Below are positions 1 through 64,000 of a DNA stretch of 64,000 nucleotides, piece after piece; position 1 is the stretch's first letter, and each line of letters starts with the position of its first letter. Source of the stretch: Lepraria neglecta (taxonomy: Eukaryota; Ascomycota; Lecanoromycetes; Lecanorales; Stereocaulaceae). The DNA is taken from the NCBI GenBank assembly GCA_033220425.1, contig CM065648.1, positions 806,001-870,000 on the forward strand. The letters run 5' to 3'. Under the pieces are notes generated by a model that saw only the letters and a list, made by a program, of their open reading frames with translations, made no database searches and was not told the origin of the DNA. The translations under genes and the position numbers were made by a program.

Positions 1-792
1 CATATTGTATACTATCAAAAGTCAAAATCCCACCATCGACCCCTTTCCACATCTGCTTGTAGTTCATGTTGCCACCCTCAATCGTTGTCCGCAGCCTGTT
101 GATGAACTTCGGATCTGTAACAGTAATCTTCAGGTATGGACTTTGCTGGTTACCTTGAAAGCCGAACAGGTTTTCTCGCATCACCATCTGCACGGAGTGT
201 ATTGCGGGTTGATGTTGTGCCAGCTGGGTCTCGAGGTATGTTTTGAAGCCTTCGCAATCGGTCTTTGCGAAGGAAACCGGAGCCGCAACGTAGAGATAGT
301 GGAGGAAGTCGGTGACATGGAGAAGCACAGAGTGACCAGTCTAGCGTACAGCGAAGGTTCAGGAGAGCTCAGATCTCGGACAGAAGCATTTCTTACCTCT
401 GTAACCCCAAACAACTTGATCGTAGTCCTCCCTCCATGCAGTGTCCCCTCTTCCGCCTCAATCTGCTGAAAGCAAAGACTATCCCTGTTCTCATCGAAAT
501 CGTCGAGTTCCGGCCTATCCCATTGCTGGTCCTTCTCCGAATTCTGCTGCTTAAGCCCACTGATGTCCTGCGTCAACTTCTCAAGAGAGTCCTCAAATTG
601 ACTTTTTGGCTGACTGGAGCCCATCTTGGTGCCATTTTGGCTGGTTTTGAGCCTCTTGGACGGTGAGGACCCGGTCTCGAGCTTCCGTCGTTTTGCGGCG
701 TTCGGGGAATGGATGGTGAGGTTGGTATTGCTGTGGGCTTTGGTTGAGTCCGCCAGTACTCGCTTTGGCGGCGGGAGTGTTGCTGCTGGCAT
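1..792 (-). CDS. POL3: DNA polymerase delta catalytic subunit, N-terminal part (cut by window edge)
   Basis: Replicative B-family polymerase, lagging-strand synthesis and proofreading in the nucleus. Only about the first 245 residues lie here; the gene runs off the left edge, so the exonuclease and polymerase domains are outside. Start ATG is at 792-790. Exon 1 (792-397) encodes a basic, disordered, NLS-like tail (KRRK near residue 35) and then the LHGGRTTIKLFGVTE segment. A 56-nt intron (396-341, GTAAGA...CTAG) is followed by exon 2 with GHSVLLHVTDFLHYLYVA and RENLFGFQGNQQSPYLKIT, blocks I recognise from the N-terminal domain of eukaryotic Pol3/POLD1. Phase is 0 across the junction and the frame stays open to base 1. 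Family identity is strong; the intron is inferred from the GT-AG signals and the conserved joined peptide. Confidence 0.93.
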
Positions 793-849
793 TGTGGAGG
801 ATGAGGTGGTATTTGCCGAGCAGTGTAGCTGGGATGTGACTTTTCTTTA

Positions 850-1265
850 ACTATATTGGTGGGGTCGCGTCATAAAGCGCGTTGGAGTTTATTACGTGAT
901 ATCTCACGCTAGCTTCTACAGGATTAGTCTAGCCAAGGAATTTTCAAGTAGGCTATTCAGCTCGGCGAACTTTAGTTAGTTACGCTACCGCTAGACCCGC
1001 GTCCTCTACAGTAGAACGGCCTTAGCGGTTAAGCCCTATAACTAATGCACCGAAGAAGAGCAAGCTATAGATGATTTCTAGGCCTAGAAAAATACGATTA
1101 CTACTAGTAATAAGAGGAGGCGATATCTAGCTAGCGCGCGAGCTATTGTTAAAGAGAATATATAGATAATAGACTCTCTAAAGCATATATTAGATACTTC
1201 TTCGGAGCTATATAGATGTATATCTAAATTAGAGTTACTAGATAGATATAGACACTGATCTGGCA
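850..1265. other. Degenerate AT-rich, RIP-like sequence
   Basis: No gene. From about 1020 onward the sequence is dense in TA and CTAG steps, with stops in all frames (for example around 1080-1260). This is what C-to-T mutation of both strands of a repeat leaves behind. It abuts the 5' side of the first Clr5-ankyrin copy, which lacks its Clr5 end, so an inserted and mutated element may have replaced it. I could not assign an element family. Confidence 0.4.
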
Positions 1266-2580
1266 ATGGAGCTTGACCAATTCACTGATGACCAATTCAC
1301 AAGTCATACGACGGGAGATGCCAAGGAAAGATGCCTTAGGACCTCTGACATGGAACGAGCTGTGTATTTGAATGGTCGCCCAGACCCGCACGTAATGGAT
1401 GGATCCATTGACAGGACACCCGGTACTCTCCAGCATGTTGACTTGGAGCATCCAATGGTCAGCCAAGGGAATACGGTGTCGCCTTTGCAGCTGGCTTGGA
1501 GCAGCGATATATCAACTTTGGAAGTTTCGAGGCCTCAAGACGATGTAGTAGATGGACCAAGTATCAGACCGCTTGTTCCCCAAGGAACCGATTGTGAGAC
1601 ACTCATAGTAACACTGCAGCTACTGAGGCTGTACCTGCTCAAGCTTTCGAGCTAGGAGACCCTAGACAGCGTTGCAAAACGGTCGTTCCAGGGCTCTAAC
1701 CAGGCTGCTCTACTAGCAATACTCTCGAGTGACTGGCTGCGTATGGAAGTAGAAGACTTGCTTCACTGGGCCTATAAAACTTCAGCAAGAGCAATAGGTC
1801 GAGGTCGAGACGCAAAGACAGGACATGATTTTGAGTCTGCTTGTCATGAATATGGCCTCCATCAGCCTTCTCCTCAAAACCGAACGACCACAGAGCAGGA
1901 TATAAGACAAAGTTCACAGACGAAGGCAATCAGCAGATTTCTGGAGCGGGGAGCATCGGGCATGCTTGCATTCGAATTCAACATGGCTTCAAGTGGGCGG
2001 TATCCCACGTATTCCACGTCACCAAGTATGATTACGATTTGCTCCATGTCCGAATGCACAATACGCTCGACCGGACTGATTATCTCCTTCGCACTAAATT
2101 CTTCACCGTTTGAAGCTCGCATTGGCCCATACATCAAGACTTTCAATGTAGTCCCAACTGACTCGCCAATCATCACTTCTATTGTGAAAAATGATTTGCA
2201 GAGAATGCAGAAGCTATTCGACGAGGGGGAAGCATCTCCCTTAGATGTAGATCCTCATGGTGGCTCGCTTTTACAGGTGAGCCCTTGACAAGACACTAGA
2301 AAAGCAAGACACTTATCTAGAGCCTAGTATACCATGTATGCAAGCGACACCGATGCTTTTCATTTGCTTCTGCGTGGTGGAGCTGGAACTCAGAATCTTC
2401 GTTTGTTCGTGTGCTCGTAGCCAGGACCATTTGAGCAACGCTAACATCATGGGCAGTTTCGATTATAAGCTCGATTTCGTCTGGACGCTCTGGATATCCT
2501 TCGTGGACTACAACTTTGGTACATACTTAGCCATACCAGAGGGGCCAGATAGAATCATCGGCCATGAATACCAGATATAG
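1266..2580 (+). pseudogene. Clr5-ankyrin family gene, copy A (5'-truncated, inactivated)
   Basis: This frame aligns with copy B at 3996-7136. Both begin the shared part at MELDQFT, and share a segment ending TLQLLRLYL / PLQQLRRHL, then FQGSNQA, WLRMEVEDLL, ISRFLERG, ARIGPYIKTFNVVP and DPHGGSLLQ. An in-frame TAG at 1653-1655 breaks the frame, which stays aligned with copy B on both sides. A 51-nt intron (2277-2327, GTGAGC...CCTAG) sits at the same point as in copy B. It is followed by YTMYASDTDAFHLLLRGGAG, an ankyrin-like helix pair, and after another likely intron by FDYKLDFVWTLW. Similarity fades after about 2580. The Clr5 domain seen in copy B is missing, because the sequence upstream of 1266 is RIP-like. 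Function cannot be stated; related intact proteins are multidomain ankyrin proteins of unknown role. Confidence 0.7.
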
Positions 2581-3102
2581 AAGAAGGGAAAGGTATGGCG
2601 ATCAGATAGAGAGGATGGCCGAGCACACCGAATACTTTTGCAAAAGAGGGAGAAATGGCCGGCATAAGCCTGCTTTTGAGGACATCCATTTTGACCCCTC
2701 CACCGCGATTAATGCACTGGCATAAGCCATGGATTGTACTTTGTTCCTCTGAGTGGTCGAATAAGCTGCTGAGTGCTACATGCATCAAGGATCTGACGCA
2801 CTAGCGGGTTGACAATTCGTCACTTTTTTGCTTTCCGTTGCTTAGCTTCGGATGTTCTCGTCTTGTTCTCCGCATCGACACGCTAGACCTGCACAAAATA
2901 TGTACCCTTACGATCCCCCCTAGAGATGCAGCATCCTGGTAAACATAGGCAATACTTCCCACAGTGTGCTAAACAGTTGAAGGTACTTAGCTAGCATAGG
3001 CGTGGAACAATGATCTTACTTCATTGCTCTCCGCAATTTGTTATAGCCTTGCGCATCGTGGACATCCGAGGCAGGATGATTTTGATGGAATTCATCCAAC
3101 TC
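2581..3102. other. Intergenic, probable decayed tail of copy A
   Basis: Weak traces of the ankyrin gene may continue to about 2790, but no frame can be followed. I see no RNA gene or intact ORF of note. Confidence 0.3.
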
Positions 3103-3195
3103 CAGCCTTTTCGATCCGATTTCAATCTAACCACAACCTTCTCAACCTCATTTCAGTCTAATCACAGCCTTTTCAACCTGGTTTCAGCCTGGTCA
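3103..3195. repeat. 31-bp minisatellite, three units
   Basis: Three adjacent 31-bp units at 3103-3133, 3134-3164 and 3165-3195, each starting CAGCCTT or CAACCTT and carrying TTTCAAYCT/TTTCAGYCT in the second half. Units differ by several substitutions but keep exactly the same length. No coding role is evident. Confidence 0.8.
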
Positions 3196-3995
3196 ATCCA
3201 GAAATGCAGCCTTGTTTCTAATTGACATCAGATTCCCGCCCACGATGAACGTCCATACTATGCCATGATTGGCACTGGAAAGTCGAGGAATACTACCTTG
3301 AGGAGTACTAATGCTCAAATATGTTGCTGGAAGCTGGAATTCTAGTCTGCAGTATTAGATTAGTTCTGTGACTATTAGTCGGTCACTGTATGGTATTGCA
3401 TTTCTGCCAGATTCCATTTCTATATTACGGAATATTCTCTCCTTGATCGCTTGGGAAAGGGGAGACTTGCTATAGGTAAGATGTAGCCAGAGTGGCAAGG
3501 AGCCCACATTACGCCTTTCCTCTGGTGACAAGGTATGTTCTGTAAAGAATTTTTTTTCTAAGGAATAAGAGCGCGGTTGCTGTGGGTACTGTGTTTCATT
3601 AGGTTGGTTTATTTAGCGATTGGAGGTGTGTGCGTTTTGATTAAGAAGGGATGGAGGTGTGTACTTTTATTGCGGCTGTGGGGTTCGAAGAACAGAATCA
3701 AACTTGTAGTTCTACAGCCTTGGTTGATGGAGACGAAACGTGTGTACTTTGTTCCGTTGGATGGACATGGAAGCCATTGAAGTGTGTACTTTTGTCAACT
3801 AGCTTATTGCGGCTAATTGGGTACAAAGCCGCTGTCCAATGAGCTCAGGATTCCGCTTAGACGAGGCAGCGCTCCACCAAATATTTAAATGATCGTCTGC
3901 CCTTCGCATTCAATCATAAAATCATTCGAGGCTGGAAATTCTTCTCGCGGTGGCTTTGGAACGCAATTGTCATCAATTGGGTGATCCGCATAGAG
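3196..3995. other. Intergenic between the two Clr5-ankyrin copies
   Basis: No supported gene. GTGTGTACTTT recurs at about 3657, 3738 and 3783 in a purine-rich stretch. The short plus-strand frames here have no recognisable domain. Confidence 0.4.
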
Positions 3996-6900
3996 ATGAG
4001 TTCCCAGGTAGCCTCCCCCCAGGCTCAGGTAACGAACCTGTCGAGTCGTGGACGACCAATACCCGAGGAAGAATGGCAGAAGTAGCATGCTATAATAGCA
4101 AGACTTTATCTAGAGGATGGAGAAAGGCTCAAAAAGGTTGTCAAAACCATGGCCGAAAAGCACAACTTTGTCGTAAGGTAAGAGACCAGGCTGAGCACCC
4201 CCCAAAAACACAATCGATCAAAAAGCTGAGACCATTCAGCGAAAGACAGCTCAAGCATCAATTGTACAAAAAATGGGACATCAAGAAGAACATCAAAGGC
4301 CGAGACCTGGCAATCTTATCATCTCTCCTGGAGGAATGGCAAGAAGCAGGCGATGATGCTAAGGTACCTTATCATGGTCATGATATTGAGCAACCAAGAA
4401 TAGAGCGTGCTCGCAAACGACGGAAGATGCCTTCGTCACGAGTTTCTCGCGGTATCACTCCTTCGAGAGTTCTGGTATGCTTTGGGAGTCTGACCTGTCA
4501 TTACAGCACTCCCATCGTCTGTTGATATTGGCATGATTCCAGAGCAAACGTTTCAGATGGATCCACAATCCTATCCTGTAATTCTAAATGGGTTTTCTCG
4601 TCTTGCAGGAGAACCGGCTGCCATCGTCCCTTTACTTGGAGGACATGGACCTGTCATGGGTTTGCAGATTGCCAGTCGTACAGCGGATGATATCAATCCT
4701 GGCTGGAAGGCAAGCTTGTCCAACAACGGGCCAGAAAAGGAATACAGTTCTCTCTGTAAAACGAGGACTTTAGAAGAGTCGTTCGGAGTGCACGCACCTT
4801 CAGGCTATCGGACCTTTTGTGATCTAGCTAGTGCAAACGCCGGCCTCGTGAATGCAGATATGAACATGGACCAGGGCATGGAACTAGACCAATTCACCGT
4901 GAACTCCACTAATCAGACTATGACAGGAATAATCCTGAGTGACAATGCCGTGGGATGGTCCATGTGTCTAGACATCTCGCCACACATACAGCCAATGGAT
5001 GGATCAGCAGACACGATGCTAAGGGCGAGTCCACGCGTCAAATCACAGCCACTGAGGGTAGGCCTGGAGGATACCATTTCACCACTGCAGCTTACTTGTG
5101 GCAATGCTCTTGGGAATATAGGAACTTCGAGTCAACTAGGAAGTTCTCCTAATCGACTGACTATGAGCCCGATTCTCGCTGAAGGGACGGATTACGAGAC
5201 ACTCGTATTGCCGCTGCAACAATTGAGACGGCATCTTTCCACACCCGGGAAAAGTGACATCCTATGTAAAGACCAGAAAACCTCGTTCCAGGGGTCCAAT
5301 CAGGCTGGTCTGGTTGACATAATCAACTGCGAATGGTTGCGCACGGAAGTCGAAGACTTGCTTCAGTGAGCATACGGAGCCTCCACAAAAGCTATAGACC
5401 AACATCGCCAAGCAAAGGCAAACTCTGGCCATGACGCTGGCCCTTCATTGCAATCAGCTAGTCACGGCAGTGAGTGTGTTTGGTCCCCTGTGATTGAACC
5501 AACCACAAGGAACGGTCTTGAAAGACCTTTCCGAATAAGGCCAATCAGCAGAATCTTAGAACGCGGGACGTCTGCCATGCTTACAATAGAATTGAGTCTA
5601 GCATCCAGTGGCTTTGGGAGTGGGGATACTCAGACAGCACCAGGAGTGGTCACCATTTGCTCCATACCAGAAAAGGGAAAGCATACGACCGGATTGATAG
5701 TCTCATTTACCTTATCTCAGTTCCCTTTCAATGCTCGGATCGGTCCCTATATCAAGACCTTCAACGTGGTCCCGTAGGACTCGCCAATCATTCGTTGTGT
5801 GGTGAAGAATGACTTGTCAGGAGTGCAGAAGCTGTTCGAACAGAAGAAAGCTTGTCCGTTTGACGTATATCCGTGTGGTGGCTCACTTTTGCAGGTAGGC
5901 TTTCGAAGTGATATAGACAAACAAAGAAAACTGATTTAAGTTTAGTATACCATGTTTGCAGGAGATACTGAAATGTTTCGCTTGCTTCTGCGCAGCGGAG
6001 CAGGAACTCAAAACTTGCGATTGTTAGTGTTCGAAATTCTAGACCCTCCTAGATCCTTTCGCATGACACTGATACCACTGCTAGTTTCGATTACAAGCTT
6101 GACTTTGTCTGGGCTCTCTGGACATCCTTTATGGACTATAATTACGCGACGTGGGTAGGTCCGATAGAAGGGCCAGACAGAATTTTTGGGGAACTTCGAC
6201 CAGTGTGTTCGTATGACGGAGGCAGCTTTGAAATATGGCTGTGATGTTGAGAATGTCCTTCGCTATAACCCGCTCCGACCGAGTCTACTGTTCGATCTAG
6301 CCGGGCGACAGCCTTTGGGAATGGTAGATTCCTTGACATTCGTAAAAGCTTTGAAGTATTGTGCGTATACCATGCAGCCGTCCACGAGCTGCCCTGAAGC
6401 CCGACACTTGCTTTGTAAACGGGAAAGCTGACTTAGAGAACTAGTGGTCGAGAAGTGGTACGACATGGAAGGGAGAAACATCGAAGGGCATACGCCACTG
6501 TTGCACGCGATCAAACAATATGAGCCGCACGCAGTCAAATCTATCAAGGCCTTCATCCAAGCAGGGGCAGAAATCCATGCAATAGACAAAGAGGGACAGG
6601 GTGCTTTGCACTGCGCGTTGGCTTCTCCAGGAGGGGTCCAGCTATGTTTTTCAGCTGTTCCAGAGACTATGCTAGACTGGTGGGCTCCGGAGTCTGCAAG
6701 AGCTGTGGACGGTTTCTCTGGCTACTATCACTGGTGTGCCCAAAAGTACGACACTGAGAACGAGGATTACGCAAAACACTATAGCGATGAGGGTCTCGAA
6801 CCTTATCCACTTCTGTACAGCGATGTCGCGGAGAACGATGAAGATGGTGCACTTGCGAAGAACCAGCTCGTCATTGACCACATCTATTGCAAGGACAATT

Positions 6901-7136
6901 GGAACGATGAACATTTGATTCGAAACCCAATACAAGTACTCAAGAAAGGATTGAGATTCAAGATACTTGCCTTGCTGAAAGCAGGATACGATCCGAACCT
7001 CCTCGATAGAAATGGCAGGTCTCCAAGTCATTATGCTGAGCGGGATGGTTTGTGGCCGCAATGGAGCTGGGCTCTCATCAATAGTGGATTCATGCTTGAC
7101 GAAGAGAGTGGTCGATGGGTGAAGGCTTCGCCTTGA
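3996..7136 (+). pseudogene. Clr5-domain ankyrin repeat gene, copy B (several in-frame stops)
   Basis: ATG at 3996 opens a frame with RGRPIPEEEWQK, then IIARLYLEDGERLKKVV and MAEKHNFVVR; across an intron of about 60 nt (GTAAGA...TTCAG) comes KKWDIKKNIKGRDL. This is the Clr5 fold found at the N-terminus of many filamentous-fungal proteins. A second intron (about 4475-4556) leads to a long linker (4557-5770), the ARIGPYIKTFNVVP block, a 51-nt intron (5895-5945) and ankyrin units, ending with GYDPNLLDRNGRSPSHYAE. Stops interrupt the frame at 4083-4085 (TAG), 5367-5369 (TGA where copy A has TGG) and 5775-5777 (TAG), with another break near 6430. The changes I can polarise fit C-to-T or G-to-A. The last 230 codons (6444-7136) remain open. 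Probably non-functional; undetected introns could hide some stops but not those within peptide conserved in copy A. Confidence 0.75.
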
Positions 7137-7383
7137 TAAATGCGGGAGTGGTATAGATTTCTATGAAAAGTTCGGTACTCGTATACACATCTCGATGATA
7201 GAGAACTTAAGAGGTTTTGGTCTATCTATTGAGTATTTGAAACTTATTGAAAAAGGGTGATCGCAACATCGAAAGAAGTTGCAGCCTACGGAACGGCAAT
7301 TCGTAACGACTTGCCACGATACGTGACTCGAAGGCTTTCGATATTTCCAAACAGCGAAGCCCACACCCTTGCATCGTTCAACC

Positions 7384-8472
7384 ATGTCCTTCCTCTGTCC
7401 CAGGGCTTTCACACCCTCAAAAATACCTTCACTCACTCCTGCTCGCCATGCCACCTCCAGCGTCTCCCAATGTCTTCGCCAATCCCACCCTCCACAGCGA
7501 TTCGCCTGCCTCCGCAACACCCGAGCTACAGCATGCCGCTCACGCCTATTCAGCACAACCCCACACCGCCCAGCGAATAAGACAATCGAACAAGCCAACT
7601 CTCGTGCTCGCTCGGGTGTACGTACCCTCTCCCACCCTCTCGTCCTCTTTCCGCTAACAAAGTCTTTTCCCAGCCCTTCTCCGCCCGCTCCGCCATAATC
7701 TTCCTAGCAGCCGGCGCATGCATGATATTCTACTTCCGCTATGAGAAAGCGCGAATGGAACGGCAACGGGTAGCTGAAGCAGCGAAGGGGGTTGGGAGAC
7801 CGAAAGTTGGTGGGAAATTTGAGTTGGTTGATCAGGAGGGAAAGAGGTTTACGGATGAGGATATGAAGGGGGGATATTCGTTGGTGAGTGGGCTCTGGAT
7901 GGGCTTAGGAGCCTATGGAGAGGAGAATGTGCTCTGAAGAACGACGGGCGAATGATATGTTTTACGGGATAAGACATGCTGATGCAGTGGTATCCCAGGT
8001 CTACTTCGGCTTCACCCACTGCCCAGACATCTGCCCCGAAGAACTCGACAAAATGTCCTCCATGATCGACCTCGTCGCCTCCACCACCAAAAACCGCATC
8101 TCCACTTCTTCCTTCGCCGACCCTGCACAAAGGGCACAACCCCTCCTCCCAGTCTTCATAACATGTGATCCAGCCCGGGATACACCTGCCGTTTTGAAGT
8201 CATATTTGGCTGAGTTTCATCCTGGCATCGTGGGATTGACGGGCACCTGGGAACAGATTAAGGGTGTGTGTAAGAGATACAGGGTCTATTTCAGTACGCC
8301 GCAAGGTGTCCAGCCGGGGATGGATTATTTGGTTGATCACAGTATTTATTTCTACCTGATGGATCCGGAGGGGGATTTTGTGGAGGCGATTGGGCGGCAG
8401 CATAGTGCGGAGGTGGCGGCGAGGATTATTGTTGAGCATATGGGGGATTGGAAAGGGGCTGTGAAACGATAG
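7384..8472 (+). CDS. SCO1: Mitochondrial copper chaperone SCO1/SenC family
   Basis: Delivers copper to the CuA centre of cytochrome c oxidase subunit 2; tethered to the inner mitochondrial membrane with its thioredoxin-like domain in the intermembrane space. Three exons (7384-7617, 7674-7883, 7999-8472; introns 56 and 115 nt, all phase 0) give 305 residues. The N-terminus is Arg/Ser-rich and fits a mitochondrial presequence. A membrane segment follows at about residues 84-98 (AIIFLAAGACMIFYF). VYFGFTHCPDICPEEL supplies the copper Cys pair C156/C160, and DYLVDHS the copper His at 262. The FITCDPARDTP strand matches the family. The start was chosen as the ATG giving the presequence; an in-frame codon 15 nt upstream is not ATG. 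No defects seen. Confidence 0.95.
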
Positions 8473-8943
8473 CAGGGTTGGAGGTGTTTGGGGGGTGGAG
8501 GCGCGAAGATTGGATTATAGTGTAACTCGTATTGTGTATAACAGCATAGCGTAGGTAGAGCAGGGTGGCTGGCAAAAAAGCTACGCATTTTTCGGTGCAT
8601 TCACAGGTATGGTCTAGTGGCGTTGCGCCATCACATCTCAACTCAAGCATTCAATGGACATGGTTAGGGAGCAAGATTTCATCTATGGTACAATAGATAG
8701 CCCATTCAAGGCTACAACTTTTGTATTGACAAAGATGTATTACCACGATGATATCGTGGTTGGAGAGCAAGCGCCTCTCCAGAAATGAAAGGGACAATGC
8801 CGCTCAAGATCGCTGAAGTGCTGGACACGCTCAGATGCTGAGACATAAAAAGAAGCCGTAAGGATGCCTTGCCCTGTTAATCAACGCCTGTCGGAAATGA
8901 TGTCCTCCCACCCCACAGACTACTTGCTAGATCAGGTACTTCT
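8473..8943. other. Convergent 3' intergenic region
   Basis: Lies between the stops of SCO1 and the minus-strand coiled-coil gene, so it should hold both 3' UTRs. No gene seen. Confidence 0.5.
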
Positions 8944-11754
8944 TCAGCGGATTCCCCTGCTATTCTGGCTAGCCCTACTTGGGCTTGTCCGACTCCTCTC
9001 GTCTTCCTCCAGAACGTCGCTTAAGCGTGTAGGATGATGATGTCTCGGCATTGCCTCCCATCCCGCACCGAATCCGCTGCCTGTATAGTCTGGCCGTGCC
9101 GTCTCTTGACGGCCAGAAACGGCCGGTGGACCAGATCCATACTCCACACCAGCAATGCCGGAGCCATAGCTTCGCCCGTACATACGCTCACGGTCGAGCT
9201 GTTCCTGGACGTCGTACTCGTCGCTTCCTTCGGAGCCGAGTAGGCGGCGACTAACGACTGGCCGACCTTGGGTATCACGACGAATTTCTCCGTTCTCGTC
9301 GAGATCGTAGTCCTCCTCGCTCAGGGTATCTTCAATGGAGGGGACGTAGGACTGGTGGGAGCGCTCATCTGGCTCTGGGATGCGTGGCTGACCTTGGAGA
9401 GAGGTACCTTGATGCTGATAAAAAGATGAAGCACCTGGTTGGGTAGTGGTTTGAGATGCTTCTGGCCCATAGCGTAGGTAGGTACCTCCTGGTGCAGAGG
9501 TAGCGGTGCTCCTGGACTGTTGCGGATTTGGCTGTGGCACTGAAGAAGTTGCTGCCCGAGCTGCTTGCACGGCTGCTGCTGATGTATTTGAGGTCTGCTG
9601 ACTAGGTTGCGAATTCATCGTCGTAGTCGTGGTTGACTGAATTAGACGTCCAGGTTCACGGTACGCACCCTGCTGTACGTTGACACGGTCTCCTTCAGTG
9701 AAAGGGTCGGTATCTGTATCCGATCTGGCTGGGTCGTAGTTCGTAAAGAGCTCGTCTCTTGAAAGCGGGTCGCCTGGCGGTGGGCTTTCCCCCTGTAATA
9801 CCTGGGTAACGACAGGCCGTGAAGCGGTACCAGCCACTGGCCCTTCTCGGGTAGATGGGCGATTGGCAGTACTTCCTTGTCTACTGGCGCCTTGTATCAT
9901 TGGTACTACTTGAACGCCGCCAACCAAGGTCGGCTCACCAGCTTTGAGTGATGTAGTGCGATTTCGTTCCTCTTGCTCCCTGCGGCCTAGCTCCTCCCAC
10001 GCTCTCCGAGCCTCATCCTTGGCTATACTCAGCTCGCGTGTCATCTCTTTGACTCTTATGTCCGCAAGTCTTCTTTCAGAATAGACCGAGCTTTTTTCGT
10101 TTCTCAACCTTGCGAGCTCCTCAGTAGCAGCTTCTCGAGCTTGCCGCTCTTCGCGTAACCTTTCGTCGAATTTGCCCTGGTTCTCTCGAAAGCGTTCTTG
10201 CTCGGCCCTGGTTTCGAAGAACCAGCGCTGGAACTTGCGTTCGGAGGATGCACGAAGTCTTTGTAGCTCGACGACAGCATGAAATAAATTCGCTCCGGCA
10301 GCAGATAGATCGGTCACCTGACGAGCCATTTGTTGATTGACAGGATCTCGATCGAGATCCTCTTTGTTTTGTTCGAGTCGACGAATCCAAAAGGAGGTCA
10401 GGCCTTCCCAGTGAGATGATAATGTTTCCCATCTCTCGAATGCATGAGGGAAGGAGGACGTGTTCGTGCTTCGCTGTTGGGAGCCTCCTGCCGATTCTTG
10501 CCTGGGCTGTTGTTGGCCGGCTGCAGCTGCGCTGGGACGATCGACACGAGGTTGAGAGGTTCCTACAGTTGCATTGCCTGATGGGTTTCGTGCTTGCGCC
10601 GAAGGTCCTGGTTGAGTGTTGGCTGCTGCTGAAGCAGAAACCGCCCTGTTGCTCTGTCTCTTTGTCTCTACCGGCCTTGGTTGCCCAGTGGAGAGCGTGG
10701 GTCCTCGAGTTCGGGTCCTCGGCTGTGGTAAAGTGCTCACATCTGCGTCAGCGTCTAGAGAGGTAGCTGGTATTTTTTCTGTGCGACCGTTGGACGCTAC
10801 GGGCTGAGTCGTTGAAAGTACGTTTGCTCTGCTACCACTACTTCCTCGGTCCCCTGGCCTTCGTTCACTCGGTTCCTGTGGTATAGGCTCACTACCGGAT
10901 CTTCTACCTCCTGATCTTCGATAAGATGTTGTGTCAACGCTGGGAGCACCGCCAGCAGCGGCAATTATATCTGGATCCACATTTTCCTCACCCTCGGCTT
11001 GTCGTTGTTTCTCTTCTCTTTGTTGACGTTCAGTATCTGCTCTTTTTCTAGCTTCTCGGTTCTGGCGGTCCCTCATAATATCTGTTGGTGTGCGGACACG
11101 ACGACCACCATCATCGGCAAATGGCTGAGGCACAGGGCCGGCAGCTCGAGAGCCACCGTTTTGCGTGCGCCCATTGCTCGACGCACCTCCCACCAGATCG
11201 GACATTGAAGCGTTCAACTCGATGAGGTCAGGTGTAAAAGGTTTGGGTATCCACCTTGGCAGAGGTTGCCCTTCGATCACAGGGTATGTGCCTTCAGGGT
11301 CACCGCGAATAGCTTCGAGTGCGTAGCGAATTGCGTTGGCTGTGTTCCTCGAGATTCGTGTGGACCTCTTAGGCCAGTAGGGAGAGAGGAGGTTCTGGGT
11401 GGTGAAAGAGCCAGGACTTGTTGAGCCTTCGAGATTCTCGCTGAAAGGAAGGATCCGTGGAAGGGCAAGTTCACGTTCTGGAGCTGGGGTAGTCTGGGTG
11501 CGATTGCTGGAAACGCTCCGAGGCTGAAGCCTTGGAGTCCTCCTGAGCGTGTGTGTACTTCCTGACGAGCTTGAGGGTCGTGAATGAGGTTGGGATAATG
11601 GAGGTTGGCGCTGCTGGCGTTGCTGAGATGCAGATGGTTCGTGAATTTCGTAGGACTCGTCAGTTGTGCGTGGGAAGTGTCGAGACAGGGCAGCCAGTCC
11701 AATTGAAGCTGCAGGAGGGTGGGATGGCGATTCGGACGACGGCTTCGAAGGACC
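8944..11754 (-). CDS. Long disordered, coiled-coil protein of unknown function (5' end unresolved)
   Basis: One open frame of 937 codons, flanked upstream by an in-frame TGA at 11757-11755. The first in-frame ATG is near 11205 (NASMSDLVGG), yet the preceding 180 codons read as real protein (PYWPKRSTRISRNTANAIRY, then LEAIRGDPEGTYP), so an upstream exon with the true start is likely. A candidate acceptor CTGCAG ends at 11709. The protein is Ser/Gln/Pro/Arg-rich at both ends. It has a helical core at about frame residues 440-600: WETLSSHWEGLTSFWIRRLE, ELQRLRASSERKFQRWFFET, and a coiled coil ending ARRAWEELGRREQEER. I recall similar unnamed proteins in other filamentous ascomycetes but can give no function. 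The C-terminal tail is acidic then basic (LSDVLEEDERSRTSPSR). Confidence 0.75.
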   Translation of the reverse strand, partial: GPSKPSSESPSHPPAASIGLAALSRHFPRTTDESYEIHEPSASQQRQQRQPPLSQPHSRPSSSSGSTHTLRRTPRLQPRSVSSNRTQTTPAPERELALPRILPFSENLEGSTSPGSFTTQNLLSPYWPKRSTRISRNTANAIRYALEAIRGDPEGTYPVIEGQPLPRWIPKPFTPDLIELNASMSDLVGGASSNGRTQNGGSRAAGPVPQPFADDGGRRVRTPTDIMRDRQNREARKRADTERQQREEKQRQAEGEENVDPDIIAAAGGAPSVDTTSYRRSGGRRSGSEPIPQEPSERRPGDRGSSGSRANVLSTTQPVASNGRTEKIPATSLDADADVSTLPQPRTRTRGPTLSTGQPRPVETKRQSNRAVSASAAANTQPGPSAQARNPSGNATVGTSQPRVDRPSAAAAGQQQPRQESAGGSQQRSTNTSSFPHAFERWETLSSHWEGLTSFWIRRLEQNKEDLDRDPVNQQMARQVTDLSAAGANLFHAVVELQRLRASSERKFQRWFFETRAEQERFRENQGKFDERLREERQAREAATEELARLRNEKSSVYSERRLADIRVKEMTRELSIAKDEARRAWEELGRREQEERNRTTSLKAGEPTLVGGVQVVPMIQGASRQGSTANRPSTREGPVAGTASRPVVTQVLQGESPPPGDPLSRDELFTNYDPARSDTDTDPFTEGDRVNVQQGAYREPGRLIQSTTTTTMNSQPSQQTSNTSAAAVQAARAATSSVPQPNPQQSRSTATSAPGGTYLRYGPEASQTTTQPGASSFYQHQGTSLQGQPRIPEPDERSHQSYVPSIEDTLSEEDYDLDENGEIRRDTQGRPVVSRRLLGSEGSDEYDVQEQLDRERMYGRSYGSGIAGVEYGSGPPAVSGRQETARPDYTGSGFGAGWEAMPRHHHPTRLSDVLEEDERSRTSPSRASQNSRGIR

Positions 11755-13440
11755 TCAGTCCTCAACGGAGATTTTAATCGAGGCAGGCAGCCCGCCCAAG
11801 TGAAGTTGTAGCAGGGTGATGAGCTCAGTCCTCAGTTGCAGAGCTTGCAGGGTACGGGGGCAGCAGCACGCTGCAGTCGCAGACCCACGCGACAGCTAGG
11901 AATGTAGGGACGGCGTGAGGGTCGTGCAAGGACTGCAATCACTTAGCACATGAGAAGTTATGGGACGCGACAAAGTTTTAGGCGTGGTGGTTGCGGTGGC
12001 TGGTGGGAAATGGGCGAGGCTGGTAGTCTAGAGGCCGCCCACCAACAAACGAGTCGAAATGGATCAGAGCTTCGGGAAGCTTACCGCGAAGTGATGCGAA
12101 GCTGCAGTCACCCGTTGTGATGGTGTTGCACTGAGATGAGACCTCTTAGAAGCTTAGAATGGTCGGTAATCTCCGGCGAAGCTTCCTCCTTGCAATTCGG
12201 GTCGTGCGTGCCCCCTTACCACCACACTTCCTTCTCGCGGTCGATGAAGATGTGGCAAAGTGGCTAGGCTTGATAGCAAAGAGTCAGGAATATGATTGCA
12301 AGCTTCTATATCATCATCCAGATGGTGTTGCGGCCGCAATGGCTCTCTGGAATTTTGAAGCTCGAAGCCTCACCGCATGCCGCCGCACAAGGGGAGGGGA
12401 CCCTTGGCGGCTGAAAGGTGGCGGGGGATACGCAAAATGCAGCACATCACTCAGCCCAGCACATCGGCCACAATCAAGTGATAATACAAAAACGTTTTCG
12501 AGGAAACTGGTCATGATGACTTTGCGCATCTCAATGCTCATCTCGTTACATTCGGTCTATGTGCTGGCATCCGAAGGCGCTAGTGTTCGACGCCTAAAAT
12601 TGGACCCTGGAAAGGAGGCTGGTAAAACGGCAGGCATCATCCCCCTGCCGCTGCCTTCTCCGAGCAACTTTCATTTTCAGCACACCACAAACATGCGAAT
12701 CCTTCACGCTGATTCCGAATTGCTGTGATGGATCTTATAAAAAGCATCATCTCTGTTTGAGCTCAATTATCGCAATATGCGTTGTCTGAGATCAATCCAA
12801 TAGGTGCAGGGTAAGGTAGTTATCCCGATCTGTTGCTTGCCATCCCTTTCTGCCTACGGCCCCTTGTGATCCAAGACATGTTATCGAAACGTCCATCGGG
12901 ATTCTGTCCTTCAATCCCGCTTTCGCAATCGTCTGTTGTTTTTTCTCACGGAGCATGGTCCAAACAGCTGCAGCATTTCCACTACGAAGATGTCCTGTTG
13001 TCCCAAATTTGACATCCTGACCATGATGGGAAGGTTGAATAGCATGCTGGGCTACCATTTTTGCAATCTTCCGAAGTCTCACCCAAGATGCTGGGAGTTC
13101 TTGCCAAACATATCACAGATCACATGAACGCTATCGACTCCTTGCTTTGCCCCGTATTCATACCCTATTGGCGAAATGGGGTCTAATGCAAGATCTAGTC
13201 GAGCCTATAGTATTTTGTGGGGAATATGGGGAATGTTGCCACCGCCTGCCGCTGTAGGCAGAACACCGCATCGAGACAGTGCTGTTAGGGAGCTTCGAGC
13301 CATATAACAGTCCTAAGGGGTATCGCTACGTGTAACGTTTTCCTTCAGTCCTTTTTTTTATTTGGAAGCCCATTTTTCTCTATACACGCTTTTACTTTCC
13401 GAGTGGGACGGTTTCTTGTCTTATTTCACACCAATAGTCA
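11755..13440. other. Intergenic, upstream of two diverging genes
   Basis: Should hold the 5' exon and promoter of the minus-strand coiled-coil gene and the promoter of the gene at 13441. Frames such as 12159-12728 (+) and 12792-13082 (-) have no recognisable domain and biased composition, and were not called. Confidence 0.4.
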
Positions 13441-14322
13441 ATGTCTTTATTCGATGCTACCCATCACCATGTCACTCCCCGCCAGGATGACCCCCTAGCT
13501 GCATATGATGATCGTATCAAAAAGGAGAAATGTCACGAACCTCCAGCACCTCCTCCGTCGCCGAAGCTGTATCCACAACTCTTTCCCCCTCACATGGACA
13601 TGCACGACCTAGATCAACGGATTGAAGCGCATGTATCAGTCAACCGATACGGCTATATGGCACAACCAGACCATCCAGTGCTCATGTCCGACGCGGCCTC
13701 AAGGAGAATGGTCTTGTCCATGGACGATTCTGATTACAAGAGCTCACCATTGCGCCGAGTCACTTCAGCTGATGATGCTGACGAGATCCGAAATGGAGAA
13801 GATGATGATGATGATGACGACGACGCTACAATGATGGACTCCTTGAATCCGCCCTCCTCAAGATGCAGCGGTACCACCCTTCTCAGCGATACTCTTCTCA
13901 GCGATACTCTTCTCAGCGAGACCGGAAACAGCAAAAGGTGTTTCACCCTTCCATCTAGGACCCGCAAGCAGCAGAGACCATCCTCGTTCTCTGGCGATAT
14001 GCCACAGTCTCGACCACTGGTCTCCAGCAGGCAGATTTCGTCCCCAATAATAGACAGTTCAACTGTCAGTCCAGATATCGCTTTCTCTTCGCCAAAGTCT
14101 ACGTCAAGCAAGGCGAAATCTTACCCAGGAAGGGGATCATACTGGCCAAGTCGCCCAAGCCCCAAGGTTCCTACTGAGGTAAACAGGTCTCACTGGTCTG
14201 AGAGCGACGATGATGACCATGGCCAGAAGAAGGAGCCGACGACGCATATACGGATTGCCACGTTTCCTAGCAGGGGAAAGCGGTTCAGACACAGGCTTTC
14301 AGACCTTTTTTGTGGATCCTAA
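13441..14322 (+). CDS. Hypothetical acidic, Ser-rich disordered protein
   Basis: Single exon of 293 residues starting MSLFDATHHHVTPRQDD. The CT-rich leader with a poly-T tract just upstream suits a fungal promoter. No known domain. Composition is low-complexity: a Pro-rich patch (PPAPPPSPKLYPQLFPP) near residue 35, an acidic run of eight Asp near residue 122, a 15-nt tandem repeat, Ser-rich stretches, and a basic C-terminus (GKRFRHRLSDLFCG). It is probably a nuclear or cytosolic regulator-type protein, but that rests only on disorder and charge. Codon choice resembles neighbouring genes, so I take it as real, though a spurious ORF is not excluded. Confidence 0.6.
   Translation: MSLFDATHHHVTPRQDDPLAAYDDRIKKEKCHEPPAPPPSPKLYPQLFPPHMDMHDLDQRIEAHVSVNRYGYMAQPDHPVLMSDAASRRMVLSMDDSDYKSSPLRRVTSADDADEIRNGEDDDDDDDDATMMDSLNPPSSRCSGTTLLSDTLLSDTLLSETGNSKRCFTLPSRTRKQQRPSSFSGDMPQSRPLVSSRQISSPIIDSSTVSPDIAFSSPKSTSSKAKSYPGRGSYWPSRPSPKVPTEVNRSHWSESDDDDHGQKKEPTTHIRIATFPSRGKRFRHRLSDLFCGS
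13879..13923 (+). repeat. In-frame 15-bp tandem repeat, three units
   Basis: CTTCTCAGCGATACT is repeated at 13879, 13894 and, with changes at the end, 13909. It encodes LLSDT, LLSDT, LLSET inside the gene at 13441-14322. The length is a multiple of three, so copy-number change would keep the frame. Confidence 0.85.
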
Positions 14323-14877
14323 AGGCCAGAATCGAATTACCCTGAATGTTCATGTGTCTCTATTTTTGGACAAACCATCTCCTATTCTTGTACGAGTGTC
14401 TAAGGGACAAGGAATTTTATGTCAGCGTGTGGGTGTTTGTATACAGGCGGTATAGATTTTCGGACTAAACTTCTGGGCATGACTGTTATGAATACTGGGC
14501 GGCTTTCTTTATGTGTTCTAGTAATTGATGACGATGCGACGACTATGAGCTTCTGGCGAACTGAGCTCTTGATATGGTATTTAATATTTCGGATTTACTC
14601 TGGCCGTAGCCAAAGGTCATACCTGGCAGCAGGACTTCTTCACCTGTGCGTGTGAAAGCTCCTCACGTGCCTAATCTGCCTCTTCTCAAGTGCAGACCCT
14701 TGATGTCGCCCCGGAAGCCTTGTCTTCATAGCTCTAGATAGCGAAGCAGGTGGCTATCCACTCCGACGCGAGAAGAAGCTTCTTAAAGGCTACACCATCC
14801 ATGTATGGCACCTGTACCATCAAGATCTTCAATCCCATCGAGTTAGAGAATTCCTTCCCATCTCAAACAACTCCATC
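14323..14877. other. Convergent 3' intergenic region
   Basis: Between the stop of the 13441 gene and the stop of YAE1. No gene seen. Confidence 0.4.
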
Positions 14878-15525
14878 TCAGCCCTCCCCCTTCTCTCCAT
14901 CACCAGCCGCATCACCAACCCTCCCACTCTCCCACTCCTCCCCCTCAAACACCCCCACCCTGACCCCCGCCCTCTCCGCCTCCTCCCCCACCACTCCCTC
15001 CCACTTCCTCACCAACGGATGCGCATCCACAACCTCCTGAAACGTAACCTCCTCCTCCTTACCCACAACCTTATACCTCCAAACCCCATCCTCCCCCCAC
15101 CAATCCTTTCCAAAAATCCGCTCAATACTCAACTCTTCCCTCGCCTCTCCTGCCAGCTTCCCCAGCCTCCTCCTCTCCTCAAGGTAGGCCTTCGCATCCT
15201 TCTTATAAGCCCCCCACACCCCCTCCAACGCCCCAAGCAAACACCCCACCCTCAACGCAAATGTCGCGCCAAGAGGCCATCCTTCATCCACACCAGGCTG
15301 CAATGACCGATTTTTCGATGCAATTATACCGTCGCGGTAGCCTTCGTTGACGTGTTTGGAGCGAAGGCGAGAGAAGTCGGAGGGTTCTGAGAAGCCTTTT
15401 GTGGGGGCGAGAGTTGGGGAGGTGGGTGGGGAGTCGGAGAAGATGTCTGAAAGGGCGTTGTTGGAGGTTGTGGGGGCGAGGGGGGAGGACGGGGACGGTG
15501 GCGTGGACGGTGGTGTTAAATCCAT
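14878..15525 (-). CDS. YAE1: YAE1-type protein (Fe-S cluster loading adaptor for Rli1)
   Basis: Yae1 pairs with Lto1 to bring the ABC protein Rli1/ABCE1 to the cytosolic iron-sulfur targeting machinery. The 215-residue single-exon frame carries the diagnostic deca-GX3 motif: small residues every fourth position at 62, 66, 70, 74, 78, 82, 86, 90, 94, 98 and 102 (G, G, S, S, G, G, G, A, G, G, G), within KHVNEGYRDGIIASKNRSLQ and the following stretch to LLGALEG. The N-terminal 50 residues are Ser/Pro-rich and disordered. The C-terminal half (WWGEDGVWRYKV, VVDAHPLVRKWEG) fits the fungal family. The gene diverges from the MIT-domain gene at 16176 across about 650 bp. Confidence 0.9.
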   Translation of the reverse strand: MDLTPPSTPPSPSSPLAPTTSNNALSDIFSDSPPTSPTLAPTKGFSEPSDFSRLRSKHVNEGYRDGIIASKNRSLQPGVDEGWPLGATFALRVGCLLGALEGVWGAYKKDAKAYLEERRRLGKLAGEAREELSIERIFGKDWWGEDGVWRYKVVGKEEEVTFQEVVDAHPLVRKWEGVVGEEAERAGVRVGVFEGEEWESGRVGDAAGDGEKGEG

Positions 15526-16175
15526 GCTGGCTGATGGGTTTGACGATGTCGTCCGCTGTAAGGTAATACAGTAGTTTTATGGGAAGAGCTAAGTGCAGTG
15601 TAGATGTCAAAAGATGTGAGCCATGGATTGTTGCTGATCAGCGGGAGCGAACCAAGCCTCCGCCGTTGGTTGGCGTTGTTCCGCAGAACACCCCTGCCAG
15701 CAATACCGACCTCAATCTCTTTTCTTACATCAGACAAGGCTATGTGTTTATGCAATATCGCGTATAGGCCCATGGAAATTGCTCCCCACACAGCACTATG
15801 GCTCGCGGATTGCAAGCCATGGATCTTCTTCGCTCGAGAGGCCGGAAACGGACCCAAGAGATGGAAATCTGCCGAATCGAGCATACATGACGCAAACAGA
15901 GACCAGAAGAGGAAGGCGTGCAACCACCTCGGTGAGACAATAATGCAGAGTTACCTTATGTAAGTGAACCGCCTCATCAGCGTGCTTTTAAGGCCCCCAA
16001 AATTACGGAAGAGGCTGCTTGCTGTTGCGGCGTAAAGTCAGAAGCATGTTGGTGGCCCATCTCGTGTCTCGCCCCTGTCCAGGATCTAGAATCCTAGAGC
16101 TCCTTCTTCATACTTTTCTTGCTCTCTTCACGCAACAACTTCCTCATTCTGAAGAAAAAATTTCCATTCATTGCG
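15526..16175. promoter_or_regulatory. Shared upstream region of YAE1 (-) and MIT-domain gene (+)
   Basis: Divergent 650-bp interval. Overlapping frames on both strands (for example 15604-15963 + and 15516-15923 -) show no domain and were not called. I can point to no clear TATA box. Confidence 0.4.
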
Positions 16176-16495
16176 ATGGCCGGCAGCTCTGGTACGAATT
16201 ATTCGCGAAGATACTTGCTGGAGGAAGCGCTACACAAGGCCAATAACGCGGTCTTCTTCGACCACCGGCAGAATTACGAGGATGCTATTAGGGCATATGG
16301 GGAGTCTTGCTCGCTGCTGGGGCAGGTGATGAGGACGAGTTTGGATGCCGAGGATAAAAGGAATATTGAGGCTGTTGTGAGTAGCATGATTAAGTGAGTC
16401 CGGAGGCTATAGCTGATATAGAGCAGCGAATTACCTATGTACGACGGATCTACGAGCTTCAGGACTATGTTACGCCGAATATGCACAAACTATAA
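16176..16495 (+). CDS. Very small MIT-domain protein
   Basis: Two exons (16176-16376, 16427-16495; intron GTGAGT...GCAG, 50 nt, phase 0) give 89 residues. The product is essentially one MIT domain, the three-helix bundle that binds ESCRT-III tails: LLEEALHKANNAVFFDHRQN, YEDAIRAYGESCSLLGQVM, then EDKRNIEAV joined to RITYVRRIYELQDYV. No AAA, protease or kinase domain follows. The frame ends at HKL-stop, with no obvious continuation downstream. It could be a stand-alone adaptor competing for ESCRT-III tails or the 5' remnant of a longer gene. The ATG in GCGATGGCC was preferred over non-ATG codons upstream. Confidence 0.7.
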
Positions 16496-17350
16496 GGACA
16501 GGACCATTGCTACATGATATCTAGGAGCGAGAACACGGATGTCTACTAGGACAGGGGTCAGGATGGAGTCTACTTGGGTTCATTCGGAGGGCTTTCTAAC
16601 TGGAGTGGGATCTGACTTGAGTGGTAATGGATTGCAGGGTACTGGAAGGGAGCTTGGCTGGGCTCGCAAGAAATTGACGGTGCTGAGAATTTCGGGTTTA
16701 GAATCTCATCCTTCGTGTTAATGTCTTCGGATGTTTCCTGCAATTGTACAACAATGAAACGGTCCAAGGGTACAGCCTGGCGTGCGCATGTCATTACAGA
16801 TGATCGATTTTTCATTGCTATGGAGATTACCATTGGCGAACATTCGGCCTAGAGTGTCCAAGAGTCTCGCTCTTTCCTCACTCAATGAATGAGAACGCTT
16901 CCCCGCGCCGCTCCAGCAAATTTTCTGTGCTGACCTTAACCTCAAGACTTTCATTAAATATTGACACGGTCAAGCAACGCATTGCTCCTCATTTCCTTAC
17001 GTTCTAGCTAAGATGCCTCTTGCTGCTGGACAGCAAATGTAGCGTCTATCCTCTCAACAGCCATTCCAATTCACTGCAGCACTCCTCTGAGTCTCACTAC
17101 TTTACAAACGCGTTACATTACTTCAGTAGAGCCTCAGTCCATTGGGAATCCGAGTGACCATGCTAGAGATCATGCCTATGACCACTCACAGGGAGGCTGA
17201 GCAAGATGGCGACCTCATCGAGTGCTCTAGTGGCAGCGGAGCAAACGGCGACAGCCCACGGATTGCCCCCCCGGGCCCGGGCCAGGATCTTGGGGGGCTC
17301 GCTGCTGGCACTAAACAGGTGAATCATCTCGCGAAATCGGTCAAGACTCA
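16496..17350. other. Intergenic
   Basis: No supported gene. A Gly/Pro-rich frame at 17142-17411 ends near a Cys cluster (CTHECLTCRC) but has no family match. Confidence 0.35.
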
Positions 17351-18110
17351 ATGCACCCACGAATGCCTCACCTGCAGATGTTCCCGAAAACGAAAGGCTT
17401 GCGCGACATGAGGAGCTTCCGGGAGCTGCCTAGTCACTTAAGGGCAAAAATTGAGTCGATGATGGTAGGTGAGCCAATTATCTTTCTCAGTCATGGGCTA
17501 AAAGCTAATACTGAGGATTGCAGGTTGTTGGATGACTTAGCTTGTGCCCCGATCACCGACCCCTCAGACGACATCTTTTTCGATAGCGCCGAGCTTGAGA
17601 AAGTCACAGGCATCGACCCTTACGAGGAACATCTTGGTCGACTGATGTACTTGTGGCTTATCAGCAATAGTCCAGTGTCTATACCATATCAGCGTAAAGA
17701 CTGGAAACGGTTTAGAAGGAAAGAGGGTCTTGATAAAGACATGGATCGTCGTGGAGTGGAGGAGGGCGTTCGAAACGATAACGAGATTCAAGCAAGTCTC
17801 GATACTTGATTCGACGAGAGTTACCTCGTTTGGGTCAGTGTCTGGTTTCTAGATCCGTCGGGCAATGACCACATGGAACTCTATGAGCATGTCCTCTCTA
17901 ATATCAAGCAGGCGGTTAGGCATCAGGTCCGGCGATAGGGGCATGAGAGAGTTGCAAGCAAGTGTTGATAGACTGGAGCAAGGATGTTGAACACGAGGAG
18001 TTGAGCAAAGCCGAACTTACCCTTGGCAGGATAGCATTGAAATTGAGCCAGCATATGCAATCATACGTAGGGCTCGTTACCGGCACTAGTTTACAAAATC
18101 AAAACAATCC
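17351..18110 (+). pseudogene. Decayed gene of unknown family
   Basis: A frame opening near MRSFRELPSHLRAKIESMM, faintly like the first motif of fungal 2EXR/F-box-like proteins, continues to an in-frame TGA at 17807-17809. It then goes on in the same frame as FDESYLVWVSVWFLDPSGND to a TAG at about 17936. Similar-quality peptide resumes in another frame from about 17965 (LIDWSKDVEHEEL). A candidate intron (GTAGGT...TTGCAG, about 17465-17523) has good signals but breaks the frame when removed. I read this as a gene inactivated by one stop and one or more indels. No function can be given; it could also be an unusual multi-intron gene. Confidence 0.35.
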
Positions 18111-18184
18111 ACCTCAACACCGCGCTTCGTTCCTTCTACAAAACCCCCACCTCCAACCTCTTTTCAACGCGCACGAGCTCCAAC

Positions 18185-19612
18185 ATGTCATCACCAATGG
18201 ATCTCTGCGACTCACCGCCGGTATTGACTGGTACTGAGCCCATCGCATCCTGCACTGCTTTGGTACTTCACCCGACACAATCCACAAAATCGGGCAATTC
18301 CCCCAACTTCACTTTCAAAGCTCGGGCTCGTGACCAGATTTTGCTGCAAGGAAATGAGCTTGAAACCGAACGCAAAAGGCACAAATACGAGATTAATGCA
18401 TTGCAAGACCAGTACCATGAAGATGTCCATCGGCTACGAACCAGGGCAGAAGGCTTTGAGAGGCATTGGAAGACGCTAGACGCGCGTTTGACCGGGCTAA
18501 AATCTGAAGTCGAAGGCATCCAACCGGATCCGAACCCACAAGCTTCAATAGTCACCTCAGACGCGTCAACGCAGACACAACACCGTACAGAGTCCCAAGC
18601 TCAACTCCTCGCTGAAGTGAATCAATGGCGGACTGCCTTCGGTCATCTTCCGGGCAGTCTTAAGCAGAAAGCCGTGGTCAGCAGAGAAATCGGACGCAAA
18701 CAGGGCGAACTCAAAAGACAAGTCACCGATTTGCAAAAGCAGGTCGACTCGTCCTCCGCATACGCTACTCAACTTCAACAGGACATCAAAGCACACGGGA
18801 CCGAGCACGCTCGGCTGAGCACCGAACTGCAACAAGCTCAGGACCTCAACGCACACTTATCAGCCTTGCTCGGGAGGGAGTTGTCCGCACGTGAGATGTT
18901 GGTGGGGGCATTTGCAGAGTATCAAAAAGCTATAACACCGGGCAACAGTTCTGAAGTATTGGGCATAGAAATGGGGCCAAGACCGTCAATTCGCAATTCT
19001 GATCCGCGAAAAGGATGTATATCAGCGGCAAGTAGCCAGCAGAACAACGCGTCCCCCGTTGCCCAAACTACCAAAACGACACGCCCAGACCTATCTAACA
19101 AACGAAAACGTGACAATTCGGAGGTTGACATCCAATCAAATGACGCATTTCAGCCTCGCAAACGAATAGACTTCAGCGATTATAAGATGCTACGACCGGA
19201 AGGACCGTGGAGAAGTACGGATGCTAGCCAGCCAGACGTACAGGTCTCTCGGGATCTTTCCACAAATTGGCGTGCACTAGCGGTTAGAGACCCTTCTACA
19301 GGTCAACATTTGCGGACTAGAACCGCCGAAGCGACCAAGGCATCGGTCAGATTCTTTGCTGTGCAAAACTCCGCTCCGGTGTCAATCCCTCCACGGAGCG
19401 CGCTCGCGGCCAGTCAAGCCGTAAAAGCCACATCCCGAAACATAGGCGATGCCGAAACCGTTTCACCAATCCGCACACCAGGATCTCCAATTATGGTTCG
19501 TACCCCGGGAATAGTGTTCCCGGTTGAGAAGAAGTGGAAGCATTCAATGCTAAGAAGGGCCTGGGCACCAGCTGTCGGTGGGTTTGAAGGATTAGGAGCC
19601 GCGCAATGGTAG
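18185..19612 (+). CDS. Coiled-coil protein with nuclear-type basic motif
   Basis: Single exon, 475 residues, starting MSSPMDLCDSPP. Residues about 45-110 and 150-235 are strongly helical with heptad character (LETERKRHKYEINALQDQYH; then QTDLQKQV-like repeats and LSTELQQAQDLNAHLSALL), so a dimeric coiled coil is likely. A basic cluster (NKRKRD) near residue 300 could act as a nuclear signal. The C-terminus is disordered with repeated TPGSP/RTPG phospho-site-like motifs and ends VGGFEGLGAAQW. No named family recognised. Long, intronless and free of stops with even codon use, so probably a real gene. Confidence 0.7.
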   Translation: MSSPMDLCDSPPVLTGTEPIASCTALVLHPTQSTKSGNSPNFTFKARARDQILLQGNELETERKRHKYEINALQDQYHEDVHRLRTRAEGFERHWKTLDARLTGLKSEVEGIQPDPNPQASIVTSDASTQTQHRTESQAQLLAEVNQWRTAFGHLPGSLKQKAVVSREIGRKQGELKRQVTDLQKQVDSSSAYATQLQQDIKAHGTEHARLSTELQQAQDLNAHLSALLGRELSAREMLVGAFAEYQKAITPGNSSEVLGIEMGPRPSIRNSDPRKGCISAASSQQNNASPVAQTTKTTRPDLSNKRKRDNSEVDIQSNDAFQPRKRIDFSDYKMLRPEGPWRSTDASQPDVQVSRDLSTNWRALAVRDPSTGQHLRTRTAEATKASVRFFAVQNSAPVSIPPRSALAASQAVKATSRNIGDAETVSPIRTPGSPIMVRTPGIVFPVEKKWKHSMLRRAWAPAVGGFEGLGAAQW

Positions 19613-20018
19613 CCTCGAGTACGGGAAGGGTCCTGTATTGAGCATAGCATCAGACTCGTATAGTTTATCAAGCGTTGTAAAAGGACGGCTCTTACCCATT
19701 CAATTTGGCTTCTGAGGGGAATTAGCAAGTAGTAAAACCCACAAAGGACTGCTGCCTATAGCATAGCCATTGTGGCTGGGTACATCATAAGCGAAGCGCG
19801 CGCTAAAGATTTTGTATTAAGTGAACAGGCTGAACCGAGATTCATTGCAACAACAACACAACACACACAACTCTAAAAGTTGAGATTTCCCCACCACGAT
19901 ATAGCTATGGCAACGCTTGAGTAGCACTCGAAAGATACTGAAGTTCTGAAGCTCGCCTGACATCGCATTTGTATTCGAATATCCAGCAGCAGCATATTTT
20001 TCTATCTCCACATTCACC
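19613..20018. other. Intergenic
   Basis: 3' side of the coiled-coil gene and promoter/5' UTR of the P-loop ATPase gene. Nothing else seen. Confidence 0.4.
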
Positions 20019-22206
20019 ATGTCTGAGAGCAATTCCTCAACATTGGAGTCGGCCCGCTCAGACGAGTATGAAGAGTCTGACACAGACGAGGTTCTGATTC
20101 GCGACATGAAGTTGTTAAACGTCCGTCCGGCGAGGCCAAATAGAAGTATGTGAGCTGCGTTTGTCCCCCCTGGGTCACCTTCCATGCGGTCTGTGGCTCT
20201 CCAGACCCTTCGTGTTCTTTCATGCAACCGACACAGTGTTTGCTATGGAAAATGTTCTTTGTTTGGTTATGCAGGTACCCAATAGATACCCAACATTTAT
20301 GTCGCGCTTCTGACCTCAACTTCTGACACGTTAAAGGATTCGCAGTGCCTTCTTCAGTCAAAGCAAAAATGGCTTCAACGACCTGGGATACCGATCTGGA
20401 TCATCATAACACCTTCTTCGCAACCGATGGCTCCAACGCGGCGGACAAGGCCAATAATGTACACCTTGAGGAGATCAGGACGACTCCCCTGTTTTCAGCC
20501 GGCGTGCTGGCCAACATCCCGAAGCGAAAAGCGGAGCCCGGCAAGGCACCTGCTGATGTTCTGCCCCAATATGGCCTCCTCGCAAAAGTCTTGAGCACGT
20601 ACGACGGCAAAAAGGATGAAGACGTGGACGACTTTCTTGGCCCGACCCCTTCCAATCTGGTGAATGCATTCGGCGAGCCTATTGAAGTCGAGGGTCCGAA
20701 ACCCGTGAAGAAGCCAGAGGACAAACGCTTATTCGTCAACATGAATGCGCCATGGTCGGCCTTCATTTGTGGCTCCCAAGGCAGTGGCAAGAGCCACACC
20801 CTCTCGTGCATGCTTGAGAATGCCTTAATTTCATCTAGGCTAGGAAAGCTGCCTCATAGACTTGCAGGCATGGTCTTTCACTACGACAAGTTCACGGGCT
20901 TCTCGAGCACCCAGATCTGTGAAGCGGCGTACCTCAGCTCATGCGACATCCCTGTGAAGATCCTGGTATCGCCCAGCAACCTCTGGCGTATGCAGCGGGC
21001 GTATGAGAGTCTGCCTGGATTCCCTAAGGATGCGAAGAAGCCTGTGGTAGTGCCGTTACTCCTCCACGAAAAGCAACTGAATGTGGAGCGTATGATGAAG
21101 CTGATGGCCGTCGACGAGAAAGATGGCAAGATGGCACTCTATATGGAGGTAAGATTGAAATCCTTAGATGGCTAGCAGTGTACATTTGCTTCCTGACGCA
21201 TTCAGTACGGACAATGCTGATATTTCGAAAAGTCTGTGTGCAGGATCCTCCGATCTATGGCCATGAAGAGCCAAAACGCATCGGGAATCAACTTTGCGGA
21301 TTTCACGAGGCGGCTAGAACTTGAAAATTTCAACGACAGCCAGAATGCTATGCTGAAAACTCGGCTAGAGCTTCTCAAGAGCTTCATGTACCTGCCCGGA
21401 ACAGCAGGGACTGCTAACGCACCGCTAAAGAAGCCCGACTTTGCAGATACAAAGAAGGGCCGAGAAACGGAGCGGAAGTGGTATATGGAGGAGGATAGGA
21501 GGCAGAGAGCTCAAATTGCAAAATCGGGAATCTGGTCGTTCGAGCCTGGAAGTCTTACGATCGTCGACTTGAGCTGCCCCTTCGTTGATGAGAGTGCCGC
21601 TTGTGCTATGTTTAACATATGCCTCGCACTGTTCCTTGAGGATAGGCAGAAGGCAGGACGGATCGTTGCTCTCGACGAGGCCCACAAGGTATGTCAAGAA
21701 CCCTTGCTTCCTGGTCCTCCTTGACCAGCTATGCATGCTCATCAGTGCATGATGCTGACACTTTTTAGTTCATGACAGCCACTTCATCAAGCTCACAATT
21801 CACCGAGAGCCTCCTTTCAGTCATCCGCCAGCAGCGCCATCTTGCCACGCGTATCATCATCGCCACCCAGGAGCCCACGATATCTCCTGCACTTTTGGAC
21901 CTCAGCTCCATGACCATAGTGCATAGGTTCACGTCTCCCAGCTGGCTGACAGCCCTCAAGTCCCACTTGGCTGGTGTGTCCATAGAAAGAGAGGTCTCAA
22001 AGCGGGATGTCGCCAAGATCTTCAAACAGATTGTCAATCTCGAAGCTGGTGAAGCATTGCTCTTCTCGCCCTCCGCAATGACAGGGCCAGACAAGGACGC
22101 TGGTCTCGAGGATCTGAAAATGCAGAAATTGGGCCTAGGGTATGTGAAAGTCAGGGTTCGACAGAGGCTGACAGCGGATGGAGGACGAAGTATTCTGGCT
22201 GCTTAG
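20019..22206 (+). CDS. HerA/FtsK-superfamily-like P-loop ATPase, fungal type
   Basis: Predicted exons 20019-20145, 20346-21148, 21233-21688 and 21769-22206 give about 607 residues with consistent phases. The N-terminus is short and acidic (YEESDTDEVLIRDMK). Walker A GSQGSGKS lies at about 185-192 and Walker B IVALDEAHK at about 454-462, followed after the last intron by LLSVIRQQRHLATRIIIATQ ending at Q496 and then EPT. The order Walker A, long insert, DEAH-like Walker B, R-rich helix, TQ sensor strand resembles HerA/FtsK DNA-pumping ATPases. No signal or membrane segment is visible. I recall homologues across Pezizomycotina without an assigned role. The exon 3 acceptor (AAAAG before 21233) is the least certain junction; the alternative TTCAG at about 21204 would bring in a TGA. 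Confidence 0.8.
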
Positions 22207-22639
22207 CCTGGGCTATTCATGGTGGCTTCGGTCGGAGCTGCTGACAATGTATCAGATGGCTCCATGCTAGTGATCTGAGTATGTATTTGGGCAAGGTCAA
22301 CGGTTTCGAATCTCAATCTTGTTTTTCAATGCTTTTCGGACAATTTTCCGGAGGGTCCAGGTGGGCTGGGGAGGCACCTACCTACGGGCAGCACGAGGGC
22401 ATGCAGGTCGCATTCCAACTGACATTGTATTTCGCTACTCTTGTTTGCGTTTCTTCATAGTTCAAGGTCTAAATCTCCAGATTCCAAATCTCGTGGCCTG
22501 GAAGATGGGCGATCTGATTACGTAAGGCAGCTAAGGAGATGGGTCGAACCTAGTGTTAAAATTGAGCACGATTGACTTAAACAATCAAAATGCCATCCGC
22601 TAGGCGCTACCTCACCGAATCCGCCGCCAAAAAAGCCAT
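22207..22639. other. Intergenic with a truncated 26-codon frame
   Basis: From 22590 a short frame (MPSARRYLTESAAKKAIGGV) with C-ending codons typical of this genome's genes runs into AT-rich sequence and stops at about 22670. It looks like the first codons of a gene cut off by the neighbouring repeat island, but is too short to name. Confidence 0.35.
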
Positions 22640-22743
22640 CGGCGGCGTCCCCACCCTCTGTTTAGAATGATTTATTTATTTCCTATCTACATACGAATAC
22701 CCTAACTATATAGCTCTTCTTTAATAAAGAGCTCTATACTAAG

Positions 22744-22776
22744 TTCTATCCGTACGTATACATCTGCGAATTATAT
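22744..22776 (+). repeat. Left arm of imperfect inverted repeat
   Basis: Pairs with 23491-23522 with roughly 28 matches over 32 positions, differing mainly by a 2-bp and a 1-bp indel. May be the terminal repeat of a small non-autonomous element of about 780 bp. Confidence 0.55.
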
Positions 22777-23490
22777 TTCTGCCTCGGGGCGCCTCAATGG
22801 CCTCTGAGGCTATGAGCGGGGGTTGCCAGAAAGCTGCCTCAGGAGCGCCTCTGGGGGCCACTGAGGCACCCAGAGGTAGTCACGAGGCAGCAAGAGGCAG
22901 CCCCAAATCGATTCCGTTGGCCCCAAATTTGGAGGCCACCTGCGCAAAGGGTATACGACAAAGCAATCTGAATCAGGGCCCCGTAGGTGCCATATTGCGC
23001 GAGTTATTCGACTGCGCAGCGTTAAAATATTGATGTTCCGCCCAGAAAACGCGCCTAGGAATACGCCCTAGCTACGCGTCCAGGGGCCCAAATATCAACA
23101 AAGCTAAGGCCTTAGCAGCGCCCTAGTGAGCGCCACTAACGCCAGCAGCGGAATACGTAAAGTCCACCGAATGCGTATGGGTCAACGCTACTATTAACTG
23201 CTGCAATAGATGTATAGGCACACTCCCACGAGAACTTTGCTGAATCGCTCGAATCCTAGATGTTGGGGCTGCGATATGGCGCCGTTAGGGGGTGAGGCCC
23301 CTGAGTGCTGCCGCCGATCATGGAACATTACGGCTTTTGGGGTTAAGCTGCTTGGCGTATGGCCCCGAAGCTTGGCCCTTGGCAGCTGCCTCGGGTTGCC
23401 CCAGAGCTGCCTCTACGGGCTCAGAGTTTTACGTATTGCGCTGAGGCAGTGGGGGGCCCCCGGGGGCTATCCAGGGACGCTAATAGTTGC

Positions 23491-23522
23491 CGAGGCAGAA
23501 ATAATTTGCAGATGTAGTATAA
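23491..23522 (-). repeat. Right arm of imperfect inverted repeat
   Basis: Reverse complement of the arm at 22744-22776 (core CCGAGGCAGAAATA, then GCAGATGTA). I did not find a flanking target-site duplication. Confidence 0.55.
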
Positions 23523-23579
23523 AGAGCGGGGCAAGTCAACGCCAAAAAAAGATTCCTCATTACCCTGGAAGGGTCCCGG

Positions 23580-23797
23580 AACGCAAGCCCCGGAGCCGCC
23601 CGGAGACTAATTCACCAGCCCGTACGCGCCCCCTTGCCCTTTATACAGTCGAATAGTCTCTGGGGTATACTATAGACCTATTTATTAATAAATAGAATAG
23701 AAACCTTCTCCCAGCCCTCTATAAGTAGCTCCTTTAGGGACTACTCGTCAAAATAGAGGCGCTTCTTTCGGGGCTGCTTTCGGGTTACTTTACCCAT
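23580..23797 (-). pseudogene. Relic of a pogo/Fot1-like transposase N-terminus
   Basis: From an ATG at 23797 the minus strand reads MGKVTRKQPRKKRLYFDE, stop, SLKELLIEGWEKVSILF, stop, VYSIPQRLFDCIKGKGARTG. This fits the psq-type helix-turn-helix that opens fungal pogo-family transposases, where a conserved GIP-x-TTL-x-RIKG step precedes a G-x-R turn. Stops are TAG, consistent with C-to-T mutation of CAG or TGG codons. The catalytic DDE part was not found. Family assignment is from memory of the motif pattern and is moderate. Confidence 0.45.
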
Positions 23798-23960
23798 TTT
23801 TATAATGGTTAAATGAGGTTGGAAGGTGTTAGAATTTGGTGGTTGTGGAGAACTAATTTAGTGGCTCCCTTAGGAGGCTCCCTTATGGGGGCTCCCGCCC
23901 GGAAAAACATGAAATCTTTTTTGGCGCTGACGTGCGGGGTAGGAATTACTTCCGCAAACG

Positions 23961-24688
23961 GTGGCTTTGAGGCATGACTCGCTTTTCATCCCATGTTTCA
24001 ATACCCTCCACTACTTCGACTTCCAATCCCGCGGTCGCCGCCAAGTCGTCCGTCTCCTCTGGGAAGACGCAGGCATCGCCTACGAAGATGTCCGCTATAG
24101 CTTCGAAGAGTACCCTGAGTATAAGAAGAGTCGCATCTCGGAGATGAATCCTATAGCCAATATTCCGGTCATTGAATTGAATGGAAGGATTCTGACGCAG
24201 AGTTATGCGATTTTAAGACATTTTGCTAGACAGTCGGGGAAATATGATGGGGAGACTGAGGAGGAGAAGTATTGGGCTGATGCTATGTGTGATATTGTTA
24301 TCGACTGTAAGTTCCCTGCATTGTACCCTGGACTTAGAGGGGAGGTTCTGAAAAATGACAGGGGCGCACTCTCTTCATCGACGCCTTCTTCTCCCCTAAC
24401 ATGAAAGAGACGTACCCCGAGCACTGCAAGACCACTCGCCCAAAATATCTACAGGCTTTGGAAACACATCTCTAGACACATGACTCGTCGACATCGGGAC
24501 CATATATTATTGGGAAGAACGTCACGTATGCGGATTTGGTGCTGTATCAGGTGCCGCATGATGAGAACTTGACGCAAGAAAGAGGGAAGGGGATGAAGGA
24601 TTATCCGAGGTTGGTGCAGGTGGTCGATGCGGTGGAGGGGAGGCCGAATATTACGGCTTTCTTGGAGAGTGAGAGATATCTTGGATAG
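23961..24688 (+). pseudogene. Broken glutathione S-transferase gene
   Basis: The frame encodes a GST thioredoxin-like half (QSRGRRQVVRLLWEDAGIAY, ISEMNPIANIPVIELNGRIL, QSYAILRHFAR) and, in another frame from 24365, a GST C-terminal half (RTLFIDAFFSPN, RPKYLQALETHL, SGPYIIGKNVTYADLVLYQ). A good donor (GTAAGT at about 24308) and acceptor (GACAG at 24356-24360) suggest an intron, but joining them leaves one extra G in the GGGG run at 24361-24364, so the frame is lost. A TAG at 24473-24475 interrupts the second half. There is no in-frame ATG at the 5' end, which abuts the repeat island. Three independent defects make this a pseudogene rather than a sequencing slip. Intact relatives conjugate glutathione to electrophiles in the cytosol. 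Confidence 0.8.
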
Positions 24689-25125
24689 AGGATAGAGGAT
24701 CGAGGAGAGGCGCTTAGGAGGATCATGGCATGCGTGTCATTTGTGAATATCGAAAGTCGACAGGAGAAGACCCGGTAGGGTCACAGCATGCGTGTCACTT
24801 GTACATATCAAAACAAACGGACATTGAAGCAAACAGGACCAAACATCTACAATTCGAGGAACAATTTTTGAGTACAGTAATCCATATGCACTACTCATTT
24901 ATCGCAAGGAACGTCAATGATTCCGTCAAAGGCACAAAAAATCTAGACAGAAAAAGGGAAATTTGCTGAAGAAAAGGGTGGCGGCCAAGATCCGCTGACT
25001 TTCCCCACCACAACCCAAAAACTTATTCGCACCCCACCGCCAAATACTTGGGGTGCGAATATAACCAGAAATTGAAACATGCAACCCTCAGACCTTCAAG
25101 CCCCAACGATAGAGCAGCAAAGGGC
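24689..25125. other. Intergenic
   Basis: No gene seen. GCATGCGTGTCA(T/C)TTGT occurs twice, near 24727 and 24786, a short direct repeat. Confidence 0.4.
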
Positions 25126-25131
25126 AAAAAA
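25126..25131 (-). terminator. Pol III T6 terminator of the interrupted tRNA
   Basis: Six Ts on the minus strand begin two nucleotides after the tRNA discriminator base, the usual place for an RNA polymerase III stop. This supports a tRNA locus once transcribed by Pol III. Confidence 0.75.
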
Positions 25132-25132
25132 G

Positions 25133-25307
25133 CACTCACGGCGGGGCTCGCTGAGATAAGAATGAGCATAAGAAAGAAGTAGTTTAATTTGATGTTTTAC
25201 TTACAACCCGCAGCCTCCAGATTAGAAGTCTGACTTTGGGAGAGTTAGTTAAGAATTTTCTCCAAGATTTAGGAACACATACTGCGCTACCATTGCGCCA
25301 CGCGAGC
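25133..25307 (-). tRNA. tRNA-Arg(UCU) interrupted by two spliceosomal-type introns
   Basis: Exons 25307-25283, 25233-25205 and 25150-25133 join into a 72-nt tRNA. Acceptor stem GCTCGCG pairs with CGTGAGT (two G-U pairs), discriminator G. D arm is GCGC-AATGGTA-GCGC, anticodon arm TCAGA-CTTCTAA-TCTGG with anticodon TCT, variable loop AGGCT, T arm GCGGG-TTCGAGC-CCCGC. Every stem pairs fully. The sequence closely resembles yeast tRNA-Arg(UCU) as I recall it. Intron 1 (25282-25234, 49 nt) begins GTATGT, has CTAAC about 13 nt before its end and ends AAAG; it falls between positions 26 and 27. Intron 2 (25204-25151, 54 nt) begins GTAAGT and ends TCAG; it falls between 55 and 56 in the T loop and splits the B box (GGTT | CGAGCCC). 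The A box (TGGCGCAATGG) is intact. The canonical 37/38 intron is absent. Confidence 0.85.
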
Positions 25308-25755
25308 TGGAACGTAATCGAATACTTTCTTCCTTTTCCATGGAGGTGACATTTTAATTTTCTAACCTATTTGCTTAAATAAACAAATTTAGAAATATGT
25401 AGGCTTGACCTGCTATTTAGCGAGGGCGCTAGTTGGGGATAGCGAGTGAGTATTTCTCTTAACGTGCTTTGGAAACCATCAATGAACATCTGAAATTGGT
25501 AGTCTTGGTATTATTTGAGTCGCTGAAAGTAATCTGATTTTTAAACGACAGTGAAATTTACTTGAGAGGAGGTTTGATATTCAGACCAGGCTAGCCATCT
25601 CTCGAAATATGCGTCTGCATGCTTGTTGAAAATTCAAACAACGATATGACTTGCATCTTTGCTGTTCGAATGATGAAAAATTGAAGAAACATCCATAGCA
25701 ACGTGGAGCTCCACAGACTTGAAAATGGCTGATCATTGCTGGTGGAGACACAAAC
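25308..25755. other. AT-rich spacer upstream of the tRNA (minus strand)
   Basis: No gene called. A TTTATTTAAGC element lies about 75 nt upstream of tRNA position 1; there is no clear TATA box at -30. Confidence 0.35.
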
Positions 25756-26322
25756 TTACCTGCACAAGACAGGAAACGTTTGGACTCGAGCCCATACAAT
25801 CGAGTCAGTGTGGCCCTGGATCAGCTCCCAGAATTGGGACTGGACATGGTTGATGTGGAAGAAAAGATCAGCGCGGTAGAAGTGCGCTAATAAGCCAATA
25901 TGTGTGGATTTTACCGCGTCATCCGGACGTGATGATGGTCTACTACCGAAAGTTCCTGCAAATACATTGGCTTGATACCTATAACTAAGCGTAGGATGAG
26001 GCAATCGAAGTGTCAAATTGTTTTCAAAGAGTTTCTTCAACGCCGACAAAGTGTCTCGAGGACGTCTTACTCCGCTGAAACGGGGTCTTGCTTTAGACTT
26101 TGCTAGTTGCTCCATCCGAATGCTAAACCGTTGCATGTTCTCCTTAAGAGTACTGTATGGAATATTTAAAGACTCGTTCCCTTTCTTTGTTAAAGAAAGC
26201 GGATTCTCATAAGCTGTCATCGGCAAGTTGTTGGCTGGTCCCCCCGGTTGGTGACAGTGGACATGGTCAAACCCCTTCTGACTCCTCCTGTGACTGGGAT
26301 TGAGAAAAACACGGGGTGACAA
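25756..26322 (-). CDS. Uncharacterised ORF, possibly one exon
   Basis: 188 codons open from a TTG; the first ATG is at about residue 35 (LPMTAYENP). The peptide has a basic middle (KSKARPRFSGVRRPRD) and ordinary composition, with no domain I recognise. The frame ends exactly at a strong donor (CAG|GTAAGT at about 25760), suggesting an internal exon. The same strand carries the interrupted tRNA about 450 nt downstream. It may also be residue of the decayed gene material to the right. Confidence 0.3.
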   Translation of the reverse strand: MSPRVFLNPSHRRSQKGFDHVHCHQPGGPANNLPMTAYENPLSLTKKGNESLNIPYSTLKENMQRFSIRMEQLAKSKARPRFSGVRRPRDTLSALKKLFENNLTLRLPHPTLSYRYQANVFAGTFGSRPSSRPDDAVKSTHIGLLAHFYRADLFFHINHVQSQFWELIQGHTDSIVWARVQTFPVLCR

Positions 26323-26536
26323 CTCTTACGTCTACTACCATCTCAATTCAGCAATCAGGCGAACGATTAAGAGAATGATGGCTATCTGGCAAATGGGCCG
26401 GGTCTTTATTTATTTAAACTATTATTCGTCAAATACAGTAATTAAGGTAGCTAACGAATGTGATGGGGCACCATTGGTGAAAACGCAACACCCATGCCTG
26501 GTACGGACCATATTTCAAAAGAGCTATGCGGATGTA

Positions 26537-27623
26537 TTACGCTCGGATGTACACCCTCTGCATTTCAAACTCCCGTTGATGAAGGCGTTGTTGGTCAATG
26601 GTCTGTAGATCCCAAGGCAAGGCCCTCACATAGAATTTCGAGGATATTCTCTTCAATTCTACTGCGAGCAGAGTATATTGATCAGATTTCCGTCTACAGT
26701 GGAGTGGCATTAATTCCAATGTCCCCAGATGGTCAGACATAGAGACGAGCCTGCGGATAACGATGACAATCTCTATAGAAAGACTTCTATTGGTCACTTC
26801 ATGTGTCGGGTCTGTGCAAACCTGGAAATTCCATAGACATGATGTCTCCACCGTCGACAAATGCAGCAGGAGGCGAGGCAAACATTCCACTTTCGAGAAG
26901 AGTGCCATCTTTCCAGGCGAATATGGATTCGTCATCGACAGTCTTGACAGTCTCATGCTGCTATCTCATAAAAGCTTTCTGCCCCTCGCCATAAAGGAGT
27001 GGCATGTTGACATCGAAAAGGCCTATGAGGCAATAGGCGATGTCTTCTAAACGGCTTGTCTTTCGATTGGACGCCCATGACATCCTTTCCGCAACACTTG
27101 CTTCTTTCCACCGGGGATCATCCAAGTACTCGGCATCGATGCCGGTGGCAGCCGAAGTCTCCTTTGTCAATTGCCTAAGTGGCCCTATCTTCTGCCAATT
27201 GTAGTCGCAAAAATCCAAATTTTTGGGATTAGTTCTTGGAGCGTCCAGCCTCGCGAAAACCACCTGCTGTTGCAGAATGTCCCTTCGCTACCTACCACGT
27301 CGGCTAGATATGCGTAGCAAATTTCTGCGTTCTGATATCATCGAAACATGGAGTTGATAGCCTCGGACAGCTCGGCACTGCTGGTCTTGTCGATACAACA
27401 GGTATCGATCCAAGCATATTGATACCCTTCCGAAGCTGCTAGTGCGCAACACCGAGTGATTTTCTAATAACCAGCTAGGTCCTTCGACTCGGGTTTCGGC
27501 AGGGCCTGGAAAGAGACCTCGTCTTTTTCCCAAGTATGTGAAAGTATTGCGTATCTGGGAACATCGCTGTCGAAGAACTCATGAAGCTTGATGGTCTTAG
27601 TGTCTAGGAGTCCCACGGCAGCC
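26537..27623 (-). pseudogene. Inactivated HET-domain (HET-E/D-like) gene
   Basis: Reading leftwards, the HET domain opens with KTIKLHEFFDSDVPRYAILS and HTWEKDEVSF, then EGYQYAWIDTCCIDKTSSAE, AEICYAYLADV, SRWFSRGWTLQELIP, SVAERMSWASNRKTSRLEDI, AYCLIGLFDVNMPLLYGEGQ and KAFMR. This is the block order of heterokaryon-incompatibility proteins that trigger cell death on non-self recognition. The post-HET part (ESIFAWKD, MFASPPAAFVDGGDI, YTLLAVELKRISSKFYVRAL) is also present. Stops break it: TAG in GY*KI, TGA where WYQNA is expected (TGG to TGA), TAG after KAFMR, and TGA after PDT, with frameshifts beyond. The start position is GTG rather than ATG. No NACHT or repeat domain was found to the left. 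RIP-like decay fits the changes. Confidence 0.8.
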
Positions 27624-30205
27624 AAGTGCAATGTCCCTTTCGAAGCCTGTTATCACAGTTCATACAGATTGAGCGCGTCGCTGGCAAGGTCATCAAACCT
27701 ACTCGGACCCGAAAAGCGTAGGTCGAACAGGAAGTTGTGTTGCAATCCCTTGCTTGATTGCTTTCTATGCGATTCCAGAAGCCTGTTGCTAGCCGTTCTT
27801 TGTCTGTTATGGCCATATATGGGGCCCTTGGAGGCCCTCATTAGCTAGATATCCTTCCCAGCCTATTGCCACATTGCAACAAGTTGCCAATGTCAAAGAA
27901 TAGTGGTGTTTCAGACCACCAATACACCGTCAATTGATCTAAAATTGGCGCCCCCTAGACTGTCAGGCCGGGAAGTTCCGGGGGGTGTCTTGCGGCCTAG
28001 ACGACCGTGTTGATCCTCGCCAACCAATCTGACGCGTATCAAGATCAATTTTTCGCTCGGCGTCGAACATCTCACGGTGCATCTCGATATCAGACATGCC
28101 CTCGTCGCTACTGAGGAAGGTATAGAAGATGAAAGCCTAAGTAACGCGTCGTAGAGAACGTATCACCATTCATAAATCTGGCGCGAATGGAAACGTGAAT
28201 ACACGGTAGGTTTACGATAGTCAGGGTTCTTGTTAGCCGAAGTATCAACCATGTAGGTATATGTGCCTCGATACTAAGGATTAAAAGCCAAGGTGGAGCC
28301 ATTAAAGCATAAGTTTTTTACAAGAGCCCGCTGGGTATTTACAAAATGCATATAAGAGGATGTTTTCCGTTGAAGATATATCCACTGACAGATCATTCGA
28401 CATCTCACAAATCCTAATGCAAGGATTCTACCATTCTGGACTGCTCGTTGGAAAGGAAAATACCCGATACTTTCACTTTACCACTATGTTTCTACCCTGC
28501 AGCGTGTGCTAATCTCTGAAGGACGAGAGCGGAAGAAGCTTGGTCTTGACGAAGCGAGGAGTTGGAGTTGTGTCATCAATTAGAGTAGGTGAGCAGGATG
28601 AGTGTAAGATTGAAGGACTCTAGAGCTACAAGTATGTCAGCATGAGGACCTAAGGAGCTGGGCATTGGTCAATATTGTATGCTGTGGAGTTGGAAATGCG
28701 TCAACACCAAGAGCAGACGAGCTGGAAAGGTGTCATTTCTGAATGTGGTAGAGGACCCCACTACACTTTAAAATTCATCTGTCTTCGTTCAGGATAGGAA
28801 CTAAAGAACATGTAGGACATCAGACCTTGGTGCTACGAGTGCCGTGCTTCCTTCCTTTCTTTCCCTCGAGAGCTGTTCTCGTTGCAAAAGTCTTGATGCT
28901 GAAGAATGTGATCATTTATCAATTGGAACGAGGGCCAACTTGGTATGAAGTTGCCTGGAAGTTTGCCCCCAAAACCATTGTTTGAGCTGTGTTTCTCAAG
29001 CTGCGCAGGGGAAGAAGGTAAACTCGAATTCTGGCCAACCTTGATTTTGCGCTTATACGACTTGGTGCGCATACATCAACGATCGGCGGCTACCCTGTGC
29101 TAGACGATGAACGACAAGTTTCACCGTTGTTGTCTTATCGAAACTTGACGTCAGGCTATGAAGCTTACGATGAGATACTAAGTGCGGGACTTTCTTCTCA
29201 GCGGAAGGTTTGAAATTCAGAAGATCAGCTCAGCTGTCAAGCAGCTTCAAAGGGCATCGTACACGCTCAATTGGATATCGGCCAGTCCGTAAAGGTCATA
29301 CACAAGAAGTTTTACCGGGGACCTTGCTCTATAAGCCTGATAATGCTCAGGTAACGGCTCCTTCCGAAGGGAGTTGGCCCGCTCTGTTTGATCCCGCACC
29401 TAGTGACTGAATCGCTTTCTGACTTTGATCAAAAGGCGAATCGATTGAGTTCTGTCCCTTGCTGTCAAAATATGACTCAACGGCATGACGCGTGACGTTC
29501 ATAAAAACGTCATTTGACGGCACTAAACGGCCGATGTCACTGCATGAAACGTGCTTGCTCAGACCTCATATCTTATCAACATGCATATCGCTAGAGGATA
29601 GCATGTGACATGGACAGTTTGCATGACTCGAGACGGCACAAGGTCAAAATCCGAAAGACTTTGTTAAATCAAACCTTTCGAGTCTGTTCCCTTTCATTTT
29701 ACCCTGCGATAGCTTCACAACGCTCAAGTTTGTACGGAGGCTTTGGTTTATAAGTTCTTTTGGTCAATGAGCTCCGCGAGAATTTAATTGACGATATGTT
29801 GAGACTTGCTTAATTGAAAAACCTAGAAGATGCTCTGTTGTTGGGGGCTGCAGCCTTCTGTTTGACCCGCGAGGCTAGCTTAGCTAGTAAACAATGTCGA
29901 TCGCCTCTCGGTACGGCAAGCACATGCCAATGAGGCTCTGCGGAAAATTAACAAGCTACAATGCGGAAAGTTCCTGCCTAGGACCCTGAAAAGAATGGCT
30001 GGGAGCATCTATCACTGGTTGGAATCAAAAGCTGATAAACGCTCAATCATGACAGCGCCAAAGCTTTTGACGTGTCAGAGTATCTTCGTTAAGAGACTTC
30101 AGTATACACGGGATAACAGTCGAACGTACCACCTCAGTCGTCATTTTAGACGTTCTCTGACCCCGTTCTGTCGCTCATGTCGCCTATGACTAGCAATCAA
30201 TTGGA
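27624..30205. other. Gene-poor accessory region
   Basis: About 2.6 kb without a supported gene. A loosely repeated motif, GAGYTGGAAWTGYGTCA, occurs near 28560, 28687 and 28728. Short frames (28108-28302 -, 28833-29072 -, 29210-29410 +) have no domain. Confidence 0.4.
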
Positions 30206-30206
30206 G

Positions 30207-30214
30207 ATATAAAG
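30207..30214 (+). promoter_or_regulatory. TATA box of the small secreted protein gene
   Basis: ATATAAAG about 200 bp before the ATG at 30411, followed by a CA-rich leader. A second TATAAAAG at 30353-30360 is too close to the ATG for most fungal promoters but could serve a short leader. Confidence 0.45.
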
Positions 30215-30410
30215 GCAGCTTCTACCTTTCGGAATTCATCCATTTCACAAGAGCCTCCACAAAGCAAACACGATTCTCTCTTGAACTACCACTTGCCTTC
30301 TCCCTTCAAAGAGCCATCGCCCTGAGACACCACAAAGTTGGTGAAGAACACTTATAAAAGTACGTCAATAACCACAAACCCCTTCACACCCCACCCACCA
30401 CCAATCCACA

Positions 30411-30722
30411 ATGCACCTCCCCACCCTCCCACTAGCCCTCCTCCTCCTCATCCTCCCATCCACCCTCGCCCTCCCAACCCTCAACGCCCGCGAAGACGAA
30501 AGATCAGGCGGAGGCGGCTCTTCAGGCGGCGGAGGCACCGGTGGCGCCGGCGAAGGAGGATTCGTAGCAGCCGTCGGTGGAGCTATTGCGAGTGCTGCTG
30601 GAGGAGTTGCTTCTACCATACAGGCAGCTGGTGGGGAGCAGCCACAGCCGAATGTTGGCAACGGGAGGAATCCGGTCGTTGTGCCGAATATTGCTGGGGA
30701 CGAGGCGCATATCGCTACTTGA
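30411..30722 (+). CDS. Small secreted glycine-rich protein (candidate effector)
   Basis: 103 residues. The N-terminus MHLPTLPLALLLLILPSTLA is a textbook signal peptide, probably cleaved after ALA at residue 21. LPTLNARED follows and then a (GGGSSGGGGTGGAG) linker, a small-residue stretch (VAAVGGAIASAAGGVAS) and a short polar tail. There are no Cys residues, so it is not a disulfide-stabilised effector. The gene stands alone between decayed genes and has its own TATA box, fitting a rapidly evolving secreted protein. Function unknown; a wall-associated or host-directed role is inference from size, secretion and location only. Confidence 0.65.
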   Translation: MHLPTLPLALLLLILPSTLALPTLNAREDERSGGGGSSGGGGTGGAGEGGFVAAVGGAIASAAGGVASTIQAAGGEQPQPNVGNGRNPVVVPNIAGDEAHIAT

Positions 30723-31488
30723 GAGGGAAGTGCTTGGGGGTTTGAGGGGTCTTGGTATAGGGGTGAGTTAATTGTTGGATGACGGAATATGGTGCAAGGA
30801 CATGAGGTCTTTCAAATTTTGTATTGTTACAGATAGCGTTAGTTATGAGGTGTGATTTAGTTCCTCTTCCGTTTGAAAACTTCTCGTCTTCCCCACCCTG
30901 TGCCACTTATCTTCGGCTTTCCACTACTCCGAACTCCTACAATGTAACGATATCCGATTTCCATGTACTATGTGCTATGCAATTCGTGCCTGTGCCTGGA
31001 GAAAGAAGTTGTAAGATTACCATGTATGCAAGTCGTAACTTATTCTAGCAAGGTTCTACTCGCTAATGGCCCAACTCTTGACGAATAGCTCAGCTAGAAG
31101 ACCACCCCTATAAAAAGCAACCAGAATCATCAGGTCATGTATATATTGTATCCGCGAGTATACTATTCCTATCATAGTCACGTTGGCGTAAAAAGGCCAC
31201 GTAATGGCCTATACGTATCTCTTGTCTATAACAGTGGACCCCCGTAATATATTTATATACTGTGTACCCTTCTATTCTGGTGTCCAAATAAAGTTAAGGG
31301 TATAGACTTAGACTTTCTAAAGGGAAGTAGACCGGATGATAGAACTTCGAACCGAGTTGAGGTTCTTCTATTATCTATTTTCAACGTACTAGCTATATCT
31401 GGAGGTACTCTGGCGGATGTATAATAAAGAGTTGGTCATCTATTGTGGAAGTGCTGCACGAACCGCACCGTAAATTATCAGGCGTCTC
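30723..31488. other. Intergenic, AT-rich
   Basis: No gene seen. TATA-rich, with many TATATA/TATCTAT stretches between 31130 and 31430. Confidence 0.4.
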
Positions 31489-32196
31489 CTACTGGAAGCT
31501 TAAATGGAGCAACGGGTCTATTTCGGCGACTTGACCTAGACTTGCGGCCAGAAATTGTGACGGTAGCTGTGGCGTGAGGTTGGTAAACGTTTCAAACTTG
31601 TGTTCCATCGGTCCGGCACACGAGCGACATTCCCTGACATGAACAGCCTGTGAGAGAAAAGGGTCTTCGCCGTGGGCTGATGACTGATATTTGCCGACAT
31701 AGCTCCAGTGGGTTGTCGCCGAAGCGACCACAGGAAGACCATGAGCACACTGCTGCTGGGACTGATGGCCGGGTAATGACAAGCTGGTCGTACATCTTCG
31801 CAGGGCCACAGGCATCGCACTGTCCGTCATCAAAGTGTTTCTTCCTGGAAACGGAAGCGGAGCAACTGGTCGATTTCAGCCGCTTGGCCCAGGCTTGTGG
31901 CGGTGATTTGGGATGGTAGCTGTAGTATCAGGCTGGTGAAAGTCTCAAACATGTTTTTCCTTCCTTGCATGGCACGTATAACATCGCTTGATGTGGACAG
32001 CCTATGAGAGAAAGGGGTCTTCTCCCTCGGATGATGATTGATCTTTCTGTACATCACTCCAGTGCGTGGCTGCCGAAGCGGCCATTGATCGGTCCACAGC
32101 ATACTGCTGCGAGAAGCGGCGTGCTGAGGCTTTGTTGGTAATCTCATGAAGAGCGTGTTGCATGATGTTAAATGCTTCCATCGCATCTTGTTGGGT
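31489..32196 (-). repeat. 354-bp tandem duplication inside the USP relic
   Basis: Two direct copies, about 31843-32196 and 31489-31842. They share ATHWSxV, GEDPFLS, FETFTxL, QLPSQ, SLGQxAEID and LLxxxFQ at a constant 354-nt offset. They have diverged noticeably, so the duplication predates much of the decay. Confidence 0.7.
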
Positions 32197-33650
32197 ATTT
32201 TGGTCCCAGTTGGGCTTCTGCTCTTGCAACGTTCTCAGTAGTCGAGTGGGTGGGTAAGGATCTACGACCTCGATCCTCTCAACCTCTCTCATGGTGGAAC
32301 GTATGTCACCACATAGCTTGAGATAGCTTTTGAACAGCGCTGGCTTCGCGGGAATGACCAGGCTCATATCGATGACATTAGGAAATGGATTCTGGGTGAA
32401 GGCGTCCCGGAGACGGGGACATGCTCGCAGGAGGTGGATGCTTGCTGAAAGATAACAGGCAGAACCCAGGTTGACTATGCCTCTTAAATCAGCTCGTGCT
32501 TGGGACGGCGTTGGATGATTTAGAAGAGCGTCTTTGGTTGGAGCGGTGTCATGATCACTCATATTTTTGGTGTCGCTTTCGCGGGCGGCTTCTGCTATCC
32601 TAGCATACTGGAAGAGGGCGATGGGTGAGTTGGTGGTCTACGTAGACTTGCCAAAACTCTTCGTACGGCTTCATACAAGCTTCCTGGTGTTCTTGATCAA
32701 GCTCAGAGGATCTGAGGACCTTGTCAATTTCTTTCGAAACCTTCTGGTTGACTTCGAGCCATTGGACGCCTTCGATGAGCTGCGCCCATACAGAGTCGAG
32801 AGTGGCAACTCCTGTATGCCTGCCATGATTTATGTTTATAGAATCGGAAGTGGCCACATGGCGAATCATATTCAGTGCAGAAGGTGACGATGGAGCGAAA
32901 GTGGTGGGAGAAGGAGGGAGTTAAATAGTCAAGGATGCCGAGCAGAGATTCATTGATGTAAGAAAATGAATGTAGAATGAAGAACGCGACGTGATGTGGT
33001 TGGCGGTGAACACTTCGCTGTCCAGCTTCGCCCATGATTCACCTACCCTTGTCTTCATAAATATCTTTACTTTCTTCTGATAACAGCTGTCAATGAAGCT
33101 GGAAACTGCTTCATCAACTGCACGCAAGCCTCGATTTCACATGCGTTCACTCTCAGAAAGTGAATCCTATCTACGGTATGTGAACCAACTTTAGCAACAG
33201 GTACAGTTGCCGCGCATTCACGTTTCAAGGCTTGTGATAAGTGACAGAATAAAGGCAGCATTCTGCCAGTCTGCCACGATCCTGTAGAATGAACTTTCCT
33301 CTTCGGGGATAGCGATTTACCGGTAGACGGCCGTTACGCTACTTTCCTGTTATCACTTTCTCACAGGCTCTTCGGCTGCATCTTCTCGCGGGTGTCAAAA
33401 TAGTTCGGACGTCTCCCTGTTTCGAAACCCAGAATCTCTCACAAGGAGCACTTGATGGTTGATTTCCTGGTGTAAAATTCGAAGAAATCGTCCAAGTGGG
33501 ACTCAAGCGGCCCGTTTTTGTGCAGTCAATATCTGTAGCTAGAGCTGTCAAAGGCAACGGTATGGGACTTCGTCCGGACTTTTTTGCTATCCACGAGATC
33601 TTGGACATGTTCCAGGGCCTTTGCAGATACTTTCGCTTTCGTGATGGCAA
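31489..33650 (-). pseudogene. Inactivated ubiquitin C-terminal hydrolase (USP family) with duplicated segment
   Basis: The clearest part (32562-32002) reads GIVNLGSACYLSASIHLLRA with the catalytic-Cys box (NLGxxCY) and, later, NTQQDAMEAFNIMQHALHE, the QQDAxE box of C19 deubiquitinases. A TAG at 32004-32002 follows DPFLS, where the duplicate copy has CAG (Gln). Peptide of the next region continues in another frame (NMFETFTSLILQLPSQ). A second, 354-nt copy (31489-31842) gives DPFLSQAVHVRECRSCAGPM with one CxxC half of a zinc ribbon. Upstream, 32869-32600 (SVWAQLIEGVQWLEVNQKVS) joins the catalytic part only through a +1 shift near 32620. Further upstream (33650-33350), SKKVRTKSHTVAFDSSSYRY and GRRPNYFDTREKMQPKSL are broken by TGA stops. 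The His box was not found. Non-functional. Confidence 0.75.
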
Positions 33651-33984
33651 CTCAACCTAGTTCCGATATATTCTTGAATCAGCATGACCATCGATTGGGT
33701 GGTCAGGCATCATAACGTTCGGGCTGAGGTCCATTGCCTTGATTTCCGAGTTCCATTTTCCACGCCCCTTTGGGGCAGCCAAAAGTCTTCATTCTTTCTC
33801 TTGGATTCCCTTGGCACGTTTAGCTTAGCTGACTACTTCGTATTCGCAATCATCCGCGGGGACATTCGCTAAACCATAAGCATGTGCCGATGAAATTCGA
33901 ATCTTCGATTTCATTCTTTCTCTTTGCGTGCGCTTTGAGCACCAGTAAGGATTTCCGGCGCAGCCAGGATAGAATGACGCGTTC
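33651..33984. other. Intergenic
   Basis: No supported gene. The short plus frame 33684-33872 has no domain. Confidence 0.3.
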
Positions 33985-34160
33985 TCAAGGATAAGACTTC
34001 TCTGGGCACGTGCCCTCAGAATCAGGAAAGACAGCTAAGACAGCATAACCGATTTTCAATTACAAGACTTCTCAAGGCACCCGTTGTCAGACTCTTGAAA
34101 AACATAGCCCGATATCATGACGGATTTTCAATTACAAGACTTCCCTGGGCACGAATACGA
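33985..34160. repeat. About 72-bp degenerate tandem repeat
   Basis: GATTTTCAATTACAAGACTT occurs at 34051 and 34123, 72 bp apart. The AAGACTTCTCTGGGCAC part occurs one period earlier, near 33993. Two and a half units; the last unit runs into the short frame beginning at 34117 (MTDFQLQDFPGHEY). Confidence 0.7.
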
Positions 34161-35027
34161 AAATTTGGACCATATAAGACTTTTGCAATGCGATAATTGT
34201 GGTGATCGGCGGTTACAGCCACAGCCGACGCCACCGGTGCCACTTTTTTTCGAGGGTTTGCTGAGGAAGACTTTCACCGCGGTCAAATGGCCTTACATCC
34301 AAGGAGCCCTAGGGAAGAAAATGCGACAGGCATTCCATCGGCTTATAAAGCTAAAAGACTGCGGTAAATGATTCCTCATCCCTTGCCGTGGTCGGCTGGC
34401 GCCTCATGTGTGGCTCAGCGGGATGAATACATCTCTATGGTTTGCCATGCGAGCAACCGTTCTCGGCCTTATGGCTGAGTCTATCAGCTGACTTTGATGC
34501 CAATGCTTCCAAGGTGATCCGGGCAAGCTGACCCATGGCTTGGAAGAACATCTTCTTCGGCGAAGACGCTCCTTGGAATGGTTCGACGGGCAGTGTCTGG
34601 GTCGCCTCCCAGCCCAAGATCTCGGGATACCACCATGTAAGACATGTTTCCAAAGATGCAGGTCATCTCCCAGACAGTCTTCAGCCTAGTATGTCCTCTC
34701 ATAGAGCGTTTTTGCACCTTGAGCGAATGATTTGGTAGCATATTTTTACAAGTATGCTTAATCTTTTAGCGTGGGCGCTTGACCCAGATTTATCAAGGAC
34801 AGCTTCAACCGGTGGATAGCACGAAACGGAAATCATGGCCACCCCAGCGCTTAGAGGGATGTGAGTCAAGATGCGAATGATGCAGTCAGTCTCGGCAGTC
34901 GGCGTGCACTTCCCTGCGCGGAGTAGGGTACAGCCGACAACTCTATCCTCCTGTTAAGGGGACAAGCCAAGTGCACTGCCTCAATCTTAGCGGCCGCCTT
35001 CTTGACCGCAATTCTCTTTGATTTTCC
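34161..35027. other. Intergenic before the calcium pump
   Basis: An 84-codon frame (34117-34371) has one CxxC pair (CDNCGDR) but no recognised domain and starts inside the tandem repeat; not called. The rest should include the calcium ATPase promoter. Confidence 0.35.
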
Positions 35028-35192
35028 ATGTGCAAGACAGGGCACAGTATAAGGCAATTGCTTACACCACACTCCCTTGCCTTGTTTATCTTGTTTAGCC
35101 TCTCAACACATGCACAACGCACGGTCCTTTTCGTTCAGGGTGAAGGGTTTGAAGGGATTCTAGAGACGCCGCTTTCTTTAACGAACTACACC

Positions 35193-38100
35193 ATGACTTC
35201 TAATAGATTACTCGCGCCTCCGGGACAGATACATACTACAGTCAGTCATTCTGGCATATCTTGCACCGACAAAACTAATATGTGGCAGTTTCATCAGCCC
35301 GATGCTGGATCCCCAAACTCGGAAGGCTATTCGCCAGACCACTCCCTATCTCTTCAGGTTCCTCCATCACCCACATCACGTTCATTAGGAGGTAGCACAT
35401 TACGGTCGAGATCAGAGTCGTTCAACTCAACAGCGGAAACCTCGAGGTCTAGAGCAGACTCCTTTAATTCCACTGCGGACACAGCAAGGTCGAGGGCAAG
35501 TTCAGATGTCAGGACTATACCGCCGAGATTTGAAGGAGATGAAATGACTCCTGAAGAGGCTTTAAGGCCCATCAAAAATACAGAAAAAGATTTTGAGGTG
35601 TCGAACAACGTTTTCGCTTTCTCGCCTGGTCAACTTAACAAGCTACTGGGTCCAAAATCACTGGCGGCATACATAGCACTAGGAGGGATTAGAGGCCTAG
35701 AGAAGGGACTACAAACAGATGTTGTAGCTGGACTGAGTGTGGATGAGGGTTCCATATCAAAAAGAATTAGCTTTGACGAAGCAACCCAATCTGCAAGACA
35801 GAAGAAGCCGCCAGATTCGAGGGCTGTCCTTGGGCACGATATAACGGTGACCGACGACGAACGCAAGGGACAGTACCACGACCGGATACGAATCTACAAG
35901 GACAATCGGTTACCTACAAAGAAATCCCTAAGCATATGGAAATTGTTCTGGAAAGCCTTTAATGACAGAGTCCTCATTATACTTACCATTGCAGCCGTTA
36001 TTTCGCTCGTGCTTGGTGTCTACGAAGCCGTTGGTCAAACGCCACAGCCCGGACAGGGACCGTCCCTGGACTGGGTCGAAGGGTTGGCTATTGAAATCGC
36101 GGTTGTTATAGTGGTGCTTGTCACGGGATTGAACGACTACAGGAGAGAAAAGCAATTTGTGGTCCTCAATGCGAAAAAGGAGGATCGACAAGTCAAAGCT
36201 GTTCGATCTGGCAAATCAATCATGATATCGGTCTTCGATGTTATGGTTGGCGATGTTCTACACTTGGAATCAGGCGACTCTGTTCCTGCAGACGGTATAC
36301 TAATCAGTGGTCATGGCGTCAGATGTGACGAGTCATCAGCCACAGGGGAATCTGATGCTATGCGAAAGACCGCAGGACAGGAGGTCTGGAATCGAATTGA
36401 AGATGGAGCCGCTACGTCGAAGCTGGATCCGTTCATCATTTCTGGCAGCAAGGTCCTCGAAGGTGTCGGAACCTACCTGGTCACATCAGTCGGTGTGAAT
36501 AGCAGTTTTGGGAAAATCATGATGGACTTGCAGACTGGGGATGATGATACACCACTGCAAAAGAAGCTTGCCAACATGGCGAATTGGATCGGATATCTGG
36601 GGACTGCCGCAGCTGGCCTACTCTTCTTCATCCTATTGATTCGGTTTCTCGCCGGTCTATCTGGAAACACTAACAGTCCCGCAATGAAAGGTTCAGCGTT
36701 CTTGGATATCCTTATTGTCGCCATCACGATCATCGTCGTTGCCGTTCCAGAAGGCCTCCCCGTGGCTGTTACGCTCGCCCTGTCCTTTGCAACTAAGCAA
36801 ATGCTGAAGGAGAACAATCTCGTTCGACATCTCCAAGCATGCGAAACCATGGGCAATGCAACCACAATCTGCTCAGACAAGACAGGTACTCTCACTCAAA
36901 ACAAGATGACAGTTGTTGCTGGCACGATGGGTTCAAAAATCAATTTCGCCCGAGAAACTGATCCTACGGAGAGGGATAGCAATGTCGTCCCGTTCTCTGC
37001 CGCCTTTGAGAATCTGTCACCAGCTACAAAAACCCTTTATCTGCAATCTTGTGCGCTAAATTCCACGGCTTTCGAAGGAGAGGAAAATGGTGAAATGACA
37101 TTCATCGGGTCCAAGACTGAGACTGCGATCCTTACCATGGCCAAACAACAACTTGGAATGGGGCCAGTGGCTGAGGAGCGCTCTGTTACCGAGATTGTAC
37201 AGCTTATACCTTTCGACTCCGATCGCAAATGCATGGGCGTCGTCGTGCGACTTGGCTCAGGTACTTTTCGTCTACTGGTCAAAGGCGCTGCTGAGATATT
37301 ACTCGCAAAGGCTACGTCGGAACTGGTCGATACGGCGGGAGAAACCCTTCAACGATGCGAACTAACAGACTCCTCCAAAGCTAGAGTCTCTGCAAGCATT
37401 GCCGAATTTGCGTCAAATTCCCTGAGAACCATCGCTATGCTATACAAGGATTTCCCGCAATGGCCTCCTGTTGGAGCACGCACAATGGATGAAGACCGCT
37501 CGATGGCAAAATTCGAAGATGTTTTCCAGGACATGACGCTTCTTAGCGTCGTTGCTATCCAAGATCCGCTAAGAGATGGAGTCTCAAAGGCAGTAAACCG
37601 ATGTCAAGACGCTGGAGTCAAGGTCCGAATGGTCACTGGAGACAACGTGATGACAGCCACTGCTATCGCCAAACAATGTGGCATTAAGACTGAAGAGGGT
37701 CTCATCTTGGAGGGTCTTAAGTTCCGCGAAATGACCGAAGCAGAAATGGACGAAGCCATACCTCGCCTTGAAGTTCTGGCTCGCTCATCACCACAAGACA
37801 AACGCCTCCTTGTCGAGAGACTCAAGTTCCTCGGCGAGACGGTTGCAGTCACTGGTGACGGCACCAACGATGGCCCAGCATTGGCTTTGGCAGATGTTGG
37901 CTTTTCTATGGGTATAGCTGGTACTGAAGTCGCCAAAGAGGCTAGCGCTATCATTCTCATGGATGACAACTTCTCCAGCATTGTCAAAGCAATCATGTGG
38001 GGCCGCTCAGTCAACGATGCCGTGGCCAAATTCCTTCAATTCCAGATCACGGTCAACATTGCAGCTGTGGTCCTCGCTTTCGTCTCAGCGGTATCCTCTC

Positions 38101-39011
38101 CAGACTCCCACTCCGTCCTTTCCGCCGTCCAGCTTTTGTGGGTGAATCTCATCATGGACACTTTTGCCGCTCTTGCCCTTGCAACCGATGCACCTACCGA
38201 GAATATTCTTGACCGCAAACCTGTACCCAAAAGCGCAGCCCTGATCACTACCAACATGTGGAAGATGATCATCGGCCAAGCGATATACCAACTCGTCGTC
38301 ACCTTCGTCCTTTACTTCGCTGGTTCCTCCATCTTTGGCTACTCAAAGAGTGATACCACCCTCCAAACAGAGTTGAATACCATGGTTTTCAATACCTTCG
38401 TTTGGATGCAGATTTTCAACGAATTCAACAACCGCCGCTTAGACAACAAGCTCAACATATTCGAAGGCGTTCTCCGCAATCCATTCTTCATCGTCATTAA
38501 TTGTATCATGGTCGCTGGTCAGATCATGATTGTTTTTGTTGGTGGCGAAGCCTTCCAGATCAAAAGGATTAATGGCACACAATGGGCTATCTGCATCCTT
38601 TGCGCGCTACCCTGCTTATTGTGGGCTGTGGTCCTACGATGCATACCGGACAAACATGCAGCAACAGTGTTTTCCTTCGCCGACAAGGTATGGATGGCAC
38701 TTTACCGACCTGTCATGAAAGTTCTACGCGTCGTCTTTTACCCTGTCGCTCAAGCCTGGAAAGCTTTGTCTAAAGCGGTCTTCTCGCCAACAAAACGCTT
38801 TACCCAACGCGCCATTCGGAAGGCTCGATCGAATTCCGTCGGTGCGAAGAGTCCTGCTTCAGACGAAGAAGCCATCGTCGGTGACGTCCACATGGGCAGT
38901 GTTCCACCGACACCAGACAAGGGCAAAGCACCAGTCCCACAAACCCCTGTGACACCGCCTGAGCTGCGCGTGCAACCACCTCCTATTACGCTTACGACTG
39001 CGGATGTTTGA
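35193..39011 (+). CDS. PMC1: PMCA-type calcium-transporting P-type ATPase (vacuolar/plasma membrane)
   Basis: Pumps Ca2+ out of the cytosol, in fungi mainly into the vacuole, exchanging it for protons. The open frame extends back to 35028, but MTSNRLLAPPGQ at 35193 is the likelier start. A 48-nt GTCAGT...GCAG segment (35241-35288) with an ACTAAT branch site looks like an in-frame intron. The N-terminus is Ser-rich with a repeated SRxxSFNSTA motif. Core motifs are complete: PEGLPVAVTLALSFATKQML, the phosphorylation site CSDKTGTLTQNK (Asp codon 36876-36878), hinge VTGDGTNDGPALALADVGFS, and SSPQDKRLLVERLK. About ten membrane segments are apparent (IIVVAVPEGLP, LLWVNLIMDTFAALALATDA). The cytosolic tail is Pro-rich and basic, with no calmodulin site I can assign. 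Good length for fungal Pmc1 proteins (about 1,250-1,400). Confidence 0.93.
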   Translation: MTSNRLLAPPGQIHTTVSHSGISCTDKTNMWQFHQPDAGSPNSEGYSPDHSLSLQVPPSPTSRSLGGSTLRSRSESFNSTAETSRSRADSFNSTADTARSRASSDVRTIPPRFEGDEMTPEEALRPIKNTEKDFEVSNNVFAFSPGQLNKLLGPKSLAAYIALGGIRGLEKGLQTDVVAGLSVDEGSISKRISFDEATQSARQKKPPDSRAVLGHDITVTDDERKGQYHDRIRIYKDNRLPTKKSLSIWKLFWKAFNDRVLIILTIAAVISLVLGVYEAVGQTPQPGQGPSLDWVEGLAIEIAVVIVVLVTGLNDYRREKQFVVLNAKKEDRQVKAVRSGKSIMISVFDVMVGDVLHLESGDSVPADGILISGHGVRCDESSATGESDAMRKTAGQEVWNRIEDGAATSKLDPFIISGSKVLEGVGTYLVTSVGVNSSFGKIMMDLQTGDDDTPLQKKLANMANWIGYLGTAAAGLLFFILLIRFLAGLSGNTNSPAMKGSAFLDILIVAITIIVVAVPEGLPVAVTLALSFATKQMLKENNLVRHLQACETMGNATTICSDKTGTLTQNKMTVVAGTMGSKINFARETDPTERDSNVVPFSAAFENLSPATKTLYLQSCALNSTAFEGEENGEMTFIGSKTETAILTMAKQQLGMGPVAEERSVTEIVQLIPFDSDRKCMGVVVRLGSGTFRLLVKGAAEILLAKATSELVDTAGETLQRCELTDSSKARVSASIAEFASNSLRTIAMLYKDFPQWPPVGARTMDEDRSMAKFEDVFQDMTLLSVVAIQDPLRDGVSKAVNRCQDAGVKVRMVTGDNVMTATAIAKQCGIKTEEGLILEGLKFREMTEAEMDEAIPRLEVLARSSPQDKRLLVERLKFLGETVAVTGDGTNDGPALALADVGFSMGIAGTEVAKEASAIILMDDNFSSIVKAIMWGRSVNDAVAKFLQFQITVNIAAVVLAFVSAVSSPDSHSVLSAVQLLWVNLIMDTFAALALATDAPTENILDRKPVPKSAALITTNMWKMIIGQAIYQLVVTFVLYFAGSSIFGYSKSDTTLQTELNTMVFNTFVWMQIFNEFNNRRLDNKLNIFEGVLRNPFFIVINCIMVAGQIMIVFVGGEAFQIKRINGTQWAICILCALPCLLWAVVLRCIPDKHAATVFSFADKVWMALYRPVMKVLRVVFYPVAQAWKALSKAVFSPTKRFTQRAIRKARSNSVGAKSPASDEEAIVGDVHMGSVPPTPDKGKAPVPQTPVTPPELRVQPPPITLTTADV
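35241..35288 (+). other. Putative 48-nt in-frame intron of the calcium ATPase gene
   Basis: Starts GTCAGT, carries ACTAAT and ends GTGGCAG. Its length is divisible by three and it has no stop, so spliced and retained forms would both be translated, differing by 16 residues near the N-terminus. Confidence 0.6.
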
Positions 39012-41073
39012 GTATTCTGAACTAGGCTATTAATTGGATATTGTATATGGAGAATGTTTATATGGAAGGATAGAATTGTACATTCGATTCATAGCGGTGG
39101 CGCTGGTGGATGTCAACTTATTAAGCGGCATGAGAGACAATCTCGACTGGCGTTGGTGGATTAAATTTGGCATTTTTTGCACGGTGGGGCATAGGATAGA
39201 AGAACATGTTCGGACAAACAGCTCACGCTGACTGTAAGAGTTATGAAAGTTGCATTCGGATTTGATATGTTGTACTGGTAGATAGATAATTGGATATCAT
39301 ATCATATCCTATCAATGAATACCTCGAATAACACCTCTCTCCACCAGAATAACCGCACCTACGGGTCTTACTCCAGCCAAGCTTCGCATACATCAACAAT
39401 CAAGTTGCGACCTCTCAGTCCCTACTGGCCCAAGGAACAACAATCTTGATCATCCCAGGCAAGTTCCAACACATCTCAACTCCTATTCTTGGCCTGGGTA
39501 TCCTGAAACTTCACATCCTGAAGGTTGCCTACGTAAGCGCCGACATCGACTCAGTCTTCTCCCCATACCCGTCGACTCCTCCAATTCAGCTCCCCTGGCT
39601 CCAGATCCTTATCCTTATTCGATACCCTTATAATGCTACTCCTCCAGCTCCTCCAGCTCCTGAATCCTTATTTGATACAAAATTATTCTCCGACTCCTTA
39701 TCTTGCATCGAGTTCGGATCCTTCCTTCCCTTCCGCCTGCTCACCCTCCAATCCTCACTTTATCTTGTTTCTGTATGCGTCGACTTTGCAAACATTCTTC
39801 GCTTGCGTGTCCTTGGACTCTCTCGATATGCGTCCTTCAACCCAGCTCCGCGTCTTTAAGCGCCGCATACTCCATCGTTAAAATTCTCCGGCTCCCGACT
39901 CTTTGTTTGGTTCTTGATCCTGATCCTTAGCTGCTTCCAGGTCCTTCAAATCCCTCCATACCCTTCGCATACACACCCTGAGACTTCGACCCCGTATCCT
40001 TCGGCTCCGCACCCTTATTGAAACGAGCTTGTTATTGAAATTCCGAATCCCTCGGTTCCGTATCCTGAGCTCCGCATCCTTCGCTTCCATTTCCGTATCC
40101 CCCTTTTTCTCTCCCCATCCAACGCTCCTCCAACATTCCTCCAACCTCTTTTCGGGCCGTCCCCTATTCCCTTTCCCTTCCTTCTCCCCTGAACCAACAT
40201 TCTCAAGCCCACCTCCTTCACATAAACCTTTCGATAATCCCACATAATATACCTTAGATATAGAGTGAAATTTTAGGTAGACAGCCCGTGATTCCTAACG
40301 GGGACACCCTACAATTTATCTCTATTTCCGTAACCGCACCAAACATGCCACTGAACCCTCACACCAACCTCACAACCCAGCGCGTACCCTTCTCCTTCTT
40401 CTTCTTCTTCCGCCGACTGGAACGTGCTTGTGCCAAGTCATTTCCGCTCCGCCTGATAGCCATGGGCACAAAGCCACGACTCGTCCCTCAGTTTGGTTGC
40501 CGGCAGTATTTGCGGACGGAGGACGTTGGAGGGAAGATACTAAGGAGAGTTAAGTGAGGTGCGTGAGGAAGGATGCGATGGAGAGGATGTTGTGCGGAGA
40601 GGGGAGGGGAGTGGGGTAAGAAATGGAGTTGAGCTGGAGACGAGGACGCAGTAGGTCACATATTCCTATGCAAAGTACTAGATCAACAGTATCATGCTAG
40701 TTTGTTAGTAGCAACTCGGACTCGTACGGCATACGGGAAGCCCATCTTGCTTTTTGGCAACGTCTCCGAACACATCCTCTTCTGATGAAAGCTGCAGGTA
40801 AGGAGGTTTGCGGAAGATATCTTTGCAGAGGAAGGCACACTGGAGGCTCGAAAGCATTTGAGAAGATATTGAACAGTGGTAGACATTATTAGAAGACTCT
40901 TTAGTCTTGGTCTGAACCAGAAGGGATTACAATGAAGATACAGACAGGTGCTCGCATAGTCATGCACACATTCTCAACTCCTCAAAACTCCAGAGACCTC
41001 CCCCAATGTATCAATATCGGCCATGCTTGCACGCACCTCTTCTCCTCCACCTCCTACCCATATCTAGTCATGT
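39012..41073. other. Intergenic, pyrimidine-rich repeats
   Basis: 2 kb without a supported gene. From 39590 to 40090 the plus strand is C/T-rich with repeated TCCGTATCCT, CTCCGCATCCTT and CTCCTCCAGCTC variants, giving long spurious frames on both strands. A (TTC)n tract lies at about 40391-40412. Confidence 0.45.
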
Positions 41074-42053
41074 TTAACAGGCACACCCCTCCTTCGCCCC
41101 CTCAGCCCTCTTATTCAAATTAACTCTCTCAGCCCCCAACGCCGTCTGCGTCCCCCCACCTACAGCCTGGGTCTTCGACGTCTTCATCTGCGTCTCCGGA
41201 ATCGCATTCGCAATAGCAGTGAAAACCTCCTGCACATTAACGCCCGACTTGGCGCTGGTCTCGAAAAATAGCAATCCCTCTTCCTCAGCATATTCCCTCC
41301 CCTCCTTCGTAGAGATCTTTCTCGCATCGCCATTCTCTTCCGCGGCGTCTGCGTTCTCTTCACCTTCTGCGGCCCCCTCGGTATTTGTGGTGCTAGGCGT
41401 ATCTGCGGCTTCGGAACTCTCGTTCGTGAGGTCGAGCTTATTGCCTACTAAAGCGATGACGATGCCGGGGCTAGCCTGTCGTTGGAGTTCGGCTACCCAG
41501 TGTTTTGCTTTCACGAGGGAGGTAGGTTTTGTGAGATCGTAGACGACGAGGGCGGATTGCGCGTTGCGGTAGTACATGGGTGCGAGGGAGGCGAAGCGCT
41601 CTTGGCCTGCTGTGTCCCATATTTCGAATTTGATGGTTCGGTGGGGGAGGTGGGATTTCTGGGTTAGGAAGGCAGCTGTTTGGATGGATCGTATTGTCAG
41701 CGAAGTGGTCCGATAGAGGGGCGTTCTCGAAGGTAGATCGAAGAGGGTAAGATTGCGCAGTTGCAGAGAGGGAAGGGCAGCTCACCGCCGATGGTAGGTT
41801 CTTTGTTTTCTTGGAAGTCATTGTTTACGAAGCGGAGCACCAGTGATGACTGCATAGTACGTCAGTCCAGGCTGCCAAGCTGATTTGCATACTCGAGATG
41901 AGATGAGGTGAGGACGCCGAGGCAGCCAAGCCCATGCCCATGCTCATGTCAGTTAACCTCTCAACATACCTTGCCAACGGCCGCCTCTCCCAGCAGGACG
42001 AGCTTGACACTAGTGCTAGGCTTCGGCGGTGCAGCACCAGCAGAATCTGCCAT
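41074..42053 (-). CDS. Rab5-family small GTPase with acidic insert
   Basis: Early-endosome Rab that drives homotypic fusion and vacuolar transport (yeast Vps21/Ypt52 group). Exons 42053-41970, 41849-41786 and 41675-41074 encode 249 residues. G motifs are intact: GEAAVGKS (22-29), EPTIG with the switch I Thr, WDTAGQE (69-75), NKLD (128-131) and ETSAK (188-192). [15 protein letters not shown] is a Rab5 signature. Between NKLD and ETSAK lies an insert of about 35 residues (roughly 133-168) rich in Ala, Glu, Asp, Ser and Thr, which I associate with Ypt52-type Rabs. The C-terminus CAC is a digeranylgeranylation site. Splice signals are GTATGT, GTGAGC and matching CAG ends. Confidence 0.92.
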
Positions 42054-45000
42054 CGTATGCGGGTATGGAGCCAGGCCACAAAAACGTACTTAGTCAGATG
42101 TCGTAGGGCAGTTCTAACTTCTCGATGATAGAAATCGCGTGGGATGGTGGACGGTCCCTCCGTATGGTGGTTCGTAATCCGCGGCTGAAAGAGCCGGGCT
42201 TAGCGCAGAAATGTGGTGAGCACTAGGTTTAGCAGGATTACTGTAGATGCCTGGGCTGGGAGGCTGTGCAAGAGATATGGCCCTTGTCGTTTCAGACGCG
42301 CTGTCGGTCAGACTCACGTGGCAGAGGGAGATTTGTGGATGCGCTGGGGTTGGACTTGCTGTCTATGGGTTCGGAGGCTGCTGAGGTAACGATTGGGTCA
42401 GCCTTAAATTGGCTAGCGTCCACTGCAGGGCAAAATCCTTTCGAAATCCGTACGTTCGAGAAAATTCGAGCTCCTTAACGGACCAGGATTTAAGGATTGC
42501 GTGGCAAGTGCTGGGAATTCGCTTTTGAATGGATGGCAGTTGACAATGTCATTAGGATAGAGTATTCGTTTTCTGTGTGCGAATCGCACAAATGCAATTG
42601 TGAACAAGCCATATCTCTGAGGCAAGAATATTTTTGGAAACGAGCGTCTATGGAAACAGTGTACAGTCATACAACTTCTTTGAGCCCTGCTCTCTGCACG
42701 TCCCGCCAGATCTTGCTGCACGTAGAATGATGCCCCGAACACCCAAGCGATGCGAAAAATGAACGGGTCCAAGCCGGACCAAGAACGCTAAAACTGAATA
42801 TGGTACAAGTTTTCCCCCGGACTGTGAAGTCAAATAATCTATTGTGGTATCTTTCCCCCTAATATGCCATGCTCTTTCTAATCGAACTCCGAGAACGACT
42901 TTTGGATACCCGATGTACCGATGCAAGGGAATTCGTATGTTTTGTGGTAAGGGTGTAGAAGGAGTGCCGGAATCGCTCCATCGCTGAGTGCGTCGCTAAT
43001 CGCAGTTGATTGGTGATGGTACAATGCTCAGGCAGGGCAAATGGAGTGGTGGTACAGTCTATGATGCGGACGCCGGAAACCGAAATAACAGGTGCAAGCG
43101 AGAAAAGCTGAGAAAATAGTCGAACAGGAACGAAGATTGATTATGAATGGCGCGGATGAATAGACCTATACTTGCGTACGTTAGCAGGGTTCGTGCATCG
43201 CTAGGCGGTAAGGGTCAATCAGGTGACTGTGTCCTGGCGTTACGTACCTCGCTGTGGAGTCATTCCTTCCACCCCAGAGACCAATGATGCACATTGCCAG
43301 GCTGCTCCCTATCGGTGGCAGGTCGCGGAGATTGATTGTTTCGCGAATATTGACAGCGATGCATATCAGGGCCCTGAAGCCACAGCGAAGGTCGAGAAGA
43401 AATTATCGAGTCTTTGGAGGTGGCTTTGGCTTTGGCACGCCAGTAGTATCGTATGCGCCTCGTCCCATATTCATTATTGATGCGGTATTGCTGAAGGTCA
43501 TAAAGGCGTCTTGGTGTCTTTGGGTGGTGATGATGTTAGCTGTTGTCTTAATGAAGAGGAGTCACTGGGGACGTGAACGAATCTTATATATTAGAAAAGC
43601 GGCCGCGATGCTGACCGTGACTCACCAGAATAGATTCTGGGCTGTGTATGTTCCTGCAAGGTACTCGTAAGAGAGCTGAGTCGACGTTGACAAAACACTC
43701 TTACGATGTAACGTATCTGCAAGTGAGATCCGTTGCCGAGTCCGTCGATAATCTTTGTAACCTCTAGGACTGCGGTGGTGTATAGTGCATTTGACTGAGG
43801 TGACCTTCGAGGCAGTAGTTGCTCCTTCGAAAATAGAATCCACAGTGAGTAATCTTGGAGTTTGTTGAGTGGAGGGAGAGGCGTGAGACGGAGTTAGGGT
43901 CGCAGAGGAGGTCGGGATATATCAATTGCCCGCAGGAGACAATTATGCAAGGTGGAGTGAGATGGAAAGTGGCTGATGGGGGGTTTGTGTGCGAAGGTAA
44001 TTTTCTGTGATGCGGGCACCCCTTGGACAAACGAGACCTTTTTGGGCAGCAATTTAAGACGGGGCTGTAGAAGAGGTTCACTTTTGTGACAGAATGCGGT
44101 ATGTCTGGTGTCAGGTGGATTTTGGGATGTTTTACTGCCAAAGGGGGAAGTATACTGCAGTATGACGCAGAAAGGGAAATCTGCGAATATTTGTTTCGCT
44201 ACTACTCTACCTTTTTTTTTTTTTTTTGGCAGGGGTCCTGCGGCCGTTTCAAATTTCTAACATTTCTACGGCAAAGACTAGAACAATTAGGATTAACGGC
44301 TGTAATTAGTGGTTGTGCCTACCACTGCTGGATGCCTACAAGATTAATAGGTACCTGCTTCAGGGCTCAGCTCTCGTTCGGGTCGCAAAACAGAGTTTCC
44401 CGGGATCTTTGGTCATCCCTGTCAAACACTCCTCTAGGGCTCGTTCCTGCATTGGTGCGAAGCCACTAAAGCCGAATCTCGCATCCAGCGATCGCCGGTC
44501 TGGCTGGTCTATTGGCCCAAGGCATTCGTATGCGATACAATCCCTCGCTTGACTATAATTGAATTATCAATAATGACCAAGGCTGACACTGACACTTGAA
44601 TATGAATAAGGCCTCAACGTAAAAATGTTCGAGTCATAGGTACGTACTTTTAGTGAATTACGATCCGTGCAATGAGATTCTTGCATTCACGATACCCATT
44701 CTCATACGGCAACCCGTACGAGCCTGACTCTGCGCATCCGGCGTCGCTTGCGGTTGACAAATGTAGTAGTCATAGAGTCAGAGGTCCGCTCACTCACTAC
44801 GTGAATCTGCTACAGTAGTACTGTTTACCGTAAAACTCATTTGTTCCCGCGAAAGGCATGTATCATGCGCGGCTCTTTCCATGATTAACATTGCATTTTC
44901 CCATATCATCTCATCTCGTCAATGGCTACCACTCTGGTGGGTAGCGGCTTAGGTGTCTAGAAGGGCGCTAGAAACAAGGATACATACACCGGGATCAGGG

Positions 45001-47009
45001 CTGCACTTCCGCCGCTGTAGATCGTCCTATCCGTTCCTTGCAAAAGTGGATCTGTGATAAGACACGGTGACATTTGAATATTCAAATTATTTGTTTCGTA
45101 ATTTGTATTAAATAAATGAGCGACTGGCGGTGCGCTGCTTTGCCGGTGCGCTGATGGTGGCAAAACGCTCAAGCTTCCATCATCTGTGTCCCATACATAT
45201 GTACTCGTCTCTAAATCCGTTTACGCCATGATCCTCCCAGTTGGATGCCTCGGGAGCTCATTATTGCGGGCTAAACGGGCGAAGTCAGATGACATGACGA
45301 GCAGAGATCCTGGCGTTAACAACTCAAAGTGTCAATTTATGCTTGCCCGAGTCTAAGCTGCGCAGCCCAGCCGCAGAAAAAGGAGATCAGTGCTGGCATC
45401 CAGGCAGAGGCAAACGAAATGAACAGGATCATCCCTGCCTGGATCCTGGGTTGATCACAGCTAATGGTGCAGCCGCCATGTGGCTTCCCGAACATGCCGG
45501 CGGATGTCCTCCAGGAACTTCTTGCTTGGCATTGAATCCCCTTCCCGACGAGCCGGCTTTATTGATAGATCCCTTTTCGATCTGAACCTTGTCTCACGGA
45601 CCCATTACTCTCCGACATCGAAATTCCCAAAAGAAATGGACGCTCTGATGTCTGCCAAATGCAGATCGCAATTCCAATAGTCCACGTACCTGTACATTCA
45701 TGCCCCGAATTGGTGTGCATGGAGATGATTGTGCAGCAAATTAACCCGGAATAATGCTGCCACATGAAACTCGCAAAGCTCAACACCTTGCAGAAGGGCT
45801 GCGCTGGAAACAAAGGAACTGTGCCTTTGTTCGCTCCTGGTTGCCTGAAACATGCAACTGCGGCATTTGTGATATCTGTGACAGAGAATGATCGTACCTA
45901 TCAGATGCGATCTTTATTCAGCCCCCAAACGTCAACATGCAGATCAACGATCATGCACACGTGGCTCTCATGCAGGTACACTCGGATGATAAAAATTCCT
46001 TTCGCTGACTTATTGGCTGACTGACCACGTTCGTTTCGAAACACCCGTGGAGACCAGGGCGCCTAACGCGCACAGCAAGTCGTGTGCAAGAATAGCACTT
46101 CACGACTCACCGTGAAATGTCGGTGCGCCTACTGCGACTTACGGGCCTCGGGACTAATCGATATTTAATTAATTACTTATCGATAACATGCTATGGATCC
46201 AACAGGACCACTGTAATTCATACGGGAAAATTTCCCAACAGAGAGTAAACACCCAACAAAGAGTAAATACCTAACATGTCTAGATCATTCTGCAAGCCAA
46301 GGTCTGACTCAAACACATCTACCATGCCTCAAAACATGACATATCTATCGCACTTGTGCAAGCGCGCAATAAGCCGGCTCATCTAAAAATATCTTTTCCG
46401 ATAGTGGAATGATTAGGCTTCGGTTGCGGTTATGACTTCGCTGAATGCTGATGCAGATTTCCACCTTCAGAAACCACGAGATATGCATCGACGAAAACAT
46501 GCTGCTCCACCATGGAGTCAGCATCCTCATGACTGTTCCGATCTTAATCACGGCTTACAGCTGAGATCTGTCAAGCCGAGCCAGAGTTAGCCCAAGGGAC
46601 AGCCTTGGTGAATGCCCCACCAAAAAAAACCTCGGTGTAGGCAAGTCTGAGGTACGAGGCCGGAAATCACTCTGTTCCAATACCAATAGTACTGACAAGT
46701 CGAGCAAAAAACTTCTGATGGTGTTCTTTCCAAAAGATTGGAGCAACGATAGGATATTGCGACTCTGTTTGTTGAATGCATTTTGAAGTTCTACCCCACC
46801 ACGGGATTTGGTGTCGCCCGCTAGACATGGAAGAAACTACTAAACCAGGAGGGGTTCTAAGTCAGCGCACACTATGCGCACCCCCCCAAAACCCCTTGAA
46901 GCTCTCTCATACCATCCCTAAGGATGCCCGCCAGGACCCACCCCCAAACTATGGGCTTGGGAGAACTGACTGCAGTACTTACAGTCAAGGATGAATAGTG
47001 AACATCCAG
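42054..47009. other. 5-kb region without recognisable genes
   Basis: Short frames on both strands (42114-42317 -, 43254-43670 +, 43764-44141 -, 44086-44469 +, 45343-45585 +, 45764-46024 +) have no domain, low-quality codon use and mutual overlap. A poly-T run of about 17 occurs at 44211-44227. An 18-bp direct repeat lies at 46234-46269. The first few hundred bases should contain the Rab5 promoter. It may be old repeat material or hold non-coding transcripts. Confidence 0.5.
46234..46269. repeat. 18-bp tandem repeat, two units
   Basis: CCCAACAGAGAGTAAACA followed by CCCAACAAAGAGTAAATA, then a partial CCTAAC. Two substitutions between units. Confidence 0.7.
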
Positions 47010-47834
47010 ATGACATTTGATGCTTCTGAGGAGAGTCCGCTGCACTGGTCCCTTTGTGCCGAAGACAGCGCTTGTTTGCGGCTTCTATTAGGTACGAAAG
47101 CCGATGTAGAATTGAGGGGTGGCTTAGGCCTCACAGCGTTGAATACGGCTGCTAACGATGGAATTGGAATGCCATTCGTGGACATCCTACTGCAATTCGG
47201 AGCCAACATCGAGAGCAAAGATATCTATGGCCAGAGACCCTTGCACAGAGCTACCATCAGGAATCACGGTCCGATGTCGGCTGTTCTTTTAAAGAAAGGT
47301 GCCGATATCAACGCAACAACTTCTGCAGGTACCACTGCGTTGCACCTGGCGTTGACCTCTAATACTAACGAGGTGTTAAGAACTCTACTCGACAATGCCA
47401 ACCTTGATTATAACGTCAAAGATGTTTATTGGGGCACATTACTCCATTATGCTGCCTACTATGCCGACATAGAGACTCTAGATATACTGAAGTCGAAACG
47501 CTTGGAGGAATTAGACATCGCAGACAAGAACGGACTCGAGGACGGCTATACAGCAATGCAATACGCCAGCTGGCGCAAAGACTTCAATGAAAAATGGTCG
47601 AAGGCCCTCAAGCAACCACGGGATGATGACCCCGTTCGATGGTACGTCGCCCTCCAGGAGCTACTGGATAGCATTACAACGGCCATAAATTTGAGTGCTG
47701 GAAGATTCCCTAACGAAGGGGGAGTGACTGAGAGACACATGTTCGCCGAGTCGTCCGATGAGGAAGATTGCGAAGAGAATGGAAACCCAGAGCTCTGGCA
47801 AGATGCCTTAGAGGAGCCACGCGAAATCATCTGA
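47010..47834 (+). CDS. Ankyrin repeat protein, probably a 5'-truncated gene
   Basis: 274 residues from the ATG at 47010 (MTFDASEESPLHWSL). About four ankyrin units are visible: ESPLHWSLCAEDSACLRLLL, GLTALNTAANDGIGMPFVDI, RPLHRATIRNHGPMSAVLLK plus GADINA, TTALHLALTSNTNEVLRTLL, and GTLLHYAAYYADIETLDIL. The C-terminus is non-repeat and acidic (SSDEEDCEENGNPELWQ). In related fungal proteins such repeats usually form the C-terminal part after a NACHT, Clr5 or HET-type N-terminus; none is seen upstream, where stops appear at once. A functional short ankyrin protein is possible, but a truncated remnant seems as likely. Confidence 0.55.
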   Translation: MTFDASEESPLHWSLCAEDSACLRLLLGTKADVELRGGLGLTALNTAANDGIGMPFVDILLQFGANIESKDIYGQRPLHRATIRNHGPMSAVLLKKGADINATTSAGTTALHLALTSNTNEVLRTLLDNANLDYNVKDVYWGTLLHYAAYYADIETLDILKSKRLEELDIADKNGLEDGYTAMQYASWRKDFNEKWSKALKQPRDDDPVRWYVALQELLDSITTAINLSAGRFPNEGGVTERHMFAESSDEEDCEENGNPELWQDALEEPREII

Positions 47835-48202
47835 CTGATAGATTTTTTTTTCCATTTCCAACGTTAATAGAGATACAGATGCGAGATAAGGTCCTGCGAC
47901 GTCTGATGGATGTATTCTCTTCTATAGGAAATGCATTTGCATGTTGAGAGGTATTCTGCGGTTGGATGTATATTCATATTATATGATTAATGTATAATGT
48001 ATAACGTATAATATATAATGAATTTGGGTAATACTACGGCCTTGCAAGATCTAGGCTTTGGCGAGGTATCGAAAAGGCTGCGGCTAAACCTCGGTAATCG
48101 CGCAGAATAATGATGCGATACAGCAGCCACTATTGGCACCCTCTATTCAACTGAAGTGATGGAGTTTCATACATTCGATTGAAGCAGTACGTCTGGCTCA
48201 CC
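47835..48202. other. Intergenic
   Basis: AT-rich, with repeated TATAATGTATAA/TATAATATATAA around 47980-48020. Promoter side of the NDUFAF5 gene. Confidence 0.4.
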
Positions 48203-49298
48203 ATGAAACCAGCCTCCTTACGACCGTTTCTACCTCGTCCCGCCCTTCGACGACGGCTTCCTCGTCCAAATCGACAATATGCCCTACAAACACCTGGAGC
48301 ACCAATGCTCCAAGTCTTCAACGATCAAATTAAACACCTGCAGCGCGAGCGCGCAGCATCAGACGCAGAAGCAAGTAGGAGGGTAGATTACCTTCGAGAC
48401 GAAGTAGCCACCAGACTTTGCGAGCGTCTACTTGTTCGACCCCTACCCAATTCATCTTGTCTCCACCTAAACCCACTCTCAGGACATAAAACGCCATTTC
48501 CCCTCCGTCCTCGACCTGGGCGCCAACGCCTGCAACGTAGCCCGCGCCCTCACAGTCCCCACACCCGACTCTCCACCCCTCTCTACCCGCCTCTCACACC
48601 TCACCTCGGCCGACACCTCGCCTACCCTGCTCCACCGCGATGCCGACCTCCCCTTCAACGCGCTCCTTCCCTCGCACACACGCACCATACTCCCACCAGC
48701 CGACACGCCTTTGCCATTCGAGCCACAATCCTTCAATGCGATCCTCTCGTCCCTCTCCCTTCACTGGGTCAACGATTTACCCTCCTTACTTTCGCAAATA
48801 AATAAGATTCTCAAGCCAGATAGCCCTTTCATAGCAGCCATGCTCGGCGGCGACTCGCTCTTCGAACTCCGCACTTCCCTCCAACTAGCAGACCTGGATC
48901 GTCAAGGCGGCGTTTCCACACACGTCTCGCCCCTCGCAGATATCCGGGATATAGGTGGCCTGCTCACGAAAGCGGGTTTCAAACTCCTTACTGTTGACGT
49001 CGACGATATCATCGTCGACTATCCCTCTGTGTTTGCGTTGATGACGGATCTGCAAGCAATGGGCGAGAGCAATGCTGCGCTCACGGCAGAGAAGGGGGGA
49101 TTGAGGAGGGATGTGATGGCTGCGACTGAGGGGATTTATAGGGAATTGCATGGGGACGGGGGAGAGAGTGTTCCTGCTACGTTTAGAATTATATACATGA
49201 TTGGGTGGACAGAGGGGGAGGGGCAGAGTAAGCCGTTGGCAAGAGGGACTGGGCAAGTCAACATGAAGGATATACTTGGGGGCGGGGAGATCAAGTGA
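48203..49298 (+). CDS. NDUFAF5: NDUFAF5-like mitochondrial methyltransferase-fold protein (complex I assembly)
   Basis: In animals NDUFAF5 hydroxylates an arginine of NDUFS7 early in complex I assembly, in the mitochondrial matrix. Two exons (48203-48433, 48483-49298; intron 49 nt) give 348 residues. The N-terminus MKPASLRPFLPRPALRRRLP is a strong presequence candidate. FNDQIKHLQRERAA is the family entry motif. The SAM-fold signature VLDLGANACNVARAL (from about residue 86) and FNAILSSLSLHWVNDLP follow. FRIIYMIGW near the end is also typical. The intron donor GTTCGA is weak, but joining CERLL to DIKRHFP restores the family sequence. The gene converges with ARPC5. Confidence 0.9.
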
Positions 49299-49515
49299 GG
49301 TGCATAGCGTATACATAGAGGGTGGGTGGTCGTAGATATAAGTCTATTTTTTGAATTTTGGGGGTAGCCGAGCAAGTAGTGCTCTATATAGAAACTACCG
49401 CTGCCGAGTTGTCATGCTGATGTCTTATAGCCATGGGGGCCAGACATGGTTACATCTCTCGTAATCTTCGTGCTCTTCCAACATCCTCATGTCGTAATCT
49501 TCACGGACAACAACC

Positions 49516-50187
49516 TCAAACAGTCCTCCGATCGGTCATAACCCTAACAATACTCCCCGCGCCCGCTATCTCAACTAACTTCTCATGCCAACTCAACAGC
49601 ACACTCATCGCCTGTCCGCCTCCCTCTCCCCCTCCTCTCGAATGTATCTGGGAGAATCCCGTCGTTTGGGGAGATAGCGATTTTGAGGACGCAGAAGTAG
49701 GCTGTGACGAGTGCGCCATTCCTTTGTAGAGATATTTCATTAGCACGTCCAGGGTTTCGGGACCGTTTTCCGAGCTGTATATTCGGCTGAGTATGGGCGA
49801 CATTTCGGACGCTTTTATGCTTTGGAGGATTTCGGAGACTGTGGCGAGATGGACCTCCTGTAGAATTCATCAGCTTTCAAATTTGCCCCTACAAATGTGC
49901 CCTAGAACCTTCTCTGCAGAGCATGCTTGCATGTAGTATTGAGCTACAGCTGGGAAACCTACCTTCGCACCCGCATCCCCTCCATACGGCGCATTCTCCA
50001 AAGCGCCCCTTAATGCACCCTCTGTATCTCCCCCTCGTAACAATTGCCTTATTTGCCCTGAGAGTGTTTGTACTTCTGCTGCTGAGACTTGGGGGAGCGC
50101 GGGGAGGAGGGAGGCTACGGGGAAGTTGGCGGAGGATTCGGGGTCGAGGAGGTCGATGTTTATAGTGCGCCAGTTTGCTGTTGCCAT
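49516..50187 (-). CDS. ARC15: Arp2/3 complex subunit 5 (p16-Arc)
   Basis: Smallest Arp2/3 subunit, which links Arp2 to the ARPC1/ARPC4 core for branched actin nucleation at endocytic patches. Exons 50187-49963 and 49857-49516 (intron 105 nt, GTAGGT...CTACAG) give 188 residues. Conserved pieces are WRTINIDLLDPE, LLRGGDTEGALRGALENAPY, VHLATVSEILQSIKASEM and TLDVLMKYLYKGM. Between LYKGM and LLSWHEKLVEIAGAGSIVRV lies a Ser/Gly-rich insert of about 35 residues, which makes it longer than the roughly 150 residues of yeast and human proteins. Start 212 bp from the divergent dynactin p62 gene. Confidence 0.93.
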
Positions 50188-50399
50188 GATGAAAGGGGGT
50201 AAGGGGGGCTATATGGGTGGATGGGGTGGTGGAGAGGTTTTGCGGTGTTTGCAGGTGGAGAGTTCTGGGGAGCTGGAGGCATCAAAGGCGTGTAGCAGCG
50301 GAGATCGTCCCGCGATTGGCTCCCGCGGAATGTTGATATTGGGCTTTCCCTTCCACTGCTTAGAGCTAGAGGTCGAGAGTCTACTAGCAGTCCCTCACA
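50188..50399. promoter_or_regulatory. Compact bidirectional promoter of ARPC5 and dynactin p62
   Basis: 212 bp separate the two ATGs on opposite strands, so both promoters and 5' leaders share this interval. G-rich (GGGGG, GGATGGGG) near ARPC5. No TATA box seen. Confidence 0.6.
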
Positions 50400-52113
50400 A
50401 TGAGCTTTCCATACACCTTCATCAGCTGCCCCTGTACTGACGTGTCAACACCCATCAATGTCAGTAAGGCGCCAGAGAATGAGGACGAGGAGGAAGAACG
50501 AACATTTGACCCTAGGTCTCCACGCGCCAACTTCTCCCTCTACACGCTCGAGCACCTTCTATTTTGTGAAGACTGCCAGCAGATCAGATGCCCAAGATGT
50601 ATGATAGAAGAGATCGTGACATGGTATTGTCCGAATTGTCTGTTCGAGATGCCGTCGAGCATGGTTAAGAGCGAGGCCGGTAGGTAGGTAAGCCTTGATC
50701 CTCTCTCGTCAATATATGATCACGCGATACTGAGCTGGAATTGGCCACAGGTGTACAAGAAACTGCTTCAATTGCCCCACATGTACTGGTCCTCTAGCTG
50801 TCACCTCACTCCATCCGGACCCAATCCAACGTGCGCTCCTTGGACCATGGATTTTGAGCTGCGGATATTGCAATTGGACATCTCTAGATATTGGATGGCA
50901 GTTTAAGAGTCTAACAGATATGCGGAGCGACATGGGGAAACTTAAAATTGGTGGGGGACATAAAGTTGCCAGCACAAAGTCCTCTGAAGCCGAATCGCCT
51001 CCAGAGGTAATCCCTGATGACGAGCCTGATTCCGTATTTACCACACTGAGATCGTTCTACAACTCGCAATTATCTTCTTCGAATTCCACGGATCCACTGC
51101 TTACCCCGTCTGGAGGCTTCAATTACAGCTCGCCAAGCAGCCTTGCACGAATTATGAGCCTCTATACTGGACGGAGTGGATATGGAAAGAAAGACCAAGC
51201 GAAGACAACGCCAATGCGAGAAAGCGCAGACCCATCAGAGGGACTGCGAGTCTTGGATCCTGCATCGGACGCAGAAGCTATAGAGAAGATGCGCACTCAA
51301 GGCTGGACCAGCACCACCAGCACCGTCCAGCAAGCAGAGCAAAAACATCCAGCTCGATTCATCGACGACCTACGTCCCATACAGGCGCTACTCCGTACGA
51401 AGCGCAGCAAACGTTGCAGAACTTGCCGGCATATCCTCGTCAAGCCCGAAGCCAAAGTACAGAGCACACGGTTCAGGATTAGGCTGGTAGCGCTCAACTA
51501 CATTCCCACCATTTCACTAAAACCATTACAACCCGCGCCATCAACCCAGCTCCCCCTAATTGACCTCAATGCTCTGCCTGCGTTACGAGCAAGTCAATTT
51601 CTCCTCACCCTCAAAAACCCACTCTTCGACCCAGTCAAAATCACCCTCGGAACGCCATCACACACCCCAGGCAAACAAAGCCACAAAGTCACGATCCTCT
51701 GCCCCCAGTTCGACGTCGGTCCTAACATGGACCAATGGGACGAAGCGCTCGGCGACCCAAAAAGCCGTCGAACAAGCAAGATGCTCAGCCTCTTAAAGGT
51801 AGAATATGCAGGGGGTGACGGTGGGAAGGTTGCAGAGGCGGGCAAGGTGTGGGAGAAGGGGAGGAATTGGACGACTGTGGTGGTGGAGGTTATTTGTGCT
51901 GCTATAGAGGAGGGGGATAAGACAGCAATGAGGGAGGATGAGGATGTGCTTGAGATACCCGTGTTTGTGAGGATGGAGTGGGAGGCTGATACTGAGAGAG
52001 AAGAGAGTGGGGGTGGTGGGAAGGGAGAGGAGAGGAAGGAGAAAAGGGAGTTGGCTTATTGGGTTGTCGTTGGTGTGGGGAGAGTCGGGAGGTTAGAAGG
52101 CTCATCATCATGA
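50400..52113 (+). CDS. Dynactin subunit 4 (p62)
   Basis: Pointed-end subunit of dynactin, which binds Arp11 and anchors the dynein adaptor to cargo and the cell cortex. Exons 50400-50683 and 50751-52113 (intron 67 nt, phase 2) give 548 residues. The N-terminus MSFPYTFISCPCTD, then RTFDPRSPRANFSLYTLEHL, LLFCEDCQQIRCPRC, and EEIVTWYCPNCLFEMPSS form the Cys-rich zinc-binding region, continued after the intron by CTRNCFNCPTCTGPLAVTSL. C-terminal parts are HPARFIDDLRPIQALLRTKR, RSKRCRTCRHILVKPEAK and several beta-rich blocks. The intron restores the conserved R-C-T-R junction. Full-length by family standards. Confidence 0.93.
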
Positions 52114-52277
52114 GCACAACAACAGTAGAAATCAACGCAGCTGCGAAAAGTAATTTGCAAACTTTGATTGATTTCGCCTAGCTATAGCCTAGCTCTATAA
52201 CTGCACTTAGGCAAGCATTTGGCATCTCGTTCAACTTTCACCTCTCATCTCCTCCATCCTCTACCGTTTTCCCTCGT

Positions 52278-53129
52278 CTAATACTCCGCCGGCCCCCCAA
52301 GTGGGAACTCAAACCCTACCCCCTTCCCCGTCAACTTCCGATACACCTCCGCATAAGTATCCAACCTATAATCCACCCCCCTCTCTCCTTCTCATCCAGC
52401 ACCACCTTAAGCATCTTACTTCCATCCTCGCGGGTCTTCGTCCGCTTCCCAACAATCTCAACCGGGTACACGACGTCAGAGAGAATGGCATCGTGCACTG
52501 CTGTTAGGGTACGGGAGTGAGGGCGTTTTTGAGTCTGCGAGGTGCGAGAGCGGTTGGAACGTTTGGGGCGAGGGAGGATGCGGCGAGAGGCGAGAATTAG
52601 GACGTGCCGGTCGGAGAACTTCTTTTCGAGTTCGCGGGTTAGGCTGGGGGTGTGTTAGTAGTGGTTTTGAGGCGAGAGCAGGGGAGGTGGTGCTGGGCAA
52701 GGTAGGGGGCGAGGAGGAGGGAGCGTACCGTTGCTGGACCTTGTGGAAGCCGGGGAGGAGGGGAACGGGGACGAAGATGACGATTGCTTTTTTGCCGTGG
52801 CCGACTTCGATCTGTGTGTTTGGATAGGAGGGTTAGCTTGGCTTCCGTATATATTGAGCATCATAAACTTCAGGAATGGCCCTGTCGTAGCTCGAGCATT
52901 GACACCATAACAGGTACAACCAAAGCAACGCAGCCATCAGGAATTAGTGATCATGCTGCAGGGTACATCTTACCTCCCTCGCAGAAACAAACTGCAGCGG
53001 TCTCAGTGCGGACTTCATGTCTGGGATGTTGGTCTCCAAGTCATAGAGGGCATTGGCAATGCTGGTCTCGAGCTCTGAGGGATGTTGCCTCGATAGGCTT
53101 GTCGGCGCAATCTTGTTGAGAGCAGCCAT
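52278..53129 (-). CDS. RPS7: 40S ribosomal protein eS7 (frame broken by a G-run near the end)
   Basis: Small-subunit ribosomal protein. Exon 1 (53129-52974) reads [20 protein letters not shown], then [20 protein letters not shown] and LQFVSARE; exon 2 (52811-52729) [17 protein letters not shown]; exon 3 (about 52650 to 52278) [39 protein letters not shown], then [12 protein letters not shown]. At a run of six Gs (minus strand, complement of C at 52376-52381) the expected [20 protein letters not shown] continues only in another frame, to FPLGGPAEY-stop at 52278. Seven Gs would keep the frame. eS7 is essential in yeast, so an assembly or sequencing indel is likelier than loss, but a true frameshift cannot be excluded. 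Confidence 0.88.
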
Positions 53130-53588
53130 GATTGCGGTGGTGGATTGTTGCTGTCCGTGGAGACGGTGAGTTGGTGGCAGCGTGAGGATGAACAGAGTTC
53201 GCGATTCGGTTGTGGGCTTGGCGTTCAGCCCTATGACTAGCCGAGTCGGGTCTTGGCATCAGGCGATTGGCAGGTAAAATTGCTCCAGTTATTATTTTCT
53301 TGTTCTACATATTTTTCTGGAAGAATTAAAGCAGGCTTTCGTGTAGGGCTAAAATTTCAAGCTTTTGTTCCTGACAAGAATGTGTAGCGCCATCCAAATC
53401 CTCAGATCTCAAATCCGGCGCCTGGCATGTGCCCTTCTTGCTTCTTGATCGTAATATATGCCGCAAGATCTTAGTACGCACTGCCATAGTCGTTGTATCA
53501 TGCAGTGTAAAGTAAGTATCCATCGAAAGTAGCACCGCCAGGGTGAGGACAAACTATAGTACCCCGGCCTAGGAAGAAGATTGATATC
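53130..53588. other. Intergenic between tandem minus-strand genes
   Basis: Promoter of the eS7 gene (immediately right of 53129) and the 3' side of the ligase gene. No gene seen. Confidence 0.4.
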
Positions 53589-54776
53589 TCAGTCTTGCAT
53601 CCCAGAGTCTGCCCACGCCAGTGCTTTGGCCAGCATATCTTCATCATCCTCAGCCTTAGTCTCCTGTGCTCTCTCGAGAAACTCCTTATGCATTCTGGCG
53701 ACTTCGGGAACGATCAGTGATTCAATCTCCTGCTCCGGCTCTCCTCTCAACCACTCCTGCTCTGTCGTCTGCCCATCCTTCATTGCTTTAATGTCCGGCC
53801 TTGCGCCAGTAACACTTTTGATCCTTCTATGAACCGGCACTCTAATCCAGTGCTCCTCTTTGCCTGGTGCCACGAATACCACCTCGTACTTTCTCGTTGA
53901 TAGCAGATTACCGATAACCAGATGGTGCGAGTATTTCTCCAATGCCTGTTGGGCTTTGGAAACCAACAGCGAGGGATCAGTCTCCAATTTGAAGCTGACT
54001 ATCATGCCTTCTGGCGCCCAGCCATCAACGAGAGATTTTAGGAATTTTGGGACAGGATCCAGGTCAATCTTGAGCTGCTTTCCTTGACCTGCGGGTGTGC
54101 TGCCAGAAGTCTCGGGATCCGATGAGCCATTCGCCATCGGCTCTTTATTCTCCGATGACTGGATCTTGTGCTCTGAAATTCGATCTTTTGGTAGGAAGAA
54201 GTCAGAAACTGCTGCGGCTAGATAGAACAGGGCCTTTGGTCCGAGAGGCCTCATTAGAGTAGCAATCTCTCTGAGCTCCCATAGATACTCCGTAATTGTC
54301 GTAAAGGGAAGTATCAATAGCTTGTTCTCTCTTCTCGCGGCATTGTATTTCCGCAAGACACCTAGCATCTTTTGCTGATACCCTGGATTTACTACCACCT
54401 CACCATTCTGCCCCTCGGTCATGAAGTCGAGAAAACAATTCGTAGAATGGCTGTAGTGTCGTGAGTATGGCAGTAGTGAAAATTGACGGTGGAGGAAGAT
54501 CACTGCGTAGCCAGCTTCTAGAAAGTATTCTGCAGAGGTGGCTCCACGGGTACCAGCGGAGAAGTTGTCAATGAATCGGACGGTCTGGTTTTCTAGAGGC
54601 ACAGTCGTGCCACCTGAGGTGACTAGTACTACACCTCGATCGGAGTGAAGATGGTAGGAGACAAAAACTTTTGCCAGCTTGGTGTGAGAATCTAGAGTCT
54701 TTGGGGGAGGGTTGTCGCGGAAGTAGCTCCTCTTTTTGGGTACCGGAGAAGATGGTTGTTTATCTGAAGCTTCCAT
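53589..54776 (-). CDS. CAB2: Phosphopantothenate-cysteine ligase (coenzyme A synthesis)
   Basis: Joins 4'-phosphopantothenate with cysteine, the second step of CoA synthesis, in the cytosol. Single exon, 395 residues. [20 protein letters not shown] then [20 protein letters not shown] is the nucleotide- and substrate-binding start of eukaryotic [47 protein letters not shown] and [14 protein letters not shown] follow in family order. A Ser/Gly/Glu-rich loop (about residues 215-240) separates two core parts, as in other fungal members. Start [10 protein letters not shown] is the first ATG and fits the family. No defects. Confidence 0.95.
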
Positions 54777-56020
54777 GGTGCAGGATTTGTATACCTGAAG
54801 ATGCTCTAATGAAAAGGACTGAGACGAGAGAACACCGGACGCTGATATAGAGGTAAGTTAGGAGGTAGATAAGTCAACACTAGCATCGGGCACCCGCGAT
54901 CGCGGAGTTCAATTATGTTAAAAGGAAGTGAAGTAGTTGTTGAGAGATTGAGTGGAAAATTGATAGTAAAGTAGTGAGCGTTGGTCCCTTGGGAGTAGGT
55001 ACATGGTGTATAAGCGATGAGGGGTTCGGGAAAATTTAATTGTAGAAGGTAGAGATCTCCGAGAAGAGGCCTAAGGGTACACAAGTCCACCTAAATCGAC
55101 GTTCAAGGCGGATAGAAGGCGAACCGTCCACAGAGTAGCAAAAAACCGTTGCTCAACAACGAGAGCTCTAGAAGAGCAAGGAGCTAGGAGCTAATTCCGG
55201 TGTGGCAGCTTACATAATGCAATGGGAAACTGACAATTCGCTGTCCTGGCGGAGCAATATCCGATTTCATTGATAGCGCTAGTGCTAGCGCCAATCCTGA
55301 TCGTCACCACGCCCCTGAGCCTAAGCACTGAAGCTAGCTGCTTGAGCATTGAGCATCCTCGAGGTAATGGGGACGTGAAGGGGAGGGGAGGTGATGTTAT
55401 TGCGCGCATGAATGTTTATCAAGAGTCTGGACGTTCGCTTGAATGAATTATTGCGCTGCCTGATGCTAGCAAATTTGTGATGAAGGTGTCTTGTCATGTA
55501 TTTTAGACCCACTACTACCGTGTCATCCCGCCACCCCCCTCGCCCATTCCCTGCCAATCCAGCCGAAACCCGTCCTCCAGGGTCATCGTATAGCCAGGGA
55601 TCGTCGGCATCTAGAAGTGAGCAGATTGCCAGATTTGGGGCAAGCGGGCAAATCTCAGATCTGTATGCTTGGTCATATCTCGTCGCACCTTTGCATGTCG
55701 TATTCCTTCCCTTTCCACCATCTCCACACATTGTTCGCATCAACAACAGCTGCTCACACCCCACCTACATCAAGCTACTCCAAGCCACAACCCTTGATGA
55801 GAGAACCCTAGGACTTGCAAGCATTCTTGACGCCCACCATGAACGCAGCCAAACCATCCTCGCCTTCTTCGGTACGTATGATCATCAGCTCGTGCTCTGT
55901 CCACTTCATGATAGAGCAGAAGCTCTCTTAGGAATTGGGCGCCCAATCGCACGAGCTTCATGATAATATCTTCCTTCTACCTCCATTCGAAGAGAAGACC
56001 AACTTGGTGCTTTTATCAAA
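54777..56020. promoter_or_regulatory. Divergent upstream region of CAB2 (-) and the Zn2Cys6 gene (+)
   Basis: 1.2 kb. A 155-codon plus frame at 55496-55963 starts with a real ATG and ends 58 bp before the regulator's ATG, but overlaps a 147-codon minus frame and has no domain. It could be an upstream ORF in a long leader, so I did not call it. Confidence 0.45.
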
Positions 56021-58826
56021 ATGAAGAAACATGGGTCACACAAGGCTGGAAAGCAGAAGACTCCAGCCCCGACTTCTGATAGCTCAAGTCAACATACGCA
56101 AATACCTGCATCCCTATCATCAGCAATCAATCCCAACCTACCTCCATCTGTGCCTATCCCGCTACAACGTTCCATCGGTTCACACCGACAGACTGGCCCA
56201 AAGGTGGCCATACCTCGCCTACAGCGGGGCAGCGAAGATCAACCTGTATCAAAAGCATATACAACGGCGGACAAGCATCGGGTTACACATGCATGTGAGC
56301 CGTGTAGGCATAGGAAGACAAAGTGCAGTGGGGAACGTCCGGCCTGCCTGCACTGCCAAGACTTTAGATTGCGCTGCGTGTATGCGGATGGCAAACGCGA
56401 TAGAACTAGGAAGTAAGTTGTGTTGACAATCAACATGAAAATCAACACCTAGCTAACGCCATGGAATCAAAGACAACTCGGCAGTCTAGCAGGCAGAGTT
56501 GAAGAGTACGAGAGTCTTCTATCAGGTCTTTGGAACCGTGTAGGAGAAGATGATAAAAAACTGATTCGAACAGCTTTAGATAGGGTAGGAAAGCACTCGC
56601 TGGCTTTCATTCTAAACAGCTAAAACATTACAGGAGACATATTCGGACGATGACGACGTACAGTCTACCTTGAGTCCGAGACGGACTAGTGTATACCGTG
56701 AACCCGCTGGCGAACACGAAGTGTCAGCCCGCGCTGGATCCATTGAATCTTTGGATCAAATCGATGAAGACTTCAATCGGAATGTTGCCGCCCGAGCTAC
56801 AGGGTTCCACGGCAAGAATTCCGAAATCACCTGGATGCAACGGCTCCAAAGAGGGAGCACAGAGGACAGTGATGAGTATGCACTGGATCCAGGCGTCGAT
56901 GGTCAAAACTCACCAGCGTCTAAGACTCATCACCTCAGCTCAGGCAATGCTCCCATCAGCGAGTCATCGTACCATTGTGACGACATAACTGTGTTGATCT
57001 CCGAACAGGTCGATCCGTACGAAGTGCCACCTCAAGCTACGGCAGATAAGCTCTTCAAGAGCTACCTGGACACGGTCCACCCTGCCTTCCCAATTGTTGG
57101 CAAGCAGACCTTCAGTGATCAATATCAAGCTTTCTCAGCTAGCGCTAATAAGACGAAGATCAACCAGAGTTGGCTGGCGATCTTGAACTTGATCTTTGCC
57201 ATTGGCGCAAAATACTCTCATCTAATTCAAGCTGAATGGAGAGGTGACCCAAGAGATCATCTGATTTACTTCACTCGTGCTCGAATCCTTGGTTTCAATG
57301 AGGATCACATCCTTGGACATGCAGAGCTACAAAGAGTACAAATTACAGGACTAATGGCTTTCTATCTTATGGCTATCAACCAGATCAACAGGTGAGTCGT
57401 TTGCTTCGAGGGATCATTTTCAAAAGTCCGCTGGCTAATGTGGTCAAGATCGTGGGTAGTGAGTGGTATTGCTATCCGGCACGCTTTCAGTCTGGGTCTT
57501 AACCTGCGGAACGCGAACAAAGACGTGCAAGAGGCTTCAAGAGAGATCAGATATCGTGTCTGGTGGGCTCTATGTTCCATTGAACGAGGACTAGCAGTCA
57601 TGACAGGTCGTCCGACGTCATTTGCTGAGACCGACTGCACAGCGCCGTTGCCACTCCCCTTGGAAGAGGACTCACTCTATAGCATAGCATCGACAAGTCC
57701 CCAAGTTATTCAAAGATTCAGAAGTATGTCTAGCCAAGAGTCTCGTCAAAACGACAAGTCAAGGTCATCGCCATCCTCAAGCAGTCATTCCTCCAAGGTG
57801 AGAGGATCACCGGCCAGCTCATCCTCATCACAAGAAATGAAGCAGGCAATTCCTCCCAGCAGCGCTCTAGCTTTTGGCTTCAGTATGAGGCTCAACACTT
57901 TTACCAATGAGGTCCTGAATCGCCTCTACCGCGCTGACGCCATGGATCAGTCCTGGGCCCATGTACAAGGCACCATTGCTAGTCTCAATTCCAAATTAGA
58001 AAAATTGCAATCAGAGCTGCCACCTATATTTGATTTCTCCAAAAAGCAACGGGATCAACAATTCATGCCTCAACGACTGGGCCTAGGTTTCTTCTACTAC
58101 AGCACATCCATGATTATCAACCGCCCCTGTTTGTGTCGTATTGATCGCAAAATCCCAAATGAGTCCGGCAAAGCCCGCGATTTCAACCGGGAAACTGCAG
58201 CCCGATGTGTGCATGCGGCCCGAGACATGCTGGGGCTGCTGCCGGACGAGCCTAATCCAGTGGGTCTTTACAAGGTTGCTCCCTGGTGGTGCTTAGTGCA
58301 TTATCTCATGCAGGCAGCCACCGTGATGATGCTTGAGATGTCCTTCCGAGCGGATCACATGCCCACAGAGGTCGAAGAAGTTTTTAATTGCGCAAAGAAG
58401 GCGTTGGAATGGCTGCGAAGCATGGCTGATGATGATGAAGCTGCCCGGCGCGCTTCGGTATTATGCAATGATCTGCTGCACAAAGTTGCACCGAAGGTTG
58501 GAAGAAATCCCAACGAGGCCTCCGGCTTTGGGTCACACCGCTCTCAGAGTATGGAAAACGTGCAGAGTATGCAGGATGGCCATATCGACCACAGTGAACC
58601 AGCTCAAAGTCAATCACAGTACGCCTACACAACCTCAGCACCGTTCCAGCCCCAAATATTTACATCTTACGACCAATTCCTGTCTTACGGCAACTTACCA
58701 ACCACTTCGGGGGCGCCGTTCGAGGAGATGTTCCCAACAGCTAATGAAATGGAGAATATGAATTTCGAGGATCCTGGGTTCTTTCAAGGGCCGGATCAGC
58801 GATGGTTTCCTGGCAGTAGCTCCTAG
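56021..58826 (+). CDS. Zn2Cys6 fungal transcription factor with fungal-specific middle domain
   Basis: DNA-binding regulator of the Gal4 type. Four exons (56021-56412, 56473-56584, 56634-57391, 57449-58826; introns 60, 49 and 57 nt) give 879 residues. The zinc cluster has Cys at 92, 95, 102, 109, 112 and 119 (HACEPCRHRKTKCSGERPAC), followed by a basic linker (GKRDRTRK) and a dimerising helix (LAGRVEEYESLLSGLWNRV). The fungal_trans domain spans roughly residues 300-560: LDTVHPAFPIVGKQTF, LNLIFAIGAKYSHL, SGIAIRHAFSLGLNLRN and RVWWALCSIERGLAVMTGRP. A Ser-rich loop (SSQESRQNDKSRSSPSSSSH) interrupts its end. The C-terminus is Gln/Ser/Tyr-rich and likely activating. Target genes cannot be inferred from this context. 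Confidence 0.92.
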
Positions 58827-59209
58827 GATGGTTTCCTTCACTAAGCATTTTGTGCTAGGAGTGTTCGGTGCTACGGTGTCTCTTTTCAAGAGTTCTCATT
58901 ACAACATTAATGTGCTTTGGCGAGAGATACCCTTTTTCAACATTCCTCATGACCTAATCATGACCACACCCTCAACTCTAACGGAAATTCACTTCCTGTC
59001 ACCACCTGCTCTATTTGTGAATGCTGACTCGTGCAAGATTCTTCAGCCTATTTACTGCAAGGGAGTACCTTGGCATATGTTCTAGATCTCAGTCCGATCA
59101 GCCAAGCCACCTTGTGGAATGCACCGCCAGCTTCATAAGATCTGGCAGAGATCTGGTAGCCTTCCGGTGAGCTGTGATCCTGCTGAGCTCCCTCGACAGC
59201 GCTCAGAAA
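58827..59209. other. Intergenic
   Basis: 3' side of the regulator gene and promoter of the secreted protein gene. No gene seen. Confidence 0.4.
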
Positions 59210-60427
59210 ATGGGTGCAGTTCAGCGCTTCGCAACGGTGTTCGCTCTCCTGCTGGTTCTAGCTCAACTAACAACAGCGGCACCCCAACCCGAAGGCCTTG
59301 TCCAACTCAATGGCCGTGACACGATACCTCCGCCTCCGGTAATAACTAACGGGGGCTACCACTATGCGCCCGGAGTCGATGTGAACGACGACTCCTTCAC
59401 AACGCCAGCACCGCCTACCATACAAAACGGAGGGTTGCACTTCGCGCCCACTCCCACATCTCCTTCCGACGGAGACACATTCGCTACTCCTGCCGCGCCC
59501 ACGATTACCACCATGGAGAATCGCCCTCCCGTCATTATCACAGGGATGAGCCAGCTCATAACTTCACACATGCCAGTATTGACTATCTGTCCCCTTCCCT
59601 TACCGGGGCCATTCGTGCCTTCAGCTTCTGGGTTTCCAACTGCTGCATACAACTCGTCGACTCCACTCATACCATCGGGGATTCTACATCCAAGGCAGCT
59701 CATAGACTTAAAAACAGTCCCAGTCCCACCAATCAAGACCGCACCCTTCCCCTCCCTTCACTCCCCCAACATCTCCTGCTCAATCTCCTACACGCCCACA
59801 ACAACACCAGCCTGCCACACTGCGCTCTCGCCGCTCGCGGCGCCTGTGCTTCCGATTACAGCATGTGATCAGTCTGTTGCCTTTAGCTCTGAGTATGGGT
59901 ATAGGCTCGTGCCAGGGAAAAGTGCTAGTGTGGAAACACTGACGACGTATTTCGTGGCGCCGTGGCAGAATTTGCATCCTGGGATGGTGCCGATGGGGAA
60001 TGTGCCCGTAGTTGTGTGTAGTTCTGGCCATACGGATTGTACTACCGAGAGTGAGTTCTGGGAGGGGACCATTACGGAGACGTATACGACGGGGTTTACG
60101 ACTGTGGATTTTGAGGCAACGATTACTGGGGTGAGTTTCTCTAGTTCAGTGTCTGATTTCTGCGTGCTGATGCTTGTCCAGCCTGCCAATGTGATTGTTG
60201 GAGACCTCACTACTGTCGCTGTCTCTGGCACAGAACCCACTACAGTGTCAATCTCGACAATGATGGAAACCACACAGACTAGTACTGGATTGGGTATTCA
60301 TCGAGGGGTAACGGTGACGGAGAGTAGTGGAGATGGGGTTGGTAACGTGATGACGACGGTCTTGCACGCAACTACGAGGACAATGACTTTGCCCGGGATA
60401 AGTGGTAGTGAGGATGTTGATGGCTAG
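59210..60427 (+). CDS. Secreted, Thr/Pro-rich cell-wall-like protein
   Basis: 405 residues from the ATG at 59210, chosen because MGAVQRFATVFALLLVLAQL plus TTAA forms a clean signal peptide. Then come two imperfect repeats of about 30 residues: VITNGGYHYAPG with SFTTPAPP, and TIQNGGLHFAPT with TFATPAAP. The middle is Pro-rich and the C-terminal half is Thr/Ser-rich beta-like sequence with paired Cys (ISCSISYTPTTTPACHTAL, VVVCSSGHTDC). A GTGAGT...TCCAG segment (60131-60181, 51 nt, branch CTGAT) looks like an in-frame intron; removing it joins TITG to PANVIVGDL. No GPI-anchor-like hydrophobic tail, so it is probably secreted or wall-associated. Function unknown. Confidence 0.75.
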   Translation: MGAVQRFATVFALLLVLAQLTTAAPQPEGLVQLNGRDTIPPPPVITNGGYHYAPGVDVNDDSFTTPAPPTIQNGGLHFAPTPTSPSDGDTFATPAAPTITTMENRPPVIITGMSQLITSHMPVLTICPLPLPGPFVPSASGFPTAAYNSSTPLIPSGILHPRQLIDLKTVPVPPIKTAPFPSLHSPNISCSISYTPTTTPACHTALSPLAAPVLPITACDQSVAFSSEYGYRLVPGKSASVETLTTYFVAPWQNLHPGMVPMGNVPVVVCSSGHTDCTTESEFWEGTITETYTTGFTTVDFEATITGVSFSSSVSDFCVLMLVQPANVIVGDLTTVAVSGTEPTTVSISTMMETTQTSTGLGIHRGVTVTESSGDGVGNVMTTVLHATTRTMTLPGISGSEDVDG

Positions 60428-61225
60428 ACTTCTGCGCCAACAGGTGTAGGTGGTTTCTCGATGCTTTGAGCGACGTGTGAAGTCTCAAGTGGTCTTTTCG
60501 GCTTGTGATATGATATTCTGGGAGGACACCGTGTGTTCTTTTCTGGTGGGTTTCTGAGGAAGCGTCCATTGTACAAGCAAAGATTTAGGATATTGGAGAG
60601 TGTTTGAAGCAAATAAAGGTGTGAAGATCCATGTAGGAGAGCAAGCACTCTTGGATACATGGGCTAGAAACCTCAAAGGTGCATACTTTGAATTCTTCTT
60701 TCTTGAGTTGAATCCGTGAACATGTCCGCCAAGTTTCTTAATTGCCACTGTAATAGTCACAGCTTTAGGGTGAAGAGCAGGAAATGACAAAAACTACACC
60801 CTATATGAAGAATCTCGAGATTGATCGCAAAAAAGAGTTTCATGGGAAGTAGAGAGTGGCATTCAATCAATTGGCTAGGAAGTCTCCTTATGCTCGAGTA
60901 TTGTGATCGATCAGTGCAATGCTGGAACTAGGCTTCATCTCAACCCAACGTATCTTCATTGCCTAAACATTATACGCTTCATCATTAGACGCATAAGGTC
61001 ACCTGGATCTACTATGTTTACTCGCTGCATGACAAAGTGACAGCGTTGTCTGGTGGATGTTACGGCCACTCGGGCGCCAATTCTTAGGGGTGCTCCAGGG
61101 CTCTTCGCGCTAAGGATCATTCTTGCTCGCAGCACAGCTCGAACAACCACACATCAACAAAGCCATTCACTATGCCCACGACCCTTCGCTAAACCTAGTC
61201 CTCTCCATTGAGCTCCAGCAGGGAC
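60428..61225. other. Intergenic
   Basis: No supported gene; short minus frames at 60372-60790 have no domain. Confidence 0.35.
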
Positions 61226-61861
61226 ATGGCCTTCCTCCAACGGCCGTCACTGTCCAGGATGTCTAATTCCGACGCTCCTCAACCAGCTCCCCAAAACCCA
61301 GCACCAGAGCCCCCCAGATCAATCACCTCTCCCCGCTCCCGCAAACAACTCACCCTCTTCCTAGCCGGGGCCTCCTTCCTCACGATCTCCGGCCTCATAA
61401 CCCGCCGCCAACTAGCCCGCCGCCACCTCGCCACCATCCCCCGCTTCTACCAACCCTCCAACCGCCCTCCCACAACGCCCGTCAATGGCGCTTTTGAAGC
61501 CTTCGAGGCGCTGAATTTGGCGACTATTAATGTTACGAGTTTTATGATGATGGTTACGGGGGGGTTGCTGTGGGCTTTTGATATAAGTAGTTTGGAGGAT
61601 ATGAGACGAAAGGTGAGGGGGAGATTGGGGGTTGATGGGTCAGGGAGGACGGAGGGTGATGTGGAGGAGGAGTTTGAGGAGTGGGTTGTTGGGGTTTTGA
61701 AGAGGAAGGAGGATAAGGAGAAGAGGAGGAGGGGTGGGGAAGGGAAAATGCAAAGGCGGATAAGAGAGGCGGAGGAAGACAGGGTGGAGACAGAGAAGGT
61801 CGAGGAGGGGTTCGCTGTCGTTGAAGAAGGATTCAGGAATGAGAGAGGGAAGCCGCGATGA
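61226..61861 (+). CDS. AIM11: AIM11-like mitochondrial membrane protein
   Basis: Small two-pass membrane protein named from a yeast screen for mitochondrial inheritance; molecular role unknown. 211 residues from the first in-frame ATG (MAFLQRPSLSRMS; MSNSDAP at 61259 is an alternative). A Pro-rich N-terminus precedes RKQLTLFLAGASFLTISGLI, then TRRQLARRHLATIPRFYQPS, and FEAFEALNLATINVTSFMMM followed by VTGGLLWAFDISSLEDMRRK. The order TM1, R-rich loop, FYQPSN, EALNLAT, TM2 with W-FDIS matches the family. The C-terminal third is highly charged (KRKEDKEKRRRGGEG), longer than in yeast. Confidence 0.9.
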   Translation: MAFLQRPSLSRMSNSDAPQPAPQNPAPEPPRSITSPRSRKQLTLFLAGASFLTISGLITRRQLARRHLATIPRFYQPSNRPPTTPVNGAFEAFEALNLATINVTSFMMMVTGGLLWAFDISSLEDMRRKVRGRLGVDGSGRTEGDVEEEFEEWVVGVLKRKEDKEKRRRGGEGKMQRRIREAEEDRVETEKVEEGFAVVEEGFRNERGKPR

Positions 61862-64000
61862 AGGTGTTTGGGATGAATGTGTGTCAGGTTTCTTGATGTT
61901 TTATACTATTGCATTGGAATGGGCTTTGGTAGCTGTGAGGGCGCCTGCTAATGGAGACTCTCCTCTCTTACATGAATTGAGGAGAAGCGATGAAGCCGGG
62001 AATGATGAATATGCGTGAAGGAGACTTGGGAGGTGAAAGGCTGAAAAGCAAGGGAATTCATCCCCAACTACATCACGTTTCTTGGTTCATTGCCCTTCAT
62101 TGCTTCGCAAGCGTTGTTCACTTGGCATCCACTACTACTTAAAGAGCATCATCTTCCCTCAACTCTCCTGCTCTCATCATCATCCACACCATGCACATTC
62201 TGCCCTTCGATCTCTCGTCTTTTCGCTTTTCACTTGTTGTACATGGGTTGTCACAGAGGCCGCCAGATGTTGGGTGGCCCTTCAAATGACAAGATCAACA
62301 ACTCTGGTTCAAAGATTGCTAGAAATTAGCAAAGAAAACAAGTATTCTGAAGCAGGCAGAATCTGAGCCTAATCAATCGTCAGCGCAGACGGCGTCAGCA
62401 ACCTCGCCTAGCAATCTGGTCAAGTCCAGTCAAGACAGCGGAAACTTCCAACGGTTCACAAGTTAGTCTAAATGCTCATAAATCCGCGGTCAGCCAGCTG
62501 ATTATTTGTGTGAAGTGGAGACTCCATTCAGGCCAGGGCAGAACCCCACTACAGAGCTGAGTGCTCGAGCCAAGGAAACGACCGTGGATCAGCAGGACTA
62601 CGACGCGTCCATCCAAGATTCGGAGCTATGACGAAACCAACTGCCCCTTAACGTGTCTCTATGCCCTAACTGGCACGAGGACGGCCCAGGATTGTGCCGA
62701 GAAGGAACGAATATCAAAGTTACACGAGAAGATGTAATCAGCGTGGCAGAGAGACTGCTGAAAAGGGTAGAAACACCCAGCAGAGACTACCGCGTTCCCC
62801 GCGATCCAGCTGCTGACGTACAGCGGTAGATATCTAGGATGTCGCTATCACCAGAGCGCAGATCCAGCGCTCAAATTTACAATTGGGCGATGAACTCAAG
62901 AACATGTTCTCCATTTGACATATATGAGGTGCCAGACGATAACTCGCCGCCACCTTGATGGCTTCAGGGATCCGTTTCCTACTCCGACTCAGCAACAAAT
63001 TGAGCAGAACTTCTAAAACCCCTTCACCGTCTCTACAATCTTATATGTGAGCTCATACGCTCCTTCAGGCCACAACGCTATCAGCGCCACGATCGCTCGT
63101 ACCAATCACCCTGACATCTGCAACGCTCGAATACAGAATCTCGGACGATGCCGCCGCAGATTCTCACTTCAAGGTACCCTTAGACAATCCATGCCTCACA
63201 GACAGCTCATCGGATTAGCAAAGCTAGATGCCACACTAGCTGGAAAAGATCTGCTTGGGTTGATTTGTCTCCTGCTGATCAACGTTGAAGGTTCGAAGAT
63301 GACCAACTGAACGAAGAGAATAAGAAACTGCGGTTGCAGCTGGCAGAGATGGAGAAGTGATCTGGAAGGCTTCAGGAATCTCGAATCATTTATATACTGG
63401 CCAGGTCCCAGAGATGACGTAGTCCAATCGTACGAGCCACTTCTCTAAGGCGAAGTCTGGCTTTCAGACACGGCTGATAAATGCATTCAAGTGATGATAT
63501 ATTTTGATCAAGGCATCGTTTTGAAGATTGCTTGCTTTACTCTGGATCATCATCTAGAAGGCGTCAACTGGTGTGGGTCTTCCAGCCCCATCGATGATAC
63601 TCGCCTTGGGACGTCTCTAACTCTCTGGCACAGTCACCGTACGTCAGATCCACCAAAGGGAGAAGCTGTTCAACTCCTGCGTTGTGGCTACCATGAAGTA
63701 TAACGTGAAGAAGATAGTGGCCGATGCCAAAGCCAGGGTACGCTTCTCGTTTGTGACATCCTTGTTTCTTCACTGATCTGTAGCAAACGTCTGATCCTCG
63801 TTCGCTTGCTCTCACCGGCCCTTACCCTTCCGATCCCCAGCAGCAGCAATTCCCAAACATCTGTGTGCTACCCAGTGTCGATTGTCTACAGGACGTTATT
63901 AATACAATGCGCAATCGTGATCATGTTGGAGTTCAATGCACCTGAGAAGATGAACTATAACCCGATGATTTTTCGTGTTCTTTTTCGCTGCTTCGTTTAG
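61862..64000. other. Unassigned right end
   Basis: 2.1 kb without a gene I can support. Fragments of protein-like sequence appear in changing frames (ICNWAMNS-like text near 62880, DDQLNEENKKLRLQLAEMEK at about 63298-63359), as if a decayed gene with a leucine-zipper-like helix lay here. The frame open at the right edge (63806-64000) has no domain. Confidence 0.35.

Follow-up and report, generated by a model that had tools for sequence, protein, structure and literature searches.

Probable spliceosomal introns in a nuclear tRNA-Arg(UCU) gene and in at least 16 other tRNA genes of a fungal genome

INTRODUCTION

Introns of the mRNA type occur in U6 snRNA genes of fungi, and Bhattacharya et al. 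reportedly described, in 2000, ectopic spliceosomal introns in the nuclear rDNA of lichen fungi. That lichen rDNA carries such introns is also stated in the available text of two papers (PMC8527467, 2021; PMC6652019), and in that of the former the yeast spliceosome is reported to have removed a lichen spliceosomal intron from an rRNA made by Pol I. The splicing of tRNAs is described as spliceosome-independent, for example in the accessible portion of a 2026 review (PMC13149111), and noncanonical tRNA introns of eukaryotes are recorded from nucleomorphs and from a red alga in what is available of a review of tRNA introns (PMC4090602). The spliceosome is not mentioned in the available portion of the latter review, nor are tRNAs in that of the rDNA paper (PMC8527467). 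A literature search brought up no paper that describes tRNA genes with spliceosomal introns; such a search covers subscription papers thinly, and an earlier report is possible.

We have analysed a stretch of 64,000 nucleotides from Lepraria neglecta (hereafter the window), together with the 42-Mb, 11-contig assembly that contains it. A preliminary description of the window had proposed a tRNA-Arg(UCU) gene split by two introns of spliceosomal appearance. A hypothetical protein of this genome shows 49% identity to a protein of the lecanoralean ascomycete Stereocaulon virgatum, and its calcium ATPase 87% identity to that of the same species, with Mycoblastus, Puttea, Psora, Bacidia, Lecanora and Teloschistes further down among the matches. 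Two ATPase matches that carry no species name stand at 98%, possibly the fungus itself given that the database is clustered, and at 86%. Stereocaulon and these six genera form lichens, and the proteins accordingly point to a lichen-forming ascomycete near Stereocaulon.

RESULTS

The window gene

The split tRNA-Arg(UCU) gene lies on the minus strand, as do all its parts, at positions 25133..25307 of the window, and its exons of 25, 29 and 18 nt give 72 nt once joined. Exon 1 (25283..25307) comprises the 5′ strand of the acceptor stem, the D arm and base 26. Intron 1 (25234..25282, 49 nt) follows at the 26/27 junction; it begins with GTATGT, contains a branch-site-like CTAAC (25244..25248), whose branch A lies 11 nt upstream of the 3′ end, and closes with AAAG. 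Exon 2 (25205..25233) provides the anticodon arm, with the anticodon TCT at 25224..25226 in the ARAGORN drawing as well as in the sequence, the variable loop, the 5′ strand of the T stem and T54-T55. Intron 2 (25151..25204, 54 nt; GTAAGT...TCAG) is placed at 55/56, where it cuts through the T loop and thereby also splits the B box; at 8-15 nt from its end a good branch site is lacking, the best candidate being CTTAT at 18. Exon 3 (25133..25150) runs from C56 through the 3′ strands of the T and acceptor stems to the discriminator G. A single C (25132) stands between the discriminator and a T6 run (25126..25131), a probable Pol III terminator, after which the sequence continues GCCCTTT.

Both the identity of the gene and the boundaries given in the preliminary description proved exact: removal of 25282-25234 and 25204-25151 leaves a 72-nt cloverleaf with its stems paired, and the T6 run (25131-25126) starts one base after the discriminator. 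The spliceosomal look attributed to the two insertions was upheld by their GT-AG ends and by the 5′ sites GTATGT and GTAAGT, in each of which G5 and pyrimidine 6 extend the splice site. ARAGORN reads the joined 72 nt as tRNA-Arg(tct) with a score of 118.7, all four stems being paired, and the conserved bases considered in the strict cloverleaf score described below are in place. In the unspliced window the tRNA is seen neither by ARAGORN nor by Rfam at the gathering threshold, in keeping with the expectation that a standard tRNA search would miss it.

The two introns sit at 26/27 and 55/56, not at the Sen-type position 37/38, and the central helix of a bulge-helix-bulge can form three of its four pairs at intron 1 and none of four at intron 2. 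Group I or group II introns were rejected as an explanation of the insertions: no Rfam family exceeds its gathering score in the window, and 49 and 54 nt are too short for such introns. The A box is intact, and a contiguous pair of A and B boxes is not present; within ~210 bases upstream or 430 downstream of the gene, every candidate B box has at least two mismatches. Among 363 Arg codons in 13 long ORFs from the window, AGA is the commonest, with 82.

Chance tests at the window locus

Joined exons were evaluated with a strict cloverleaf score made up of stem pairs, loop sizes, T8, the D-loop GG, T33 and the T-loop TTCRA. When deletions of 25-110 nt were tried, the GT-AG deletion of intron 2 was the single best among 1,925 scorable ones, and that of intron 1 tied with one AG-AA alternative, which keeps G, not A, as base 26. 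ARAGORN scores more loosely and places the intron 1 deletion 16th of 3,827; this program is too loose in variable loops to decide intron boundaries. Since an enumeration based on ARAGORN, without matches at 27 control loci, nevertheless missed one of two positive controls, we relied on a strict, intron-aware scanner that takes out as many as four segments of 44-64 nt with set dinucleotide ends, the rules and the length range of which were fixed only after the genes had been read.

With the 3′ end held fixed, GT-AG was the only one among 256 dinucleotide rules to yield a cloverleaf at the window locus. Allowing up to three introns, the GT-AG scanner came up empty both on 40,000 segments drawn at random from the window and on 10,000 dinucleotide-shuffled versions of the gene; run over all 127,602 3′ ends that the window offers, it returned exactly one match, the tRNA-Arg(UCU) gene itself. 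Under ARAGORN, eight of the 256 rules give some tRNA at this locus, GT-AG scoring highest (118.7 versus 111.0 for the next). The rule comparison, the shuffles, the random segments and the scan of the window rule out chance as the origin of the split cloverleaf, and the joined exons, assessed with ARAGORN and the strict score, are far from chance. Their folding energy is ordinary and uninformative (-28.0, as against a shuffle mean of -25.4, sd 3.2).

Genome survey

A search of the assembly, whose contigs are designated C1-C8 where named below, with RF00005 produced 29 matches (E ≤ 10), of which 27 exceeded the cut-off; an ordinary Val(CAC) gene, read later, was missed by it, so the tRNA search is not exhaustive. 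A pattern combining a T arm with a T run had 95 genome matches as compared with 33 for the reversed control, and four D-arm patterns had 9, 39, 9 and 26 as compared with 1, 16, 3 and 37. Many matches to the T-arm pattern are explained by a repeat that contains GGTTCGATTCCTAATGGCGCTGGTACAATGG (e.g. C2:3011804-3011846 and C2:3930653-3930695), probably a family unrelated to tRNA genes. Loci were taken from the RF00005 set, one D-arm set, 30 loci of a shorter T-arm pattern, 34 chosen stretches and 16 more.

Applied to 102 non-redundant loci (193,645 bases, 369,134 ends), the scanner returned 32 rows: 14 unsplit genes, 16 split genes, one of which occurs in two loci, and one weak match (L014, score 25.25, three introns), which was treated as false. 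Leu(AAG), which needs a longer segment, raises the number of split genes to 17. In this way, at least 17 tRNA genes on eight contigs are read as split by 29 GT-AG introns, with up to four per gene. Four of them, Met(CAT), Thr(TGT), Gln(TTG) and Ala(AGC), were found blind, an earlier reading by eye not having called them split. The scanner also recovers all nine eye-read loci whose T arm matches the pattern, a result that is not independent, the rules postdating the reading, and stays silent at 30 further T-arm matches (8 undecided, 22 negative).

The split share is 17 of 31 genes under the strict rules, and 17 of 43 when 12 weaker unsplit tRNA-like loci are added (L003, L010, L012, L014, L015, L019, L024, L026, L028, L029, L104 and L116); the sample is enriched for odd loci, and 17 versus 14 is not a genome-wide ratio. 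None of these 12 gave a strict unsplit match. The undecided T-arm loci L080, L081, L082 and L065, which lack a strict cloverleaf, are outside these counts. Within the 102 loci of this non-exhaustive survey, no strict unsplit gene was seen for Ala, Gln, Glu, Lys, Pro, Trp or the initiator-like Met, and no gene at all was recognized for Asn and Phe. The unsplit locus L014 (C2:5471768-5471879, minus strand) is Trp(cca) according to ARAGORN and Ile(TAT) with a 39-nt intron at 37/38 in our own parse; if ARAGORN is right, Trp would have an unsplit gene too. Among the other weaker loci, L028 parses with the anticodon CGG at a low score, and L024 and L026 are adjoining Cys(GCA)-like copies (C5:1909226-1909632) with low strict scores, probably pseudogenes. 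L092 has a T-arm-like sequence at its edge.

An uninterrupted tRNA-Arg(UCU) gene, the existence of which would have weakened the proposal, was not found when the genome was searched with a single pattern for an open Arg(UCU) 5′ half with an A box beginning TGGC, which matched at 83 places as compared with 108 for the reversed control. One of the 83 is tRNA-like, a second Arg(UCU)-like locus (C4:3133827-3133959) in which a 61-nt GT-AG removal from the variable loop leaves two mismatched pairs. This doubtful locus fails the strict rules and is outside the 17 genes and 29 introns, though inside the set of 25 introns used in some of the tests below. When the joined exons were used as a DNA query against the genome, no match resulted; this silence is uninformative, as the window gene itself was also missed.

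The split genes

Junctions are given in Sprinzl numbering, by our own conversion for Met, Thr, Gln and Ala. Apart from the doubtful second Arg(TCT) locus, one split gene was found per anticodon. In at least 10 of the split genes, an ordinary anticodon-loop intron at 37/38 coexists with the GT-AG introns. These are Arg(CCT) (C4:3821894-3822030; 51/52), Leu(TAG) (C3:987461-987613; 14/15), Leu(AAG) (C1, T arm at 4272986; 11/12, 16/17, 27/28 and 49/50), Ser(GCT) (C2:4120916-4121125; 28/29 and just before 49), Tyr(GTA) (C5:2735363-2735499; 31/32), Val(AAC) (C2:1207515-1207652; 26/27), Asp(GTC) (C6:3016736-3016955; 24/25, 51/52 and 61/62), Glu(CTC) (C2:1216523-1216664; 49/50), Pro(TGG) (C1, T arm at 3051585; 24/25) and Lys(TTT) (L086, C8:3837165-3837398, minus strand; 15/16, 26/27 and 27/28). 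Gln(TTG) (C3:1396551-1396684; 3/4) is a possible further case, having an 11-nt ordinary intron in the scanner parse and none in that of ARAGORN. GT-AG introns are the only ones noted in the window gene, Arg(TCT), and in Ser(AGA) (C7:3862287-3862520; 24/25, 32/33 and the variable arm), Trp(CCA) (C8, D arm at 3926141; 61/62), Met(CAT) (L016, C2:547752-547871, minus strand; 4/5, inside the acceptor stem), Thr(TGT) (C7:1873526-1873699; 13/14 and 65/66) and Ala(AGC) (C6:3526217-3526340; 59/60). An internal promoter box, A or B, is split in the window gene and in several others. The T loop of the split Met(CAT) gene, ATCGAAA, carries A54, a feature of initiator tRNAs.

Some of these loci show further peculiarities. 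In Lys(TTT) a single-nucleotide exon, base 27, separates two introns, and these may be excised in steps or as a spliceosomal twin intron. Leu(AAG) has a second copy of its 11-nt first exon 135 nt upstream (L042), again followed by an intron-like GTCAGT...GCTAAC...TTAG; the copy would represent a partial duplication or an alternative 5′ exon. At L021, the Rfam match at 1501-1573 misreads Thr(TGT), intron sequence standing in for the acceptor stem.

Intron properties

The exons, the intron boundaries, the splice signals and their recurrence in other tRNA genes are there in the DNA as read. The 29 introns measure 45-63 nt, with a median of 51; G5 is present in 28, a pyrimidine at position 6 in 27 and a YAG end in 25. 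A YTRAY motif with its A 8-15 nt before the end, a range picked after the result with a wider window on 25 introns, occurs in 25 of the 29, as compared with a mean of 3.4 and a maximum of 11 in 2,000 shuffles; in the earlier set, YTRAY was found anywhere in the last 36 nt in 23 of 25 introns (shuffle mean 8.1, maximum 15 in 1,000). The scanner demands of an intron only GT, AG and length, and all five introns of the genes found blind nevertheless have both G5 and a placed branch site.

Boundaries were compared with alternatives across the set. For 18 of 25 introns the strict deletion scan offered nothing better than the GT-AG deletion, which was uniquely best for five of these; for 6 of 25 it offered 1 to 7 better deletions, and Pro was not validly scored there. 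When the 256 rules were run with the strict scanner at 14 eye-read loci (13 of the 17 genes and the doubtful second Arg(TCT) locus), GT-AG was best or tied at 12 and uniquely best at seven. Loci with intact arms yield a cloverleaf under many dinucleotide rules as well; at the Tyr locus 167 rules do so and six beat GT-AG, and at the second Arg(TCT) locus no rule passes. In the corresponding ARAGORN test GT-AG was best or tied at the window and at five others of the 14 loci, and not best at eight, with ranks of 6 to 54 at seven of these and, at Arg(CCT), no match under any rule. Unsplit Ser(TGA) can be aligned with split Ser(GCT) with 66 identities in 81 positions, gapless at both insertion sites. 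Comparison with Ser(TGA) moves the 5′ site of the third Ser(AGA) intron by 4 nt, to GTAGGT rather than GTTTCT, in agreement with the scanner.

TTTT occurs within 28 nt after each of the eight split genes that were not found by the T-run pattern, the chance being 0.084 for each. The ordinary 37/38 introns are 7-39 nt long in the well-parsed genes. Recent copying of one mobile intron was considered and rejected: the best alignment between any two of 25 introns scores 21, and the mean maximum of shuffles is 23.

A coding intron in the window (57392-57448, plus strand; 57 nt), read from protein continuity, resembles the tRNA introns in its GTGAGT, CTAAT and CAAG, the AAG end being that of intron 1. 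It interrupts an apparent fungal transcription factor gene. When coding introns of the window were sought ab initio, 28 GT-AG candidates emerged as compared with a control mean of 29.6, and because this search did not beat its control, the comparison of tRNA with mRNA introns rests on this one example. Three U6 matches over the cut-off (C7:424175-424274, C2:2573604-2573709 and C2:3573227-3573330) span the whole model uninterrupted, and 13 matches to 5S rRNA over the cut-off do so without insertion, so that the introns have spared some Pol III genes.

DISCUSSION

The explanation that we favour, with a probability of about 0.87, is that the window holds a working nuclear tRNA-Arg(UCU) gene with two U2-type introns, probably transcribed by Pol III and spliced by the spliceosome, and that at least 16 other tRNAs are produced likewise. 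Pol III would transcribe the window gene to the T6 run, the spliceosome would take out both introns, and the joined RNA would fold and be trimmed like an ordinary tRNA. In the at least 10 other split genes that also have an intron at 37/38, the tRNA splicing endonuclease would remove the latter, two unrelated splicing machines sharing one precursor. From the arrangement of the DNA we infer that the window tRNA is transcribed, spliced through lariats and used in translation. The introns may have arisen by ectopic gain, as is known for spliceosomal introns in the rDNA of lichen fungi.

The least certain step is transcription. Normal TFIIIC-driven transcription of the window gene is in doubt because intron 2 splits the B box and there is no good B box nearby; upstream TATA-like control or transcription by Pol II may be involved. 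The tRNA could accordingly be spliced by the spliceosome from a Pol II transcript, or from within a longer RNA, and then be released. This would suit the splitting of internal promoter boxes in the window gene and several others, as well as the fact that spliceosomes normally work on Pol II transcripts. T runs directly after the split genes speak against it, however, and so does the splicing in yeast of a lichen spliceosomal intron from a Pol I transcript: because yeast spliced the intron from rRNA, according to the available text of PMC8527467, spliceosome action on a transcript not made by Pol II is supported. We regard such an origin of the precursor as rather unlikely; it differs from the favoured explanation in the polymerase only, and the confidences placed in the two overlap.

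Decidedly improbable is the view that the window locus is a dead tRNA pseudogene with inserted intron-like DNA, the real tRNA-Arg(UCU) coming from elsewhere. The split B box would agree with it, as would the non-exhaustive nature of the genome search, in which RF00005 passed over Val(CAC); but the four stems pair and the tested conserved bases are kept after splicing, at least 17 genes are alike, no unsplit Arg(UCU) gene was found with one pattern, and the splice signals are near-consensus, whereas decay would hit stems and signals alike. We give hardly any credence to a third possibility, namely that the insertions are noncanonical introns cut by the endonuclease at bulge-helix-bulge motifs, as in red algae and nucleomorphs, their GT-AG ends being coincidental. 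The enzyme is presumably present, since the genome has ordinary 37/38 introns. Yet a 4-bp central helix with the right geometry exists at only one of 25 introns tested, and endonuclease cleavage needs neither the G5 seen in 28 of 29 introns nor the placed branch site seen in 25 of 29. The GT-AG ends themselves were not counted against this possibility, as they are part of gene recognition. The possibility is further weakened by the 10 ordinary introns in the 13 eye-read split genes satisfying the strict rules: in our parse, all of them lack GT-AG ends.

If the favoured explanation holds, protein synthesis in this fungus probably depends on the mRNA splicing machine for its tRNAs. We further think it likely, with less assurance than for the window gene, that in this lichen lineage spliceosomal introns have come to pervade the set of nuclear tRNA genes, the initiator tRNA-Met probably among them, that translation is wholly spliceosome-dependent, that two machines act on one precursor and that Pol III genes with split promoters work. 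A genome in which a large share of tRNA genes needs the spliceosome would, if true, break the rule that tRNA splicing is independent of it. Several questions would thereby become testable, among them spliceosome action on Pol III transcripts at scale, intron gain in structural RNAs, the tolerance of Pol III for split promoters and a tRNA supply limited by splicing in lichens. In practical terms, standard tRNA finders overlook or misread split genes, as at the window locus and at Thr(TGT).

Known systems resemble the present one in part. Nuclear introns cut by Sen likewise interrupt tRNA genes and have to be removed before the tRNA can function, but they lie at 37/38, whereas the GT-AG introns described here occupy many other positions. 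U6 snRNA genes of fungi are likewise short Pol III genes with spliceosomal introns; U6, however, acts inside the spliceosome, while the hosts here are tRNAs and the three U6 matches of this genome that exceed the cut-off carry no interruption. In archaea, red algae and nucleomorphs, as far as the available text of PMC4090602 goes, tRNA genes may also have several introns at D-arm, T-arm and other sites; those are, in the same text, archaeal or bulge-helix-bulge introns, or insertions of 3-24 nt whose mode of removal is unknown, in contrast to the GT-AG ends, branch sites and 45-63 nt of the introns found here. Close as well are the introns of lichen rDNA, which are of the same kind, in the same kind of organism, and in a structural RNA gene that is not transcribed by Pol II. 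Their host is a Pol I rRNA of many copies, whereas the present hosts are tRNA genes, at least 17 in number, some with split promoter boxes. Ectopic spliceosomal introns in structural RNA genes are thus known; what would be new is that their hosts are tRNAs, and that they occur on a scale relevant to translation.
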